The notes beneath the pieces were generated by a model. That model did no database searches, was not told the DNA's origin, and was given only the letters and a program-made list of their open reading frames with translations. The translations under genes and the position numbers were made by a program. Shown piece after piece: positions 1 through 50,681 of a stretch of DNA of 50,681 bases. Positions within the stretch are counted from its first letter, which is position 1, and every line of letters starts with the position of its first letter. Source of the DNA: Nocardiopsis chromatogenes YIM 90109 (GTDB lineage: Bacteria; Actinomycetota; Actinomycetes; Streptosporangiales; Streptosporangiaceae); NCBI RefSeq assembly GCF_000341185.1, contig NZ_ANBH01000137.1, positions 17,984-68,664 of the forward strand, written 5' to 3'.

Positions 1-188
1 TCGGCTCCTGGCGGGCGCAGGCCGTGGACCGTTCGTCTCCTGCCGTGCCCGTCGCCGGTACCGGGGCCAGGGGCCTGCCGCCGCGTTCCCGGCGCCCTTC
101 CCTCCGCCCGGGCCGGTGCGCTCCGATTGCACTCCGGTGCGGGACCGCCCTCCTCCGGCCGGCCCCGCCCCCTGGCGCGCGCGCCGCC

Positions 189-1370
189 TCACTCGCACGG
201 CGGCGCGTCCAGGGCCAGGCGGTAGCCGCGCTTGACCACTGTCTGGATCATCCTCGGGTCGCCCAGCGCCGCCCGCAGGCGGGCCACGGCCGTCTCCACC
301 GCGTGGGCGTCGGCCTCCGGGCCCAGCGCCGCCAGCAGCTCCGAGCGGTGGCGCACCCGGCCCGGCCGGTCGGCCAGCTCGCGCAGCAGCCGCATCGGCG
401 CCGGGGTGAGGGGCCGCAGGACCCCGTCGACCTCGGCGGCGCGGCCGCGCACCCGCAGCACGCGCCCGGCCACCGGGAGCTCCGGGCAGGTGCGCGGCAG
501 CTCCTCGGCCAGGCGCCGCACCAGGGCGCCGATGCGCCCGCGCGCGGGCCAGTGCACCGGCACGTCCTCGGCGGCCAGCGGCGCCGCGGTCACCGTCCCC
601 ACGCACATGGCCATCGGCCGCCCCGCGCGCAGCGCCCGCAGCAGCGCCCGGTCGGCGCCGGTGGCGCGCGCCCGCTGCAGCAGCCCGGCGGCCGCCGGGG
701 CGCTGGTGAAGGTCAGCGCGTCCAGGCCGCCGCCGGCGGCGGCCTCGATGAGCCGGTCCAGCGCCGCGGGGTCCTCGGGCCCGGTCCACCGGTACACCGG
801 CACCTGCACCACCTCGGCCCCGGCCATGCGCAGCGCCGCGCAGAAGTCGGGCAGCGGCTCGCCGTGCAGCTGCACCGCCACGCGCAGACCGGCCACGCCG
901 CGCTCCAGCAGGTGGTCCAGGACCTCGGCCGAGGACTCCGAGGGCGGCGACCACTCCTCGGTGAGCCCGGCCGCGCGGATGGCGCCCTTGGCCTTGGGGC
1001 CGCGGGCCAGCAGCCGCGACGAGCGCAGGGCCGCGGTCAGCGGCTCGGCCAGCCCCCAGGTCTCGCAGGCCTCCAGCCAGCCGCGGAACCCGATGCCGGT
1101 GGTGGCCACCACCGCGTCGGCGGGCTGCTCGATCAGGGCGCGCGACACGTCGGCCAGGCGCTCGTCGTCGCTGAGCGGCACGATGCGCAGCGCCGGGGCG
1201 CACACCACTTCGGCGCCCTTGCGGGCCAGCATGGCCGCGAGCTCTTCGGCGCGGCGGTTGGCGGTCACCCCCACGGTGAAGCCCTCCAGCGGGGCGGGGG
1301 CCGGGCCCTGGTGCGGGTCGTGCGGCGGGGCGTGGGGGTCCTGCTCGGCGGCCGCCGCGGGCGGCGTCAC
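189..1370 (-). CDS. nnaR: NnaR-type nitrate assimilation regulator (HemD-like domain + winged helix)
   Basis: A 393-residue protein. Residues about 25-265 look like uroporphyrinogen-III synthase (HemD fold). Residues about 300-390 form an OmpR/PhoB-type winged helix, ending in a typical VVKRGYRLA wing. This domain pair is the layout of NnaR, known in Streptomyces and mycobacteria as a co-regulator with GlnR of nitrate and nitrite assimilation genes. The GTG start at 1370 overlaps the nirD stop (GTGA), so it is the last gene of nirB-nirD-nnaR and translationally coupled. A simple HemD enzyme would lack the C-terminal DNA-binding domain. Whether the HemD part still binds a tetrapyrrole or siroheme cannot be read from sequence. 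The assignment rests on architecture plus context. Confidence 0.85.
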   Translation of the reverse strand: MTPPAAAAEQDPHAPPHDPHQGPAPAPLEGFTVGVTANRRAEELAAMLARKGAEVVCAPALRIVPLSDDERLADVSRALIEQPADAVVATTGIGFRGWLEACETWGLAEPLTAALRSSRLLARGPKAKGAIRAAGLTEEWSPPSESSAEVLDHLLERGVAGLRVAVQLHGEPLPDFCAALRMAGAEVVQVPVYRWTGPEDPAALDRLIEAAAGGGLDALTFTSAPAAAGLLQRARATGADRALLRALRAGRPMAMCVGTVTAAPLAAEDVPVHWPARGRIGALVRRLAEELPRTCPELPVAGRVLRVRGRAAEVDGVLRPLTPAPMRLLRELADRPGRVRHRSELLAALGPEADAHAVETAVARLRAALGDPRMIQTVVKRGYRLALDAPPCE

Positions 1371-1765
1371 AGGCGGCCTCCGCCCGTGCCGTCCGCGGTG
1401 CCGTCCGCGGTGCCGACCTCCACCTGTCCGTCGCGCTCGCGCACCGGGTAGGTGGCCAGCCCCGGCCCTTCCCCGTCCAGGGGAAGCCCGGTGCGCAGGC
1501 TGAACACGTGCTTGAGCAGCGGTGAGGCGACGGTGGGCTCCCCGGCGCGGTCGCCGGTGATGCCGCGGGCGATGACGGCGGCCCCGGTGAAGGGGTCGAT
1601 GTTGGAGACCGCGTACAGCTCCCCGGCCGCCGTGCGGAACACGGCGGCCTGCTCGCCTCCGGGCAGCAGCGCGGCCGTGCCGCGCTCGGCGGCCAGCAGC
1701 GCGCTGGGGCACACGGCGGTCCAGGCGTCGGCGGCGGCCGGGGTCTGGGTGGTCAGTACGGACAT
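1367..1765 (-). CDS. nirD: Nitrite reductase small subunit NirD
   Basis: A 132-residue Rieske-fold protein without the usual Cys/His iron-sulfur ligands, as expected for NirD, with the typical stretch NIDPFTGAAVIARGI. It pairs with NirB in the cytoplasmic NAD(P)H-dependent assimilatory nitrite reductase, which turns nitrite into ammonium. The ATG at 1765 lies two bases after the nirB stop, and the stop overlaps the nnaR GTG, so the three genes form one unit. The C-terminus carries a short repetitive GTADGTADGTG tail. The length is a little above the usual 105-120 residues because of this tail. Confidence 0.92.
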   Translation of the reverse strand: MSVLTTQTPAAADAWTAVCPSALLAAERGTAALLPGGEQAAVFRTAAGELYAVSNIDPFTGAAVIARGITGDRAGEPTVASPLLKHVFSLRTGLPLDGEGPGLATYPVRERDGQVEVGTADGTADGTGGGRL

Positions 1766-1767
1766 GG

Positions 1768-4290
1768 TCAGGCCTCCACAGCGGTCGCGGCGGGAGCGGC
1801 GTTCGCGGGGCGGGGCATCCCCAGCGGCACGGGCGCCGAGGGCACCGGCTGGTCGCGCACGGTGTCGAAGGAGATGGTCGGGTCGGGGGTGTCGGGGGCG
1901 TTGGCGAAGGACACGAACCGGGCGAGCTTGTCGGGGTCCTCCAGCACCCCGCGCCACTCGTCGGCGTAGCCGTCGATGTGGGCGGCCATGTCGGCCTCCA
2001 GGTCGGCGGCGATGCCCAGGGCGTCGTCGACGACCACCTCGCGCAGCCGCTCCAGCCCGCCGTCCAGGGACTCGATCCAGGCGGCGGTGCGCTGCAGCCG
2101 GTCGGCGGTGCGGATGTAGTACATGAGGAACCGGTCCAGGTAGCGCACCAGGGTGGCCGAGTCCAGGTCGGAGGCCAGGAGTTCGGCGTGGCGCGGGGTG
2201 AAGCCGCCGTTGCCGCCCACGTAGAGGTTCCAGCCCTTGTCGGTGGCGATGACCCCGAAGTCCTTGCCGCGGGCCTCGGCGCATTCGCGGGCGCACCCCG
2301 AGACCGCCCCCTTGAGCTTGTGCGGGGAGCGCAGGCCCCGGTAGCGCAGCTCCAGGTCGATGGCCATGGTGACCGAGTCCTGCACCCCGTAGCGGCACCA
2401 GGTCGAGCCCACGCAGGACTTGACGGTGCGCAGCGCCTTGCCGTAGGCGTGGCCGGATTCGAACCCGGCGTCGACCAGGCGGGCCCACACGGCCGGGAGC
2501 TGTTCGACGCGCGCCCCCAGCAGGTCGATGCGCTGGGCGCCGGTGATCTTGGTGTAGAGGCCGAACTCGCGGGCGACCTCGCCGATGACGATGAGCCGTT
2601 CGGGGGTGATCTCCCCGCCGGGGATGCGCGGCACCACCGAGTAGGTGCCGTTGCGCTGCATGTTGGCCAGGAAGTGGTCGTTGGTGTCCTGCAGCCCGGC
2701 CTGCTCCCCGGCCAGGATGTGCCCGTTGCCCAGGGAGGCGAGGATGGAGGCGACGGCGGGCTTGCACACGTCGCAGCCGCGGCCGGTGCCGTGGCGGGCG
2801 ATGAGCTCGGAGAAGGTGGTGGTGCCGGTGGCGCGCACGATCTCCATCAGGTCGGCGCGCGAGTGGGCGAAGTGCTCGCACAGGGCCTTGGACTGCTCGA
2901 CGCCGGCGTCGGCCAGCAGGGTCTTGAGCATGGGCACGCAGCTGCCGCAGCTGGTCCCGGCGCAGGTGGCCTTCTTCAGGCCGGGCACGTCGCAGGCGCC
3001 CTCGCCGATGGCGGCGCCGATGTCGCCCTTGGTGACGGCGTTGCACGAGCAGATCTGGGCGTCCTCGGGCAGCGCCGCGGCCCCGGCCCCGGCGCCGGAG
3101 GACGCCGGGGAGATCAGCTCCAGGGGGTCGCCGGGCAGCTCGCGCCCGACCAGGGCGCGCAGGGTGCCGTAGGCCGAGGCGTCGCCGACCAGGACCCCGC
3201 CCAGCAGGCGGGTGGCGTCGTCGGAGACGACGAGCTTGGCGTAGCGGCGGGAGGCGGCGTCGTTGACGACCACGTCCAGGGCGCCGGGTTCGGAGCGGCC
3301 GTGGGCGTCGCCGAAGCTGGCCACGTCCACGCCCATGAGCTTGAGCTTGGTGGAGGTGTCGGCGCCGGTGAAGGAGGCGGTGCCGCCCAGCAGCCGGTCG
3401 GCGGCGGTGTCGGCCATGGCGTTGGCGGGGGCGACCAGGCCGTAGACGGTGCCGTCGTGGCTGGCGCACTCGCCCACGGCGTAGATGTGCGGGTCGCTGG
3501 TGCGGCAGGCGTCGTCGACGGCGGCGCCGCCGCGCGGGCCCAGCTCCAGCCCGGCCCGGCGGGCCAGGTCGTCGCGGGGGCGGATGCCCGCGGAGAAGAC
3601 GACGACGTCGGCGGGCAGCACCTTGTCGCCCAGGTCCAGGCCGGATGCGCGGCCGTCGGGGCCGGCGGTCACGGCGGAGGTGGCGGTGCCGGTGTGGGCG
3701 GTGACACCCAGGTCGGCGACCATGCGGGCGAGCAGCGCCCCGGCGCCCTGGTCGACCTGGGCGGGCATCAGGTGCCCGGCGAGTTCGACGACGTGGGTGT
3801 CCAGTCCGAGCAGGCGCAGGGCGTTGGCGGCCTCCAGGCCGAGCAGGCCGCCGCCGATGACGGCGCCGGTGGCGGCGCCCCGGGCCGAGGCGGTGATGGC
3901 CTCCAGGTCCTCGATGGTGCGGTAGGGGTGGCAGCCGGGCAGGTCGGCGCCGGGCACCGGGGGGATGAAGGGGGTGGAGCCGGTGGCCAGGACCAGGGCG
4001 TCGTAGCCCAGGGTGGTCCCGGCGTCGGTGGTGACGGTGCGCCGCTCGCGGTCGATGGCCCTGACGCGCTCGGCCAGGCGCTGGTCGGCGCGGTCGGACA
4101 GGTCGCCCAGCAGCAGGTCGTCCTCGCTCGCGCCGTCGAAGTAGCTGGAGAGGGCGACCCGGTCGTAGGCGGGGCGGGGCTCCTCGCCGATGACGGTGAC
4201 CTGCCAGGCTCGGCCGGTGTCGGCGCGGGTGAGGGTGTCGACCAGGCGGTGGCCGGCCATGCCGTTGCCGATGACGATGAGTCGTGCCAT
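1768..4290 (-). CDS. nirB: Assimilatory nitrite reductase large subunit NirB
   Basis: An 840-residue protein with the full NirB domain order. An FAD-binding Rossmann motif lies at residues 4-15 (VIGNGMAGHRLV), and an NAD(P)-binding motif at about 143-155 (AVIGGGLLGLEAA). A BFD-type [2Fe-2S] domain follows (CSCNAV near 413 and CAGTSCGSC near 443-451). The ferredoxin-like half domains end in the siroheme/[4Fe-4S] ligand pattern C-x5-C near 624-630 and C-x3-C near 664-668. It catalyses six-electron reduction of nitrite to ammonium in the cytoplasm with NirD. The ATG at 4290 is the first start in frame with the FAD motif. A GlnR-like box array sits 71-108 bp upstream. It leads the nirB-nirD-nnaR unit. 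Confidence 0.95.
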   Translation of the reverse strand: MARLIVIGNGMAGHRLVDTLTRADTGRAWQVTVIGEEPRPAYDRVALSSYFDGASEDDLLLGDLSDRADQRLAERVRAIDRERRTVTTDAGTTLGYDALVLATGSTPFIPPVPGADLPGCHPYRTIEDLEAITASARGAATGAVIGGGLLGLEAANALRLLGLDTHVVELAGHLMPAQVDQGAGALLARMVADLGVTAHTGTATSAVTAGPDGRASGLDLGDKVLPADVVVFSAGIRPRDDLARRAGLELGPRGGAAVDDACRTSDPHIYAVGECASHDGTVYGLVAPANAMADTAADRLLGGTASFTGADTSTKLKLMGVDVASFGDAHGRSEPGALDVVVNDAASRRYAKLVVSDDATRLLGGVLVGDASAYGTLRALVGRELPGDPLELISPASSGAGAGAAALPEDAQICSCNAVTKGDIGAAIGEGACDVPGLKKATCAGTSCGSCVPMLKTLLADAGVEQSKALCEHFAHSRADLMEIVRATGTTTFSELIARHGTGRGCDVCKPAVASILASLGNGHILAGEQAGLQDTNDHFLANMQRNGTYSVVPRIPGGEITPERLIVIGEVAREFGLYTKITGAQRIDLLGARVEQLPAVWARLVDAGFESGHAYGKALRTVKSCVGSTWCRYGVQDSVTMAIDLELRYRGLRSPHKLKGAVSGCARECAEARGKDFGVIATDKGWNLYVGGNGGFTPRHAELLASDLDSATLVRYLDRFLMYYIRTADRLQRTAAWIESLDGGLERLREVVVDDALGIAADLEADMAAHIDGYADEWRGVLEDPDKLARFVSFANAPDTPDPTISFDTVRDQPVPSAPVPLGMPRPANAAPAATAVEA

Positions 4291-4360
4291 GGCTCGTGGG
4301 TCCCCTTCCTGTCGGTGGCGGACCGGGTGGGTGGTTCGCCCTCCAGGTAACCCAGGCCGC

Positions 4361-4398
4361 GTTTCTGGGCGGTCAGCCGTTTGTGACCGGGGTGTTTC
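4361..4398 (-). promoter_or_regulatory. GlnR-like box array upstream of nirB
   Basis: Read toward nirB, the strand shows GAAAC-N6-GTCAC-N6-CTGAC-N6-GAAAC. These are four five-base half-sites spaced exactly 11 bp apart, each ending in AC. The last pair, CTGAC-N6-GAAAC, has one mismatch to the actinobacterial GlnR consensus gTnAC-N6-GaAAC. It sits 71-108 bp before the nirB ATG, where an activator site would be expected. Nitrite reductase genes are known GlnR targets in actinomycetes. glnR itself is not in the window. Confidence 0.7.
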
Positions 4399-4562
4399 GT
4401 TGTCCTGTCACCGCAGGCCGGGGGCGGGTGAACGGGGGCCGGGTGTGGGCGACATGACATGGACCGTCGGCCGGCCCTGGCTGTGGCCCGGCCGATGGCT
4501 TTCGCGCGCCGTTCCGGTCTGTACTGCGGACTCCGAACACCGACTCACGGAAGGCTGACGCC

Positions 4563-5126
4563 GTGCGGAAACTGACCTTCGGCATGAACCTGAGCCTGGA
4601 CGGCTACATCGCCGCGCCCGGCGGCGACCTCGGCTGGGGCGTGCCGAGCGACGAGCTGTTCCAGTGGTGGTCCGACCGGGTGGAGGCCACGGGCCTGGCG
4701 CTGTACGGGCGCAGGCTGTGGGAGGCGATGAGCTCCCACTGGCCGACCGCCGACGAGCATCCGGGCGCCGCACCGGAGGCGGCCGAGTTCGCCCGCCGCT
4801 GGCGGGACATGCCGAAGGTGGTGTTCTCCTCGACGATCGGCACGGTCGACGGGAACACCCGTCTGGTCACCGGCGACGCGGTCACCGAGATCACCCGGCT
4901 CAAGGCCGGGGACGGCGGCCCCATGGACATCGGTGGTGCCACGCTCGCCGGTGCGGCCATGCGGGCCGGGCTGATCGACGAGTACGTGCTCGTCACCCAT
5001 CCGGTCCTGGTGGGCGGCGGCACGCCGTTCTTCACCGCCCTGGACGACCGGGTGAACCTGAACCTGCTGGAGACCCGGACGTTTCCCGGCGGCGTGGTGC
5101 TGACCCGGTACGAGACCAGGCGCTGA
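4563..5126 (+). CDS. Dihydrofolate reductase / RibD C-terminal family reductase
   Basis: A 187-residue protein of the RibD_C/DHFR-like fold. It opens with the typical first strand and loop (RKLTFGMNLSLDGYIAAP) and has the LYGRRLWEAM segment and a C-terminal VGGGTPFFTAL loop, which in this family forms part of the NADPH site. These small stand-alone proteins are usually annotated as deaminase/reductases. The substrate is not known, and a true folate or riboflavin role cannot be claimed. A GTG start at 4563 follows the purine-rich GGAAGG about 8 bases upstream. It diverges from nirB across a 272-bp gap that carries the GlnR-like sites, so a shared regulatory region is possible. Confidence 0.8.
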   Translation: MRKLTFGMNLSLDGYIAAPGGDLGWGVPSDELFQWWSDRVEATGLALYGRRLWEAMSSHWPTADEHPGAAPEAAEFARRWRDMPKVVFSSTIGTVDGNTRLVTGDAVTEITRLKAGDGGPMDIGGATLAGAAMRAGLIDEYVLVTHPVLVGGGTPFFTALDDRVNLNLLETRTFPGGVVLTRYETRR

Positions 5127-5282
5127 GTGCCCGGCGGCGGGTCGGCGCGGGACGGCCCCGCGGCGCCGTGTTCCGGGGCGGCCGTGGTATCGGCCGGCCC
5201 TGATCGCGGACACTTCGGGGATTCCGCTGCGGGGTCGAACACGGGTTCGCCAAACTGGCCGCCATGGACTCGAGGAGGCAAG

Positions 5283-5891
5283 ATGAGTGTCATGAGCATT
5301 GGCGAGTGGACGCCGCCGGACCGGCCGCTGACCGTGGACGACCTGCCGGACATGCCCGACGACGGCAGGCGCTTCGAGCTGGTCGACGGGCGGCTTGACG
5401 TGTCGCCCGCGCCTGTCGGCGACCACTCGACGGTCGAGCACCGCCTGAGTTGGTGGCTTCAAACGAACGCCCCGGATGATGTGCGGGTATTCGGCACAGT
5501 GGGAATCAACTTCAATGCTGAGCGGACGCACCATCGGATCCCCGATGCGGCGGTCTTCCGCTGGAAGGATTACGAGCGCCCCTACCAGACACGCCCTCCG
5601 CTTCTGGCGGTGGAAGTCCTCTCCCCTGAGAGCGCTCTGCGCGATTTCAATACGAAGTGGGCCGAATACGCCAAATTCGGCATCGAGGCGTACTGGGTGA
5701 TCAGCCCGACCCGGGACCGGCCCGGAATCGTCGAATATCGGCTTGATGGGGAGAACTACGCTGAGAAGGAGATGGTCTACGGCACTGACGTGTTCACCAC
5801 CGACTTCCCCTTCCCTGTCTCGTTCGTCCCCCACTGGCTGATCGCGGACGACCCCGCATGGCGCAAGCACATCGGCGGCCCCGCCGGGTGA
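5283..5891 (+). CDS. Uma2-family putative restriction endonuclease (PD-(D/E)XK fold)
   Basis: A 202-residue protein typical of the Uma2 family (DUF820). It has an N-terminal FELVDGRLDVSPAP strand, then PDAAVF, LAVEVLSPES and TKWAEYAKFGIEAYWVI. The Asp, Glu and Lys of these blocks are the expected PD-(D/E)XK metal and catalytic positions. The start is ATG 5283, right after GAGGAGGCAAG, a good ribosome binding site. The family is very abundant in actinomycetes and cyanobacteria, and its cellular role is not established. The gene uses more A/T-ending codons than its neighbours and sits between two nitrate assimilation units, which suggests a later insertion. Confidence 0.85.
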   Translation: MSVMSIGEWTPPDRPLTVDDLPDMPDDGRRFELVDGRLDVSPAPVGDHSTVEHRLSWWLQTNAPDDVRVFGTVGINFNAERTHHRIPDAAVFRWKDYERPYQTRPPLLAVEVLSPESALRDFNTKWAEYAKFGIEAYWVISPTRDRPGIVEYRLDGENYAEKEMVYGTDVFTTDFPFPVSFVPHWLIADDPAWRKHIGGPAG

Positions 5892-5928
5892 CGCCGTGGG
5901 GCCTGGTACCGGACGTCCCGGGGCGCGG

Positions 5929-7398
5929 CTATCCCACCTTGGCCGCGCCCTTGGTGCTGTCCATCGCCTTGAGGATGGCGTCCACGTCCCGGGTGCAGCC
6001 CCCGCAGCCGGTGGTGGCCCGTGTGGCCTGGGCGACCGCCGGGCGGGTGCGTGCCCCGTCCAGCCACGCCTGCTCGATGTCGGTGCGGGTCACGGCGTTG
6101 CACCGGCACACGTGCGCCTCGCCGCGCCCGCTCTCGGCCCCGCCGCCGTCCTCCCCCGCCGCCGCGGGCAGGCCCTGCAGCAGCGCCAGCCGGTCCTCGG
6201 GCACCGCCGCCGCCCGGTCGAACAGGCGCGACACCTCCGGCGCGGCCTCGGGAAAGCCCAGCAGCACCGCCCCGGTCACCCGTCCCTCGGCCACGTCGAG
6301 GCGGGCGTAGCGCCGCTTGGCCGGGTCGCTGACCACCACCGACTCGGTGCCGTGTGCGGCCTTGTCCTCGTCGGTGGCGCCCATGGCGGTCAGGTCGATG
6401 CCGGTGGCCTTGAGCCGGGTGACCGGGCGCGCCCCGGTGTAGCGGGCCGCCGGATCGGTGCCGGTGAGCAGGTCGGCCAGCACCCGCGCCTGCTCGTAGC
6501 CGGGCTGCACCAGCCCCGCGCCGCCGCCGGGGTGGGCGGCGCAGTCGCCGATGGCGTGCACGCGCGGGTCGCTGGTGGACAGCCGGTCGTCGACCTGCAC
6601 CCCGTGGGCGGTGGCCAGCCCGGCCTTCTCGGCCAGGTCCGCGGCCGGGCGCACCCCGGCGGTGACCACGACGGCGTCGCCGGGCAGCACAGTGCCGTCG
6701 TCGAGCACCAGCCCGGTGCCCGGGGCCCACCGGTCGGCCACCCGCCAGGCGTGCACCCGCACCCCCAGGTCCTCGTAGGCGGCGGCGAGCACGCCCGCGC
6801 AGGCCCGGTCGATCTGGCGGCGCATGATCCAGGGGGCGGCCTCGACCACGGTGACCCGCACCCCCGAGGCGGCCAGGGCCCGGGCGGTCTCCAGGCCCAG
6901 CACGCCCCCGCCCAGGACGACGGCCGGGGCGCCGGGGCGCACCAGGTTCTCCAGGCGGCGGTGGTCGGCCAGGTCGCGCAGGGCGGTGACGCCCTCGGCG
7001 GGGGTGCCGTCGGGGGCGGTCAGGCCGGGCAGCGGAGGCAGGGCGGCGCGGGCGCCGGTGGCCAGCACCAGGTCGTCGTAGTCCAGGCGCTCGCCGGTGT
7101 CCAGGTGCACGGTGCGCGAGGCCGGGTCCAGGCCGGTGGCGGCGGTGCCGCGCAGCCGGGTGATGCCGGGGCCCTCGGGCTCGGGCAGGGCGATGTCGCC
7201 GGGGGTGTAGGCGCCTTCGAGCAGGCCCGGCAGCAGGACGCGGTTGTAGGCCGGTCCGGGTTCGGCCCCCACGACGGTCAGGTGGACGCGGTGCCCGTCG
7301 GGGTCGCGGCGGGCGACCTCCTCGGCGAAGCGCGCCCCGGTCATGCCGTTTCCGACCACGACGATGCGGCGGGCGGGGCGGGTGCTGCGGCGGGTCAC
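5929..7398 (-). CDS. FAD/NAD(P)H oxidoreductase with C-terminal BFD [2Fe-2S] domain, likely nitrate reductase electron-transfer subunit
   Basis: A 489-residue protein. The FAD motif VVVGNGMTGARFAEE is near residue 13, and the NAD(P) motif VVLGGGVLGLETA is in the middle. The C-terminal BFD domain has CRCNAV and TGCGGC cysteines. It resembles the first half of NirB without the siroheme part. This is the layout of the electron-transfer partner of assimilatory nitrate reductase (the NasC of Klebsiella or NasB of Bacillus). It lies 63 bp downstream of nasA in the same direction, so it most likely passes electrons from NAD(P)H to NasA. Naming differs between genera, so no symbol is given. Start ATG 7398. 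Confidence 0.85.
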   Translation of the reverse strand: MTRRSTRPARRIVVVGNGMTGARFAEEVARRDPDGHRVHLTVVGAEPGPAYNRVLLPGLLEGAYTPGDIALPEPEGPGITRLRGTAATGLDPASRTVHLDTGERLDYDDLVLATGARAALPPLPGLTAPDGTPAEGVTALRDLADHRRLENLVRPGAPAVVLGGGVLGLETARALAASGVRVTVVEAAPWIMRRQIDRACAGVLAAAYEDLGVRVHAWRVADRWAPGTGLVLDDGTVLPGDAVVVTAGVRPAADLAEKAGLATAHGVQVDDRLSTSDPRVHAIGDCAAHPGGGAGLVQPGYEQARVLADLLTGTDPAARYTGARPVTRLKATGIDLTAMGATDEDKAAHGTESVVVSDPAKRRYARLDVAEGRVTGAVLLGFPEAAPEVSRLFDRAAAVPEDRLALLQGLPAAAGEDGGGAESGRGEAHVCRCNAVTRTDIEQAWLDGARTRPAVAQATRATTGCGGCTRDVDAILKAMDSTKGAAKVG

Positions 7399-7461
7399 GG
7401 GTGGAACCTCCAGGTGCGGGGGCTTCGGGCGGGGTCGGGGGGCTCGGGGTGCTGTGCGGGG

Positions 7462-9627
7462 TCAGCCGGGGGCGGCCACGACGGTGTCGTCGGCGGCATC
7501 GGCGGCCGTGTCGGTGCCGGGGGCGGTCGCCGGTTCGACGCGCACGGCGGCGACCTTGAACTCGGGCATCCGGCTGACCGGGTCCAGGGCGGGGTTGGTC
7601 AGGTCGTTGGCGGTCTGGGCGCCTCCGAAGTGGAAGGGCACGAACACCGTGTCGCGGCGGGCCGTGGCCTCCAGGCGCACCCGGGCGCGCATGGTGCCGC
7701 GGCGGCCGGTCAGCAGCGCCCACTCCCCCGCGGCCAGGCCGTGCTCGGCGGCGGTGTCGGGGTGGACCTCCACCCACGCGGCCGGGGCCGCCTGCGCCAG
7801 CTCGCCGATGCGCCGGGTCTGGGCGCCGGACTGGTAGTGGCCCATGGTGCGCCCGGTGGTGGCCACCAGCGGGAACTCCGCGTCGGTGGCCTCGTCGGCC
7901 GGGGTGTGGCCCACCGGGTGGAAGCGGGCGCACCCGTCGGGGTGGGCGAAGCCGTCCAGGAACAGGCGCGGCGTGGAGGAGGTGGGCCCCGGCGCGGGCC
8001 AGTGCACCTCCTCCCCGGCCTCGATGCGCTCCGGGGCGGCGCCGGAGTAGTCGGCCGCACCGCCGGCGCTGGCCCGGCCCAGCTCGGCCAGGACGGTGTC
8101 GGCGTCGGCGGGGAACCGGTCGGGGTCCTGGCCGAGCCGGGCGGCCAGGTCGGCCAGGACCTGCAGGTCGGTGCGGACCCCGGGCGGGGGGTCCACCGCG
8201 CGGCGGCGCCGCAGGACGCGGCCCTCCAGGTTGGTCATGGTGCCCTCCTCCTCGGCCCACTGGGCCACCGGCAGCACCACGTCGGCGCGCTCGGCGGTCT
8301 CGGAGAGCACGAAGTCGGCGACCACCAGCAGGTCCAGGGCGCCCAGCCGGTCGCGCACCAGGGAGGCGTGGGGGGCCGAGACGGCCGGGTTGGAGCCGAA
8401 CACCAGCATCGCCTTGGGGCCGTCCCCGGTGCCCAGGGACTCCAGCAGCTCGAATGCGCTCACCCCGGCGCCGGGGATGTCCTCGGCGTCCACGCCCCAC
8501 ACGGCGGCCACGTGCTCGCGGGCGGCCGCGTCGGTGATCATCCGGTAGCCGGGGAGCTGGTCGGCCTTCTGGCCGTGCTCGCGGCCGCCCTGGCCGTTGC
8601 CCTGCCCGGTCAGGCACCCCCACCCCGAGCCGTCGCGGCCGGGCAGCCCCAGGGCCAGGGCCAGGTTGATCCAGGCCGAGGCCGACTCGGTGCCCTTGGC
8701 GTGCTGTTCGGTGCCGCGGCCGGTGAGCACGTAGGCGCCCTGCTCGCGGGCGGCGGTGCCGAGCAGGCGGGCGGCCTCCCGGATCTGCTCGGCGGGCACG
8801 CCGGTCTCCAGTTCGCACCGCTCGGGCCACCAGGCGGCGGCCTGGCGCCAGGCGGCCTCGAAGCCGGTGGTGCGCTCGGCGATGTAGCCGGTGTCGAGCA
8901 GGCCCTCCAGCTTGGCGGCGTGCAGCAGGCCCAGCGCCAGCGCGGTGTCGGTGCCGGGGCGGGGGGCCAGGTGCAGGCCGCCGCCGTCGAGGGCGACGCG
9001 GGCGGTGGGGGTGCGGCGCGGGTCGACCACGACCAGGGCCGGCGCCGTCAGGTGGCCCATCAGCGGGGGCATGGTCTCGGCGGGGTTGGCCCCGGCCAGC
9101 AGGACGGCCCCGGCCCCGCCCAGGTCGGTGACGGGGAAGGGCAGGCCGCGGTCCAGGCCGAAGGCGCGGCGGGAGGCCGCGGCGGCCGAGGACATGCAGA
9201 ACCGGCCGTTGTAGTCGATCATGCGGGTGCCAAGGGCCAGGCGGGCGAACTTGCCCAGTTGGTAGGACTTCTCGTTGGTCAGGCCGCCCGAGCCGAAGAC
9301 GGCCACGGCGTCGGGGCCGTGCTGGGCCTGCAGCGCCGTGATGCGGTCGGCGACCAGGTCCAGGGCCTGGTCCCAGGTGGCCTCCACGAGGCGCCCGCCC
9401 CGGCGGATCAGCGGCGAGGTGAGGCGCTCGGGGGAGGCGAGCAGCTCGCCCGCGGTCCAGCCCTTGCGGCATAGCCCGCCCCGGTTGACCGGGAAGTCGC
9501 GGGGGCGGGTGGCCCAGCCGCCGCCGTCGGCAGGCCCGACGTACATGGCGCACTGCAGGGCGCAGTAGGGGCAGTGGGTGGCGGTACCGGCCTGCGGGTC
9601 CGGGGGCGGGGTGCGGGTGGGGCTCAC
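7462..9627 (-). CDS. nasA: Assimilatory nitrate reductase catalytic subunit (Mo-bisMGD)
   Basis: A 721-residue molybdopterin oxidoreductase. An N-terminal [4Fe-4S] site is formed by C19, C22, C26 and C53, followed by Lys55. Central pterin-binding blocks such as YNGRFCMSSAAAASRRAFG follow, then a C-terminal molydop-binding domain containing TGRTMGHYQSG. It reduces nitrate to nitrite in the cytoplasm, and no Tat signal is seen. Unlike Klebsiella NasA there is no C-terminal BFD domain; that module sits on the downstream FAD protein. A GTG start at 9627 overlaps the narK stop (GTGA), so translation is coupled to the transporter. Expected regulation is by GlnR/NnaR through the box upstream of narK. 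Confidence 0.92.
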   Translation of the reverse strand: MSPTRTPPPDPQAGTATHCPYCALQCAMYVGPADGGGWATRPRDFPVNRGGLCRKGWTAGELLASPERLTSPLIRRGGRLVEATWDQALDLVADRITALQAQHGPDAVAVFGSGGLTNEKSYQLGKFARLALGTRMIDYNGRFCMSSAAAASRRAFGLDRGLPFPVTDLGGAGAVLLAGANPAETMPPLMGHLTAPALVVVDPRRTPTARVALDGGGLHLAPRPGTDTALALGLLHAAKLEGLLDTGYIAERTTGFEAAWRQAAAWWPERCELETGVPAEQIREAARLLGTAAREQGAYVLTGRGTEQHAKGTESASAWINLALALGLPGRDGSGWGCLTGQGNGQGGREHGQKADQLPGYRMITDAAAREHVAAVWGVDAEDIPGAGVSAFELLESLGTGDGPKAMLVFGSNPAVSAPHASLVRDRLGALDLLVVADFVLSETAERADVVLPVAQWAEEEGTMTNLEGRVLRRRRAVDPPPGVRTDLQVLADLAARLGQDPDRFPADADTVLAELGRASAGGAADYSGAAPERIEAGEEVHWPAPGPTSSTPRLFLDGFAHPDGCARFHPVGHTPADEATDAEFPLVATTGRTMGHYQSGAQTRRIGELAQAAPAAWVEVHPDTAAEHGLAAGEWALLTGRRGTMRARVRLEATARRDTVFVPFHFGGAQTANDLTNPALDPVSRMPEFKVAAVRVEPATAPGTDTAADAADDTVVAAPG

Positions 9628-11027
9628 CGGGCCACCTCCTGGTCGGCGGCCCCGGCATCGGCCTTGGCGGAGGCGCCCGCGGCGCGCGCCGCGGTGGGGC
9701 GGCGCAGGTACACCGCCCAGGTGATGGCCAGGCACACCAGGTAGTAGGCCAGGAAGGCGGCGTAGGCGGGCACCGCTCCCCCGGTGGCGTCGAAGGACTG
9801 GCGGAAGACGAGGTTGATGCCCACCCCGCCCATCGCGCCCACCGCGCCGACCAGGCCCAGGGCCGCTCCGGAGACGCGGCGGAAGTGCTCCTCGGCGCCT
9901 CGGCGGTCGGCCCCGGACGAGGCGCGGTCGGCCGCGCGGGCGGCGTAGATGGCCGGGATCATCTTGTAGGTGGAGCCGTTGCCGATGCCGGTGAGCACGA
10001 ACAGCACGATGAAGGCGGAGGTGAACACCGCCAGCGACCCCGAGGCCGAGGCGGCGATGATCAGGCCGGTCCCGCCCGCCATTGCGGCGAAGTTCCACAG
10101 GGTGATGCGGGCGCCGCCGAAGCGGTCGGCCAGCAGCCCGCCCACGGGGCGGATGAGCGAGCCGATGAGCGGTCCGATGAAGGTGACCGCGGCGGCCTCC
10201 AGGGGGGTGCGGCCGAACTGGTTCTGCAGCAGGAGCCCGAAGGCGAAGGAGTAGCCGATGAAGGAGCCGAAGGTGCCGATGTACAGCAGCGACATGATCC
10301 AGAAGTCGCGGTCCTTGGCGGCGGCGACCTGGGCGCCGATGTCGGCGCGGGCGGTGTTGAGGTTGTCCATCCTGCGGGCCGAGACCAGGGCGGCCACCAG
10401 CAGCAGGGGGATGTACAGGGCGGCCAGGAGCCAGCCCCCGGCCACGCCGACGGCGGCGATGACGGCCAGCCCGGCCAGCTGGACCACGGCCACACCGACG
10501 TTGCCGCCTCCGGCGTTGATGCCCAGGGCCAGGCCCTTCTCCCGCTCGGGGAAGAAGGCGTTGATGTTGGCCATGGAGGAGGAGAAGTTGCCGCCGCCGA
10601 CCCCGGCGGTGGCGGCCAGCAGCGCGAAGAGCCAGAAGGGGGTGTCAGGGCTCTGGATGAGGTAGACGGCCAGGCCGGTGGGCACGAGCAGGGTCAGCAC
10701 CGAGATGACGGTCCAGTTGCGCCCGCCCAGCATCGGCACGGCCAGGGTGTAGGGCACCCGCAGCACGGCTCCCACCAGGGAGACCAGGGACACCAGCAGG
10801 AACTTCTGGGCGGGGGTGAAGTCGAATCCGGTCTCGGGGACCATGAACAGGGTCAGCACCGACCACAGGCTCCATACGCAAAAGCCCAGGTGCTCGGCGA
10901 AGACCGAGGCCCACAGGTTGCGGCGGGCGATGCGGCGCCCGTCGGCCTCCCAGAAATCGCGGTCCTCGGGGTCCCAGCGGGCGATCCAGCGCCCGCCGGG
11001 GCGGTGCGCGGTGTCTCGGCTCGTCAC
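9624..11027 (-). CDS. narK: Nitrate/nitrite transporter, NarK/NasA-type MFS
   Basis: A 467-residue major facilitator protein with about 12 hydrophobic segments. It contains the two glycine-rich nitrate signature regions of the family (GGGNFSSSMANINAFFP and GINAGGGNVGVAVVQ) and EREKG between them. It imports nitrate, and possibly exports nitrite, across the inner membrane. The start is taken as GTG 11027 because GGAAGG lies 8-10 bases upstream and the protein then starts just before the conserved region. A longer in-frame start at 11138 would run through the regulatory region. It is first gene of narK-nasA-reductase. Confidence 0.92.
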   Translation of the reverse strand: MTSRDTAHRPGGRWIARWDPEDRDFWEADGRRIARRNLWASVFAEHLGFCVWSLWSVLTLFMVPETGFDFTPAQKFLLVSLVSLVGAVLRVPYTLAVPMLGGRNWTVISVLTLLVPTGLAVYLIQSPDTPFWLFALLAATAGVGGGNFSSSMANINAFFPEREKGLALGINAGGGNVGVAVVQLAGLAVIAAVGVAGGWLLAALYIPLLLVAALVSARRMDNLNTARADIGAQVAAAKDRDFWIMSLLYIGTFGSFIGYSFAFGLLLQNQFGRTPLEAAAVTFIGPLIGSLIRPVGGLLADRFGGARITLWNFAAMAGGTGLIIAASASGSLAVFTSAFIVLFVLTGIGNGSTYKMIPAIYAARAADRASSGADRRGAEEHFRRVSGAALGLVGAVGAMGGVGINLVFRQSFDATGGAVPAYAAFLAYYLVCLAITWAVYLRRPTAARAAGASAKADAGAADQEVAR

Positions 11028-11111
11028 GGCGCTGCCTTCCGGTCGGTCTCGGAAAATCGTCGGATTCGCCGTTGACGCTAGGAAGCCGCCGTTGCCGGGA
11101 AATGTCATGTC

Positions 11112-11127
11112 GTAACGCAGGCGAAAC
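11112..11127 (+). promoter_or_regulatory. GlnR box upstream of narK
   Basis: The plus strand reads GTAAC-gcaggc-GAAAC, a perfect match to the actinobacterial GlnR consensus gTnAC-N6-GaAAC. It lies 85-100 bp upstream of the narK GTG, a distance like that of the array upstream of nirB. Its orientation is opposite to narK transcription, which is possible for GlnR sites. It is placed between the terminator hairpin of the preceding GNAT gene and narK. Confidence 0.75.
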
Positions 11128-11137
11128 AGTGACCTCA

Positions 11138-11200
11138 CCGCCGCACGCCCCCGCTGGTGAGGACCGGGGGCCCACCCTCACCAGCGGGGGCGTGCGGCGG
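11138..11200 (-). terminator. 25-bp perfect hairpin at the end of the GNAT gene
   Basis: Two perfect 25-base inverted arms (11138-11162 and 11176-11200) flank a 13-base loop. The upstream arm on the transcribed strand covers the last eight codons and the stop of the GNAT gene (stop at 11178-11180). No U-tract follows, as is common in high-GC actinomycetes. It would separate GNAT transcription from the narK promoter region just downstream. Confidence 0.75.
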
Positions 11201-11720
11201 GTGCGGTGCGGCGCCAGATCCGCTCTTGCTGCTGGTGTTCTGCGGTGGGGGCCATGCCGCAGGAGCGCGCCACGCGCTCGGAGTCGAGGTGGCCGGGGGC
11301 GATGGCGGCGGTGAGGTATCTCACGCCGTTGCGGGCCAGCCAGGCGGCCATGGCGCGGGCGGCCTCGGAGGCCAGGCCGCGGCCCTGCCAGGGGGTGCCC
11401 ACCACCCAGGCCAGGGCGGCCGAGGGCGGGTCGGCGGCGGGTGCGGCCGTGTCGGGGGTGGTGTGCACGGTGGCCTGGACCGTGCCCGCGGGTTCGGGGG
11501 CGGAGATGATCCAATTCAGCCAGGCCTCGTTCGGGTCGGGCGGCCCGGCGAGCATGGCCCTGTAGCGGCGGCGCAGGTCGGCCGGGGTGGGCGGGGCGCC
11601 GCCGATGCGGGTGTAGAGGGCGGGGTCGGCCAGGACGGCGGCCATGGGCTCGGCGTGGTCGGTGCGCAGCGGCTCCAGCAGCAGCCGCGCGGTGGCGATG
11701 GGTTCGGCGCGAAGGTCCAT
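11178..11720 (-). CDS. GNAT-family N-acetyltransferase (RimJ/RimL-like)
   Basis: A 180-residue protein with an N-terminal TARLLLEPLRTDHAEPMAAVL opening typical of the RimJ/RimL group. The acetyl-CoA binding region GTPWQGRGLASEAARAMAAWL matches the family pattern Q/R-x-x-G-x-G/A. The C-terminal SERVARSCGM matches the usual S..V..K.GF motif in degenerate form. The acceptor substrate is unknown. Start ATG 11720. Its last codons form one arm of a very strong hairpin. It lies upstream of narK on the same strand but is probably a separate transcript because of that hairpin. Confidence 0.85.
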   Translation of the reverse strand: MDLRAEPIATARLLLEPLRTDHAEPMAAVLADPALYTRIGGAPPTPADLRRRYRAMLAGPPDPNEAWLNWIISAPEPAGTVQATVHTTPDTAAPAADPPSAALAWVVGTPWQGRGLASEAARAMAAWLARNGVRYLTAAIAPGHLDSERVARSCGMAPTAEHQQQERIWRRTAPAARPRW

Positions 11721-11805
11721 GGCCGCAGAGCCTCGCGAGGGCGCCCGGCGGCGGCAACCGGTTTTCGGTGCGGCCGCCTGACTTCCCGATTGATGATCGC
11801 CGAGT

Positions 11806-11827
11806 GGTATGCATCGAGATGCATACC
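11806..11827. promoter_or_regulatory. Palindromic operator of the small toxin-antitoxin pair
   Basis: A perfect inverted repeat has 10-base arms GGTATGCATC and GATGCATACC around a 2-base centre, giving two ATGCAT cores 10 bp apart. It ends 16 bases before the antitoxin ATG at 11844. Ribbon-helix-helix antitoxins bind paired short palindromes and repress their own operon, so this is the expected autoregulation site. No clear ribosome binding site precedes ATG 11844, so a leaderless or near-leaderless transcript is possible. Confidence 0.65.
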
Positions 11828-11843
11828 GATGTACGCTGCGTTC

Positions 11844-12050
11844 ATGGCTTCTGCGAGAGTGACGATCACCGTTCCCCAGGTCATTGCCGACAAGGTGAAG
11901 ATTGTGGCCGCTGAGCAGGGAGTCAGCGTGTCCTCCTACATCTGCAAAGCCATGATCGAGCAGATGGCGGCCGACACTGCGGACGTGCTGGCCGAGTACG
12001 GGGCCCGCCGAGAGGCCGAGGAACGAGAGGACCGCCGGCTCAGTGCATGA
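11844..12050 (+). CDS. Ribbon-helix-helix antitoxin-like protein
   Basis: A 68-residue protein. Residues 4-45 read as a ribbon-helix-helix DNA-binding domain (strand RVTITVP, helix IADKVKIVAAEQG, turn VSVSSYICKAM). The tail (about 50-68) is charged and probably disordered, as in antitoxins that wrap a toxin. It overlaps the next gene by 8 bp, the usual antitoxin-first order. An alternative in-frame ATG at 11829 would add five residues. A perfect palindrome just upstream fits self-regulation. The base composition is lower in GC than the neighbours. Confidence 0.75.
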   Translation: MASARVTITVPQVIADKVKIVAAEQGVSVSSYICKAMIEQMAADTADVLAEYGARREAEEREDRRLSA

Positions 12051-12357
12051 AGGGGACGCCTATCGGATCAATCGACGGCGCCGTAACGAGGTCGTCGTCC
12101 TCGGTGGCGGCGCCCTGAAATACGAGTCCTACCCCTTCATACCGGTCATCCCCGTCGTGGATGGTCTCGGCGAGAAGGAGACCTTTTTCGCCGCCCGCAT
12201 CAGTGAGCCCGTCCGCGGAGTGGTCCTGGTGTTGGACATGGAGCCCGTCCACCGCAGGCTTTTGGAGGAGGGGGAACTGCTCGGGTCGATCTCCCGGTAC
12301 GAGCTCGACGCCGTGAAGACGCTCCTTCGTATCGCGCACGACCTCGACAGCGGCTGA
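12043..12357 (+). CDS. Putative PemK/MazF-like toxin
   Basis: A 104-residue protein starting at GTG 12043 inside the end of the antitoxin gene. It opens with GDAYRI, has strands VVVLGG and FIPVIPVV, and ends with GVVLVLDMEPVHRRLLEEG, GSISRYELDAVKTLLRIAHDL. The C-terminal half follows the MazF/PemK pattern (strand, then R-L, then a helix with L..V...L). The N-terminal catalytic region is divergent and the usual RP.VVV motif is not recognisable, so ribonuclease activity is not assured. The operon structure with a ribbon-helix-helix partner is the main support for a toxin role. Confidence 0.55.
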   Translation: MHEGDAYRINRRRRNEVVVLGGGALKYESYPFIPVIPVVDGLGEKETFFAARISEPVRGVVLVLDMEPVHRRLLEEGELLGSISRYELDAVKTLLRIAHDLDSG

Positions 12358-12456
12358 ATCACCCGAGCCATCGCAGTGCATCCATGGCTGCCGTCTCCAG
12401 GGGCCAGGGCCGGGACCGGGGATGATGGCCGTTACCCGAAGTGCCTCCGCAGGTGT

Positions 12457-13311
12457 TCAGGTGGTGATGTCCTGCGCGAGGCGCGCTGCCGCACCGGCGG
12501 GTTCGCGGCCGAGGAGTTCGGCCATCAGCGGGGTGGTCTTCGCGAAGTATCCGGCCCGGGCGGCCCGGTGGAAGGCGAGCACGAGCCGGGCGGCCTGTTC
12601 CGGGAGGCCCTGTGCGGCCTGGTCGGCGACCCACTGTTCGTCGTCGACGACGACGCGGGTGATCGTGCGGCCGGTGAGCTGGGAGGCGGTCGCGGCGAGG
12701 TCGTCGAAGGTGAGGGCCCTCGGCGCGGTCAGGTCGACGGGGCCGTCGAAGGAGCGCTCGCCTGCGAGGAGGGCCGCCGTGGCCTCGGCGACCTCGTCGC
12801 GGTCGGTGTAGGGGACGGGGCCGTCCGCGGGCTGGGCGATCCGCCCGGTCTCCTGCCAGGGGCCGAGCACCTGGTCGAGCGGGCCGTAGGCCCCGTTGCG
12901 CAGCGCCGTCCAGGCGACCGGGGACGCGGAGAGGACCGCCTCGGTGGCGATGTGGATCCCCGTCGGCGTGTACGGGTTGCCGGGGGCGGCGCCGTGCTGG
13001 CTCGTGTAGAGGATCCGGCCCGCACCGGCCGCGACGGCCGCCTCGACGGCGTTGCGGTGCAGGGCGACCAGGTCGGCCGAGGGGTCGTTGCCCGAGACCA
13101 GGAGCACCTGTTCGGCGCCGGCGAACGATGCGCGCAGCGCGGCCGGGTCCTCGTAGGAGGCCTGCCACACGCGGACGCCGCGGTCGGCGAGGTGCCGCGC
13201 CTTGGCGGGATCGCGGACGCTGACGCCGATCCGGTCGCCGGGCACGCGCGCGAGGAGGTGTTCGACGGTGGCTGCGCCCAGTCCGCCGGTGGCGCCGGTG
13301 ACGACGATCAT
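12457..13311 (-). CDS. NmrA/QorB-like NAD(P)H-binding oxidoreductase
   Basis: A 284-residue atypical short-chain dehydrogenase. The Rossmann motif VVTGATGGLGAATVEHLL is at residues 3-20, followed by VSVRDPAKARHLADRGV and the YEDPAALRASFAGAEQVLLVSG segment. These match the NmrA group near E. coli QorB (YtfG), an NAD(P)H:quinone reductase. The chosen start is ATG 13311, preceded by GGGGAAGG about 10 bases away; an upstream start would put the operator inside the gene. It is divergent from a TetR gene with a shared palindrome, so it is probably the regulated target, perhaps induced by quinones or electrophiles. Confidence 0.85.
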   Translation of the reverse strand: MIVVTGATGGLGAATVEHLLARVPGDRIGVSVRDPAKARHLADRGVRVWQASYEDPAALRASFAGAEQVLLVSGNDPSADLVALHRNAVEAAVAAGAGRILYTSQHGAAPGNPYTPTGIHIATEAVLSASPVAWTALRNGAYGPLDQVLGPWQETGRIAQPADGPVPYTDRDEVAEATAALLAGERSFDGPVDLTAPRALTFDDLAATASQLTGRTITRVVVDDEQWVADQAAQGLPEQAARLVLAFHRAARAGYFAKTTPLMAELLGREPAGAAARLAQDITT

Positions 13312-13366
13312 GCTCGTGGCCCTTCCCCCTACCCCCGCATCCGGCCTGGCGGCGCGGGGCCCACAC

Positions 13367-13389
13367 AAGTTGACCGACATGGTCAACTT
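13367..13389. promoter_or_regulatory. TetR operator between qorB-like and tetR genes
   Basis: A perfect inverted repeat, AAGTTGACC-N5-GGTCAACTT, lies in the 148-bp divergent intergenic region. A second, degenerate copy (AAGCTGACC-N5-AGTCAAATT) is at 13413-13435. The two sites would let the TetR protein repress both its own gene and the oxidoreductase gene. Confidence 0.8.
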
Positions 13390-13459
13390 ATCTTTCGCGG
13401 GTCACCGTAGGTAAGCTGACCGGGCGAGTCAAATTTCCGGGGCGGCGAGACGGGGGACG

Positions 13460-14071
13460 GTGCGGACGATGGCCGATGCGGCACCTTCCGGATCCGGGCT
13501 GCGCGCCGACGCCAGGCGCAACACCGAGCAGATCCGCCGTGCGGCGATCGGGGCCTTCCAGGGCCGCGGCCTCTCGGTGCCGCTGGAGGAGGTCGCCGAG
13601 GCGGCCGGCGTGAGCAAGGGCACGGTCTTCAACCGCTTCGGCGGCCGGATCGGCCTCATCGAAGCCGTCATCGAAGAGGTCGTGGCCGCCGAGGTGCACG
13701 CCGTCATCGGCCGCGCCCGCTCCCTCGGCGGCGCATGGGAGCGGGTGGCCTACTACGTCACCGCGGTCCGGGACCTGCAGTACCGCCAGCCCGCGTTCGT
13801 CGACACCATGCTGCAGGCCTACCCCGACTCCCGCGGCCTCATGGAGATCTGCCGGGTCGGCGGCCGGATGAACGAGGAACTCGTCGCGCAGGGCCACTCC
13901 GCCGGCGCGCTGCGCCCCGAGCTGACCGCCGAGGACCTGCACGCGCTGCTCCACGACAACGCGCTCGCCCTCAAGCACGGGGCCCGCCCCCGGCGGGAGG
14001 ACTACGACCGCCGGACCGCCTACCTCCTCGACGGCATACGCGCGCAGGCGCACGCACCCCGCGGGCGGTGA
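13460..14071 (+). CDS. TetR-family transcriptional regulator
   Basis: A 203-residue protein. The N-terminal helix-turn-helix (about residues 18-64) has NTEQIRRAAIGAF, VPLEEVAEAAGVSKGTVFNRFGGRIGLIEAVI, a standard TetR pattern. The C-terminal ligand-binding region includes a W..V..YV..VRDLQ helix. It is divergent from the QorB-like gene, with a perfect 9-bp dyad between them, so it most likely represses that oxidoreductase. In the same frame a later ATG (fourth codon) could also be the start. The ligand is unknown. Confidence 0.88.
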   Translation: MRTMADAAPSGSGLRADARRNTEQIRRAAIGAFQGRGLSVPLEEVAEAAGVSKGTVFNRFGGRIGLIEAVIEEVVAAEVHAVIGRARSLGGAWERVAYYVTAVRDLQYRQPAFVDTMLQAYPDSRGLMEICRVGGRMNEELVAQGHSAGALRPELTAEDLHALLHDNALALKHGARPRREDYDRRTAYLLDGIRAQAHAPRGR

Positions 14072-14077
14072 CGCAGT

Positions 14078-14103
14078 GCGGCCGCCCTCGCGTCGGCGGC
14101 CGC
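14078..14103. terminator. Bidirectional hairpin between tetR and the APH-like gene
   Basis: Inverted arms GCGGCCGCC (14078-14086) and GGCGGCCGC (14095-14103) with an 8-base loop lie between two convergent genes, as expected for a shared terminator. Confidence 0.55.
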
Positions 14104-14118
14104 GCCCCGGCGGGGCGT

Positions 14119-14913
14119 CTAGAAGAACTCGTCCAGCAGGCGGTAGAACGCCAGGCGGCCGGGGTCGATGCGGTCGTCGCCGTAGTGGTGGGCGAACGCG
14201 CGGGCGAAGCCGGGGCCCCAGGACCGGCCGTCCTCCAGTTCGCGCAGGGCCAGCGCCACATCCAGGTGGCGGTCGGCCACGCCCAGGCGGCCGGGGTCGA
14301 CCACGCCCGTCCACTCCAGCGTCGCCGGGTCCACCAGCACGTTGTCCAGGGTCAGGTCCCCGTGGCAGACCACGCGGTCCTCCTCGGGCTCGTCGGGCAC
14401 CGACCGCTCCAGCTCGGCCAGCGCCTCCCGCGCGCTCATCCCCCGCCGCTCCTCGTCGAAGTCGTCGGCGTCCACCCGGCCCGCGCGCACGTTCTCGCGC
14501 GCCTGGGCCAGGGCGCTCTCCAGCCCGCGCGGGAACGGGCACTCCCCCGTCGGCAGGTCGTGCAGCCGCCGCGCCAGGCGGGCCACGGCCGCCACCACCG
14601 GGGCGCGCAGGTGCGCGGGCCAGTCCCCCGACGCCGGGCGTCCGGGCACCTGCGCCGAGACCAGCCACCCCGTGCCGCCGTCCTCGCCGGACTCCAAGGG
14701 GTCGGGGGCGGCCACGCCCGCACCGATCAGCCACCGGGCGCGCTCGGCCTCGGCGCGCAGCGCCGCGGGGTCCATGCCGATCTTGACGTACAGCGCCGCG
14801 CGGCCGCGGCCCGTCAGGCGCCACACCCGGTCGCCGGAGTCCCCTTCGGCCACCGGGGTCCAGCGGTACAGCAGGTGGCGGCGGCGCAGGCGGCGGCGGA
14901 CGGTCTCGATCAC
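14119..14913 (-). CDS. Aminoglycoside 3'-phosphotransferase-like kinase
   Basis: From GTG 14913 the protein has 264 residues, the usual APH(3') length. Seen motifs are LYVKIG (ATP-binding lysine), the catalytic loop VCHGDLTLDNVLVD near residue 181, and the metal-binding loop GVVDPGRLGVADRHLD, close to the family's IDCGRLGVADRYQD. The Cys of the usual DCG loop is Pro here. This could be a resistance enzyme, but actinomycetes hold many APH-like kinases with other roles. The start is preferred because the length fits and a TAGTGT sequence lies about 10 bases upstream, suggesting a leaderless message. Confidence 0.82.
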   Translation of the reverse strand: MIETVRRRLRRRHLLYRWTPVAEGDSGDRVWRLTGRGRAALYVKIGMDPAALRAEAERARWLIGAGVAAPDPLESGEDGGTGWLVSAQVPGRPASGDWPAHLRAPVVAAVARLARRLHDLPTGECPFPRGLESALAQARENVRAGRVDADDFDEERRGMSAREALAELERSVPDEPEEDRVVCHGDLTLDNVLVDPATLEWTGVVDPGRLGVADRHLDVALALRELEDGRSWGPGFARAFAHHYGDDRIDPGRLAFYRLLDEFF

Positions 14914-15041
14914 CCGCGCCACACTACCGGCCGCCGGAGATCCGGCCCCGCGGCGCCGATGAGTTCGGCGCGCGGGCCGGGTCTGAAGGGGTGAGAACGG
15001 CGCCCGGCCGGGGCGCCCGCTCACCGAAAGGACCCAGGGCC

Positions 15042-15881
15042 ATGGACGCGACCCCCGCCACCGCCGCCCCCGGCGGCCGCATCACCGCCAACGGCGTGGA
15101 CATGTACTACGAGGTCCACGGGCAGGGCGAGCCGCTGGTGCTGCTGCACGGCGCCCTGGTGGGCATCGGGTCCTGCTTCGGCGCGCTCCTGCCCGAGCTG
15201 GCCCGGGAGCGCCGCGTGGTCGCTGTGGAGATGCAGGCGCACGGGCGCACCCCCGACATCGACCGGCCCCTGCGGGTCGAGCACCTGGCCGAGGACATCG
15301 CCGCACTGGTGGAGGGCCTGGAGCTGGGCGAGGTGGACGTGCTCGGCTACAGCTTGGGTGCGGCCGTGGCCTTCCAGCTCGCGCTCACCCGGCCCCACCT
15401 GGTGCACCGCCTGGTGCTGGTGTCGATGTCCTTCCGCGCCGAGGGCATGTACCCCGAGGTGGCCGCGGGCATCGGCGAGCTGACGCCGCAGGACCTGGAG
15501 GGCACCCCCTTCCATGAGGAGTACGTGGCCGTGGCCCCCGACCCGGAGGGCTGGTCCGGGCTGGTCGAGCGCGTCAAGGACATGGACGCCCCCGGCAACA
15601 CCCCCGAGTGGACGCCCGAGCAGGTGTCCTCGGTGGCCGCGCCGACGCTGCTGGCCCTGGGCGACTCCGACATCGTGCGCCCCGAGCACGCCGCCGCCAT
15701 GTTCCGCCTGCTGGGTGGGGGCGTCCCCGGCGACCTGACCGGGCTGCCCTCGGCGCGCCTGGCGGTGCTGCCCGGCACGACCCACATCGGCGCCATGGAG
15801 CGCGAGGAGTACCTGGCCCCCATGGTCGCCGAGTTCCTGGCCGCCGACGCCGAGGACGCCGGGAAGGCCGGGGCCTCCTAG
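15042..15881 (+). CDS. Alpha/beta hydrolase
   Basis: A 279-residue alpha/beta-hydrolase fold protein. The oxyanion region is LVLLHGALVGIGS, the nucleophile elbow GYSLGAA, the acid GDSD and the catalytic histidine in PGTTHIG, all in the expected order. ATG 15042 follows GAAAGGA. The substrate is not predictable. It is followed 79 bp later by a second hydrolase gene in the same direction, possibly an operon but not closely related in sequence. Confidence 0.85.
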   Translation: MDATPATAAPGGRITANGVDMYYEVHGQGEPLVLLHGALVGIGSCFGALLPELARERRVVAVEMQAHGRTPDIDRPLRVEHLAEDIAALVEGLELGEVDVLGYSLGAAVAFQLALTRPHLVHRLVLVSMSFRAEGMYPEVAAGIGELTPQDLEGTPFHEEYVAVAPDPEGWSGLVERVKDMDAPGNTPEWTPEQVSSVAAPTLLALGDSDIVRPEHAAAMFRLLGGGVPGDLTGLPSARLAVLPGTTHIGAMEREEYLAPMVAEFLAADAEDAGKAGAS

Positions 15882-15960
15882 ACCCCCGCAGCCCCCCCGG
15901 GGGCGCCGCAGAGGCCGCCCCCTCCCCCCTCCCGATACGAGCACCGACAGGAGAACACCG

Positions 15961-16761
15961 ATGGACGTGGCCACCTCACGCGACGGCACCCGCATCGCCT
16001 ACGACCGGCGCGGATCGGGCCCGGCGCTGATCCTGGTCGACGGCGCCCTGGGGCACCGGGCGTTCAATCCCCACGGGGCCGCCCTGGCCGACCTGTTGCA
16101 AGACGCCTTCACCGTGCACACCTACGACCGGCGGGGCCGCGGCGACAGCGGCGACAGCGGCCCCTACGCGGTCGAGCGCGAGATCGAGGACATCGAGGCG
16201 CTGATCCGCGCCGCGGGCGGGCGGGCCCACCTGTTCGGCATGTCCTCGGGGGCGGTGCTGGCGCTGGACGCGGCCGCGCACGGGCTGGCGGTGGAGGCGC
16301 TGGCGCTGTACGAGCCGCCGTTCATCGTGGACGGCTCCCGCCCGCCGCTGCCGCCGGACTACGCGGTGCGGGTGGGGGCGCTGGCCGCCGGGGGGCGGCG
16401 GGCCGAGGCGGTGGAGTACTTCATGACCGCCGCGGTGGGCCTGCCCGCCGAGCTGCTCGGGGGCATGCGCGAGGACCCCTCGTTCGCGCGGATGGAGCAG
16501 GTGGCGCACACCCTGGCCTACGACGCGGCGGTGATGGGCGGCACCATGTCCGGGGTTCCGCTGCCGCCGCACCGGTGGGCGTCGGTGACGGCGCCGGTGC
16601 TGGTGGCCGACGGCGGCAAGAGCGAGCACACCTTCGCCGACGCCGCCGACGCCCTGGCGGCGGTGCTGCGCGACGTGCGGCGGGTCACCCTGGACGGGCA
16701 GACCCACGACGTGGACCCCGAGGTGCTGGCGCCGGCGCTGCGGGACTTCTTCGCCCACTGA
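15961..16761 (+). CDS. Alpha/beta hydrolase
   Basis: A 266-residue alpha/beta hydrolase. The N-terminus reads SRDGTRIAYDRRGSGPALILVDGALGHR, with the nucleophile elbow FGMSSGA, a strand VTAPVLVADGG and the catalytic His in DGQTHDVDPEVLAPALRDFF. This is the common actinomycete type with a histidine right after GQTH. Usually the first part has G.GP...V.GA. It is preceded by ACAGGAGAACACCG, a good ribosome binding site. The substrate is unknown. It is convergent with the metal permease gene. Confidence 0.85.
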   Translation: MDVATSRDGTRIAYDRRGSGPALILVDGALGHRAFNPHGAALADLLQDAFTVHTYDRRGRGDSGDSGPYAVEREIEDIEALIRAAGGRAHLFGMSSGAVLALDAAAHGLAVEALALYEPPFIVDGSRPPLPPDYAVRVGALAAGGRRAEAVEYFMTAAVGLPAELLGGMREDPSFARMEQVAHTLAYDAAVMGGTMSGVPLPPHRWASVTAPVLVADGGKSEHTFADAADALAAVLRDVRRVTLDGQTHDVDPEVLAPALRDFFAH

Positions 16762-16790
16762 GGGCGCCGGGGCGCCGGGGTGCGGCTGCG

Positions 16791-16815
16791 GGCCCGGGGC
16801 CGCCGTCCCCGGGCC
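16791..16815. terminator. Bidirectional hairpin between hydrolase and metal permease genes
   Basis: Arms GGCCCGGGG (16791-16799) and CCCCGGGCC (16807-16815) with a 7-base loop lie in the 63-bp gap of a convergent gene pair. Confidence 0.5.
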
Positions 16816-16824
16816 GCCCGGGGG

Positions 16825-17739
16825 TCAGGGGGCGGCGGCCGGGTCGCGGCCGGCCCGGCCGGCCCTGGCGGCGCGGGCCTGCCCGGCCCTGCGCAGCGCT
16901 CCGGCGGCCACCCCGTGGCGCGGGGCGAACAGGTAGGCCAGGGCGAAGGCGCAGGCCTGCACCGCCACCACCGCGCCGCCGGTGGCCGCGTCCAGGTGGA
17001 AGCTCAGGTAGGTGCCCAGCACCGAGGCGGTCACCGACACGGCCACCGCGATCACCAGCATCCGCTCGAACCGGTCGGTGAGCAGGTAGGCGGTGGCGCC
17101 GGGGACGATGACCATGGCCACCACCAGGATGATGCCCACCGCCTGCAGGGCGACCACCACGGTCACCGCCAGCAGGCCCAGCAGCAGCGCCTCCAGGCGG
17201 CGCGGGCTGAGGCCGATGGCGTGGGCGTGCACCCGGTCGAAGGCGTACAGGGTCAGGTCGCGGTGCTTGGCCAGGACCACCGCCAGCACCGCCGCCCCGG
17301 CCGCCAGCACTTGGACGATGTCGCCGTCGGAGACGCCCAGCACGTTGCCGAACAGGATGTGCATCAGGTCGGTCTGGCTGGGGATCTTGGACACCAGCAG
17401 CACCCCCACCGCGAACAGGGCGGTGAAGACCACCCCGATGACGGCGTCCTCCTTGACCCGGGAGGTCCGGTTGACCACGCCGATCAGGGCGACCGACCCG
17501 GCGCCGAAGACCAGCGCCCCCACGGCGAAGGGCAGCCCCAGCATGTAGGACAGCACGACGCCGGGCAGCACGGCGTGCGAAACCGCATCTCCCAGCAGCG
17601 ACCAGCCGATCAGCGTCATCCAGCACGACAGCACGGCGCACACCGCCCCGGCGACCACGCTGACCAGCATGGCGCGCCACATGAAGTCGAACTGCAGCGG
17701 CACGGTGAACCACTGGACCAGCGCGTTCAGCGCGTCCAC
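16825..17739 (-). CDS. Metal (Mn-type) ABC transporter permease
   Basis: A 304-residue membrane protein of the ABC-3 family (MntB/ZnuB/PsaC group) with about eight or nine hydrophobic segments. It has the conserved stretch SWMTLIGWSLLGDAVSHAVLPGVVLSY in near-canonical form and the later VVAMVIVPGATAYLLTDRF region. It forms the transmembrane channel for a divalent metal. The GTG start at 17739 overlaps the ATPase gene by 13 bp and follows GGAGGAGGAG. It is last in the binding protein-ATPase-permease operon. The metal is inferred from the binding protein's ligand set. Confidence 0.9.
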   Translation of the reverse strand: MDALNALVQWFTVPLQFDFMWRAMLVSVVAGAVCAVLSCWMTLIGWSLLGDAVSHAVLPGVVLSYMLGLPFAVGALVFGAGSVALIGVVNRTSRVKEDAVIGVVFTALFAVGVLLVSKIPSQTDLMHILFGNVLGVSDGDIVQVLAAGAAVLAVVLAKHRDLTLYAFDRVHAHAIGLSPRRLEALLLGLLAVTVVVALQAVGIILVVAMVIVPGATAYLLTDRFERMLVIAVAVSVTASVLGTYLSFHLDAATGGAVVAVQACAFALAYLFAPRHGVAAGALRRAGQARAARAGRAGRDPAAAP

Positions 17740-18551
17740 GGCGACTCCTCCTCCCGGTCGTCCCCGGCGGGCCGGTCGGGTCCGCCGGGCCCTGCGGCGC
17801 CGAGGCCGAAGGCGCGGGCCAGGCGCTCGGGTGTGAGGACCTGCTCGGGCGGCCCGTCGGCCAGGACGCGGCGCTGCAGCAGCACCGCCCGGTCGCAGAA
17901 GCCGCCCACCCCGGCCAGGTCGTGGGTGGACACCAGCAGGGTGCGGCCCTCGGCGCGCATGGCGCCCAGCACCCCGGTGATGGTGGCCTCCGAGCCCTTG
18001 TCGACGCCGGCGAAGGGCTCGTCGAGCAGGAACACGTCGGCGCCCTGGGCGATGCCGCGGGCCACGAAGGCGCGTTTGCGCTGGCCTCCGGACAGGGCGC
18101 CGATCTGGCGGTGGGCCAGGCCGGTCAGGCCGGTGCGCTCCAGGGCGGCGTCCACGGCGTCGCGGTCGGCGCGGCGGGGGCGGCGGGTGGGGCCCATGTG
18201 CCCGTAGCGGCCCATCATGACGACGTCGGCCACCCGCACGGGGAAGGCCTGGTCGATGCGCTCGCTCTGCGGGACGTAGGCGACCAGCCCCTGCTTGCGG
18301 GCCCGGTCGGGGGTGCGGCCGTGCAGGCGCACCTGCCCGGCGGCCAGCGGGACCAGGCCGATGAGGGCGGAGAAGAGGGTGGACTTGCCCGAGCCGTTGG
18401 CGCCCAGCAGGGCGCACACGGTGCCCGGGTCCAGGGTCAGGTCGGCGCCGTCCAGGGCGAGCACGTCGCCGTAGCGGACGGTCAGGCCGCGGGCGTCGAT
18501 GGCCGGGGCGGCCACGGCGGCGGCCTCGGGGGCGCGGGCGGGTGCGGTCAC
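17727..18551 (-). CDS. Metal (Mn-type) ABC transporter ATP-binding protein
   Basis: A 274-residue ABC ATPase. The Walker A motif is GANGSGKST, the Q-loop is in YVPQSERID, the signature is LSGGQRKRAFVARG, Walker B is VFLLDEPFAGVD and the switch histidine is in VSTHDL. The YVPQ..R.D.....V..VV.MGRYG stretch is typical for manganese/zinc importers. A GTG start at 18551 overlaps the binding-protein stop (GTGA). The C-terminal 25 residues are a Pro/Gly/Asp-rich extension. It energises the downstream permease. Confidence 0.92.
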   Translation of the reverse strand: MTAPARAPEAAAVAAPAIDARGLTVRYGDVLALDGADLTLDPGTVCALLGANGSGKSTLFSALIGLVPLAAGQVRLHGRTPDRARKQGLVAYVPQSERIDQAFPVRVADVVMMGRYGHMGPTRRPRRADRDAVDAALERTGLTGLAHRQIGALSGGQRKRAFVARGIAQGADVFLLDEPFAGVDKGSEATITGVLGAMRAEGRTLLVSTHDLAGVGGFCDRAVLLQRRVLADGPPEQVLTPERLARAFGLGAAGPGGPDRPAGDDREEESPWTR

Positions 18552-19549
18552 GGGGTGTCGCCCCCTTCCTCTCGTTCGTCCTGCCGGGTGCCGTCGGGGC
18601 GGGAGGGCGGCGGGTCGGCGGGCTCGCCGGTCAGGCCCTCGACGATGGTCTGCGCGTCGTGGCCGAGCAGGTCCAGGTAGGTGGGCACGGGGCCGTCGGG
18701 GCCCGAGAGCGAGTCGACGTAGAGCTGTCCGGCGAAGCGGGCGCCGCTCTCCTCGGCGACCTGGCGCTGGGCCTTGTCGTTGACGGTGGTCTCGCAGAAG
18801 ACGGCGGGGACCTCGTTGTCGCGGACGAACTCCACGGCCGAGGCGATCTGCCGCGGGGTGCCCTGGGAGTCGGCGTTGACGGCCCACAGGTACTTCTCGT
18901 CGAGGCCGGTGTCGCGGGCCAGGTAGGAGAAGGCGCCCTCGCAGGTGACCAGGGCGCGGGAGCCGACGGGCAGGCCCTGCAGCTCGGTCCGCAGGTAGTC
19001 GCCGACCTCGGAGACGCGGTCGGTGTAGGCGCGGGCGTTGGCGGCGTAGTCGTCGGCGTGGTCGGGGTCGAGCTCGGTGAGGGCGTCGCGGATGTTGGCG
19101 ATGTACACGGCGGCGTTGTCGGGCGACATCCAGGCGTGGGGGTTGGCGCGGCCCTCGTACTCGCCCGCGGCGATGGGGATGGTCTCCACGCCCTCGGTGA
19201 GGGTGGCGGTGGGGGCGTCGATGCGGTCGGTGAACTGGGCGAACCAGCCCTCCAGGCCCAGGCCGTTGTCGAGGACGAGGGCGGCGTCCTGGGCGCGGAC
19301 GAGGTCGTCGGGGGTGGGCTGGTAGCCGTGGATCTCGGCGCCGGGGCGGGTGATGGACTCCACCTGCACGTGGTCGCCGGCGACGTTGCGGACCATGTCG
19401 GCGATGACGGTGAAGGTGGTCAGGACCTTGGGGCGGTCGTCGCCGCCGTCGGCGGGTGCCGCGCAGGCGGCGCCGCCGAGCAGGGCGGCGGTGAGCGAGA
19501 CCGCTCCCCACAGGCGGAGTGAGGAGGATCGACCGCGAATGTTCGGCAT
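18548..19549 (-). CDS. Manganese-type ABC transporter substrate-binding lipoprotein (cluster 9)
   Basis: A 333-residue protein with a lipoprotein signal (hydrophobic segment, then GAAC with Cys29). The metal ligands expected for this family are visible as H74, H138, E204 (TCEGAFSYL) and D279 (YVDSLS). A His-His-Glu-Asp set is typical of manganese binders such as PsaA, while zinc binders usually have a third His. So manganese is the likelier cargo. The start is ATG 19549; a TTG six bases earlier is less likely. No clear Shine-Dalgarno is present. It leads the three-gene importer operon. An MntR-like regulator lies 10 kb away at 29.2 kb. Confidence 0.88.
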   Translation of the reverse strand: MPNIRGRSSSLRLWGAVSLTAALLGGAACAAPADGGDDRPKVLTTFTVIADMVRNVAGDHVQVESITRPGAEIHGYQPTPDDLVRAQDAALVLDNGLGLEGWFAQFTDRIDAPTATLTEGVETIPIAAGEYEGRANPHAWMSPDNAAVYIANIRDALTELDPDHADDYAANARAYTDRVSEVGDYLRTELQGLPVGSRALVTCEGAFSYLARDTGLDEKYLWAVNADSQGTPRQIASAVEFVRDNEVPAVFCETTVNDKAQRQVAEESGARFAGQLYVDSLSGPDGPVPTYLDLLGHDAQTIVEGLTGEPADPPPSRPDGTRQDEREEGGDTP

Positions 19550-19573
19550 GCCCAACTTTTACCACAGGTGGGC
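19550..19573. promoter_or_regulatory. Imperfect dyad before the metal importer start
   Basis: GCCCAAC (19550-19556) and GGTGGGC (19567-19573) are inverted with one mismatch around an AT-rich centre, immediately upstream of the importer ATG. It is a possible metalloregulator site, but it does not match a box I recognise. Confidence 0.25.
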
Positions 19574-19988
19574 TGAACTCGCTGTTTCGGGCCGTGGACG
19601 TCATGCGTTGCGGCGGCCCCGGCCGCCCTGTCGGCGCCTTCGGCCCTGGCCGCGGACGCCGTGCTCTGCCAGGATGCGGCCATGGACACCGACCGAAAGG
19701 CCGATGCCGCGTAGGCGGCCGGGACGAGTCCGTGCCGAGGAGCGCGTCCGCATGGAACTGCGCCGCCGGGCACGAAGTGGCGAACACGACACGATCGACG
19801 GGCTGTCGGCCGCGACCATGGCCCGGATCCGCCGCATCGAGGTCCTCCACCCGCGGATGTATCCGGGGTTCACAGGCGATCGGACCAGCTCCGCAGCGGA
19901 CCGAAAGAGCCGGTCAGGGCGTTGAGGGCGGGGTGCGGAAGCACGTGGATAGCTTTACGCCTCTCCGTCGACCCTCGAAGATGCGGCT
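19574..19988. other. Intergenic stretch, possible small gene only
   Basis: About 415 bp between the metal importer and the carrier-protein gene. The GC level falls toward the right end. I see no recognised gene; one short coding-like frame at 19704-19925 is listed separately. The junction at about 19930-19988 is AT-richer and may contain the promoter for the carrier-protein gene. Confidence 0.5.
19704..19925 (+). CDS. Possible small hypothetical protein or gene remnant
   Basis: A 73-codon frame from ATG 19704. Its central part has high-GC third positions and a sensible helical composition (RAEERVRMELRRRARSGEHDTIDGLSAATMARIRRIEVLHPRM in two pieces, residues about 10-55). GAAAGG lies just upstream but only three bases from the ATG. 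I recognise no family. It may be the tail of a lost gene. Low confidence. Confidence 0.28.
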   Translation: MPRRRPGRVRAEERVRMELRRRARSGEHDTIDGLSAATMARIRRIEVLHPRMYPGFTGDRTSSAADRKSRSGR

Positions 19989-20810
19989 ATGGATCCAGGT
20001 GTCGCGGCCTTGCTAGGGGCCCTTCTCGCTTTAATCGGCACAACGATTACGGCTGTTCTGACCAGTTGGTCAGCGCATCGCCAGACTCGAGCCCAGGCTC
20101 TCGTTCAGCACGAACAGCGACAACGGGAACAACAGGAAGAAGCACACGCGACGTTCCTCGCAACTGCAGCACAGAGCCGTGATGAGTTGGGCGACCTACT
20201 GCGCCTCCTGCGGTCGCAGCCCAGCCATCCGCGTATCGGGCAGCAGCTTGAACAGGCCCGATCACACGTCCGCGCCGTCCACCATGCTGGGGCGACGGTC
20301 GCTCTCAAGGGGCCCCCTGAAGTGCTGGAAGCTCGCCATCACGTGGAGAGCGGCGTGGCGATGTTCTTCGCCAGTCTGGCTGCCGCTCATGACGAGATCG
20401 CCGTCGGCGCCACCGGCTCCGAATACTTGCGCTCATGCGCACGCCAACAGTTGCAACTGCGCGGTGCGATGGAGCAGTTCGCGCATGCCGCTCGTCTTGC
20501 GACAGCACCACCCCCGGCAACAGTCGAGGACCAGGTCAACAGAGCAGAGCGAACTGCCATCGAAGCTGCTGATGGTGCGACCTTGTCCTGGTTGGTCGGC
20601 ATGACCGCAGATCTACTTCATGAAGCCCCGCAGCAGGTTGACCCGACGGAGTCCCCGTTGTCTCTCGGGCTGGACTCCATCCAATACATGCAACTTACGC
20701 GAGCAGCCAAGGAGCAGTTCGAGGTTCCGCTGGAGGAACTCTGGGATCTGCGCTCAGCTTCTCTTGCTCGGATCGCAAACCACCTGGAGGAGTCGCACCG
20801 CTCTGTGTGA
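19989..20810 (+). CDS. Membrane-anchored orphan protein with C-terminal acyl/peptidyl carrier (phosphopantetheine) domain
   Basis: A 273-residue protein of unusual layout. Residues about 5-27 form one transmembrane helix. Residues about 28-55 are Gln/Glu/Arg-rich and likely coiled coil. Residues 56-205 are helical with no family I recognise. Residues about 208-270 look like an acyl/peptidyl carrier domain: SPLSLGLDSIQYMQL, with Ser230 in the GLDS motif as the 4'-phosphopantetheine site, then AAKEQFEVPLEELWDLRSASLARIANHLEE. No ketosynthase, adenylation or other assembly-line gene is nearby. Codon 15 is TTA (20031-20033), rare in actinomycetes and bldA-dependent in Streptomyces. The GC content is clearly below that of the neighbours. 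The cargo and partner are unknown. Confidence 0.75.
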   Translation: MDPGVAALLGALLALIGTTITAVLTSWSAHRQTRAQALVQHEQRQREQQEEAHATFLATAAQSRDELGDLLRLLRSQPSHPRIGQQLEQARSHVRAVHHAGATVALKGPPEVLEARHHVESGVAMFFASLAAAHDEIAVGATGSEYLRSCARQQLQLRGAMEQFAHAARLATAPPPATVEDQVNRAERTAIEAADGATLSWLVGMTADLLHEAPQQVDPTESPLSLGLDSIQYMQLTRAAKEQFEVPLEELWDLRSASLARIANHLEESHRSV

Positions 20811-20839
20811 CAGGGAATGACATATTTTCTGTCACACAG
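20803..20839 (+). terminator. Terminator hairpin after the carrier-protein gene
   Basis: Perfect 11-base arms CTGTGTGACAG (20803-20813) and CTGTCACACAG (20829-20839) flank an AT-rich 15-base loop. The left arm includes the stop codon. It is a good hairpin without a following U-run. Confidence 0.6.
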
Positions 20840-21047
20840 GCTGACTCGTGCCCCGAGCGGCCTGGGCCGCGGCCTCCGGGCTCGAGGGCGGCTCCGTAAC
20901 GTTCTCTGCCACATGTCTGGGAAGAGCCGCGACCGTCCACCCCCTCCCCCGGCCCGGCGCGCTCACCCTGGCCCTGGCCAGCGCCGACTTCCTGGACCGG
21001 TTCCGCGCCCAGGCGCACAACCACCGCGCCTACCCCCAGACCCGTGC

Positions 21048-21216
21048 CGCTGATGGCACTTCAGCGCGAGCACCACCGCGAACAGCGCCCCGGGGGTGCT
21101 GGTCAGCTTGGTCGCCCACGTGGTCTCGTCGGGGTTGGGGGGAAGGACACGTGCAGCATCCGCGCTGAGGTCAACTTCTTGAACCGCGGGTAGGCCGTGC
21201 GCTCGATCGAGGTCAC
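21048..21216 (-). pseudogene. Tn3-family transposase N-terminal remnant (frameshifted)
   Basis: From GTG 21216 (after GGAGAGG) the first frame reads TSIERTAYPRFKKLTSARML, the standard start of Tn3-family transposases (DUF4158 region). The homology jumps to another frame near 21136 and goes on as NPDETTWATKLTS and LFAVVLALKCHQR, matching the next conserved block of the same domain. A one-base loss in a C-run near 21136-21142 explains the jump. The remaining roughly 900 residues of a Tn3 transposase are absent. It is a relic of a transposon, read toward the carrier-protein gene. Confidence 0.65.
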
Positions 21217-21320
21217 CGGCAGCCCTCTCCGGATGGGGGCAACGACCGCCGAACACGGTACGGCGGCCGGACACGGCGTCCCCGGCACTTCACCGAACCG
21301 CAACGGAACAGGCGCGCAAC

Positions 21321-21416
21321 GGCCTTGCGCGCCTGCTCCACGACGTCGGTGCAACCCCGCAGGTAGTCCTCCCTGTCTTCGGGGTCCACGGTGATGTGTC
21401 CGGCGATGATGAGCAT
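21321..21416 (-). pseudogene. Truncated antibiotic biosynthesis monooxygenase (ABM) gene start
   Basis: ATG 21416 follows a good GGGAGG site. The product begins MLIIAGHITVDPEDREDYL and DVVEQARKA, which is the first strand and helix of small ABM/YgiN-type proteins (normally about 95-100 residues). After about 32 residues the similarity stops exactly at an 11-bp inverted repeat, and the rest is unrelated. It looks cut by the event that brought the Tn3 piece. Confidence 0.6.
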
Positions 21417-21631
21417 GGTGCCTCCCGTGTCGGCTCTGCGGTGCCCCACCGGCCGCAGGGGCGCCACCGGTAGGCCTCGGAGAGCCGTGCATACTCATCG
21501 GTGCCCGGCCCTGCTCGAACCGGCGGCGCCGCCGCAAGGCACGGGGGAGAGTCGGGGCGCCGCCAGGCCTTCGATCTAGGCTGGCCTTGCCGGGCGGGGC
21601 GCCCGGGGTAGCGACGACGGGAGGGCGATCG

Positions 21632-22363
21632 ATGGCCGTGGCCGCCGGACGGTCGGGGCTGGACCGTGTGCTGGACGAGGCTGCCCGGATCAACGCCTTC
21701 TTCGCGGTCGAGCGCTCCCCCGCCGGGCGTGTGCGGCCCATGGAGGACCTCTGGGCCGACGGCGCGTTCCTGTCCGCCCGCATCGACGCGGTCCGCGAAC
21801 GCCTGGCCTCGCGTGCCGGGCGCCCGCTCGGCGACGTCGAACCGCGCGTGGCCGCCTCGATCTTCTTCCAGGGCATCGCCTCGCGGCTGCTCTCACCCGC
21901 CGTGGCCGCGGTGCTCATCGGCGGCGTGCTCCCCGACCGGCGGGCCCTCGGCTGGCACGCCGACGGCCCCACCCTGGCCCTGGCGCGCACAGGGGAGCCC
22001 GGGGCGCGGGTCGCCCCCGGGGACGAGGCCGAAGCCCTGGCCGGAGCCGCGCTGGAGGGCATGCTCGCCCCGCTGCTGGAGGCCGTGCGCGGCCGGGTCA
22101 AGGTGGCGCCGCGGCTGCTATGGGGCAACGCCGCATCCTCCCTGGCGGGCACGGTGGCCGCCCTGGCCGCCGCCCGCCCCGCACTGGCCGGTCCGGCCGT
22201 CGGGCTCGGGGAAGCGCTGATGGGCCGACCGCCCCTGCACGGCCTGGGCGGGCCCGGACCCGGGGGAACGATGGCCGACTCCTTCGTCCGCCGGACCTGC
22301 TGCCTGTACTACCGCATCCCCGGGTGCGGCAAGTGCGGCGACTGCGCCTTGCTGGAGCGGTGA
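21632..22363 (+). CDS. FhuF-like (2Fe-2S) ferric-siderophore reductase family protein
   Basis: A 243-residue protein. The C-terminus carries the FhuF cysteine motif C-C-x10-C-x2-C (RRTCCLYY...KCGDCALL), which in E. coli FhuF binds an unusual [2Fe-2S] cluster used to reduce ferric siderophores in the cytoplasm. The middle contains the conserved PRLLWGNAASSLAG stretch. ATG 21632 follows GGGAGG. No siderophore transporter is adjacent. It is convergent with the sugar permease gene, with a palindrome between them. Confidence 0.85.
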   Translation: MAVAAGRSGLDRVLDEAARINAFFAVERSPAGRVRPMEDLWADGAFLSARIDAVRERLASRAGRPLGDVEPRVAASIFFQGIASRLLSPAVAAVLIGGVLPDRRALGWHADGPTLALARTGEPGARVAPGDEAEALAGAALEGMLAPLLEAVRGRVKVAPRLLWGNAASSLAGTVAALAAARPALAGPAVGLGEALMGRPPLHGLGGPGPGGTMADSFVRRTCCLYYRIPGCGKCGDCALLER

Positions 22364-22368
22364 GCGGC

Positions 22369-22386
22369 GGCCCCGGCGCCGGGGCC
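22369..22386. terminator. Short palindrome between convergent genes
   Basis: A perfect 18-bp palindrome (GGCCCCGGC / GCCGGGGCC) fills the 24-bp gap between the FhuF-like gene and the sugar permease gene. It is a plausible bidirectional terminator, with a small loop only if the centre opens. Confidence 0.4.
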
Positions 22387-22387
22387 C

Positions 22388-23302
22388 TCACCCCTTCAGC
22401 GCCCCGGCCATCAGACCGCGCATGAAGTAGCGGCCCAGCACCAGGTAGATCACCAGCGTCGGCAGCGACGCCAGAACCGCGGCGGCCATCTGCTGGTTGT
22501 AGGGCACCACCATCGATCCGGCCACGTTGTTCAGCTGCACCGTCACCGGCCAGCTCCCCGGGCCCGTCAGGAACACCGCGAACAGGAAGTCGTTCCACGC
22601 CGAGGTGACCTGCCAGATCAGCGCCACCGCGAACGCCGGTGCCGACACCGGCAGCACCACGTGGGCGTAGGTCCGCAGCAGCCCGGCGCCGTCCACCCGC
22701 GCCGCCTCGATCAGGGTCTGGGGCAGCGAGGAGTAGTAGTTGCGGAAGATCAGCGTGCAGATCGGGATGCCGTAGACGGTGTGCGCCAGGATCAGCGGGA
22801 ACAGCCCGCCCATCAGCCCGGCCCCCACCAGCATCTGCTGCAGCGGGATCATCACCGCCTGGTAGGGGATGAACATCCCGAACAGGAACAGTGTGAACAC
22901 GGTGTCGGCGCCCGGGAAGCGCCACTTGGACAGCACGTACCCGTTCAGCGACCCCAGCAGCGCCGCGGCCGCCGCGCTGGGCACCACCAGCCTGACGCTG
23001 TTCCACAGCCCCGCCCCCAGCGCCTCCCAGGCCGCCGACCACCCCTCCAGGCTCCAGGTCTGCGGCGGCAGCCAGGCCCGGTCGGCCCCGGCCTCGGCGA
23101 AAGGCTTGAACCCGGTGACCACCAGCACGTACAGCGGCATCAGGAACACCGCCGCCAGCAGCACCAGCACGGTGAACCGCACCGCCGGGCCGACCCGGCC
23201 GCCGCCCGGCGCCCGCCCCGATCCGCCTCGCCGCCGCTCGGCCGCCGCGCCCGCACCGCGCACGGCCCCGGCGGCCGCCGTCCCGCCCCCTGCGCGGCTC
23301 AT
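22388..23302 (-). CDS. Carbohydrate ABC transporter permease (MalG-type)
   Basis: A 304-residue binding-protein-dependent permease with a long Arg/Gly-rich N-terminus and six hydrophobic segments. The EAA loop is LIEAARVDGAGLLRTYAHVVLP, as in MalG-type proteins. The C-terminal signature YFMRGLMAGALKG is typical of sugar permeases of this class. ATG 23302 overlaps the stop of the upstream permease gene (ATGA). It forms the channel with the other permease. It ends the three-gene operon; no ATPase gene follows. Confidence 0.9.
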   Translation of the reverse strand: MSRAGGGTAAAGAVRGAGAAAERRRGGSGRAPGGGRVGPAVRFTVLVLLAAVFLMPLYVLVVTGFKPFAEAGADRAWLPPQTWSLEGWSAAWEALGAGLWNSVRLVVPSAAAAALLGSLNGYVLSKWRFPGADTVFTLFLFGMFIPYQAVMIPLQQMLVGAGLMGGLFPLILAHTVYGIPICTLIFRNYYSSLPQTLIEAARVDGAGLLRTYAHVVLPVSAPAFAVALIWQVTSAWNDFLFAVFLTGPGSWPVTVQLNNVAGSMVVPYNQQMAAAVLASLPTLVIYLVLGRYFMRGLMAGALKG

Positions 23303-24252
23303 CGGCCCTCGCTCCGTTCCTTGCGCACGGTCCACACCAGGTAGGGCAGCACGAGCACGGCCACCGCCAGCAGCATGTAGGCGGCGATCGCCGCCCCCTT
23401 GGCCGGGTCGCGCACCTCGAAGACGGTCGTCCACATGTACACCGCCGGGACATCGGCCACGATCTGCTGGCCCGCGATCGCGATGACCAGGTCGAACACC
23501 TTCAGGGACATGTGCCCCAGGATGATCACCGCGGTCAGGGTGACCGGGCGCAGCTGCGGCAGCACCACGTGCCGGTACACGCCCCACTCCGAGCAGCCGT
23601 CCACCCGCGCCGCCTCGCGCAGCTCCTCGGGCACCCCGCGGAACCCGGCCAGGTACAGCGCCATGATGTAGCCGGACAGCTGCCAGACGGCGGGCAGCGC
23701 CATCGCCGCCATCCCCAGGTTCGGCGCGGTCCACCACTCGTTGACCAGGAAGTCCAGCCCGAGGTGGACGAACAGGGCGTTGAGGCCGGTGGCGCGCTCG
23801 GCCGGGGCCGGGTTCATCAGCCAGCGCCACACCACTCCGGTCGCGATGAACGACACCGCCATCGGCGCCAGGAACAGGGTCCTGAAAACCGATTCGCCGG
23901 CGATTCCCTTTTCGAGCAGCAGGCCCAGCAGCCACCCCAGCACCAGCGCGCCGCCCACGAACACCACGGTGAACACCGCGGCGTTGGCCACCGCGCCGGG
24001 CCACCGGGCCTCCTGCCACAGCGCGGCCATGTTCTCCAGGCCGACGAAGGAGGCGTCGTCGATGGGCTTGTGCTTGTCGCTGAGGGCCAGGCGGGCGTTC
24101 CAGCCGATCATCCCGTAGACGAACACGGCGATGAGCAGGATGGACGGGGAGATCAGCAGCAGGCCCGGCAGCCAGGCGCGCACGCGGTCGCGCCCGGCCG
24201 CCGGGCGGCGCCGGGCGGTCGCGCCCGCCCGGCCGGGCACGCGCGCGCTCAT
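23299..24252 (-). CDS. Carbohydrate ABC transporter permease (MalF-type)
   Basis: A 317-residue permease with six hydrophobic segments and an EAA loop ELREAARVDGCSEWGVYRHVVLPQLRP. The region LSDKHKPIDDASFVGLENMAALW between the first helices is typical of the glucose/mannose-type subgroup. ATG 24252 overlaps the binding-protein stop (ATGA). It is the partner of the MalG-type permease downstream. Confidence 0.9.
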   Translation of the reverse strand: MSARVPGRAGATARRRPAAGRDRVRAWLPGLLLISPSILLIAVFVYGMIGWNARLALSDKHKPIDDASFVGLENMAALWQEARWPGAVANAAVFTVVFVGGALVLGWLLGLLLEKGIAGESVFRTLFLAPMAVSFIATGVVWRWLMNPAPAERATGLNALFVHLGLDFLVNEWWTAPNLGMAAMALPAVWQLSGYIMALYLAGFRGVPEELREAARVDGCSEWGVYRHVVLPQLRPVTLTAVIILGHMSLKVFDLVIAIAGQQIVADVPAVYMWTTVFEVRDPAKGAAIAAYMLLAVAVLVLPYLVWTVRKERSEGR

Positions 24253-25523
24253 TCGTCCTGCGCGGCCTGGGAGGCCTCGTCCAGGGCGTCCTGGAGCGCT
24301 TCGGTGTCGCCGTCCTGCAGGTACAGGCCCACGGCGGTGTCGACGGAGTTCTTCCACCGGTTGTCGGCGGCCACCCCGTGCCAGAAGGACCCGGCCAGCT
24401 CGGGGCCGGACTGCCACTCCCCGAGCGCCTCGGACAGGTAGGGGCTGTCGGCGTACATCTCGGGGTCGGCGTCCTCACGGGCGGGGATGGAGCCCTTGAG
24501 GGGGTTGAACGCGTCCTGGCCCTCCCGGCTCGCGGCCAGCTCCAGCCAGGCGGTGGCGCCCTCGGGGTTGGGCGCGCCCACCGGCAGGGTGAAGCTGTCG
24601 GACAGCCACAGGTAGGTGCCCTCGGTGCCGGGCGAGGGCGCCCAGTCGTAGTCCTCTCCGGCGGTCATGCCCAGCTCGTCGAAGTACCCGGCGGCCCAGT
24701 CGCCCATGACGGTGAAGGCGGCCTCGCCCTCGGCGACGCGCCGGGAGGCCTCCTGCCAGTCCTCGGAGGCCGACTCCTCCTGGGTGTGGGCCAGGATGGC
24801 CTCGAAGTCGGCCAGTGCGTCGGCGACCTCGGGGGTGCCCCAGTCGGCGCCGGGCTCCCACAGGGCGTTGTAGCCCTCGGTGCCCAGGGAGCCGAGCAGG
24901 ACGCTCTCCAGCAGGTGGTCGACGGTCCACTGGGCGCCCACGGCCATGGGGACGGCGCCGGTCTCCTCCTCGACGGCCTCCAGGTCGGCGATGAGGTCGT
25001 CCAGGGTCTGGGGCGGCTCCTCGATCCCGGCCTCCTCCAGCACCGAGGGGTTGTACCACAGCACGTTGGAGCGGTGGATGTTGACGGGGACCGAGTAGAC
25101 GCTGCCGTCGTAGCTGATCTGTTCGAGGAGCTGGTCGGGCATGGCCTCGCGCAGGCCGTGCTCGTCGTAGAAGTCGTCGAGGGGTTCGAGGTACCCGGCC
25201 TCGATGTAGTCCTGGAGCTCGGCCCCGGCGTGGCCCTGGAAGGAGTCGGGCGGGTCCTGGCTCTGCAGCCGCCCCTCCAGCACGGCCTGGGCGTTGGTGC
25301 CCGAACCCCCGGCCACGGCGGCGTTGACGAACTCGGTGTCGGGGTGCTGCTCCTCGAACATCTCGATGAGGGCGTCGAGGCCGGCCTCCTCGCCGCCGCC
25401 GGTCCACCAGGAGAAGACCTCGACCTGGGCGGCGTCCCCGCCGCCTGTGCCCCCGCCGCAGCCGGTGGCCGCCAGGCCCATTGCCAGGGCCGCCGCGGGG
25501 GCCGTCGTCCAGCGTCTGTGCAT
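24249..25523 (-). CDS. Carbohydrate ABC transporter substrate-binding lipoprotein (possible glucose type)
   Basis: A 424-residue secreted lipoprotein. The signal ends in LAATGC with Cys22, followed by a Gly-rich linker. The mature part starts VEVFSWWTGGGEEAGLDALIEMFEEQHPDTEF, a motif strongly associated with the glucose/mannose binding proteins GtsA/GlcS of Pseudomonas, Thermus and archaea. ATG 25523 follows GGGAGGGAG. It leads the operon with two permeases. As in many actinomycetes, no dedicated ATPase is present, so a shared MsiK-type ATPase is expected elsewhere. TTGACA (25626-25631, minus strand) is a possible -35 element. Confidence 0.85.
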   Translation of the reverse strand: MHRRWTTAPAAALAMGLAATGCGGGTGGGDAAQVEVFSWWTGGGEEAGLDALIEMFEEQHPDTEFVNAAVAGGSGTNAQAVLEGRLQSQDPPDSFQGHAGAELQDYIEAGYLEPLDDFYDEHGLREAMPDQLLEQISYDGSVYSVPVNIHRSNVLWYNPSVLEEAGIEEPPQTLDDLIADLEAVEEETGAVPMAVGAQWTVDHLLESVLLGSLGTEGYNALWEPGADWGTPEVADALADFEAILAHTQEESASEDWQEASRRVAEGEAAFTVMGDWAAGYFDELGMTAGEDYDWAPSPGTEGTYLWLSDSFTLPVGAPNPEGATAWLELAASREGQDAFNPLKGSIPAREDADPEMYADSPYLSEALGEWQSGPELAGSFWHGVAADNRWKNSVDTAVGLYLQDGDTEALQDALDEASQAAQDE

Positions 25524-25641
25524 GCCGCTCCCTCCCCGGGCGGCGCCCCCTGCACCGAACCACCCGGAAAATGTGCCGTGGATCACTGCGATGCGTCCGC
25601 AATCCATTCACTCGCGGGGATCAGTTGTCAATAGTCCAGAT

Positions 25642-25672
25642 TTGAACCTCACGCGGCGTGAGGACCTAGCGT
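25642..25672 (+). promoter_or_regulatory. MerR/TipA-type promoter with operator dyad
   Basis: TTGAAC (25642-25647) and TAGCGT (25667-25672) are separated by 19 bp, the overlong spacer typical of MerR-activated promoters. The spacer holds a perfect dyad, CCTCACGC-g-GCGTGAGG (25647-25663). As I recall it, the tipA promoter of Streptomyces lividans has nearly the same core, CACCTCACGT followed by ACGTGAGG. The regulated gene, a TipA-like regulator, starts at 25756, so autoactivation is expected. Confidence 0.8.
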
Positions 25673-25755
25673 CGTCGCCACGGCACCGCGAAGGGGCGCC
25701 TGAGGCGCTCCGGGATGCGGGCACCGGCGGATACGGGACAGGAGGCGGAGCGGGC

Positions 25756-26514
25756 ATGGACGGCGCGGACCGCACGTGGAAGGTGGGCGAGCTGGCCCGG
25801 TCGACCGGGCTGACGGTGCGCACGCTGCACCACTACGACGCCATCGGCCTGGTGCGGCCCTCGGCGCGCACCGCCTCCGGGCACCGGCTCTACACCGGGG
25901 CGGACGTGCGCCTGCTCTACCGCACGCTGGCCCTGCGCGATCTGGGGCTGTCCCTGGACGAGGTGCGCTCGGTGCTCGAAGGGGGCGGGCCGCGCCTTGG
26001 TGAGCTGCTCGCCGACCAGTTGGAGCAGGTCGAGCGGCGCATCGCCGCGCTGCACGCCCTACGCGGGCGCCTGTCGGCGGTGGTGAGCGCCTCGCGCGGC
26101 GGCCCGGCTCCGGAGCCGGAACGCTTGATGCGCGTGATCGAAGGGATGAGCGGAGTGGACGAGACGATGCGGACCTACTTCAGCGAGGAGCAGATGCGGA
26201 CTCTGCACCGGCGGCGCGAGGAGCGCGGCGAGGAGGCGGTGGCCGCCGACGTGGCCGCCTGGCCGGAGCTGATCGCGGCCGTGGGCCGGGCCGTGGAGGA
26301 GGGCGCCGACCCCGCCTCGGAGCGGGGTCGGGAGCTGGCCGAGCGGTGGATGCGGCTGCTGGAGTCCTTCCACGGCGGCGACGAGGGGCTGAAGGCGTCG
26401 CTGTACCGGATGCGGGAGGACAACAGCGAGGAGATCGCCGCCGAGCACGGCGGCCCCACGCAGGAGATGATCGACTTCATCACCCGCGCGAACGCGGCGC
26501 GCGAGGCCGGGTAG
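25756..26514 (+). CDS. MerR-family regulator with TipAS-type drug-binding domain
   Basis: A 252-residue protein. Residues 8-75 form a MerR helix-turn-helix (WKVGELARSTGLTVRTLHHYDAIGL). A dimerisation coiled coil follows (LEQVERRIAALHALRGRL). The C-terminal 120 residues resemble the TipAS antibiotic-recognition domain (YFSEEQMRTLHRRREERGEEAVAADV, ELAERWMRLLESFHGGDEGLKASLYRM). TipA binds thiopeptides and activates its own promoter. ATG 25756 follows ACAGGAGGCGGAG. A promoter with a 19-bp spacer and TipA-like dyad lies upstream. The TipAS cysteine that captures thiopeptides is not seen, so the ligand may differ. Confidence 0.9.
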   Translation: MDGADRTWKVGELARSTGLTVRTLHHYDAIGLVRPSARTASGHRLYTGADVRLLYRTLALRDLGLSLDEVRSVLEGGGPRLGELLADQLEQVERRIAALHALRGRLSAVVSASRGGPAPEPERLMRVIEGMSGVDETMRTYFSEEQMRTLHRRREERGEEAVAADVAAWPELIAAVGRAVEEGADPASERGRELAERWMRLLESFHGGDEGLKASLYRMREDNSEEIAAEHGGPTQEMIDFITRANAAREAG

Positions 26515-26596
26515 GCGCTGTCGCGGGGTCGGGGGCGGGGCGCGTGCCCTGTCCCCGGGCCCTGCGCGGCCCGCCGACCGGGCGCGCCGCCCTGCG

Positions 26597-26986
26597 TCAG
26601 GGGCGGCGGCCCGCCAGGACGCAGAACTCGTTGTCCTCCGGGTCGACCAGGACCACCCAGCTGTCGTCGGCGCCCTGGCCCACGTCGGCGCGGCGCGCGC
26701 CCAGGCCGATGAGCCGCTCGACCTCTGCGGCCTGGTCCCGGTCGGAGGGGCTGACGTCGATGTGCAGCCGGTTCTTGACGGTCTTGTCCTCGGGAACCTG
26801 CGCGAACGTGATCACCGGCGGCACCGGGCCGCCGCGGCTCCCGTCGTCGGGGATCGCCTTCGGGCCGATCATGACGACCCCCTCGTGCTTGTCGAGCACC
26901 TCATAGTCCAGGACCGCGCACCAGAACCCGGCGAGGCCGTCGGGGTCGGCGCAGTCGACGGCGAGCTCGGTGAACCTGCTGGTCAT
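26597..26986 (-). CDS. VOC/glyoxalase-fold protein
   Basis: A 129-residue VOC (vicinal oxygen chelate) superfamily protein of the common actinomycete type. It has TELAVDCADPDGLAGFWCAVLDYEV at the start, NRLHIDVSPSDRDQAAEVERLIGLGARRADVGQ in the middle and a DPEDNEFCVL end. The His in LHIDV and Glu in DNEF are the usual metal-ligand positions. The substrate is unknown; relatives are often called glyoxalase or bleomycin-resistance-like on fold alone. Start ATG 26986. Confidence 0.85.
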   Translation of the reverse strand: MTSRFTELAVDCADPDGLAGFWCAVLDYEVLDKHEGVVMIGPKAIPDDGSRGGPVPPVITFAQVPEDKTVKNRLHIDVSPSDRDQAAEVERLIGLGARRADVGQGADDSWVVLVDPEDNEFCVLAGRRP

Positions 26987-27045
26987 GTCGGTGGCCTTCC
27001 CGGTCGGAGATGGATCCGGGGGGCGGGGCGCCCCGCCCCCCGGTA

Positions 27046-27912
27046 TCAGGAGTCGCCGAACATTACCTCGACGGAGTCGGCCACCGCGGCGTGCTGGAGC
27101 CAGGAGGTGAGGGTGTCGCGGTCGGTGCAGGAGGCGATGCGCTCGCGGGCCGAGCTGGGAATGTCGATACCCCGACTCTCCAGCACGGTCACGACGGCCT
27201 CCGCCAAGCCGTTGGCCTTTCCGTCCGCGAAGCTGCGGCGGAAGAGCTTGGTCTGATACTCGTAGGTGCCGGTGCCCATGATCTCCTCCAAGTACTCACG
27301 CGCCTCGCGCGGCAGCGCCGCAAGCACGTAATCAGAATACAGACTCGTCATCGACTGATCGATGGCCTCGAACGCCGCCAGCAACGCGTGCAGGGCGGCC
27401 TGCCCCTCCTCGCTCCTGGGGCTCTTCGTGTTGTGGGCGGCCGCGATGATGGCCAGCTCTGGGTGGGCCCGGGCCTTTTCGGGGTCCGTGACCGGCGGGA
27501 GGGTCCCCATCAGCAGCGGCAGCGGGCGGATCTCCCCGCACCCCAGGTCGATCGGGGTGCCGCTCCACTGGGACACCCCCTCCTTCGGGACCAGCACCAC
27601 CAGCCGGACCGGGCAGCGCAGCCGGGCCCGCAGGTTGGCGACGTAAACGGGCCAGCTGTACTCCTTATTTTCGTCTTTTTTGAGTTGGTTCTCGATGATG
27701 ATCGCCATTTTCGGCACATCGTCGTCTTCGCAGACCACGGCGGAGTCGATCCGGTACTCCACCGCCGCGGTCGTCGTCGCATCACCCGATTCGCACCGTA
27801 CGCGGCCGAATTTCGGTACCGGCACCCGCTGGGCGGATTCGAGCAGTTCCACGGCCGCCTCGGGGTTGTGCCGGATGATGTCGAGGGGGAACTCGTGTTC
27901 GAGGGAAGGCAT
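27046..27912 (-). CDS. Rpn/PD-(D/E)XK-like putative nuclease (transposase_31-type)
   Basis: A 288-residue protein of an actinomycete family that starts MPSLEHEFPLDIIRHNPEAAVELL. The nuclease-like core is YRIDSAVVCEDDD, then AIIIENQLKKDENKEYSWPVYVANLRAR, which fits the D...E-x-Q pattern of PD-(D/E)XK enzymes of the Rpn type. The second half includes AREYLEEIMGTGTYEYQTKLFRRSFADGKANGLAEAVVTVLESRG, typical of the Rpn/YhgA C-terminus. A TGTAAT element about 10 bases before the ATG and no Shine-Dalgarno suggest a leaderless message. The biological role of these copies is not known. Confidence 0.72.
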   Translation of the reverse strand: MPSLEHEFPLDIIRHNPEAAVELLESAQRVPVPKFGRVRCESGDATTTAAVEYRIDSAVVCEDDDVPKMAIIIENQLKKDENKEYSWPVYVANLRARLRCPVRLVVLVPKEGVSQWSGTPIDLGCGEIRPLPLLMGTLPPVTDPEKARAHPELAIIAAAHNTKSPRSEEGQAALHALLAAFEAIDQSMTSLYSDYVLAALPREAREYLEEIMGTGTYEYQTKLFRRSFADGKANGLAEAVVTVLESRGIDIPSSARERIASCTDRDTLTSWLQHAAVADSVEVMFGDS

Positions 27913-27925
27913 GGGGAGAAATTAC

Positions 27926-28000
27926 AAGGCGGCGCAGGGCGCCTTCACGGAAAAGAGGAAAGTCATCGATTCCTCCGGAAATGCGCCCTGTCGCCGCCTT
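27926..28000 (-). other. Long imperfect stem-loop between GNAT and Rpn-like genes
   Basis: Arms 27926-27942 and 27983-28000 pair over 17 bp with one bulged base, around a 40-base AT-richer loop that has its own small AGGAA/TTCCT stem. It starts 18 bp after the GNAT stop and overlaps the probable promoter of the Rpn-like gene, so it may act as terminator, attenuator or protein-binding site. Confidence 0.45.
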
Positions 28001-28017
28001 CTCGGCCCCAGGACGGG

Positions 28018-28530
28018 TCAGCGCACCAGTTCCTCCGCCAGCAGGTCCATCAGCAGGCCGTCGTGGAAGGTGCCGTCGGCGCCGCGCTCGTAGCGGCGCA
28101 TCACGCCCACCGGGCGGAACCCGGCCTTGATGTAGCTGCGGATGGCCGCGGTGTTGTCGGCCGCCGGGTCGATGGTCAGGCGGTGGTGGCCCTCCTCGTC
28201 GACCAGGTGGGCGGCCAGGGTGCGCACCGCGTCGGTGCCCAGCCCCATCCCGTGCACGGCGGGGTCCAGGTAGATGTCCATCCCGGCGTGCCGGTACTCG
28301 GGGTCCTCCTCGGCCCACCACTGGATCGCGCCGATCGTGCGGCCCTCGTGCTCGACGGCCAGCGTGCGCGATTCGGGGTCGGCCAGCTCCTGGGAGACCT
28401 TGGCGTCCAGGTCCTCGCCCGCGCGCCACCATGCCTGCACCTCGGGGGCGCGGCGGATGGCGGCCAGTGCGGGGACGTCGTCGTCGGTGGCGGGTCGCAG
28501 GGTGACGTAGGTACCACGCAGCACGGTCAT
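28018..28530 (-). CDS. GNAT acetyltransferase, AAC(6')-like
   Basis: A 170-residue GNAT. It reads YVTLRPATDDDVPALAAIRRAPEVQAWW near the N-terminus and has DIYLDPAVHGMGLGTDAVRTLAAHLVDEEGHHRLTIDPAADNTAAIRSYIKAGF. This matches the AacA4/AAC(6')-I group, where the WW and DP..N..AI..Y.K.GF blocks are conserved. Aminoglycoside 6'-acetylation is possible but not proven. Start ATG 28530, preceded by a short gap and a divergent membrane protein gene. Confidence 0.82.
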   Translation of the reverse strand: MTVLRGTYVTLRPATDDDVPALAAIRRAPEVQAWWRAGEDLDAKVSQELADPESRTLAVEHEGRTIGAIQWWAEEDPEYRHAGMDIYLDPAVHGMGLGTDAVRTLAAHLVDEEGHHRLTIDPAADNTAAIRSYIKAGFRPVGVMRRYERGADGTFHDGLLMDLLAEELVR

Positions 28531-28696
28531 GATCACCGAACCTATAGGGGCCCAGACGCGCGGGCCAGGGCCGGGGCCGCCCGCCCCGGCCCGCCCCCGG
28601 CCGCTGCCGGGGTCCGGGCACGTTCCCCCGCGCGGGGCGCGCTCTCCCCCGCGCGAGGGATCACCGGGCCGGGCGCCGGGCGCCAGGCTGGTCCCC

Positions 28697-29107
28697 ATGA
28701 GCACTTCAGCGCGTCTCACCGTCGCAGGGGGTTGGAGCATGGCGGCCATCGCCCTGCTGCACACCCTCTTCTTCCTCCCCCACCCCTATTGGGGGGAATG
28801 GTTCTCGGGCGAGCTGTGGAGCCACGGGGCGGCCACGGAGTCGATGCTGGGCTTCTGGGCGCTGCCGGGCGGCTTCGTGGTCCCCTTGGCCGTACTCGGC
28901 CTCCTCGTGGCCAGGACGGGGCGCCGCGGCGAAGCGGTGCCGGCCTACGCGGGATGGGCGATCGGCCTGTGGGCCCTGGGCTGCGCGGCACTGGTCGGGC
29001 CCAGCGGGTTCCTGCTGGGCCTGGTTCCGGCCGGGCTGCTCATCGGGGCCGACGTGGCGCGGCGCTCGGGCGAGCGGCGCCGGGCCGCGTCGGCGTCCCA
29101 CACCTAG
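28697..29107 (+). CDS. Four-helix membrane protein (DUF6463-like)
   Basis: A 136-residue protein with four hydrophobic segments (about 8-27, 52-70, 83-100, 105-122) and a charged C-terminal tail. It opens ARLTVAGGWSMAAIALLHTLFF with a conserved His in the first helix, as in DUF6463-type proteins. The function is unknown. ATG 28697 was chosen because the N-terminal helix starts there; no strong Shine-Dalgarno is seen. It is followed by a strong hairpin shared with the regulator gene on the other strand. Confidence 0.72.
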   Translation: MSTSARLTVAGGWSMAAIALLHTLFFLPHPYWGEWFSGELWSHGAATESMLGFWALPGGFVVPLAVLGLLVARTGRRGEAVPAYAGWAIGLWALGCAALVGPSGFLLGLVPAGLLIGADVARRSGERRRAASASHT

Positions 29108-29137
29108 CGGGGCGCCCTGGCCGCCCCGCACGGGGGC

Positions 29138-29175
29138 GTGCGGTCCGCCCTTCCCGCCGGGAGGGCGGACCGCAC
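29138..29175. terminator. Bidirectional terminator between membrane protein and MntR-like genes
   Basis: Perfect arms GTGCGGTCCGCCC (29138-29150) and GGGCGGACCGCAC (29163-29175), extendable by one T-A pair inside, lie between two convergent genes. Confidence 0.7.
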
Positions 29176-29202
29176 CCGTGCGGCAGGCGGGCCGAGGGGG
29201 TC

Positions 29203-29892
29203 TCAGTCCGGGGCGATCCACAGCGCCTCGGCGGCCACCAGCCCCAGGGAGCGCTCCTCGGCTCCGTCACCCGTGCCGATGCGCACGATGAGCGATCCGC
29301 CGTAGGGCTGGCGCTCGACGACCTCCACGCGCATGCCGATGCCGATGTCCTGCTCGGCCAGGTAGCGCAGCAGCTCGGGGTCGGAGTCGTTGACCCGGAC
29401 GATGGTGCCCACCGCGCCGCTCTCGGCGTCCGAGAGCAGGCCGGTGGCGCGGTTGACCACCCGCCCGTCGCGGGTGGGGATGGGGTCGCCGTGCGGGTCG
29501 GCCACCGGGTCGCCCAGGTGGGCGGCGATGCGCTCGACGAACTTGTCGGAGACCGCGTGCTCCAGCTCCTCGGCCTCGTCGTGCACCTCGTCCCAGGAAT
29601 AGCCCAGCGCCTCCACCAGGTAGGTCTCCAGCAGGCGGTGGCGGCGCAGCACCGCCAGGGCGGCCTTGGTGCCGGTCTCGGTCAGGCGCACCGACCCGTA
29701 CCGGCGGTGGTCGACCAGCCCCAGGTCGCCGAGCTTGCGCAGCATCCCCGACACCGAGGAGTTGGACACCGACAGCCGCTCGGCCATCGCCGAGATGGTG
29801 ACCGGGCCGCTCCCCCTCTCCTGCAGGTCGTAGATGACCTTCACGTAGTCCTCGACCGAGGTGGACGGCCGCTCCGCCGGTGCTGACTCCAT
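29203..29892 (-). CDS. DtxR/MntR-family metalloregulator, likely Mn-responsive
   Basis: A 229-residue protein. Winged helix-turn-helix at residues 12-70 (VEDYVKVIYDLQERG, VSNSSVSGMLRKLGDLGLV). A dimerisation/metal domain lies at 75-140 and a C-terminal FeoA/SH3-like domain near 165-229. Where DtxR and IdeR have Cys102-x2-Glu-His, this protein has E108-x2-E111-H112, the Glu substitution seen in manganese-responsive MntR. It therefore probably senses Mn(II) and may control the Mn-type importer at 16.8-19.6 kb. ATG 29892 follows GGAGG closely; TAGCGT upstream is a possible -10. Confidence 0.85.
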   Translation of the reverse strand: MESAPAERPSTSVEDYVKVIYDLQERGSGPVTISAMAERLSVSNSSVSGMLRKLGDLGLVDHRRYGSVRLTETGTKAALAVLRRHRLLETYLVEALGYSWDEVHDEAEELEHAVSDKFVERIAAHLGDPVADPHGDPIPTRDGRVVNRATGLLSDAESGAVGTIVRVNDSDPELLRYLAEQDIGIGMRVEVVERQPYGGSLIVRIGTGDGAEERSLGLVAAEALWIAPD

Positions 29893-29965
29893 GCCTCCAA
29901 CGCTACCGTGAAACCCCTGTGTTCCCTGTTCGAGCGGCATGGGCCGGGGACGGCGCCGGGCGGGC

Positions 29966-30649
29966 TCAGCCCGGCCCGGCCCCCTCCCGGTGCCCGGCGG
30001 GCTCCGCGCGCAGCAGCACCAGCGCGACCACCGTGGTCCAGCCCAGCAGGGCCGCGATGGTGGCGCGCTGGTAGATCCCGGCCACCTCGACCAGGCCGGG
30101 GTCCTGCTGGAACCCCAGGCTGGACAGCTGGAGCAGGACGATCCCCGCGACCGCGCTCAGCAGGGAGTAGGCGCCCAGCAGCGGGCGGCGTGTGCGCAGC
30201 GCCCACACGGCGAGGACCACGCAGGCGGCGGGGATCCCGAGGAAGACCGGCAGCGCGGCGACGTCGTGGACGACCCCGACCGGCGTGTACTCGATGGTGC
30301 CGGGGGCGCCGGGCGGGTAGCCGCTGACCGGGTCGGTGACGAAGGCCCCGGAGCCGAGCAGGCCCACCCCCGCGGCCCCCACCAGCCAGGCGGCGGCGCG
30401 GGCGCGCCCGGCGAGCAGGGCCGAGCGGCGCATGCCCACGGCCAGGGCCAGCATCAGGACCCCGGCGATGAGGAAGTTGGCGATCTGGACCCACCCGGCC
30501 CCGGTGAGCGCCAGCGAGCTGACCGGGTGCCGGATCTGGTCGTAGTCGGGGCGCAGGCTCCCTGCGATCGTGAACACGGCGACGAACAGCGGCCCGGCGA
30601 GCGCGCCGGCGGTCAGGAGTCGGCGCGTGAGGGCGCGGGGGGCTGCCAT
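29966..30649 (-). CDS. DUF998 membrane protein
   Basis: A 227-residue protein with six hydrophobic segments. The loop SLRPDYDQIRHPVSSLALTGAGWVQIANF after the first helix and GAFVTDP are hallmarks of the DUF998 family. The function is unknown. Start ATG 30649. It runs in the same direction as the DUF421 gene upstream (93 bp gap). Confidence 0.82.
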   Translation of the reverse strand: MAAPRALTRRLLTAGALAGPLFVAVFTIAGSLRPDYDQIRHPVSSLALTGAGWVQIANFLIAGVLMLALAVGMRRSALLAGRARAAAWLVGAAGVGLLGSGAFVTDPVSGYPPGAPGTIEYTPVGVVHDVAALPVFLGIPAACVVLAVWALRTRRPLLGAYSLLSAVAGIVLLQLSSLGFQQDPGLVEVAGIYQRATIAALLGWTTVVALVLLRAEPAGHREGAGPG

Positions 30650-30742
30650 GGCGGCCTTCCTTCTCGCGGTCAGGGGGTGTCCGCCCGGCCTGTCGGCCTC
30701 CCGGGGCCCGCACGTCCGGCGGTGTGCCCGTCGAACGAACCG

Positions 30743-31357
30743 CTAGCGGCGGCCGTTCCTCCCGCCCTTCCCGTCTTCGCCGCCGCCGTGGCCGTTCTCG
30801 GCCCTGCCGCGGAGCAGGTCCTCGATGCGGGCCAGGCGCTCCTCCAGGGCGTCGACCTGGCCGACCGTCGCGGCGCGTTTGCCGCGGCGCAGCTCGACCA
30901 GCAGTGTGCCGTCCGGCTCCAGCATCACGCGCTTGGCGTCGCCCACGTCCGAGCCGCCGTCGCGGCGCACCACCTGTTCGACGTCGGCCTTGCGCACCCC
31001 CAGGCGCCACATGGTGCGCCGGTCGTAGTGGCCGTCGCGCACCAGCACGCTGGTGCGGCCCTCGAACAGCCGCCAGGCCCAGTACCAGCGGGTGCGCACC
31101 CGCACCATGGCCCAGTCGGCGGCCATGAGCACCGCCGCGCCGATCACGCCGCCGGTGACCGAGTAGTCCTGGCCGATGATGGCGTTCTGCACCACGTTGG
31201 ACAGCAGCAGTACCACGACCAGGTCCATGGTGTTGAGCTGGGCGAGGTCGCGGCGGCCCACCAGGCGCAGCATCAGGTAGACGGCCAGGTAGACCAGGAC
31301 GGTCCGGATGGTCTTCTCGGCCGTGGGGATGTCGGGGACGAACATCTCGTGCCACAC
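30743..31357 (-). CDS. DUF421 (YetF-type) membrane protein
   Basis: A 204-residue protein with three N-terminal hydrophobic helices and the family motif LVGRRDLAQLNTMDLVVVLLLSNVVQNAII. A soluble domain follows (VRDGHYDRRTMWRLGVRKADVEQVVRRDG). The tail is a charged coiled coil and a Gly-rich end. GTG 31357 is preferred because GGAAGGA lies upstream and the protein then begins with the usual WHEMFVPDIPTAEKTIRTV. The role is unknown. Confidence 0.85.
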   Translation of the reverse strand: MWHEMFVPDIPTAEKTIRTVLVYLAVYLMLRLVGRRDLAQLNTMDLVVVLLLSNVVQNAIIGQDYSVTGGVIGAAVLMAADWAMVRVRTRWYWAWRLFEGRTSVLVRDGHYDRRTMWRLGVRKADVEQVVRRDGGSDVGDAKRVMLEPDGTLLVELRRGKRAATVGQVDALEERLARIEDLLRGRAENGHGGGEDGKGGRNGRR

Positions 31358-31509
31358 GGGGGTGTCCTTCCGTTCCTCCTGGTCGTGCCCGCCGGGTGGG
31401 CGGGCCGCGGCGGGCCCTCCCGCCGCGTCCGGCCCCATGCTGCCCGGGCGCGGGGTACCGGTCCGGGCGGACGCGCCGGGGAGGGGCGCCTCGGCCGGAG
31501 CGGCGCGGT

Positions 31510-31551
31510 TTCCGTCCGAGCAGGTCAGCGCGATCGCCACGGCCTCGGGGC
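31510..31551 (+). repeat. 42-bp direct repeat, copy 1
   Basis: Matches copy 2 at 31625-31666 at 39 of 42 positions. On the minus strand each copy ends after a GTG and codes for a MAI(A/T)LT-SDG peptide start, so the repeat may derive from a duplicated gene 5' end. Confidence 0.7.
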
Positions 31552-31624
31552 GGGCCCGGACCGCTTTCGGGGCCCGGACCGGCGCCCCTCCCGTCGTCGG
31601 CGGTCGCGATCACGTCCGCGGAAC

Positions 31625-31666
31625 TTCCGTCCGACCAGGTGAGCGTGATCGCCACGGCCTCGGGGC
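31625..31666 (+). repeat. 42-bp direct repeat, copy 2
   Basis: Second copy, starting 115 bp after copy 1 and in the same orientation, with three base differences. Confidence 0.7.
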
Positions 31667-31856
31667 AGCCCTGCCCCCGCGTCGGCGACTCGATCGGCGC
31701 CCGGCCTGTGGGCGGGCCGCATCGGGCCGCCCGCCCACCGCGGCCGCGACGGCCGAAGGTTCCACCACTCCAGTCGGCGCCGCCCTGGGGTGTTTGGGTC
31801 CGGCTCGCCCCGGGCCGGTCTCAGGCCGGTCCCGGCACGTATGCGGCGGCCCGCAC

Positions 31857-31882
31857 CGCCCGCGCCCCCGGGGGCGCGGGCG
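31857..31882. repeat. 26-bp perfect GC palindrome
   Basis: Arms CGCCCGCGCCCCC and its exact reverse complement meet without a spacer. It is possibly the terminator of a lost gene or a cruciform-forming site. Confidence 0.5.
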
Positions 31883-32046
31883 TTCCGAAGGTCCCTTCCG
31901 TGCCTGCGCCGCGCCGACCGGAACCGGTGCCCGTGGGTCTTCTGTGACTCCTGAAACCCCTGTGGCTGCGGGCCTCCCGGCGCCCCGGGAGGTGTGCCCC
32001 CCTCCTTCTCCCCAGGTCACAGGTGCATCCTCCGCACCACCTGCGT

Positions 32047-32068
32047 TAGTATTCGTACAGAAGTTCGA
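32047..32068 (+). promoter_or_regulatory. -10 element and LexA (SOS) box for dnaE2
   Basis: TAGTAT (32047-32052) is directly followed by TCGTAC-AGAA-GTTCGA (32053-32068), one base off the actinobacterial LexA consensus TCGAAC-N4-GTTCGA. A repressor here would cover the transcription start. It lies 170 bp before dnaE2, consistent with DNA-damage induction. Confidence 0.8.
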
Positions 32069-32194
32069 TTTCGGCCTGTCTTCCCCGTCGTGTGCCGGTC
32101 TGCGTGCTCTGGGCGGTTCACCGTCCGGCCCCGCGCCGCGCCCCCCGGGCCGTGCGCCCGTCCCGGGCGCCGATCCGCGAAGGGGAGGAACGCG

Positions 32195-32242
32195 ATGCCG
32201 GTGGGTCCGCGGACGGGCCGGGCACGAGGGGCGCGCCCATGA
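32195..32242 (+). CDS. 15-codon leader ORF coupled to dnaE2
   Basis: ATG 32195 stands 5 bases after AGGGGAGGAA, the best ribosome binding site in the region. It codes for a 15-residue Arg/Gly/Pro-rich peptide (MPVGPRTGRARGARP). Its TGA overlaps the dnaE2 ATG in ATGA form. The dnaE2 ATG itself has no equally good site, so ribosomes probably reach dnaE2 by termination-reinitiation from this leader. Confidence 0.5.
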   Translation: MPVGPRTGRARGARP

Positions 32243-35200
32243 CCCCTGCCGCGCCCGCGCCCTTCGCCCACCTGGACGTGTCCTCCTCGGCCTCCATGCG
32301 CCACGGCACCTCCCACCCCGCCGCGCTGGCCGAACGCGCCGCCGAACTGGGCATGGACATGCTCGGGCTGACCGACCGCGACGGCGTGTACGGCGCCGTG
32401 GCCCACCTCAAGGCCTGCCGCGACGCCGGGATCCGCCCCGTCCTGGGGGTGAACCTGGCCGTTGCGGCCCCCGGGGGCGGCCGCCTGACCCTGCTGGCCC
32501 GCGGCGCCCGCGGCTGGGCCTCCCTGTGCCGCCTGGTCACCGGCGCCCACGCCGCCGCCGGAGCCGACCCCGGCGCCGTGCCCGCCGTCTCCCCCGAGGC
32601 CCTCGCCGCCCGCTCCGAAGGCCTGGTGGTGCTGCTGGGCCCCGACTCCGACGCCGGCCTGGCCGCCGCCCGGGGCCACCGCGAGCGCGCCCGCCGCCTG
32701 CTGGAGCGCTGGCGCGCCGCCGCCGAGACCGCGGTGGAGGTCGTCGACCACCTGGGCCCGGGACAGCGCCGCCACGCCGCCGCCCTGCTGTCCCTGGCAC
32801 GGGAGAGCCGCACCCTGGCCGTGCTCGGCAACGCCGTGCGCTACCCCCGCCCCCGGGACGCCGAGGTCGCCCAGGTCATCGACGAGGCGCGGCGGTGGCT
32901 GCCCGGCGGCGCGCCGCCGCAGGGCCCGGCCACCTCGCAGGCCTACCTCAAGGGCACCGAGGAGATGCTCCAGGTCGCCGAGCGGGTCTGCGGGCCCGAC
33001 CCGGCCGAGGCGCGCCGCCTGCTCGCGCACACCCGCGCCCTGGCCGCCTCCTGCGCCCTGGACCCCGAGGCCGACCTGGGCCTGGGGCGCCCGCACATGC
33101 CGCACGTGGCCGACGCCCGCGACCGGCTCTGGCGCGCCTGCGAGGACGGCCTGGACCGGCGGGGCCTGCGCGGCGACGAGCGCGCCCGCTCCCGCCTGGC
33201 CGCCGAACTGGAGACCATCGAGAACAAGGGGTTCTCCGCCTACTTCCTGACCGTCGCCGACATCGCCGAGCGCATCCGCGCCCGCGGCATCCGCTGCTCC
33301 ATCCGCGGCTCGGGCACCGGCAGCCTGGTCAACCACCTCATCGGCATCTCGGCGGTGGACCCCCTGGCCAACGGGCTGCTCATGGAGCGCTTCCTTTCGC
33401 CCGGCCGCAAGGGGCTGCCCGACATCGACCTGGACGTGGAGTCGGCCCGCCGCCTGGATGCCTACGAGGCGGTGTTCGAGGGCTACCCCGACGCCGCCTG
33501 CGTGTCGATGATGGAGACCTACCGGGCCCGCAGCGCCATCCGGGACGCGGGTGCGGCCATGGGGCTGCCGCCGCACGAGGTGGACGTGCTGGCCAAGGCC
33601 TTCCCCCGGATCCGGGCCCGGCAGATCCGCCAGGCCTGCGAGGACCTGCCCGAGCTGCGCACCGGGCGGCTGGGCGAGCACCCGGCCCGCGCGCTGTTCC
33701 GCCTGGCCGAGCGGCTCGACGGGCTGCCCCGGCACGCGGCCATGCACCCCTGCGGCATCGTCGTGTCGGACCCCTCCCTGCGCGACCGGGCGCCGCTGCA
33801 GCCCAGCCGCACCGGCTTCGACATGGTCCAGTTCGACAAGGACGACGTGGAGGAGATGGGCCTGATCAAGCTCGACGTGATCGGGGTGCGGCTGCAGTCG
33901 GCCATGGCGCACGCCCTGGACGAGATCGAGCGCACCGGCGGCGGGCGGGTCGACATCGACGCGCTGCCCGACGGCGACCCGGCCACCTACGCCATGATCG
34001 GCTCCTCGGCCACCCTGGGCTGCTTCCAGATCGAGTCGCCCGGGCAGCGGGAGCTGGTCGGCAAGCTCAGGCCGAAGGACATGGGCGACCTGATCATCGA
34101 CATCTCGCTGTTCCGCCCCGGGCCGGTGGGCAGCGACATGGTCGCCCCGTTCCTGGCCGCCCGCCGCGAGGCCGCCGAGAGCGCGCCCGGGGGCCTCCCC
34201 CAGGGCCCCGACCTGGTCTCCCCCGTGCTGGCCGGCGTGCTGCGCGAGACCGGCGGGGTGGTCGTCTACCACGAGCAGGTGCTGATGATGCTGCACCTGA
34301 TGACCGGGTGCGGGCTGGACCAGGCCGAGGTGATGCGCCGCCGCCTGGGCACCGAGGAGGGGCGCGAGCAGGTGCGGGGGCTGTTCACCCGGATGGCCCT
34401 GGAGTGCGGGCGGCCCGCGGAGGAGGTCGAGCGGGCCTGGGAGATCCTGGCCTCGTTCGGCTCGTTCGGGTTCTGCAAGGCCCACGCCGCGGCGTTCGCC
34501 CTGCCCACCTACCAGTCGGCCTGGCTCAAGCGGCACCATCCGGCGGCCTTCTACGCCGGGATCCTCACCCACGACCCGGGCATGTACCCCAAGCGGGCGA
34601 TCATCGACGACGCGCGGCGCTTCGGGGTGCCGGTGCTGGGGGTGGACGTCGACCGGTCGGGGCGCGAGTGGCGGGCCGAGCGCACCCCGGAGGGGCGGTG
34701 GGGGGTGCGGGCCTCGCTGGCCGACGTCAAGGGGATCTCCTCGGCCGAGATCGACGCGGTCGCCGCCGGGGCGCCCTACGCCTCGCTGCGCGACTTCACG
34801 GCCCGGGCGGGCGTCTCGCGGGACGTGCTGGACCGGCTGATCGAGGTGGGGGCGCTGGACCGGGTGGGCGCCGGGCCCGGCGGGGAGCGGGTCGGCCGCC
34901 GCGACCTGCTGCTGCGCGCCGGGGAGCTGGAGCGTGTGGGCCGCTCGGGGCCGGGCGGGGGCCAGCTGGGGCTGGCGGTGGAGCCGGGGGCCGGGGCGCG
35001 GGCGGCGGGGCTGCCGGAGATGACCCCGGCCGAGGAGGTGCAGGCCGAGCTGCGGGTGCTGGGCTACGACGCGAGCCGCCACCTGCTGGACTGCTACGCC
35101 GAGGTGCTGGCGGCCCTGGCGGCCCGGCACGGGGCGGTGCGCGCCCGCGACCTGGCCCGCGCGCGGCACGGGGAGCAGGTGCTGGTGCTGGGGGTGAAGG

Positions 35201-35640
35201 TGGCCACCCAGACCCCGGCGGTGCGGTCGGGCCAGCGGATCATCTTCACGACCCTGGACGATGCCACGGGGCTGGTGGACCTGACGTTCTTCGAGTCGGT
35301 CCAGGACCGGTGCGCGGCCACGGTGTTCGGGTCCTGGCTGCTGGCGGTGCGCGGCCGGGTGCGCAGGGCGGGGTCGGGCCTGCCGACGGTGAACGCCACC
35401 GAGGCGTTCGACCTGGAGGAGCTGACCCGCCTGTGGCACGAGGAGGGCCCCGAGGCGATGGACGCCCACCTGTGCCGGGGGCCGGGCCGCGGCCGCCTGG
35501 CCGGGGTGGGCGGACGCCGGGTGCGCTACGCGAGCGGGTTCACGCTGACCCCGTACGCGGAGATCGGCCCGCCGGGCGGCGGCGCCGACTCGGCCCCGAG
35601 GAAGCTCTGGCACGCCAGCCCGGGCAGCACGGGGAGATAA
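32239..35640 (+). CDS. dnaE2: Error-prone DNA polymerase III alpha subunit DnaE2
   Basis: From ATG 32239, 1133 residues. The N-terminal PHP domain is degenerate: the usual HxH metal motif is replaced by LDVSSSASMRHG, and LTDRDGVYG replaces LTDHDG. The polymerase core has KGFSAYFLTVADI, CSIRGSGTGSLVNHLIGI, the catalytic PDIDLDVE pair, HPCGIVVS and the third Asp region LIKLDVIGVR. An OB-fold (VKVATQTPAVRSGQRIIFTTLDD) lies near the C-terminus. This is the DnaE2 branch used in damage-induced mutagenesis with ImuB. imuA/imuB are not adjacent. A LexA box and a coupled leader ORF lie upstream. Confidence 0.93.
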   Translation: MTPAAPAPFAHLDVSSSASMRHGTSHPAALAERAAELGMDMLGLTDRDGVYGAVAHLKACRDAGIRPVLGVNLAVAAPGGGRLTLLARGARGWASLCRLVTGAHAAAGADPGAVPAVSPEALAARSEGLVVLLGPDSDAGLAAARGHRERARRLLERWRAAAETAVEVVDHLGPGQRRHAAALLSLARESRTLAVLGNAVRYPRPRDAEVAQVIDEARRWLPGGAPPQGPATSQAYLKGTEEMLQVAERVCGPDPAEARRLLAHTRALAASCALDPEADLGLGRPHMPHVADARDRLWRACEDGLDRRGLRGDERARSRLAAELETIENKGFSAYFLTVADIAERIRARGIRCSIRGSGTGSLVNHLIGISAVDPLANGLLMERFLSPGRKGLPDIDLDVESARRLDAYEAVFEGYPDAACVSMMETYRARSAIRDAGAAMGLPPHEVDVLAKAFPRIRARQIRQACEDLPELRTGRLGEHPARALFRLAERLDGLPRHAAMHPCGIVVSDPSLRDRAPLQPSRTGFDMVQFDKDDVEEMGLIKLDVIGVRLQSAMAHALDEIERTGGGRVDIDALPDGDPATYAMIGSSATLGCFQIESPGQRELVGKLRPKDMGDLIIDISLFRPGPVGSDMVAPFLAARREAAESAPGGLPQGPDLVSPVLAGVLRETGGVVVYHEQVLMMLHLMTGCGLDQAEVMRRRLGTEEGREQVRGLFTRMALECGRPAEEVERAWEILASFGSFGFCKAHAAAFALPTYQSAWLKRHHPAAFYAGILTHDPGMYPKRAIIDDARRFGVPVLGVDVDRSGREWRAERTPEGRWGVRASLADVKGISSAEIDAVAAGAPYASLRDFTARAGVSRDVLDRLIEVGALDRVGAGPGGERVGRRDLLLRAGELERVGRSGPGGGQLGLAVEPGAGARAAGLPEMTPAEEVQAELRVLGYDASRHLLDCYAEVLAALAARHGAVRARDLARARHGEQVLVLGVKVATQTPAVRSGQRIIFTTLDDATGLVDLTFFESVQDRCAATVFGSWLLAVRGRVRRAGSGLPTVNATEAFDLEELTRLWHEEGPEAMDAHLCRGPGRGRLAGVGGRRVRYASGFTLTPYAEIGPPGGGADSAPRKLWHASPGSTGR

Positions 35641-35699
35641 AGGTGATGGAATATTCGGTTCGGCTGCAGTGTGCGTCTGCAATGTGCGATCATCTGGCA

Positions 35700-36322
35700 A
35701 TGAGAAAGAAAAGTCGTTCTCGACGAACGACCTCTTTCAGTGTTGTTGCGGCGCTCCTTGCGTTGGCTCTCGTCGGTCTGCTGTTCGCCGTGCTTGTCTG
35801 GGGGGCCTGGGAGGCCCTTTCAGTATTGACGGTCGAGGTCTCTGCGACGCTGGTGACCGCGTTCGCGACCGTTTTCGCCGCCACGGTTGCGGTTGTCCTC
35901 GGTCGGTACTTTGAGCGTAAACGTGAGATCGAGAATAAGCAGCGTGAAAAATGGGCGGCCGTCTATGACGAGTTCATCGCCGAGTTCCTGGGCACCATGG
36001 AGCTGGACAAAAAGAAAGACGAGCGGGGGGCTCCCGATGAAGGCGCCCTGATCAAATTCATTGCCAAATTCTCAAGCAAGTTCATGTCCTGGGGGCCCCA
36101 AGGGTGCTCACGGCTTGGCTGGGGTTTCGGTAGGCCGGAAAAGAGGATAACTCTGATCGCCCCCTTCGGAAAGGAATGTCAATGATGAACAAGTTTGAGG
36201 AATTGATCCTGGCCATGCGCAAAGACCTCGGGCACAAGGACGGCATCCTCGAAAAGGGGGATATCCTCCGGATGATCATCAATGACTACGGCGTCATGAA
36301 CGCCGCGCGGGAAGAGGTATAG
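35700..36322 (+). pseudogene. Membrane-anchored hypothetical protein, broken by frameshift and amber stop
   Basis: ATG 35700 gives a basic N-terminus, two hydrophobic segments (about residues 13-37 and 44-62), then a charged cytoplasmic part (RYFERKREIENKQREKWAAVYDEFIAEFLG). The first frame runs to 36185, but similarity leaves it at the G5 run 36091-36095. With one extra G the reading continues WGAPRVLTAWLGFR, then a TAG at 36131. After it comes MNKFEELILAMRKDLGHKDG and LEKGDILRMIINDY to 36322. The RKDLGHK block is a conserved tail of a widespread family of unknown function. The 3' piece is also open on its own from ATG 36182. The GC content is lower than the neighbours. Confidence 0.65.
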
Positions 36323-36619
36323 GTGTGTCGCCGCGGACCCGCCCTACGCGGTCGTTCCCCGTTTTGGGCCACTTCGCTCCCGCGGTCGGCGAGGAGAAAG
36401 GACGAATCCCCCGGTCCCGCACCTGATGTTCGGCACACGGCGCGCGCCGATCTCCTCCTCCGCCCCGAGGCAGGCGTCCAGATCGTGGCAGTCGCTTCGA
36501 CCGCGCCGTGGATCGCCGAAGCAATCGTCGGATATGTGGCAGAAGATGCGCTCGGCACCTCCGGGGCCGCACCGGTTCTTGGGCGGATCGGCCCCGGACG
36601 GCGGAAACCCCTGCTCCCG
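36323..36619. other. Intergenic region, no gene recognised
   Basis: About 300 bp between the broken gene and a GNAT gene. Several frames are open on both strands, but none has recognisable motifs or a good start. It may hold decayed sequence. Confidence 0.5.
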
Positions 36620-37090
36620 TCAGTCGGCCGACGGGGGCAGCGGCTTCTTGAACCCCACATGGGTCGGCTCGTAGCCGAGGCGTTCGTAGAACCTGTGGGC
36701 GTCCTCGCGGGTGCGGGCGGAGGTGAGCTGGACCAGCGGGCACCCCCGCTCACGGGCCTGGGACTCGGCCCACTCCATCATCCGGGCGCCGATGCCCTTG
36801 CCCCGCTCGTCGGTGCGCACGCGTACCGCCTCGACCAGGGCCCGCGTGGCGCCGCGCCGCGACAGGTAGGGGATGAACGTGATCTGCAGCGTCCCCACAA
36901 TCCGCCCGTCCGCCTCGGCGACCGCGAGGAGCTGGCGGGGGTCGGCGTCGATCTCCTGGAACGCCTTGAGGTAGGGCGTCAGGTCCTCGGCGGTCTCCCG
37001 GCCCCGCCCGATCATGTCGTCGGCCAGCATCTCGACGATCTCGGCGACGTCCTCGGCCTGCGCCCGCCTCATCCGGATCGGTTCCGACAT
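36620..37090 (-). CDS. GNAT-family N-acetyltransferase
   Basis: A 156-residue GNAT. IRMRRAQAEDVAEIVEMLADD opens it, and the acetyl-CoA site is VRVRTDERGKGIGARMMEWAESQARERG (R-x-x-G-x-G present). The end is TREDAHRFYERLGYEPTHVGFKKPL, a pattern common to stand-alone acetyltransferases in actinomycetes. The substrate is unknown. ATG 37090 is divergent from the LysE-type exporter gene. Confidence 0.88.
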   Translation of the reverse strand: MSEPIRMRRAQAEDVAEIVEMLADDMIGRGRETAEDLTPYLKAFQEIDADPRQLLAVAEADGRIVGTLQITFIPYLSRRGATRALVEAVRVRTDERGKGIGARMMEWAESQARERGCPLVQLTSARTREDAHRFYERLGYEPTHVGFKKPLPPSAD

Positions 37091-37220
37091 GCCTCTCCCC
37101 CGCTCGTCCCAGTGGGCCCGTGAACGGCGTGAAGCCTACCGCCCGCTCACCCGCCCGCCCCGAGCCCCCGGCGCGGAAAACGCCTGGAATCCCCGCTCCC
37201 GGCCGTGCTCGAATGGCCGG

Positions 37221-37859
37221 ATGACCGACCCACACCTCCTCGCGGCGTTCGCCGTCGCCTCCGTGCTGATCATCCTGGCCCCCGGCCCCAGCGTGCTGTT
37301 CGTCGTGGGCCGCGCCCTGGCGCACGGGCGCCGCGTGGCCCTGGCCAGCGCCGTGGGCAACGCGATCGGAGCCTACGCGCTGGTCATGGCCGTCGCCTTC
37401 GGTCTGGGCCCGCTCGTGGAACGCTCCGTCGTGCTGTTCACCGTGCTGAAGCTGGCGGGTGCCGCCTATCTCGTCTACCTGGGCATCAAGGCCTGGCGCG
37501 AGCGCGGGGACCTGCAGGCCGAGGTCTCCGGCGCCGCCGCCGGAGGCGGCCTGCCGCGCCTGTTGTGGGAGGGGTTCGCCGTCGGCGCGGCCAACCCGAA
37601 GACCCTGGTCTTCTTCGCCGCCGTGCTCCCGCAGTTCGTCGACCGCGCCCAAGGGCACGTGGCACTGCAGATGCTCCTGCTCGGCCTGGTCTTCAGCGTC
37701 CTCGCGGCGGTCTGCGACAGCGGCTGGGCCCTGGGCGCCTCCGGTGCGCGGGCCTGGTTCGCCCGCTCGCCCCGCCGCCTGTCGGCGATCGGCGGCGCGG
37801 GCGGGCTGGCCATGATCGGCCTGGGCGTCACCGTCGCCGTGACGGGACGCAAAGACTGA
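37221..37859 (+). CDS. LysE/RhtB-family amino acid exporter
   Basis: A 212-residue membrane protein with about six hydrophobic segments. It has the family pattern ILAPGPSVLFVVGRALAHGRRVALASAVGNAIG in the first loop and GAANPKTLVFFAAVLPQFV in the middle. It probably exports an amino acid or a related metabolite. Start ATG 37221. The substrate cannot be told. Confidence 0.9.
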   Translation: MTDPHLLAAFAVASVLIILAPGPSVLFVVGRALAHGRRVALASAVGNAIGAYALVMAVAFGLGPLVERSVVLFTVLKLAGAAYLVYLGIKAWRERGDLQAEVSGAAAGGGLPRLLWEGFAVGAANPKTLVFFAAVLPQFVDRAQGHVALQMLLLGLVFSVLAAVCDSGWALGASGARAWFARSPRRLSAIGGAGGLAMIGLGVTVAVTGRKD

Positions 37860-37968
37860 CGAGGGGCGGGGGCGCGCAGCCGCCTCCCCGAGCGGGTACG
37901 CCTTCCAGCGCCGCGAACCGCCGCGACGTGTGCCACGACGTGCCGCGGGCCGAGCGCGGGCCGACGGC

Positions 37969-38829
37969 TCAGAGCCGGTCCGCCCCGGTGATGCGCCCGG
38001 CCGTCTCGACGAAGGACCCCAGCGCCGGGTGGGCCGCGTCGCGGCGCCACACCAGGTGCACCTGCACGGCGGGGGCGTCCTCCAAGGGCACGTACACGAT
38101 CTCGGCGTGCCTGCGGGTCAGCGCCACCGACCCCAGGGTCACCCCGATGCCCGCGCCCGCCGCGATCAGGTCGATCCAGTCGTCGACGTTGGCCGTGTCG
38201 CCCACGACGCGCGGGCGCGGCCCCTCACCCCACATGCCCGGGTCGGTGGTGCCGGTGCCCGTGTTGACCAGCAGCCCCTCCCCCGCCAGGTCGGCCAGGT
38301 GCAGCGCCCCCGCACCGGCCAGCCGGTGCCCGGAGGGCAGCGCCGCCCACCGCTCCTCGCGGTGCAGGCGTGCCCGGGCGTACCCGCGCCCGGGCGGCGT
38401 CGTTCCGCGCACCACGCACGCGTCCACCTCCCCGGCCTCCAGGCGGGCCGCCGCGTCGTCGCGGCGGACCAGTTCGAGCGGGTGGTCGGGGCGCTCCTCG
38501 CGCCAGGCGCGCAGCAGCGGGCTGGTGAAGGGGCCGAAGGCGCCCCAGGCGTGGCCGACCCGCAGCGGGCGACCGGCCGGGGCGCGGACCGCCTCCTCGA
38601 ACGCGTCAAGGGCGCGCTGTGCCCGGTCCCGGAACGCCTCCCCTTCGGCGGTCGCCTCGACGCCCCGGGGCGAGCGTCGCAGCAGCGCGGCGCCCACCTG
38701 CTGCTCCAGCGCGGACAGGGTGCGCGAGAGGGCGGGCTGGGTGATGTGCAGGCGCTGTGCGGCCCGCGTGATGCTGCGCTCCTCGACCGCCGCCAGGAAC
38801 GCCCGCAGGTGGCGGATCTCGACCCCCAT
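37969..38829 (-). CDS. LysR-family transcriptional regulator
   Basis: A 286-residue LysR protein. The helix-turn-helix is at residues 1-60 (EIRHLRAFLAAVEERSITRAAQRLHITQPALSRTLSALEQQVG), and the effector domain runs to the end. ATG 38829 is chosen because a TATGCT -10-like element lies about 10 bases upstream, suggesting a leaderless message; a start seven codons earlier is possible. It is divergent from an EamA exporter gene with a dyad and T-N11-A motif between, so it likely regulates that gene. Confidence 0.9.
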   Translation of the reverse strand: MGVEIRHLRAFLAAVEERSITRAAQRLHITQPALSRTLSALEQQVGAALLRRSPRGVEATAEGEAFRDRAQRALDAFEEAVRAPAGRPLRVGHAWGAFGPFTSPLLRAWREERPDHPLELVRRDDAAARLEAGEVDACVVRGTTPPGRGYARARLHREERWAALPSGHRLAGAGALHLADLAGEGLLVNTGTGTTDPGMWGEGPRPRVVGDTANVDDWIDLIAAGAGIGVTLGSVALTRRHAEIVYVPLEDAPAVQVHLVWRRDAAHPALGSFVETAGRITGADRL

Positions 38830-38849
38830 GCCTGCAGAGCATACCCCCA

Positions 38850-38869
38850 TCGGGAAACGGCATTTCCCG
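38850..38869. promoter_or_regulatory. LysR-type operator between lysR and eamA genes
   Basis: CGGGAAA-CGGCA-TTTCCCG is a perfect 7-bp dyad (38851-38869), and T38850/A38862 form a T-N11-A motif, as in LysR binding sites. It lies upstream of both divergent genes. Confidence 0.6.
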
Positions 38870-38966
38870 CCGCCACCGGTGAATGGCTAGAAAAGAAATC
38901 GGGCCGTGGAACGTCCAACGTCGGCCTTTTCCCCTTTTCCCCGGCCCCAACCGGATCGGAGTCCCC

Positions 38967-39950
38967 ATGGCCTCCTCCGCTGCGCCCGTGCGGGCGGCGG
39001 CCGCCGCGGCCCCGGCCGTGTTCGTCCTGCTGTGGGCGAGCGGGCCGCTGGCCGTGCAGGCGGGCCTGCCGCACACCACCGTCCCGGCCTTCCTCTTCCT
39101 CCGCGCGGCGGGCGCCGCCGCGCTCGCGTGGGGCGTCTGGGCACTGGTGCGCGACCCCCTGCCCGCCGGTGCGCGCGCCTGGCTGCGCCTGGGGGCGGTC
39201 GCCCTGCTCATGCAGGTCGTCTACCAGGGGTTCTTCTTCCTGGCGCTGGCGGCCGGATCGCCCGCGGCGACGGTGATCGTGGTCGTCGCCCTGCAACCGG
39301 TGCTGACCGCCGCCGTCGCCGCGGGGGCGGCCGGGGCCCGCGGCCCGGCGCTGTGGGCCGGGCTGGCCCTGGGGGTGTCGGGGGCGGCGCTGACGGCCGG
39401 GGCCGGTCTGGGCGAGCTGTCCGGCGGCGACGGCGGTGCGCTGGGGGTGGCGTGCGCGTTCGCCGCGCTGCTGGGCATCACGGCCGGGACACTGGTCCAG
39501 GGGCGCGCCTCGGGGACGGGCCTGTGGGCGTCGCTGGCGCTGCAGAGCACGGTCAGCGCGGCCGTGTTCGCGGCGGTCGCGCTGGCGGGCGGCCGGATGC
39601 GGTTCGATTGGGAGCCGGGCCTGCTGGCCGGTGCCGGGTGGATGGCGGCCGTGGTGTCGGTGGGGGCGACGGCGCTGCTGTACGCGATGGTGGCGCGCGG
39701 CGAGGCGACCGGGGTGACGGCGCTCTTCTTCTGCGTGCCGCCGGTGACGGCGCTGCTGGAGTGGGCGGTGCACGGGCGCGTGCCGAGCCCGGTGGAGGCG
39801 GCGGGCATGGTGTGCGCGGCCGCCGCCATCGCCGCCGTGCGGCGGGGGCCGGTGGGGCGCCCTGCCCGCGCGGGGCGGCCGGCGGCGGACCGGAGGGCCG
39901 ACGGCGCCGCCGCCGCACGGCGGAATGCGCACCCGGTTCGCCGAGGGTGA
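38967..39950 (+). CDS. EamA/DMT-superfamily transporter
   Basis: A 327-residue protein with ten hydrophobic segments in two EamA repeats and a charged Arg/Ala-rich C-terminal tail. The first repeat has VFVLLWASGPLAVQAGLPHTTVPAFLFLR, and the second GVTALFFCVPPVTALLEWAVHG with the typical PV.A....... block. It is likely a metabolite or drug exporter. ATG 38967 follows CGGAG. The LysR gene is on the other side of the shared promoter region. Confidence 0.87.
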   Translation: MASSAAPVRAAAAAAPAVFVLLWASGPLAVQAGLPHTTVPAFLFLRAAGAAALAWGVWALVRDPLPAGARAWLRLGAVALLMQVVYQGFFFLALAAGSPAATVIVVVALQPVLTAAVAAGAAGARGPALWAGLALGVSGAALTAGAGLGELSGGDGGALGVACAFAALLGITAGTLVQGRASGTGLWASLALQSTVSAAVFAAVALAGGRMRFDWEPGLLAGAGWMAAVVSVGATALLYAMVARGEATGVTALFFCVPPVTALLEWAVHGRVPSPVEAAGMVCAAAAIAAVRRGPVGRPARAGRPAADRRADGAAAARRNAHPVRRG

Positions 39951-39992
39951 CGCAATTCTCCATTGTTCCTCGCGGGTCGGCCCCTTTTCCGC

Positions 39993-40021
39993 TTGCCGCC
40001 GCCGCGGGGATGTCGTATATC
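39993..40021 (+). promoter_or_regulatory. Promoter of the guanidine-controlled SMR operon
   Basis: TTGCCG (39993-39998) and TATATC (40016-40021) are separated by 17 bp. Transcription would start just before the riboswitch. Confidence 0.5.
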
Positions 40022-40047
40022 TGCCTATAGGGACCCGGAGATCGGGC

Positions 40048-40089
40048 CCGCGGACGAGGGAGCCGTACCCGCTGGACGACAAGACGGCC
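40048..40089 (+). ncRNA. Guanidine-III (ykkC-III) riboswitch
   Basis: The stretch has the characteristic order GCGGACGAGGG, AGCCGTACCCGC, GACAAGACGGC. It forms the compact pseudoknot seen in the Thermobifida fusca guanidine-III RNA: GCCGT pairs with ACGGC, and GCGG/GGG-type strands pair with CCCGC. The Shine-Dalgarno-like GGAATGAGG of the first SMR gene lies directly downstream (40092-40100), so ligand binding could expose it. Two SMR genes follow, the usual target. Confidence 0.88.
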
Positions 40090-40111
40090 ATGGAATGAGG
40101 TCTGGGATTTC

Positions 40112-40426
40112 ATGGCGTGGTTCGTTCTGGTCGTCTCCGGGGTCCTGGAGGCGGTGTGGGCCTCGGCCCTGTCGGCCTCCCAGGGCTTCCGCCGTCGGCG
40201 CCCGACGGTCCTGTTCTTCGTCGCCCTCACCCTGAGCATGGCCGGACTGGCCTGGGCCATGACGTCCCTGCCGACCGGGACCGCCTACGCGGTGTGGGTG
40301 GGCATCGGCGCCACGCTGACGGTGGTGTGGGGCTTCGTCACCCGGCAGGACCGGGCGTCGACGGCCAAGATCCTGCTGCTGGTGCTGCTGGTCGGCTCCA
40401 TCATCGGCCTGAAGGCGGTGAGCTGA
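40112..40426 (+). CDS. SMR-family transporter, guanidinium exporter subunit 1
   Basis: A 104-residue four-helix small multidrug resistance protein. It carries the central glutamate in helix 1 (GVLEAVWASALSASQGF) and the family block LPTGTAYAVWVGIGATLT. The guanidine-III riboswitch upstream and the paired gene downstream indicate a guanidinium (Gdx-type) exporter working as a heterodimer. Start ATG 40112. The gap to the next gene is two bases. Confidence 0.92.
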   Translation: MAWFVLVVSGVLEAVWASALSASQGFRRRRPTVLFFVALTLSMAGLAWAMTSLPTGTAYAVWVGIGATLTVVWGFVTRQDRASTAKILLLVLLVGSIIGLKAVS

Positions 40427-40428
40427 GC

Positions 40429-40794
40429 ATGCCGTGGGTCATCCTTCTGGTCAGCGCCGTCTTCGAGGCCGTGTGGGCCACGGCCATGGGCATGTCGGAG
40501 GGGTTCACCGAGCCCGTCCCGACCGCCGTCTTCGCCGTCGCGCTCCTGGCGAGCATGGTCGGCCTGGGGTGGGCGGTCAAGCACATCCCGATCGGCACCG
40601 GGTACGCGGTCTGGGTCGGCGTCGGCGCGGCGCTGACGGTCGCCTATGCGATGGCCGCCGGCGCCGAACCGGTCTCGGCGGCCAAGATCGTGTTCATCGG
40701 CGGCATCATCCTGGCCGTCGCGGGCCTCAAGCTGGTTCCGGGCAAGGCGGAGCACCGGCCGGAGGCGGCCGCCGAACAGGACGCGGGCGCCTGA
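40429..40794 (+). CDS. SMR-family transporter, guanidinium exporter subunit 2
   Basis: A 121-residue four-helix SMR protein with the helix-1 glutamate (AVFEAVWATAMGMSEGFT) and IPIGTGYAVWVGVGAALTVAYAM. The C-terminus has a polar tail absent from subunit 1. It most likely forms a heterodimer with the preceding protein. ATG 40429 is two bases after the first stop, so translation is coupled. Confidence 0.92.
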   Translation: MPWVILLVSAVFEAVWATAMGMSEGFTEPVPTAVFAVALLASMVGLGWAVKHIPIGTGYAVWVGVGAALTVAYAMAAGAEPVSAAKIVFIGGIILAVAGLKLVPGKAEHRPEAAAEQDAGA

Positions 40795-41193
40795 GCGCGG
40801 CGGCCGGGCCGCGGGAGGCGTCGGACCCGTCCGGCCTCATCCGCCCATCGACGCCAGATGCTCCTCCAGCCGCTCGCCGACCTGCTCAAGCGCGGCGATC
40901 CGCCGCCGGACGGCCCGCAGGCGGCCACGGTAGAGGTCGGCCGCCTCCTCGCACCCGGGTTCGTGGACCGGGGCACCCGGCCGAGTGCGGCGGCCCGCCG
41001 GGTGCGGGTGGTGGGCGGTGGCCGCTGTGTCAGGCCTGCCGGGAGCAGGTGTCAACGCCAAGCCGCCTGACGGACGCCCTCCGGCCGCCCGCCGCCACCG
41101 CGCCGATCCCCACGCGCGAATACGACCGGTGGGGCCCCGCCTCCTCGGGCGAAGGCCCCGGCGGCGGGGACAGTGGCTTGGAGGAGGCTGGGC
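40795..41193. other. Intergenic region with one possible fragment
   Basis: About 400 bp between the SMR operon and the NPCBM-like gene. Only a short minus-strand frame with a helical C-terminus (listed separately) is suggestive. No other signal is seen. Confidence 0.5.
40837..41061 (-). pseudogene. Possible MerR-type C-terminal helix fragment
   Basis: A 74-codon frame. Its last 43 residues (GCEEAADLYRGRLRAVRRRI, then ALEQVGERLEEHLASMG) look like the dimerisation helix of a MerR regulator, including a Cys near the start of the helix. No helix-turn-helix part is present; the first 30 residues are low complexity. It could also be a small unrelated gene. Confidence 0.3.
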
Positions 41194-41859
41194 TCAGTGC
41201 AGGACGGGGGCGGCCCAGACGGCGCCGCCCTTGATGCACTCGTGTGAGGTGGAGACCAGCTCCAAGCGCAGAACGCCCTCCACGTCGGCCTCCAGGTCCG
41301 CCGCCTCGCCCAGGCCCACGGTCTGCTGGGCCAGGCGCTCGCCGTCGCCCACGACCTCGAAGGTGATGCTGCCGTCGGCGTCCTCGGCGTCGTCGTCGAT
41401 GCCCACGGTCCCGGTCCAGGTCTTCCAGTCCCGGCCGATGGTGAACTCGGTCGAGCGGTCGTCGTCGCAGTAGTGGTCGTGGATGAGGGCGCCGTTGCGG
41501 CGGGAGCCGTCCACGGACGCGTTTCCCCACATCCGGTCCCGGCCCTCCACCGACTCCCAGCCGGTCATGGGCTCACTGCCGGGCCGCGCGGCCGAGGGCC
41601 CGTCGGAGTCGTCCTGCGGTCCGCCGTCCCCGTCGGCGCCTTCGCCCGCGGAGGGCTGCGGCGCCGGGGACGGCGCCGGAGAGACGGTGACGGTGTGCGC
41701 GGCGGTCACCGTGGCCACCGGCCGGGGTGCGGCGTCCTGTGGTGCGTCGTCGCGTGTGGCGACGTAGACCACTGGGGCGGTGACCAGGGCGCCGACGGCG
41801 ATGCCCGCGGCTCCGGTGATCAGGGCGGTGGGCACGGTGACGTTCCGGGGCAGCGGCAC
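41194..41859 (-). CDS. Membrane-anchored NPCBM/NEW2-like extracellular protein
   Basis: A 221-residue protein with one hydrophobic helix (about residues 10-33), a Pro/Ala/Asp-rich linker to about residue 100 and a C-terminal beta domain. The latter (NGALIHDHYCDDDRSTEFTIGRDWKTWTGTVGIDDDAEDADG, in parts) resembles NPCBM/NEW2 carbohydrate-binding modules. Two cysteines (CDDD and HECIKG) could form a disulfide outside the cell. It may sense or bind cell-wall sugars. Start ATG 41859. Confidence 0.72.
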   Translation of the reverse strand: MPLPRNVTVPTALITGAAGIAVGALVTAPVVYVATRDDAPQDAAPRPVATVTAAHTVTVSPAPSPAPQPSAGEGADGDGGPQDDSDGPSAARPGSEPMTGWESVEGRDRMWGNASVDGSRRNGALIHDHYCDDDRSTEFTIGRDWKTWTGTVGIDDDAEDADGSITFEVVGDGERLAQQTVGLGEAADLEADVEGVLRLELVSTSHECIKGGAVWAAPVLH

Positions 41860-41969
41860 GGCGGGTCCTCAAGGGCGCGGGGAACGGGCGGCCAGTGGGT
41901 GCAGGCTAGCGACCCCGGGCCCTCCGTGATCGCCGATCAGTCCGGATTCTCCTGAGGCGGCCGGTGCGC

Positions 41970-43235
41970 TCAGCCGCGGCCCGCACCCGTCCCCGCGTCG
42001 GCCCTGCTCCCCGCCGCCGCTGGGGCCTCGTTCGCCGCCGCCGCGGCCTCGCGTTCGGCGATGGCCGTGTTCACCGCCTCCGGCGCCAGGATGTGGTCGA
42101 GCACCATGGCCGCCGCGCCGCGCAGTCCGGCCTCGCCGCCCGAGCGGTTCGGCACGATCCGCAGCTGCCGGGTCGCCAGCGCCGTCGCCCGGCGGAACAC
42201 CGCCTCGCGCACACCGGCCGCCAGCGGGTCGAAGGCGGTGCCCAGGTGCCCGCCCAGCACGATGACCTCCGGGTTGAGCAGGTTCACCGCCCCGGCCAGC
42301 ACCTCGCCGACGCGCCGCCCGGCCTCGCGCACCAGCGCCACCGCGTCGGCGTCGCCGTCGGAGGCCAGCGCCGCCAGCCCCTGCACGCCCGCCGCCTCGC
42401 GCCCTCCTTCGGCGAAGCGCGCCAGCAGAGCGGGGCCCCCGGCCACCGCCTCCAGGCAGTCGGTGTTGCCGCAGCGGCAGGCGGTCCCGCCCCCGTCGGG
42501 CACGGGGATGTGCCCGACCTCCCCGGCCGCCCCCAGGGTTCCGCGCACCAGCGCCCCGCCGGAGATGATCCCGGCGCCCACCCCGGTGGAGACCTTCACG
42601 AAGACCAGGTCGTCGGCGTCGGGGTAGTCGGCGGTGTGCGACCCCAGCGCCATCACGTTCACGTCGTTGTCCAGCAGCACCGGCACCGGGAAGCGCTCGG
42701 CGACCAGCGGGGCGATGTCCACGCCGCCCCAGCCGGGCAGCACCGGCGGCTCCTCGGCCCGGCCCAGCGCGAAGCGCACCGTGCCGGGCAGGCCGATGCC
42801 GACCCCGCGCGCCTCGTGCCCGGCGCGCCCGCACTCGGCCAGCAGGCGCTCCCAGGTGCCCAGCAGCCACGGCAGGGCGGTGTCGGGCCCCTGGGCGACC
42901 TCGGGCGAGCCCTCGGTGCGGGCCAGGACCCGGCCGGCCAGGTCGCACACGGCGGCCTGGCTGCGCGAGATGCCCAGGGCGGCGCTGAGCACGACGCCGC
43001 CGTCGGCGTCGAACTCCAGGCGCCCGGGCGGGCGGCCGCCGCTGGAGGGGCCGTGGTGGCCCTCGGTGACCAGCCCCAGGTCCATCAGCTCGGCCACCCG
43101 GGAGGCGACCGAGGGCCGGGAGAGCCGGGTGACCCGCGCGATCTCGGCGCGGGTGGCGGCCTCGCCGGTGCGGATCAGCCGCAGCACGTGGCCGGCGGTG
43201 GCGGCGGTCGCGGGCGGGCCGTGGCGTCGGGGCAT
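41970..43235 (-). CDS. ROK-family transcriptional regulator
   Basis: A 421-residue ROK protein. The N-terminal helix-turn-helix (about 15-65) reads GEAATRAEIARVTRLSRPSVASRVAELMDLGLV. The sugar-kinase-like domain has the zinc motif C-R-C-G-x4-C-L-E (CRCGNTDCLE), GVGIGLPG and GEVGHIPV. The C-terminus has an Ala/Gly-rich tail of about 40 residues. It is divergent from zwf-edd-glk-eda, so it probably controls that operon in response to a sugar or sugar phosphate. ATG 43235 is chosen; a TTG four codons upstream is less likely. Confidence 0.9.
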   Translation of the reverse strand: MPRRHGPPATAATAGHVLRLIRTGEAATRAEIARVTRLSRPSVASRVAELMDLGLVTEGHHGPSSGGRPPGRLEFDADGGVVLSAALGISRSQAAVCDLAGRVLARTEGSPEVAQGPDTALPWLLGTWERLLAECGRAGHEARGVGIGLPGTVRFALGRAEEPPVLPGWGGVDIAPLVAERFPVPVLLDNDVNVMALGSHTADYPDADDLVFVKVSTGVGAGIISGGALVRGTLGAAGEVGHIPVPDGGGTACRCGNTDCLEAVAGGPALLARFAEGGREAAGVQGLAALASDGDADAVALVREAGRRVGEVLAGAVNLLNPEVIVLGGHLGTAFDPLAAGVREAVFRRATALATRQLRIVPNRSGGEAGLRGAAAMVLDHILAPEAVNTAIAEREAAAAANEAPAAAGSRADAGTGAGRG

Positions 43236-43283
43236 GCCGCAATTCAACCACGCACGGACCGTCCGGGACGCCGAACCGGCGCA

Positions 43284-43343
43284 CTTCTGTCAAAAAATCT
43301 TCAGAAGGATGACTTGTGGTGTGACTGAAGTTCCCGCTAGGTT
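43284..43343 (+). promoter_or_regulatory. zwf promoter and possible ROK operator
   Basis: TTGTGG (43314-43319) and TAGGTT (43338-43343) with an 18-bp spacer form a plausible promoter 39 bp before the zwf ATG. Upstream, CTTCTG (43284-43289) and CAGAAG (43302-43307) are inverted around an A-rich core, a possible ROK binding site. Confidence 0.4.
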
Positions 43344-43381
43344 TCAACCGGTCTGCCCGAAGTCCTGCTGAAAGGGACCAC

Positions 43382-46787
<3,406 letters not shown>

Positions 46788-46791
<4 letters not shown>

Positions 46792-47792
46792 CACGTGTGC
46801 AGTCCGCCCCCACCGCCGAACGGCCCTGGCTCGTCGGCGACATCGGAGGGACCAACGCCCGGTTCGGTCTGGTGCAGGCCCCAGGGGGGCGGCCGGTGCA
46901 CGTGGGCAAGGTGCCCAGTGCGCTGCACGGCGGGCTGGCCTCGGCCGCCGGGGCCTACCTGGACGGGCTCGCCGAGCCGGTGCGGCCCTCGGCGGCGTGC
47001 GTGGCCGTGGCCGGGCCCGTGCTGGAGGACCGGATCCGGCTGACCAACGTCGGCTGGGACTTCTCGGTCGAGCAGACCCGCACCGGCATGGGCATGGACC
47101 ACCTGGAGGTGGTCAACGACTTCGCCGCGCTGGCCCAGTCGCTGCCGGTGCTGGGCGAGGACGACCTGCTGCCGCTGGGCGGCCCGGCCACCGACCCGGC
47201 CGAGCCGATGGCGGGGGTCGGCCCGGGCACCGGCCTGGGCGTGGCGGGGCTGGTACCGATGCCCGCGGGCGGGTGGCTGCCGCTGCCGGGCGAGGGCGGG
47301 CACGTCGACGCCCCGGTGGTGGAGGACATCGAGGCCGAGGTGGTGCGGGTGATCACCGCCGAGCGCGGCCGGGTGAGCGCCGAGGCGCTGCTCAGCGGCC
47401 CCGGGCTGCCCCGGCTGTACCGGGCGCTGGCCCAGGTGCGCGGCGAGTCGGCGCGGCAGCTGTCCCCGCAGGAGATCACCGCCGCCGGAGTGCACCCCGA
47501 GGGGGCCGAGCCGCTCTGCCGGGAGACCCTGGAGGTGTTCGGCGCCCTGCTCGGCGGCTTCGCCGGGAACGTCGCCCTGACCCTCGGGGCCACCGGCGGG
47601 GTGTTCCTCGGCGGCGGCGTGCTGCCCCGCATCCCCGAGGTGCTGCGCAACGGCCGGTTCCGGCTGCGCTTCGAGGCCAAGGGGCGGATGACCGATTATC
47701 TGAAGAACATCGCCACCGTGCTGATCACCGCCGAGAACCCGGCGCTGCTCGGTGCGGCCGCGCGACTGGACCACCGACTGGAGCGCCTGTGA
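46788..47792 (+). CDS. glk: Glucokinase, proteobacterial (Glk) type
   Basis: A 334-residue glucokinase. [15 protein letters not shown] is the phosphate-binding start, [13 protein letters not shown] holds the catalytic Asp, [13 protein letters not shown] and EGGHVD bind glucose. This is the non-ROK type of glucokinase (E. coli Glk family), whereas the usual actinomycete enzyme GlkA is a ROK protein; no zinc motif is present here. GTG 46788 overlaps the edd stop, and the stop overlaps the eda GTG. It makes glucose 6-phosphate for Zwf. Confidence 0.94.
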
Positions 47793-48421
47793 AACCCCAG
47801 ACCAGCCACGACCTGTTCGCCCTCGCCCCGGTCGTGCCGGTGGTGGTGCTCGACGACGCCGACACCGCGGTGCCGCTGGCCCGCGCGCTGGTGCGCGGCG
47901 GCCTGCCCGCCATCGAGGTGACGCTGCGCACCGAGGCCGGGCTCGCGGCCATCGAGCGCATCGCCGCCGAGGTGCCCGAGGCCGTGGTGGGCGCGGGCAC
48001 CGTGACCACGCCCGAGCAGGCGGCCGCGGCGGCCAAGGCGGGCTCGGCCTTCCTGGTCAGCCCGGGGTGCACCGACCGGCTGCGCGGGGCCATGGCCGAC
48101 ACCGGCGTGCCGTTCCTGCCGGGGGTGGCGACCGCCTCGGAGGCGATGGCGCTGCTGGAGCAGGGCGTGAGCGCGCTGAAGTTCTTCCCGGCCGAGGCGG
48201 CCGGGGGGCGGGCGTACCTGAAGTCGCTGTCGGGGCCGCTGCCGCAGGCGCGGTTCTGCCCGACCGGCGGCGTGACCCCGGCCAACGCGCCGGAGTACCT
48301 GGCCCTGCCCAACGTGGGCTGCGTGGGCGGCACCTGGCTGACCCCGCGCGAGGCCGTGGAAGCGGGCGACTGGGACCGCATCGAGTCCCTGGCGAGGGAG
48401 GCCGCCGCCCTGCGCGGGTAG
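47789..48421 (+). CDS. eda: KDPG aldolase
   Basis: A 210-residue class I aldolase. The catalytic Glu is in AIEVTLRT and the Schiff-base Lys in [13 protein letters not shown], with GAGTV and PTGGVT phosphate-binding parts. It splits 2-keto-3-deoxy-6-phosphogluconate into pyruvate and glyceraldehyde 3-phosphate and completes the Entner-Doudoroff pathway. GTG 47789 overlaps the glk stop. A strong hairpin follows, closing the operon. Confidence 0.95.
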
Positions 48422-48446
48422 GGGCGCGTCCTTGAAGCTGCGCGAG

Positions 48447-48473
48447 AGGCCCACCGGGAGTCCCGGTGGGCCT
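48447..48473 (+). terminator. Terminator of the zwf-edd-glk-eda operon
   Basis: Perfect 13-base arms AGGCCCACCGGGA (48447-48459) and TCCCGGTGGGCCT (48461-48473) lie 26 bp after the eda stop and are followed by TT. Confidence 0.8.
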
Positions 48474-48537
48474 TTCCCGCGCCCGGAACCGGACTCCCGA
48501 GCGGAGAGCCAGAAGGGGGAGCGACACAGGAGGCCGG

Positions 48538-49031
48538 ATGTCCCCCCCCAGGAGCCCGCGCGCCCGGACACCGACGCCACCGACGGCGGAGCTGTAGCGC
48601 CCTTGGTCTTTACCGACCCGGCCTGGAAGCGCCTGATGTCCCGGGCCTTGCCGCCGCTGGACCCCATCATCGCCCGGCACGGAGGGGTGCAGGAGGCCCG
48701 CGCCGCTCTCGGACGGACCGCTCGTTCCCGGATTTCTCTTCGGGCCTCTCGGGCGATGATGCTCGCGGCGAAGCTGGAGCGCAGGGAAGGCGATATCGAA
48801 GCAGCGCGCTCATGGTTTCGGCGCGCGGCTGTGACCGGTCCTCGACAGCTCCGGCAGAACGCCGTCTACAGGCTCGGCCACCTCGAAGAGGAGCAGGGCC
48901 GGACGGCCGAGGCCGAGGAGCTGTACCGACAGGTCGCAGCGGACGGGAGTGCGCTGTTTGCTCCCCTTGCCAAGTACGACCTCTGTCACGCTCGCGCCCG
49001 CTCCACCACGACGCGGATGTGCTCGACGTAG
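48538..49031 (+). pseudogene. TPR-like protein with a C8 run shifting the frame after the start
   Basis: ATG 48538 stands behind a very good ACAGGAGG site, but a run of eight C (48542-48549) follows. As given, that frame stops after 19 codons. One added C would join ATG to a frame that runs to 49031. That frame codes for APLVFTDPAWKRLMSRALPPLDPIIARHGG and for TPR-like helices (LERREGDIEAARSWFRRAA, NAVYRLGHLEEEQGRTAEAEELYRQVAADG). A fall-back start is ATG 48636, without a good site. The last 46 bp overlap a gene on the other strand. Either a sequencing error, a decayed gene or a switching tract. Confidence 0.55.
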
Positions 49032-49252
49032 AACGTCACTGCCGCTTCGGTGTGCTCGGTCAGCAGCACCCCGTCATAGGGGATCGGGCCGAGGCCTCCA
49101 GGCATGTACAGGTCGACCTCCAAGACGGTTCGGGCGAGTCGGCCGAGTGGAGCAGCGCTCCGCCGACCTCCTCCCGATTCCTCGTCGGAGAGCGCCTGGA
49201 TCTGACTACGCGCCGGCGGCTCCAGAGTGATCGGCCGCACCGCTGCCGTCAT
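48986..49252 (-). CDS. Small hypothetical protein
   Basis: An 88-residue protein from ATG 49252, or 84 from GTG 49240. It reads ITLEPPARSQIQALSDEESGG, then LGRLARTVLEVDLYMPGGLGPIPYDGVLL and TEHTEAAVTFYVEHIRVVVERARA. I recognise no family. It overlaps the upstream small gene by up to 47 bp in another frame and is likely co-expressed. It is convergent with, and overlaps, the TPR-like frame. Confidence 0.5.
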   Translation of the reverse strand: MTAAVRPITLEPPARSQIQALSDEESGGGRRSAAPLGRLARTVLEVDLYMPGGLGPIPYDGVLLTEHTEAAVTFYVEHIRVVVERARA

Positions 49253-49433
49253 CTCCGTCCTCGCCGTCGAACAGGGCGTGCCACTGGCGGCGGAGGTCGT
49301 CCGCGTCGGACGCCTCGATGGCCACGCTCCCCTCGGGGGGCGGAGCTCCCAGCACCATGCGGCCATAGCTGGCGTAGGCGGCCTGAATGGTCTCGGGGTC
49401 CGTATCGCGGTACGGCGTGCGCGGAGTGTCCAC
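49206..49433 (-). CDS. Small acidic hypothetical protein
   Basis: A 75-residue acidic protein from GTG 49433, which follows AAGGAGG. It reads DPETIQAAYASYGRMVLGAPPPEG and EASDADDLRRQWHALFDGEDG with an Ala/Gly/Asp-rich end. I do not recognise a family. Its end overlaps the next small gene, so the two probably form a unit, perhaps an interacting pair. Confidence 0.5.
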   Translation of the reverse strand: MDTPRTPYRDTDPETIQAAYASYGRMVLGAPPPEGSVAIEASDADDLRRQWHALFDGEDGDDGSGAADHSGAAGA

Positions 49434-49586
49434 AGGCGGCCTCCTTGGCGTTCCGTCACCGCCATGGTAGGCGGTCCGACCTGTCGGAGGCGGTGGTCTC
49501 GCGCGGTGGGCGGATACCTCTGGGGGGTTGCGCCCCGCTCCGCTTTAGGGAATGATTTCCGTTTTCGGTAGAGACGGGGGGCGGAC

Positions 49587-50396
49587 ATGTCCGGAACGGG
49601 AGTCGGCGAGGTCTTCGACGCCGGGGCGCGGGAGTTCGACGCGTGGGGTGCCCGGCTCTGGGATCCGATCGGGGAGGCAACCGTCCTGGCCTCGGAGCCG
49701 CGGCCCGGGGAGCGGGTCCTGGACGCCTGCTGCGGGGCCGGGGCCTCCGCCCTGCCCGCCGCCTCGGCCGTGGCCCCCGGCGGGTCGGTCGACGCGGTGG
49801 ACCTGTCCGATGCCCTGCTGGAGCAGGGGCGCGCGCGTGCCGCGCGCGCCGGGGCGGACAACGTCCGCTTCGTCCGCGCCGACGCCGCCGCCTGGCCCGA
49901 GCCCGGCGCCTACGACCTCGTCCAGGTCGTGCACGGCGTGGCCTTCTTCCCCGACATGGACGCCGGGACCTCCGCCCTGGTCCGTGCGCTGCGCCCCGGG
50001 GGGCGCCTGGCGGTCACCGTCTGGGCCGAGGGCGCCCTCGCCGACTTCATGACCCTGTACCTCGAGGCGATCGGCGCCGAGACCGGCACCCGCCCCGAGA
50101 TGCCCGGCTTCCGGCAGGCCCGCGACCGCATCGCCGACTCCGACCGGCTGTCCTCCTGGCTGGAGGGCCTGGGGGCCGAGGTCGTCCGCGTCGCCCGCCA
50201 CGACCACCGCGTCCCCCTCGACGGCGACTCGGCCTGGGAGTTCGTCCAGGGCAACGCCGCACGCGGGATGCTGGAGGGCCTCGATGCCACCGTGCAGGGG
50301 CGCGTCCGTGAACGCCTGGCCGCCCTGATGGCCGAGCGCGGCGTGGACACTCTGGACGCCTCGTTCACCGTCGCGGTGGCACGCCGCCCCGAGTAG
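49587..50396 (+). CDS. Class I SAM-dependent methyltransferase
   Basis: A 269-residue methyltransferase. The SAM-binding motif I is VLDACCGAGASALPAA, motif II VDAVDLSDALLEQGRARA, and motif IV DLVQVVHGVAFFPDMDAGTSALVRALRPGGRLAVTVW, in the order of UbiE-like small-molecule methyltransferases. The C-terminal part (FMTLYLEAIGAETG to FVQGNAARGMLEGL) resembles those acting on natural products or membrane lipids. Substrate unknown. Start ATG 49587. A hairpin follows the gene. Confidence 0.9.
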   Translation: MSGTGVGEVFDAGAREFDAWGARLWDPIGEATVLASEPRPGERVLDACCGAGASALPAASAVAPGGSVDAVDLSDALLEQGRARAARAGADNVRFVRADAAAWPEPGAYDLVQVVHGVAFFPDMDAGTSALVRALRPGGRLAVTVWAEGALADFMTLYLEAIGAETGTRPEMPGFRQARDRIADSDRLSSWLEGLGAEVVRVARHDHRVPLDGDSAWEFVQGNAARGMLEGLDATVQGRVRERLAALMAERGVDTLDASFTVAVARRPE

Positions 50397-50407
50397 CGGC
50401 ACCGGGG

Positions 50408-50456
50408 CCCGCCCGACGGGGGGCCGCATCGTCATCGGCGGCCCCCGTCGGGCGGG
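50408..50456. terminator. Bidirectional terminator between methyltransferase and PPOX-like genes
   Basis: CCCGCCCGACGGGGG (from 50408) pairs with CCCCCGTCGGGCGGG (to 50456), one base bulged, around a loop with an inner GCCG/CGGC. It lies between two convergent genes. Confidence 0.65.
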
Positions 50457-50681
50457 TCAGGCCGGTGAGGGGAAGCGCCACCGCGTCTGGCTGCCCACCT
50501 CGCCGCGCCCGAAGCCGAACGCGGTCACCGGGTCGACCCGGAAGACCAGCGCCGTGCCGTTCTCGTGCGCGAATCCCCCCTCGCGCACCTCGAACCGCCA
50601 CACCTCTCCGTACTTGGCGGCGAAGTCGTCGGCCAGCAGCGCCAGCACCGCCTCGTCGGTGACCGGCTCCGCCCCCCCCCC
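50457..50681 (-). CDS. PPOX-like (pyridoxamine 5'-phosphate oxidase family) flavin protein, 5' end outside the window
   Basis: Only the last 74 or so residues are present. The visible part, ALLADDFAAKYGEVWRFEVREGG, then NGTALVFRVDPVTAFGFGRG and SQTRWRFP, matches the C-terminus of F420/FMN-binding PPOX proteins, where the SQTR(W/Y)RF end is conserved. The gene runs off the right edge, inside a C-run. The function is not determined. Confidence 0.65.
   Translation of the reverse strand, partial: GGGAEPVTDEAVLALLADDFAAKYGEVWRFEVREGGFAHENGTALVFRVDPVTAFGFGRGEVGSQTRWRFPSPA

Follow-up and report, generated by a model that had tools for sequence, protein, structure and literature searches.

Nearly every carrier domain is interpreted as belonging to an assembly line, and acyl and peptidyl carriers of the type of VirA ACP5a/5b and the Segniliparus CAR PCP are soluble domains or free-standing proteins. 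DltC is soluble as well and is encoded together with its partners. DltC is reported to work at the membrane with the partners DltA and DltB and to serve a membrane acyltransferase (PMC9338922). AcpM is a cytosolic protein in its own right. It is reported to bind the transporter MmpL5, which places a carrier at a membrane protein (PMC11633376, PMC12346298). The protein described here is encoded in a window of 50,681 nucleotides (the whole stretch of DNA that was analysed) from Nocardiopsis chromatogenes YIM 90109. It shares with the PF00550 carriers of VirA and Segniliparus the fold, the GLDS-type serine and the order of helices, but it differs from them in carrying an N-terminal membrane helix and a bundle of its own, and in that no synthase was found linked to it. 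Unlike DltC, it is tethered and alone, and unlike AcpM, it is fused to its anchor. Three carriers among the nearest by carrier profile (L056, L032 and L060; 35-42 bits) look free-standing and have no membrane helix, unlike the window protein; we assume that they resemble partners of acyl-AMP ligases. Standalone proteins of two types, MDQG and MDAG, have the membrane helix, the bundle and the GP motif of the window protein but no carrier, and this part is called the N-module below. The accessible portion of the open-licence literature on membrane-anchored and orphan carriers does not describe such a layout, with its own membrane module, a carrier and no pathway. The protein is a known PP-binding domain in a new architecture, and the original prediction of a membrane-anchored carrier protein that is both orphan and accessory is supported. 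We tentatively read it as a membrane-tethered, cytoplasm-facing holo-carrier that would be loaded in trans by unlinked enzymes, which we hold to be quite possible rather than probable.

The ORF (19989..20810, plus strand) encodes 273 amino acids that form a membrane helix, a four-helix bundle and a carrier domain, as indicated by Pfam, AlphaFold2 and the full-length homologues. It starts with ATG at 19989, a choice backed by the MDP/MDQ/MDA beginning common to relatives, and stops with TGA at 20808-20810. Thus, the ORF proposed earlier is real, but its end at 20839 was placed 29 bases past the true stop. A terminator-like hairpin with 16-nt arms that are 88% complementary overlaps the stop codon (20803..20839, plus strand). 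The region 20795-20850 folds at -26.3 kcal/mol, with a z of -5.4 against shuffles, and the hairpin is probably a terminator; it was not among the outputs of a consensus terminator scan. A sigma-70 consensus scan of 19700-21600 gave no promoter-like site. The full-length AlphaFold2 model, built on an alignment of 44 rows from loci gathered in this analysis, has a mean pLDDT of 93.1 and a pTM of 0.65, and because of this pTM the mutual placement of the domains is unsure. The model runs from a long N-terminal helix (residues 3-76) through bundle helices 83-107, 110-138 and 144-172 to a linker and the carrier. An NCBIfam scan of the window protein returned FtsL alone, at E 0.11 and below the family cut-off.

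The carrier domain (20574..20804, plus strand; helices 196-210, 230-244, 248-252 and 259-272) is supported by Pfam, AlphaFold2 and structure alignment. As a single sequence, residues 201-266 match Pfam PP-binding (PF00550) with 36.5 bits (E 5.7e-9, cut-off 20.8). Three other full-length fused homologues, in the genomes G1005, G025 (Bailinhaonella thermotolerans) and G590, also exceed this cut-off, with 36.4, 25.1 (G025) and 21.5 (G590) bits; the last two matches are narrow, covering only profile positions 1-48 (G025) and 1-49 (G590) of 67, and the C-terminal part of the carrier is divergent in both. Modelled alone, the carrier has a pLDDT of 90.0 and aligns best to 8ahq_C, the holo-ACP5b of VirA (Z 12.6, rmsd 1.4, 76 residues), and also to many other solved ACP and PCP chains. 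In Foldseek, its E-values are no more than modest: the best is 5.2e-3, and none reaches 0.001. The fold is not wholly independent of homology, as other carriers were among the alignment rows given to the predictor. When solved structures were searched by sequence, the carrier matched only 2mf4, and weakly (E 0.0086). Ser230 (codon TCC, 20676..20678, plus strand), the predicted phosphopantetheine site, opens helix II of the modelled fold and lies in a GLDS motif that is invariant in 4/4 fused proteins. The original prediction had named a missing carrier fold or homologues lacking the serine as grounds for rejecting it; the fold is present in both the full-length and the carrier-alone models, and all four full-length homologues, counting the window protein, retain the serine. 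At a contig edge, the host genome also shows a match to phosphopantetheinyl transferases of the PF01648 type. It is improbable that the carrier fold is a protein-docking domain only, free of phosphopantetheinylation. Such a domain would suit the membrane orphan context and the divergence that the G590 and G025 carriers show in their second part, but GLDS is exactly what stays conserved while the rest drifts.

The predicted transmembrane segment, residues 4-24 (19998..20060, plus strand), is the sole hydrophobic segment, with a mean Kyte-Doolittle value of 2.19 against 1.16 for the best later 21-mer. The flanking charges are -1 before and +2 after it in the window protein, and -1 before and +2 to +4 after it in the other three fused proteins. 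Because the flanks are negative before and positive after the segment, the bundle and the carrier are predicted to lie on the cytoplasmic side. The four-helix bundle covers about residues 50-172 (20136..20504, plus strand), with a block pLDDT of 94-98 as far as residue 170 in the AlphaFold2 model and with generic helical-bundle matches. In structure comparison it matches many helical bundles, best 4k0d_A (Z 14.7, rmsd 2.3, 135 aligned). We claim no homology for it, to 4HB sensors included, because such bundles match many unrelated folds and a Z of 14.7 lies in the generic range. Pfam found nothing over cut-off outside the carrier domain in the four fused proteins, and a sequence search of solved structures with the N-module gave no match. 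The middle of the protein had been called unrecognised; it is a predicted bundle that, together with the single transmembrane helix, is a common actinobacterial module which also occurs on its own.

The standalone N-module has about 170-185 amino acids, and 25 standalone members are 24-30% identical to the window protein. Four standalone modules were scanned with Pfam, and no family exceeded its cut-off in them. The MDQG and MDAG types differ by a seven-residue stretch and are widespread in actinobacteria (e.g., L095, L094, L040 and L039). Position 150 is His in 8/9 MDQG rows, Ala in 15/16 MDAG rows and Cys in the fused proteins. In alignment A3, D65, E66, F126 and C150 are invariant in the four fused proteins and occur in 0/25 standalone modules, and R158, also invariant in the fused proteins, occurs in one of the 25. 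Standalone N-modules were also seen as equal-scoring pairs in opposite orientation: one pair, at G985:C1 4686-5033 and 10319457-10319804, lies near both contig ends, as terminal inverted repeats would give, and the other is at G851:C1 4755528-4756043 and 5159568-5160083.

Full-length fusions are rare. In the host's family they were found in at least three of 341 genomes: the host itself (G000), Bailinhaonella thermotolerans and G590. The genus of G486, presumably Streptomyces, had at least one in 392 genomes (G1005), and a class-level sample at least one in 394 (the host again). Among relatives of G1005, at least one of 248 genomes has the fusion, again G1005; a second match, G776, covers profile positions 1-178 only. 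These counts are lower bounds, since only some first-look candidates per genome were scored (e.g., 7 of 58). Two further samples gave 0/220 and 0/35, with no positive control and with part of the first-look candidates scored. A single-protein search matched 4/200 genomes, two of them through the N-module only. Pattern-based single-sequence contig scans gave no named relative for the window protein, and for the homologue they returned Bailinhaonella itself alone. On its own, the N-module is present in many genomes: it was found at E 1e-12 or better in 60/392 genomes, one of them the fused G1005, and all the other matches listed end at or before profile position 199 of 275.

The original prediction held that no enzymes using a carrier are encoded nearby, and this was confirmed for the 39 other window ORFs scanned with Pfam, a subset of the called genes that includes some overlapping frames: none belongs to the ketosynthase, acyltransferase, condensation or adenylation families. 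At the G1005, G590 and G025 loci, where 10 of 22 other called genes were scanned per locus, these families were likewise absent. A linked polyketide, nonribosomal peptide or fatty-acid pathway is thus ruled out for the tested neighbours, as no carrier-using enzyme family was found among them. The carrier profile, which recovered 19/20 Pfam-found carrier loci of the host, detected no second carrier domain in the window or at the three other fused loci. Nor did it reveal, in 11 loci of standalone modules (8-13 kb), a split version in which the carrier is encoded separately next to the N-module. Among the scanned neighbours of the four loci there was neither the adenylation enzyme nor the MBOAT protein of a DltC-type context. 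An alpha/beta hydrolase in the window (14991-15881) matches PF00975 Thioesterase with 27.6 (cut-off 26.4) and Abhydrolase_1 with 62.6, and it sits in a stretch common to relatives. The window gene lies between ZnuA with an ABC-3 importer on one side and an FhuF-like protein with a binding-protein ABC importer on the other. The G1005 gene is adjoined by a cupin and a HAD protein, with a CoA-transferase III about 5 kb away, the G590 gene by a methyltransferase and DUF4240, and the G025 gene by a multicopper oxidase and a sensor kinase. No immediate neighbour family is common to any two of the four fused genes; farther out, G1005 and G025 share FAD_binding_3, and G590 and G025 share GNAT, both being common families.

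These neighbourhoods also bear on the idea that the protein acts in trans as the carrier for a single unlinked pathway (polyketide, peptide or siderophore) and would tether the assembly line of that pathway to the membrane. We consider this unlikely: there is no cluster among the tested neighbours, and the families directly beside the four genes differ, so that no common pathway is visible. It would be consistent with the 19 other PP-binding matches of the host genome, most of them in long frames. Some of the nearest carriers by profile, within the set fetched, are presumably free-standing ACPs or aryl-type carriers, which would also fit.

Across the three lineages of fused proteins, identity amounts to 30-44% in the N-module and 20-27% in the carrier, and within the close pair G590/G025 to 72% and 60%. 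Among 74 gap-free carrier columns, seven are invariant and four of these are GLDS. The chance that all four GLDS columns are invariant is about 3e-5 if columns are independent. For G590/G025, the carrier has a dN/dS of 0.257/1.069 and the N-module one of 0.168/1.121, and therefore both parts are under purifying selection in this pair. In the more distant pairs, which are saturated, the carrier shows no sign of constraint (e.g., G1005/G025, 0.869/0.747). When 38 N-modules were placed in a tree, a branch separated those of the four fused proteins from the rest (support 90/70, seen in 92% of 200 bootstrap trees). This support falls short of the star threshold of the tool, and the window protein has a long branch. 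The carrier tree (29 rows, of which the 25 non-fused ones were chosen by likeness to the fused carriers and are a biased sample) is unresolved: the four do not form one clade, the history takes three changes, and 0% of bootstrap trees have a single clade, which is nevertheless not rejected (p-AU 0.396). Since the clade was not recovered, the carriers could stem from more than one fusion or swap, as far as such trees can suggest.

The stronger conservation of the N-module than of the carrier, and its occurrence alone, which means that it has a job without a carrier, would fit a membrane sensor or regulator in which the attached bundle would read the phosphopantetheine or acyl state of the carrier, with no biosynthetic role. 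Free ACP is known to be read by other proteins. Carrier enzymes are absent at the tested neighbours of all four loci, and the bundle residues that mark the fused proteins would suit such a reader. Other ACPs dock on membrane complexes, as is reported for MmpL5-AcpM (PMC11633376, PMC12346298). However, an output domain was not found, no regulator gene is common to the four loci, the sensor kinase adjoining the G025 gene only, and the fused-only residues may be either functional or simply the shared ancestry of one clade. We therefore regard a sensor as possible but doubtful. A related idea, which we also consider rather unlikely, is that these are single-gene mobile tethered carriers that use phosphopantetheine outside biosynthesis. 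The bundle would sense or react with the acyl group of its own carrier, and the protein would by itself be a membrane reporter of the acyl/CoA state of the cell or a self-contained acyl donor. The reaction by the bundle would rest on Cys150 and the charged residues D65, E66 and R158; all the fused proteins share them, whereas in the 25 standalone modules they are lacking or, for R158, found once.

The gene lies in an accessory stretch of 1.44 kb (19880..21319) with syntenic flanks, as seen by alignment to G008, a genome of the same genus. G008 aligns at about 92% to window positions 14116-19879 and 21320-26886 and carries, in place of the window's 1,440 bases, 547 bases without significant likeness. 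G124, G102 and G073 have both flanks and no gene. In G143, the alignment begins only at window position 21309 and runs rightwards, with 840 unaligned bases to its contig start. A protein search found no match in these five same-genus genomes (G008, G124, G102, G073 and G143). Thus, the gene was rightly called accessory, as same-genus relatives share the flanks without it. The insertion cuts two small ORFs that, judged by eye, are intact in G008, 21213-21467 (minus strand) and 19680-19880 (plus strand); the former resembles an ABM-type monooxygenase by eye, and its fragment in the window has no Pfam match. The lower GC that had been noted is confirmed, with a GC of 0.62 and a GC3 of 0.639, compared with a GC3 of 0.879-0.983 in 26 other window genes. 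The TTA codon reported at codon 15 is present (Leu15, 20031..20033, plus strand), but the bldA-type control drawn from it is unsupported: one TTA is seen where the position-specific composition of the gene predicts 1.35, and of the other three fused genes only one has a TTA (G590, codon 150), G1005 and G025 having none. Because the composition predicts it, the codon is not evidence of bldA control, and by its sequence it is a mark of low GC, not of regulation.

Just downstream of the gene, at the right end of the accessory stretch, is a frameshifted N-terminal remnant of a Tn3-family transposase (21050..21216, minus strand; 28 residues at 71% identity, then 32 at 38% in another frame). We infer that a transposon may have delivered the gene. 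Plasmids and phages gave no match for the window protein. One plasmid record matched the G1005 protein, via its carrier part only, and among viral contigs one standalone N-module was matched. This module, of 170 amino acids (L142:4291-4803, IMG/VR), adjoins a terminase-like ORF (a label given by eye), and the membrane-bundle module may travel with phages too. An insertion beside a Tn3-family remnant and an N-module next to a terminase-like ORF would agree with mobile conflict or defence cargo acting, e.g., against phage or rival elements at the membrane. Such a role is very improbable: the PADLOC matches of the window protein (LmuB, E 0.0016; JetC, E 0.0054) are weak and cover only residues 13-103, the coiled-coil part, five other proteins tested with PADLOC gave no match, and Pfam scans, the method applied to the neighbours, named no defence system there.

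For the tethered carrier loaded in trans, we counted the PP-binding match in 4/4 fused proteins, Ser230 at the start of helix II, the kept GLDS and the flanking charges. We also counted the dN/dS of the close pair, the PF01648 match, the 19 other PP-binding matches, the N-module grouping, and the lack of both carrier enzymes at the tested neighbours and a second carrier at the loci. Against it stand the predicted status of the carrier modification and the putative status of partner enzyme, cargo and acceptor, in addition to the weak N-module grouping, the unrecovered carrier clade, the divergence of G590 and G025, the saturated dN/dS and the pTM of the full model. According to this reading, a host phosphopantetheinyl transferase would arm Ser230, and an unlinked acyl- or aminoacyl-activating enzyme, or an acyltransferase, would load the thiol. 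The anchor and the bundle would keep the loaded arm at the inner face of the membrane, where a membrane or membrane-associated partner could take the acyl group, and the bundle would probably set partner choice or oligomeric state. Since the gene resembles cargo that consists of a single gene, it would draw its partners from widespread housekeeping or pathway enzymes of the host instead of from a cluster of its own. Conditional cargo fits the rarity and patchy spread of the fusion better than a core acylation step does. In summary, four species have a conserved, armed-looking and membrane-fixed carrier without an assembly line found beside it. This would mean either an unrecognised acylation step at the actinobacterial membrane or a use of phosphopantetheine outside biosynthesis.
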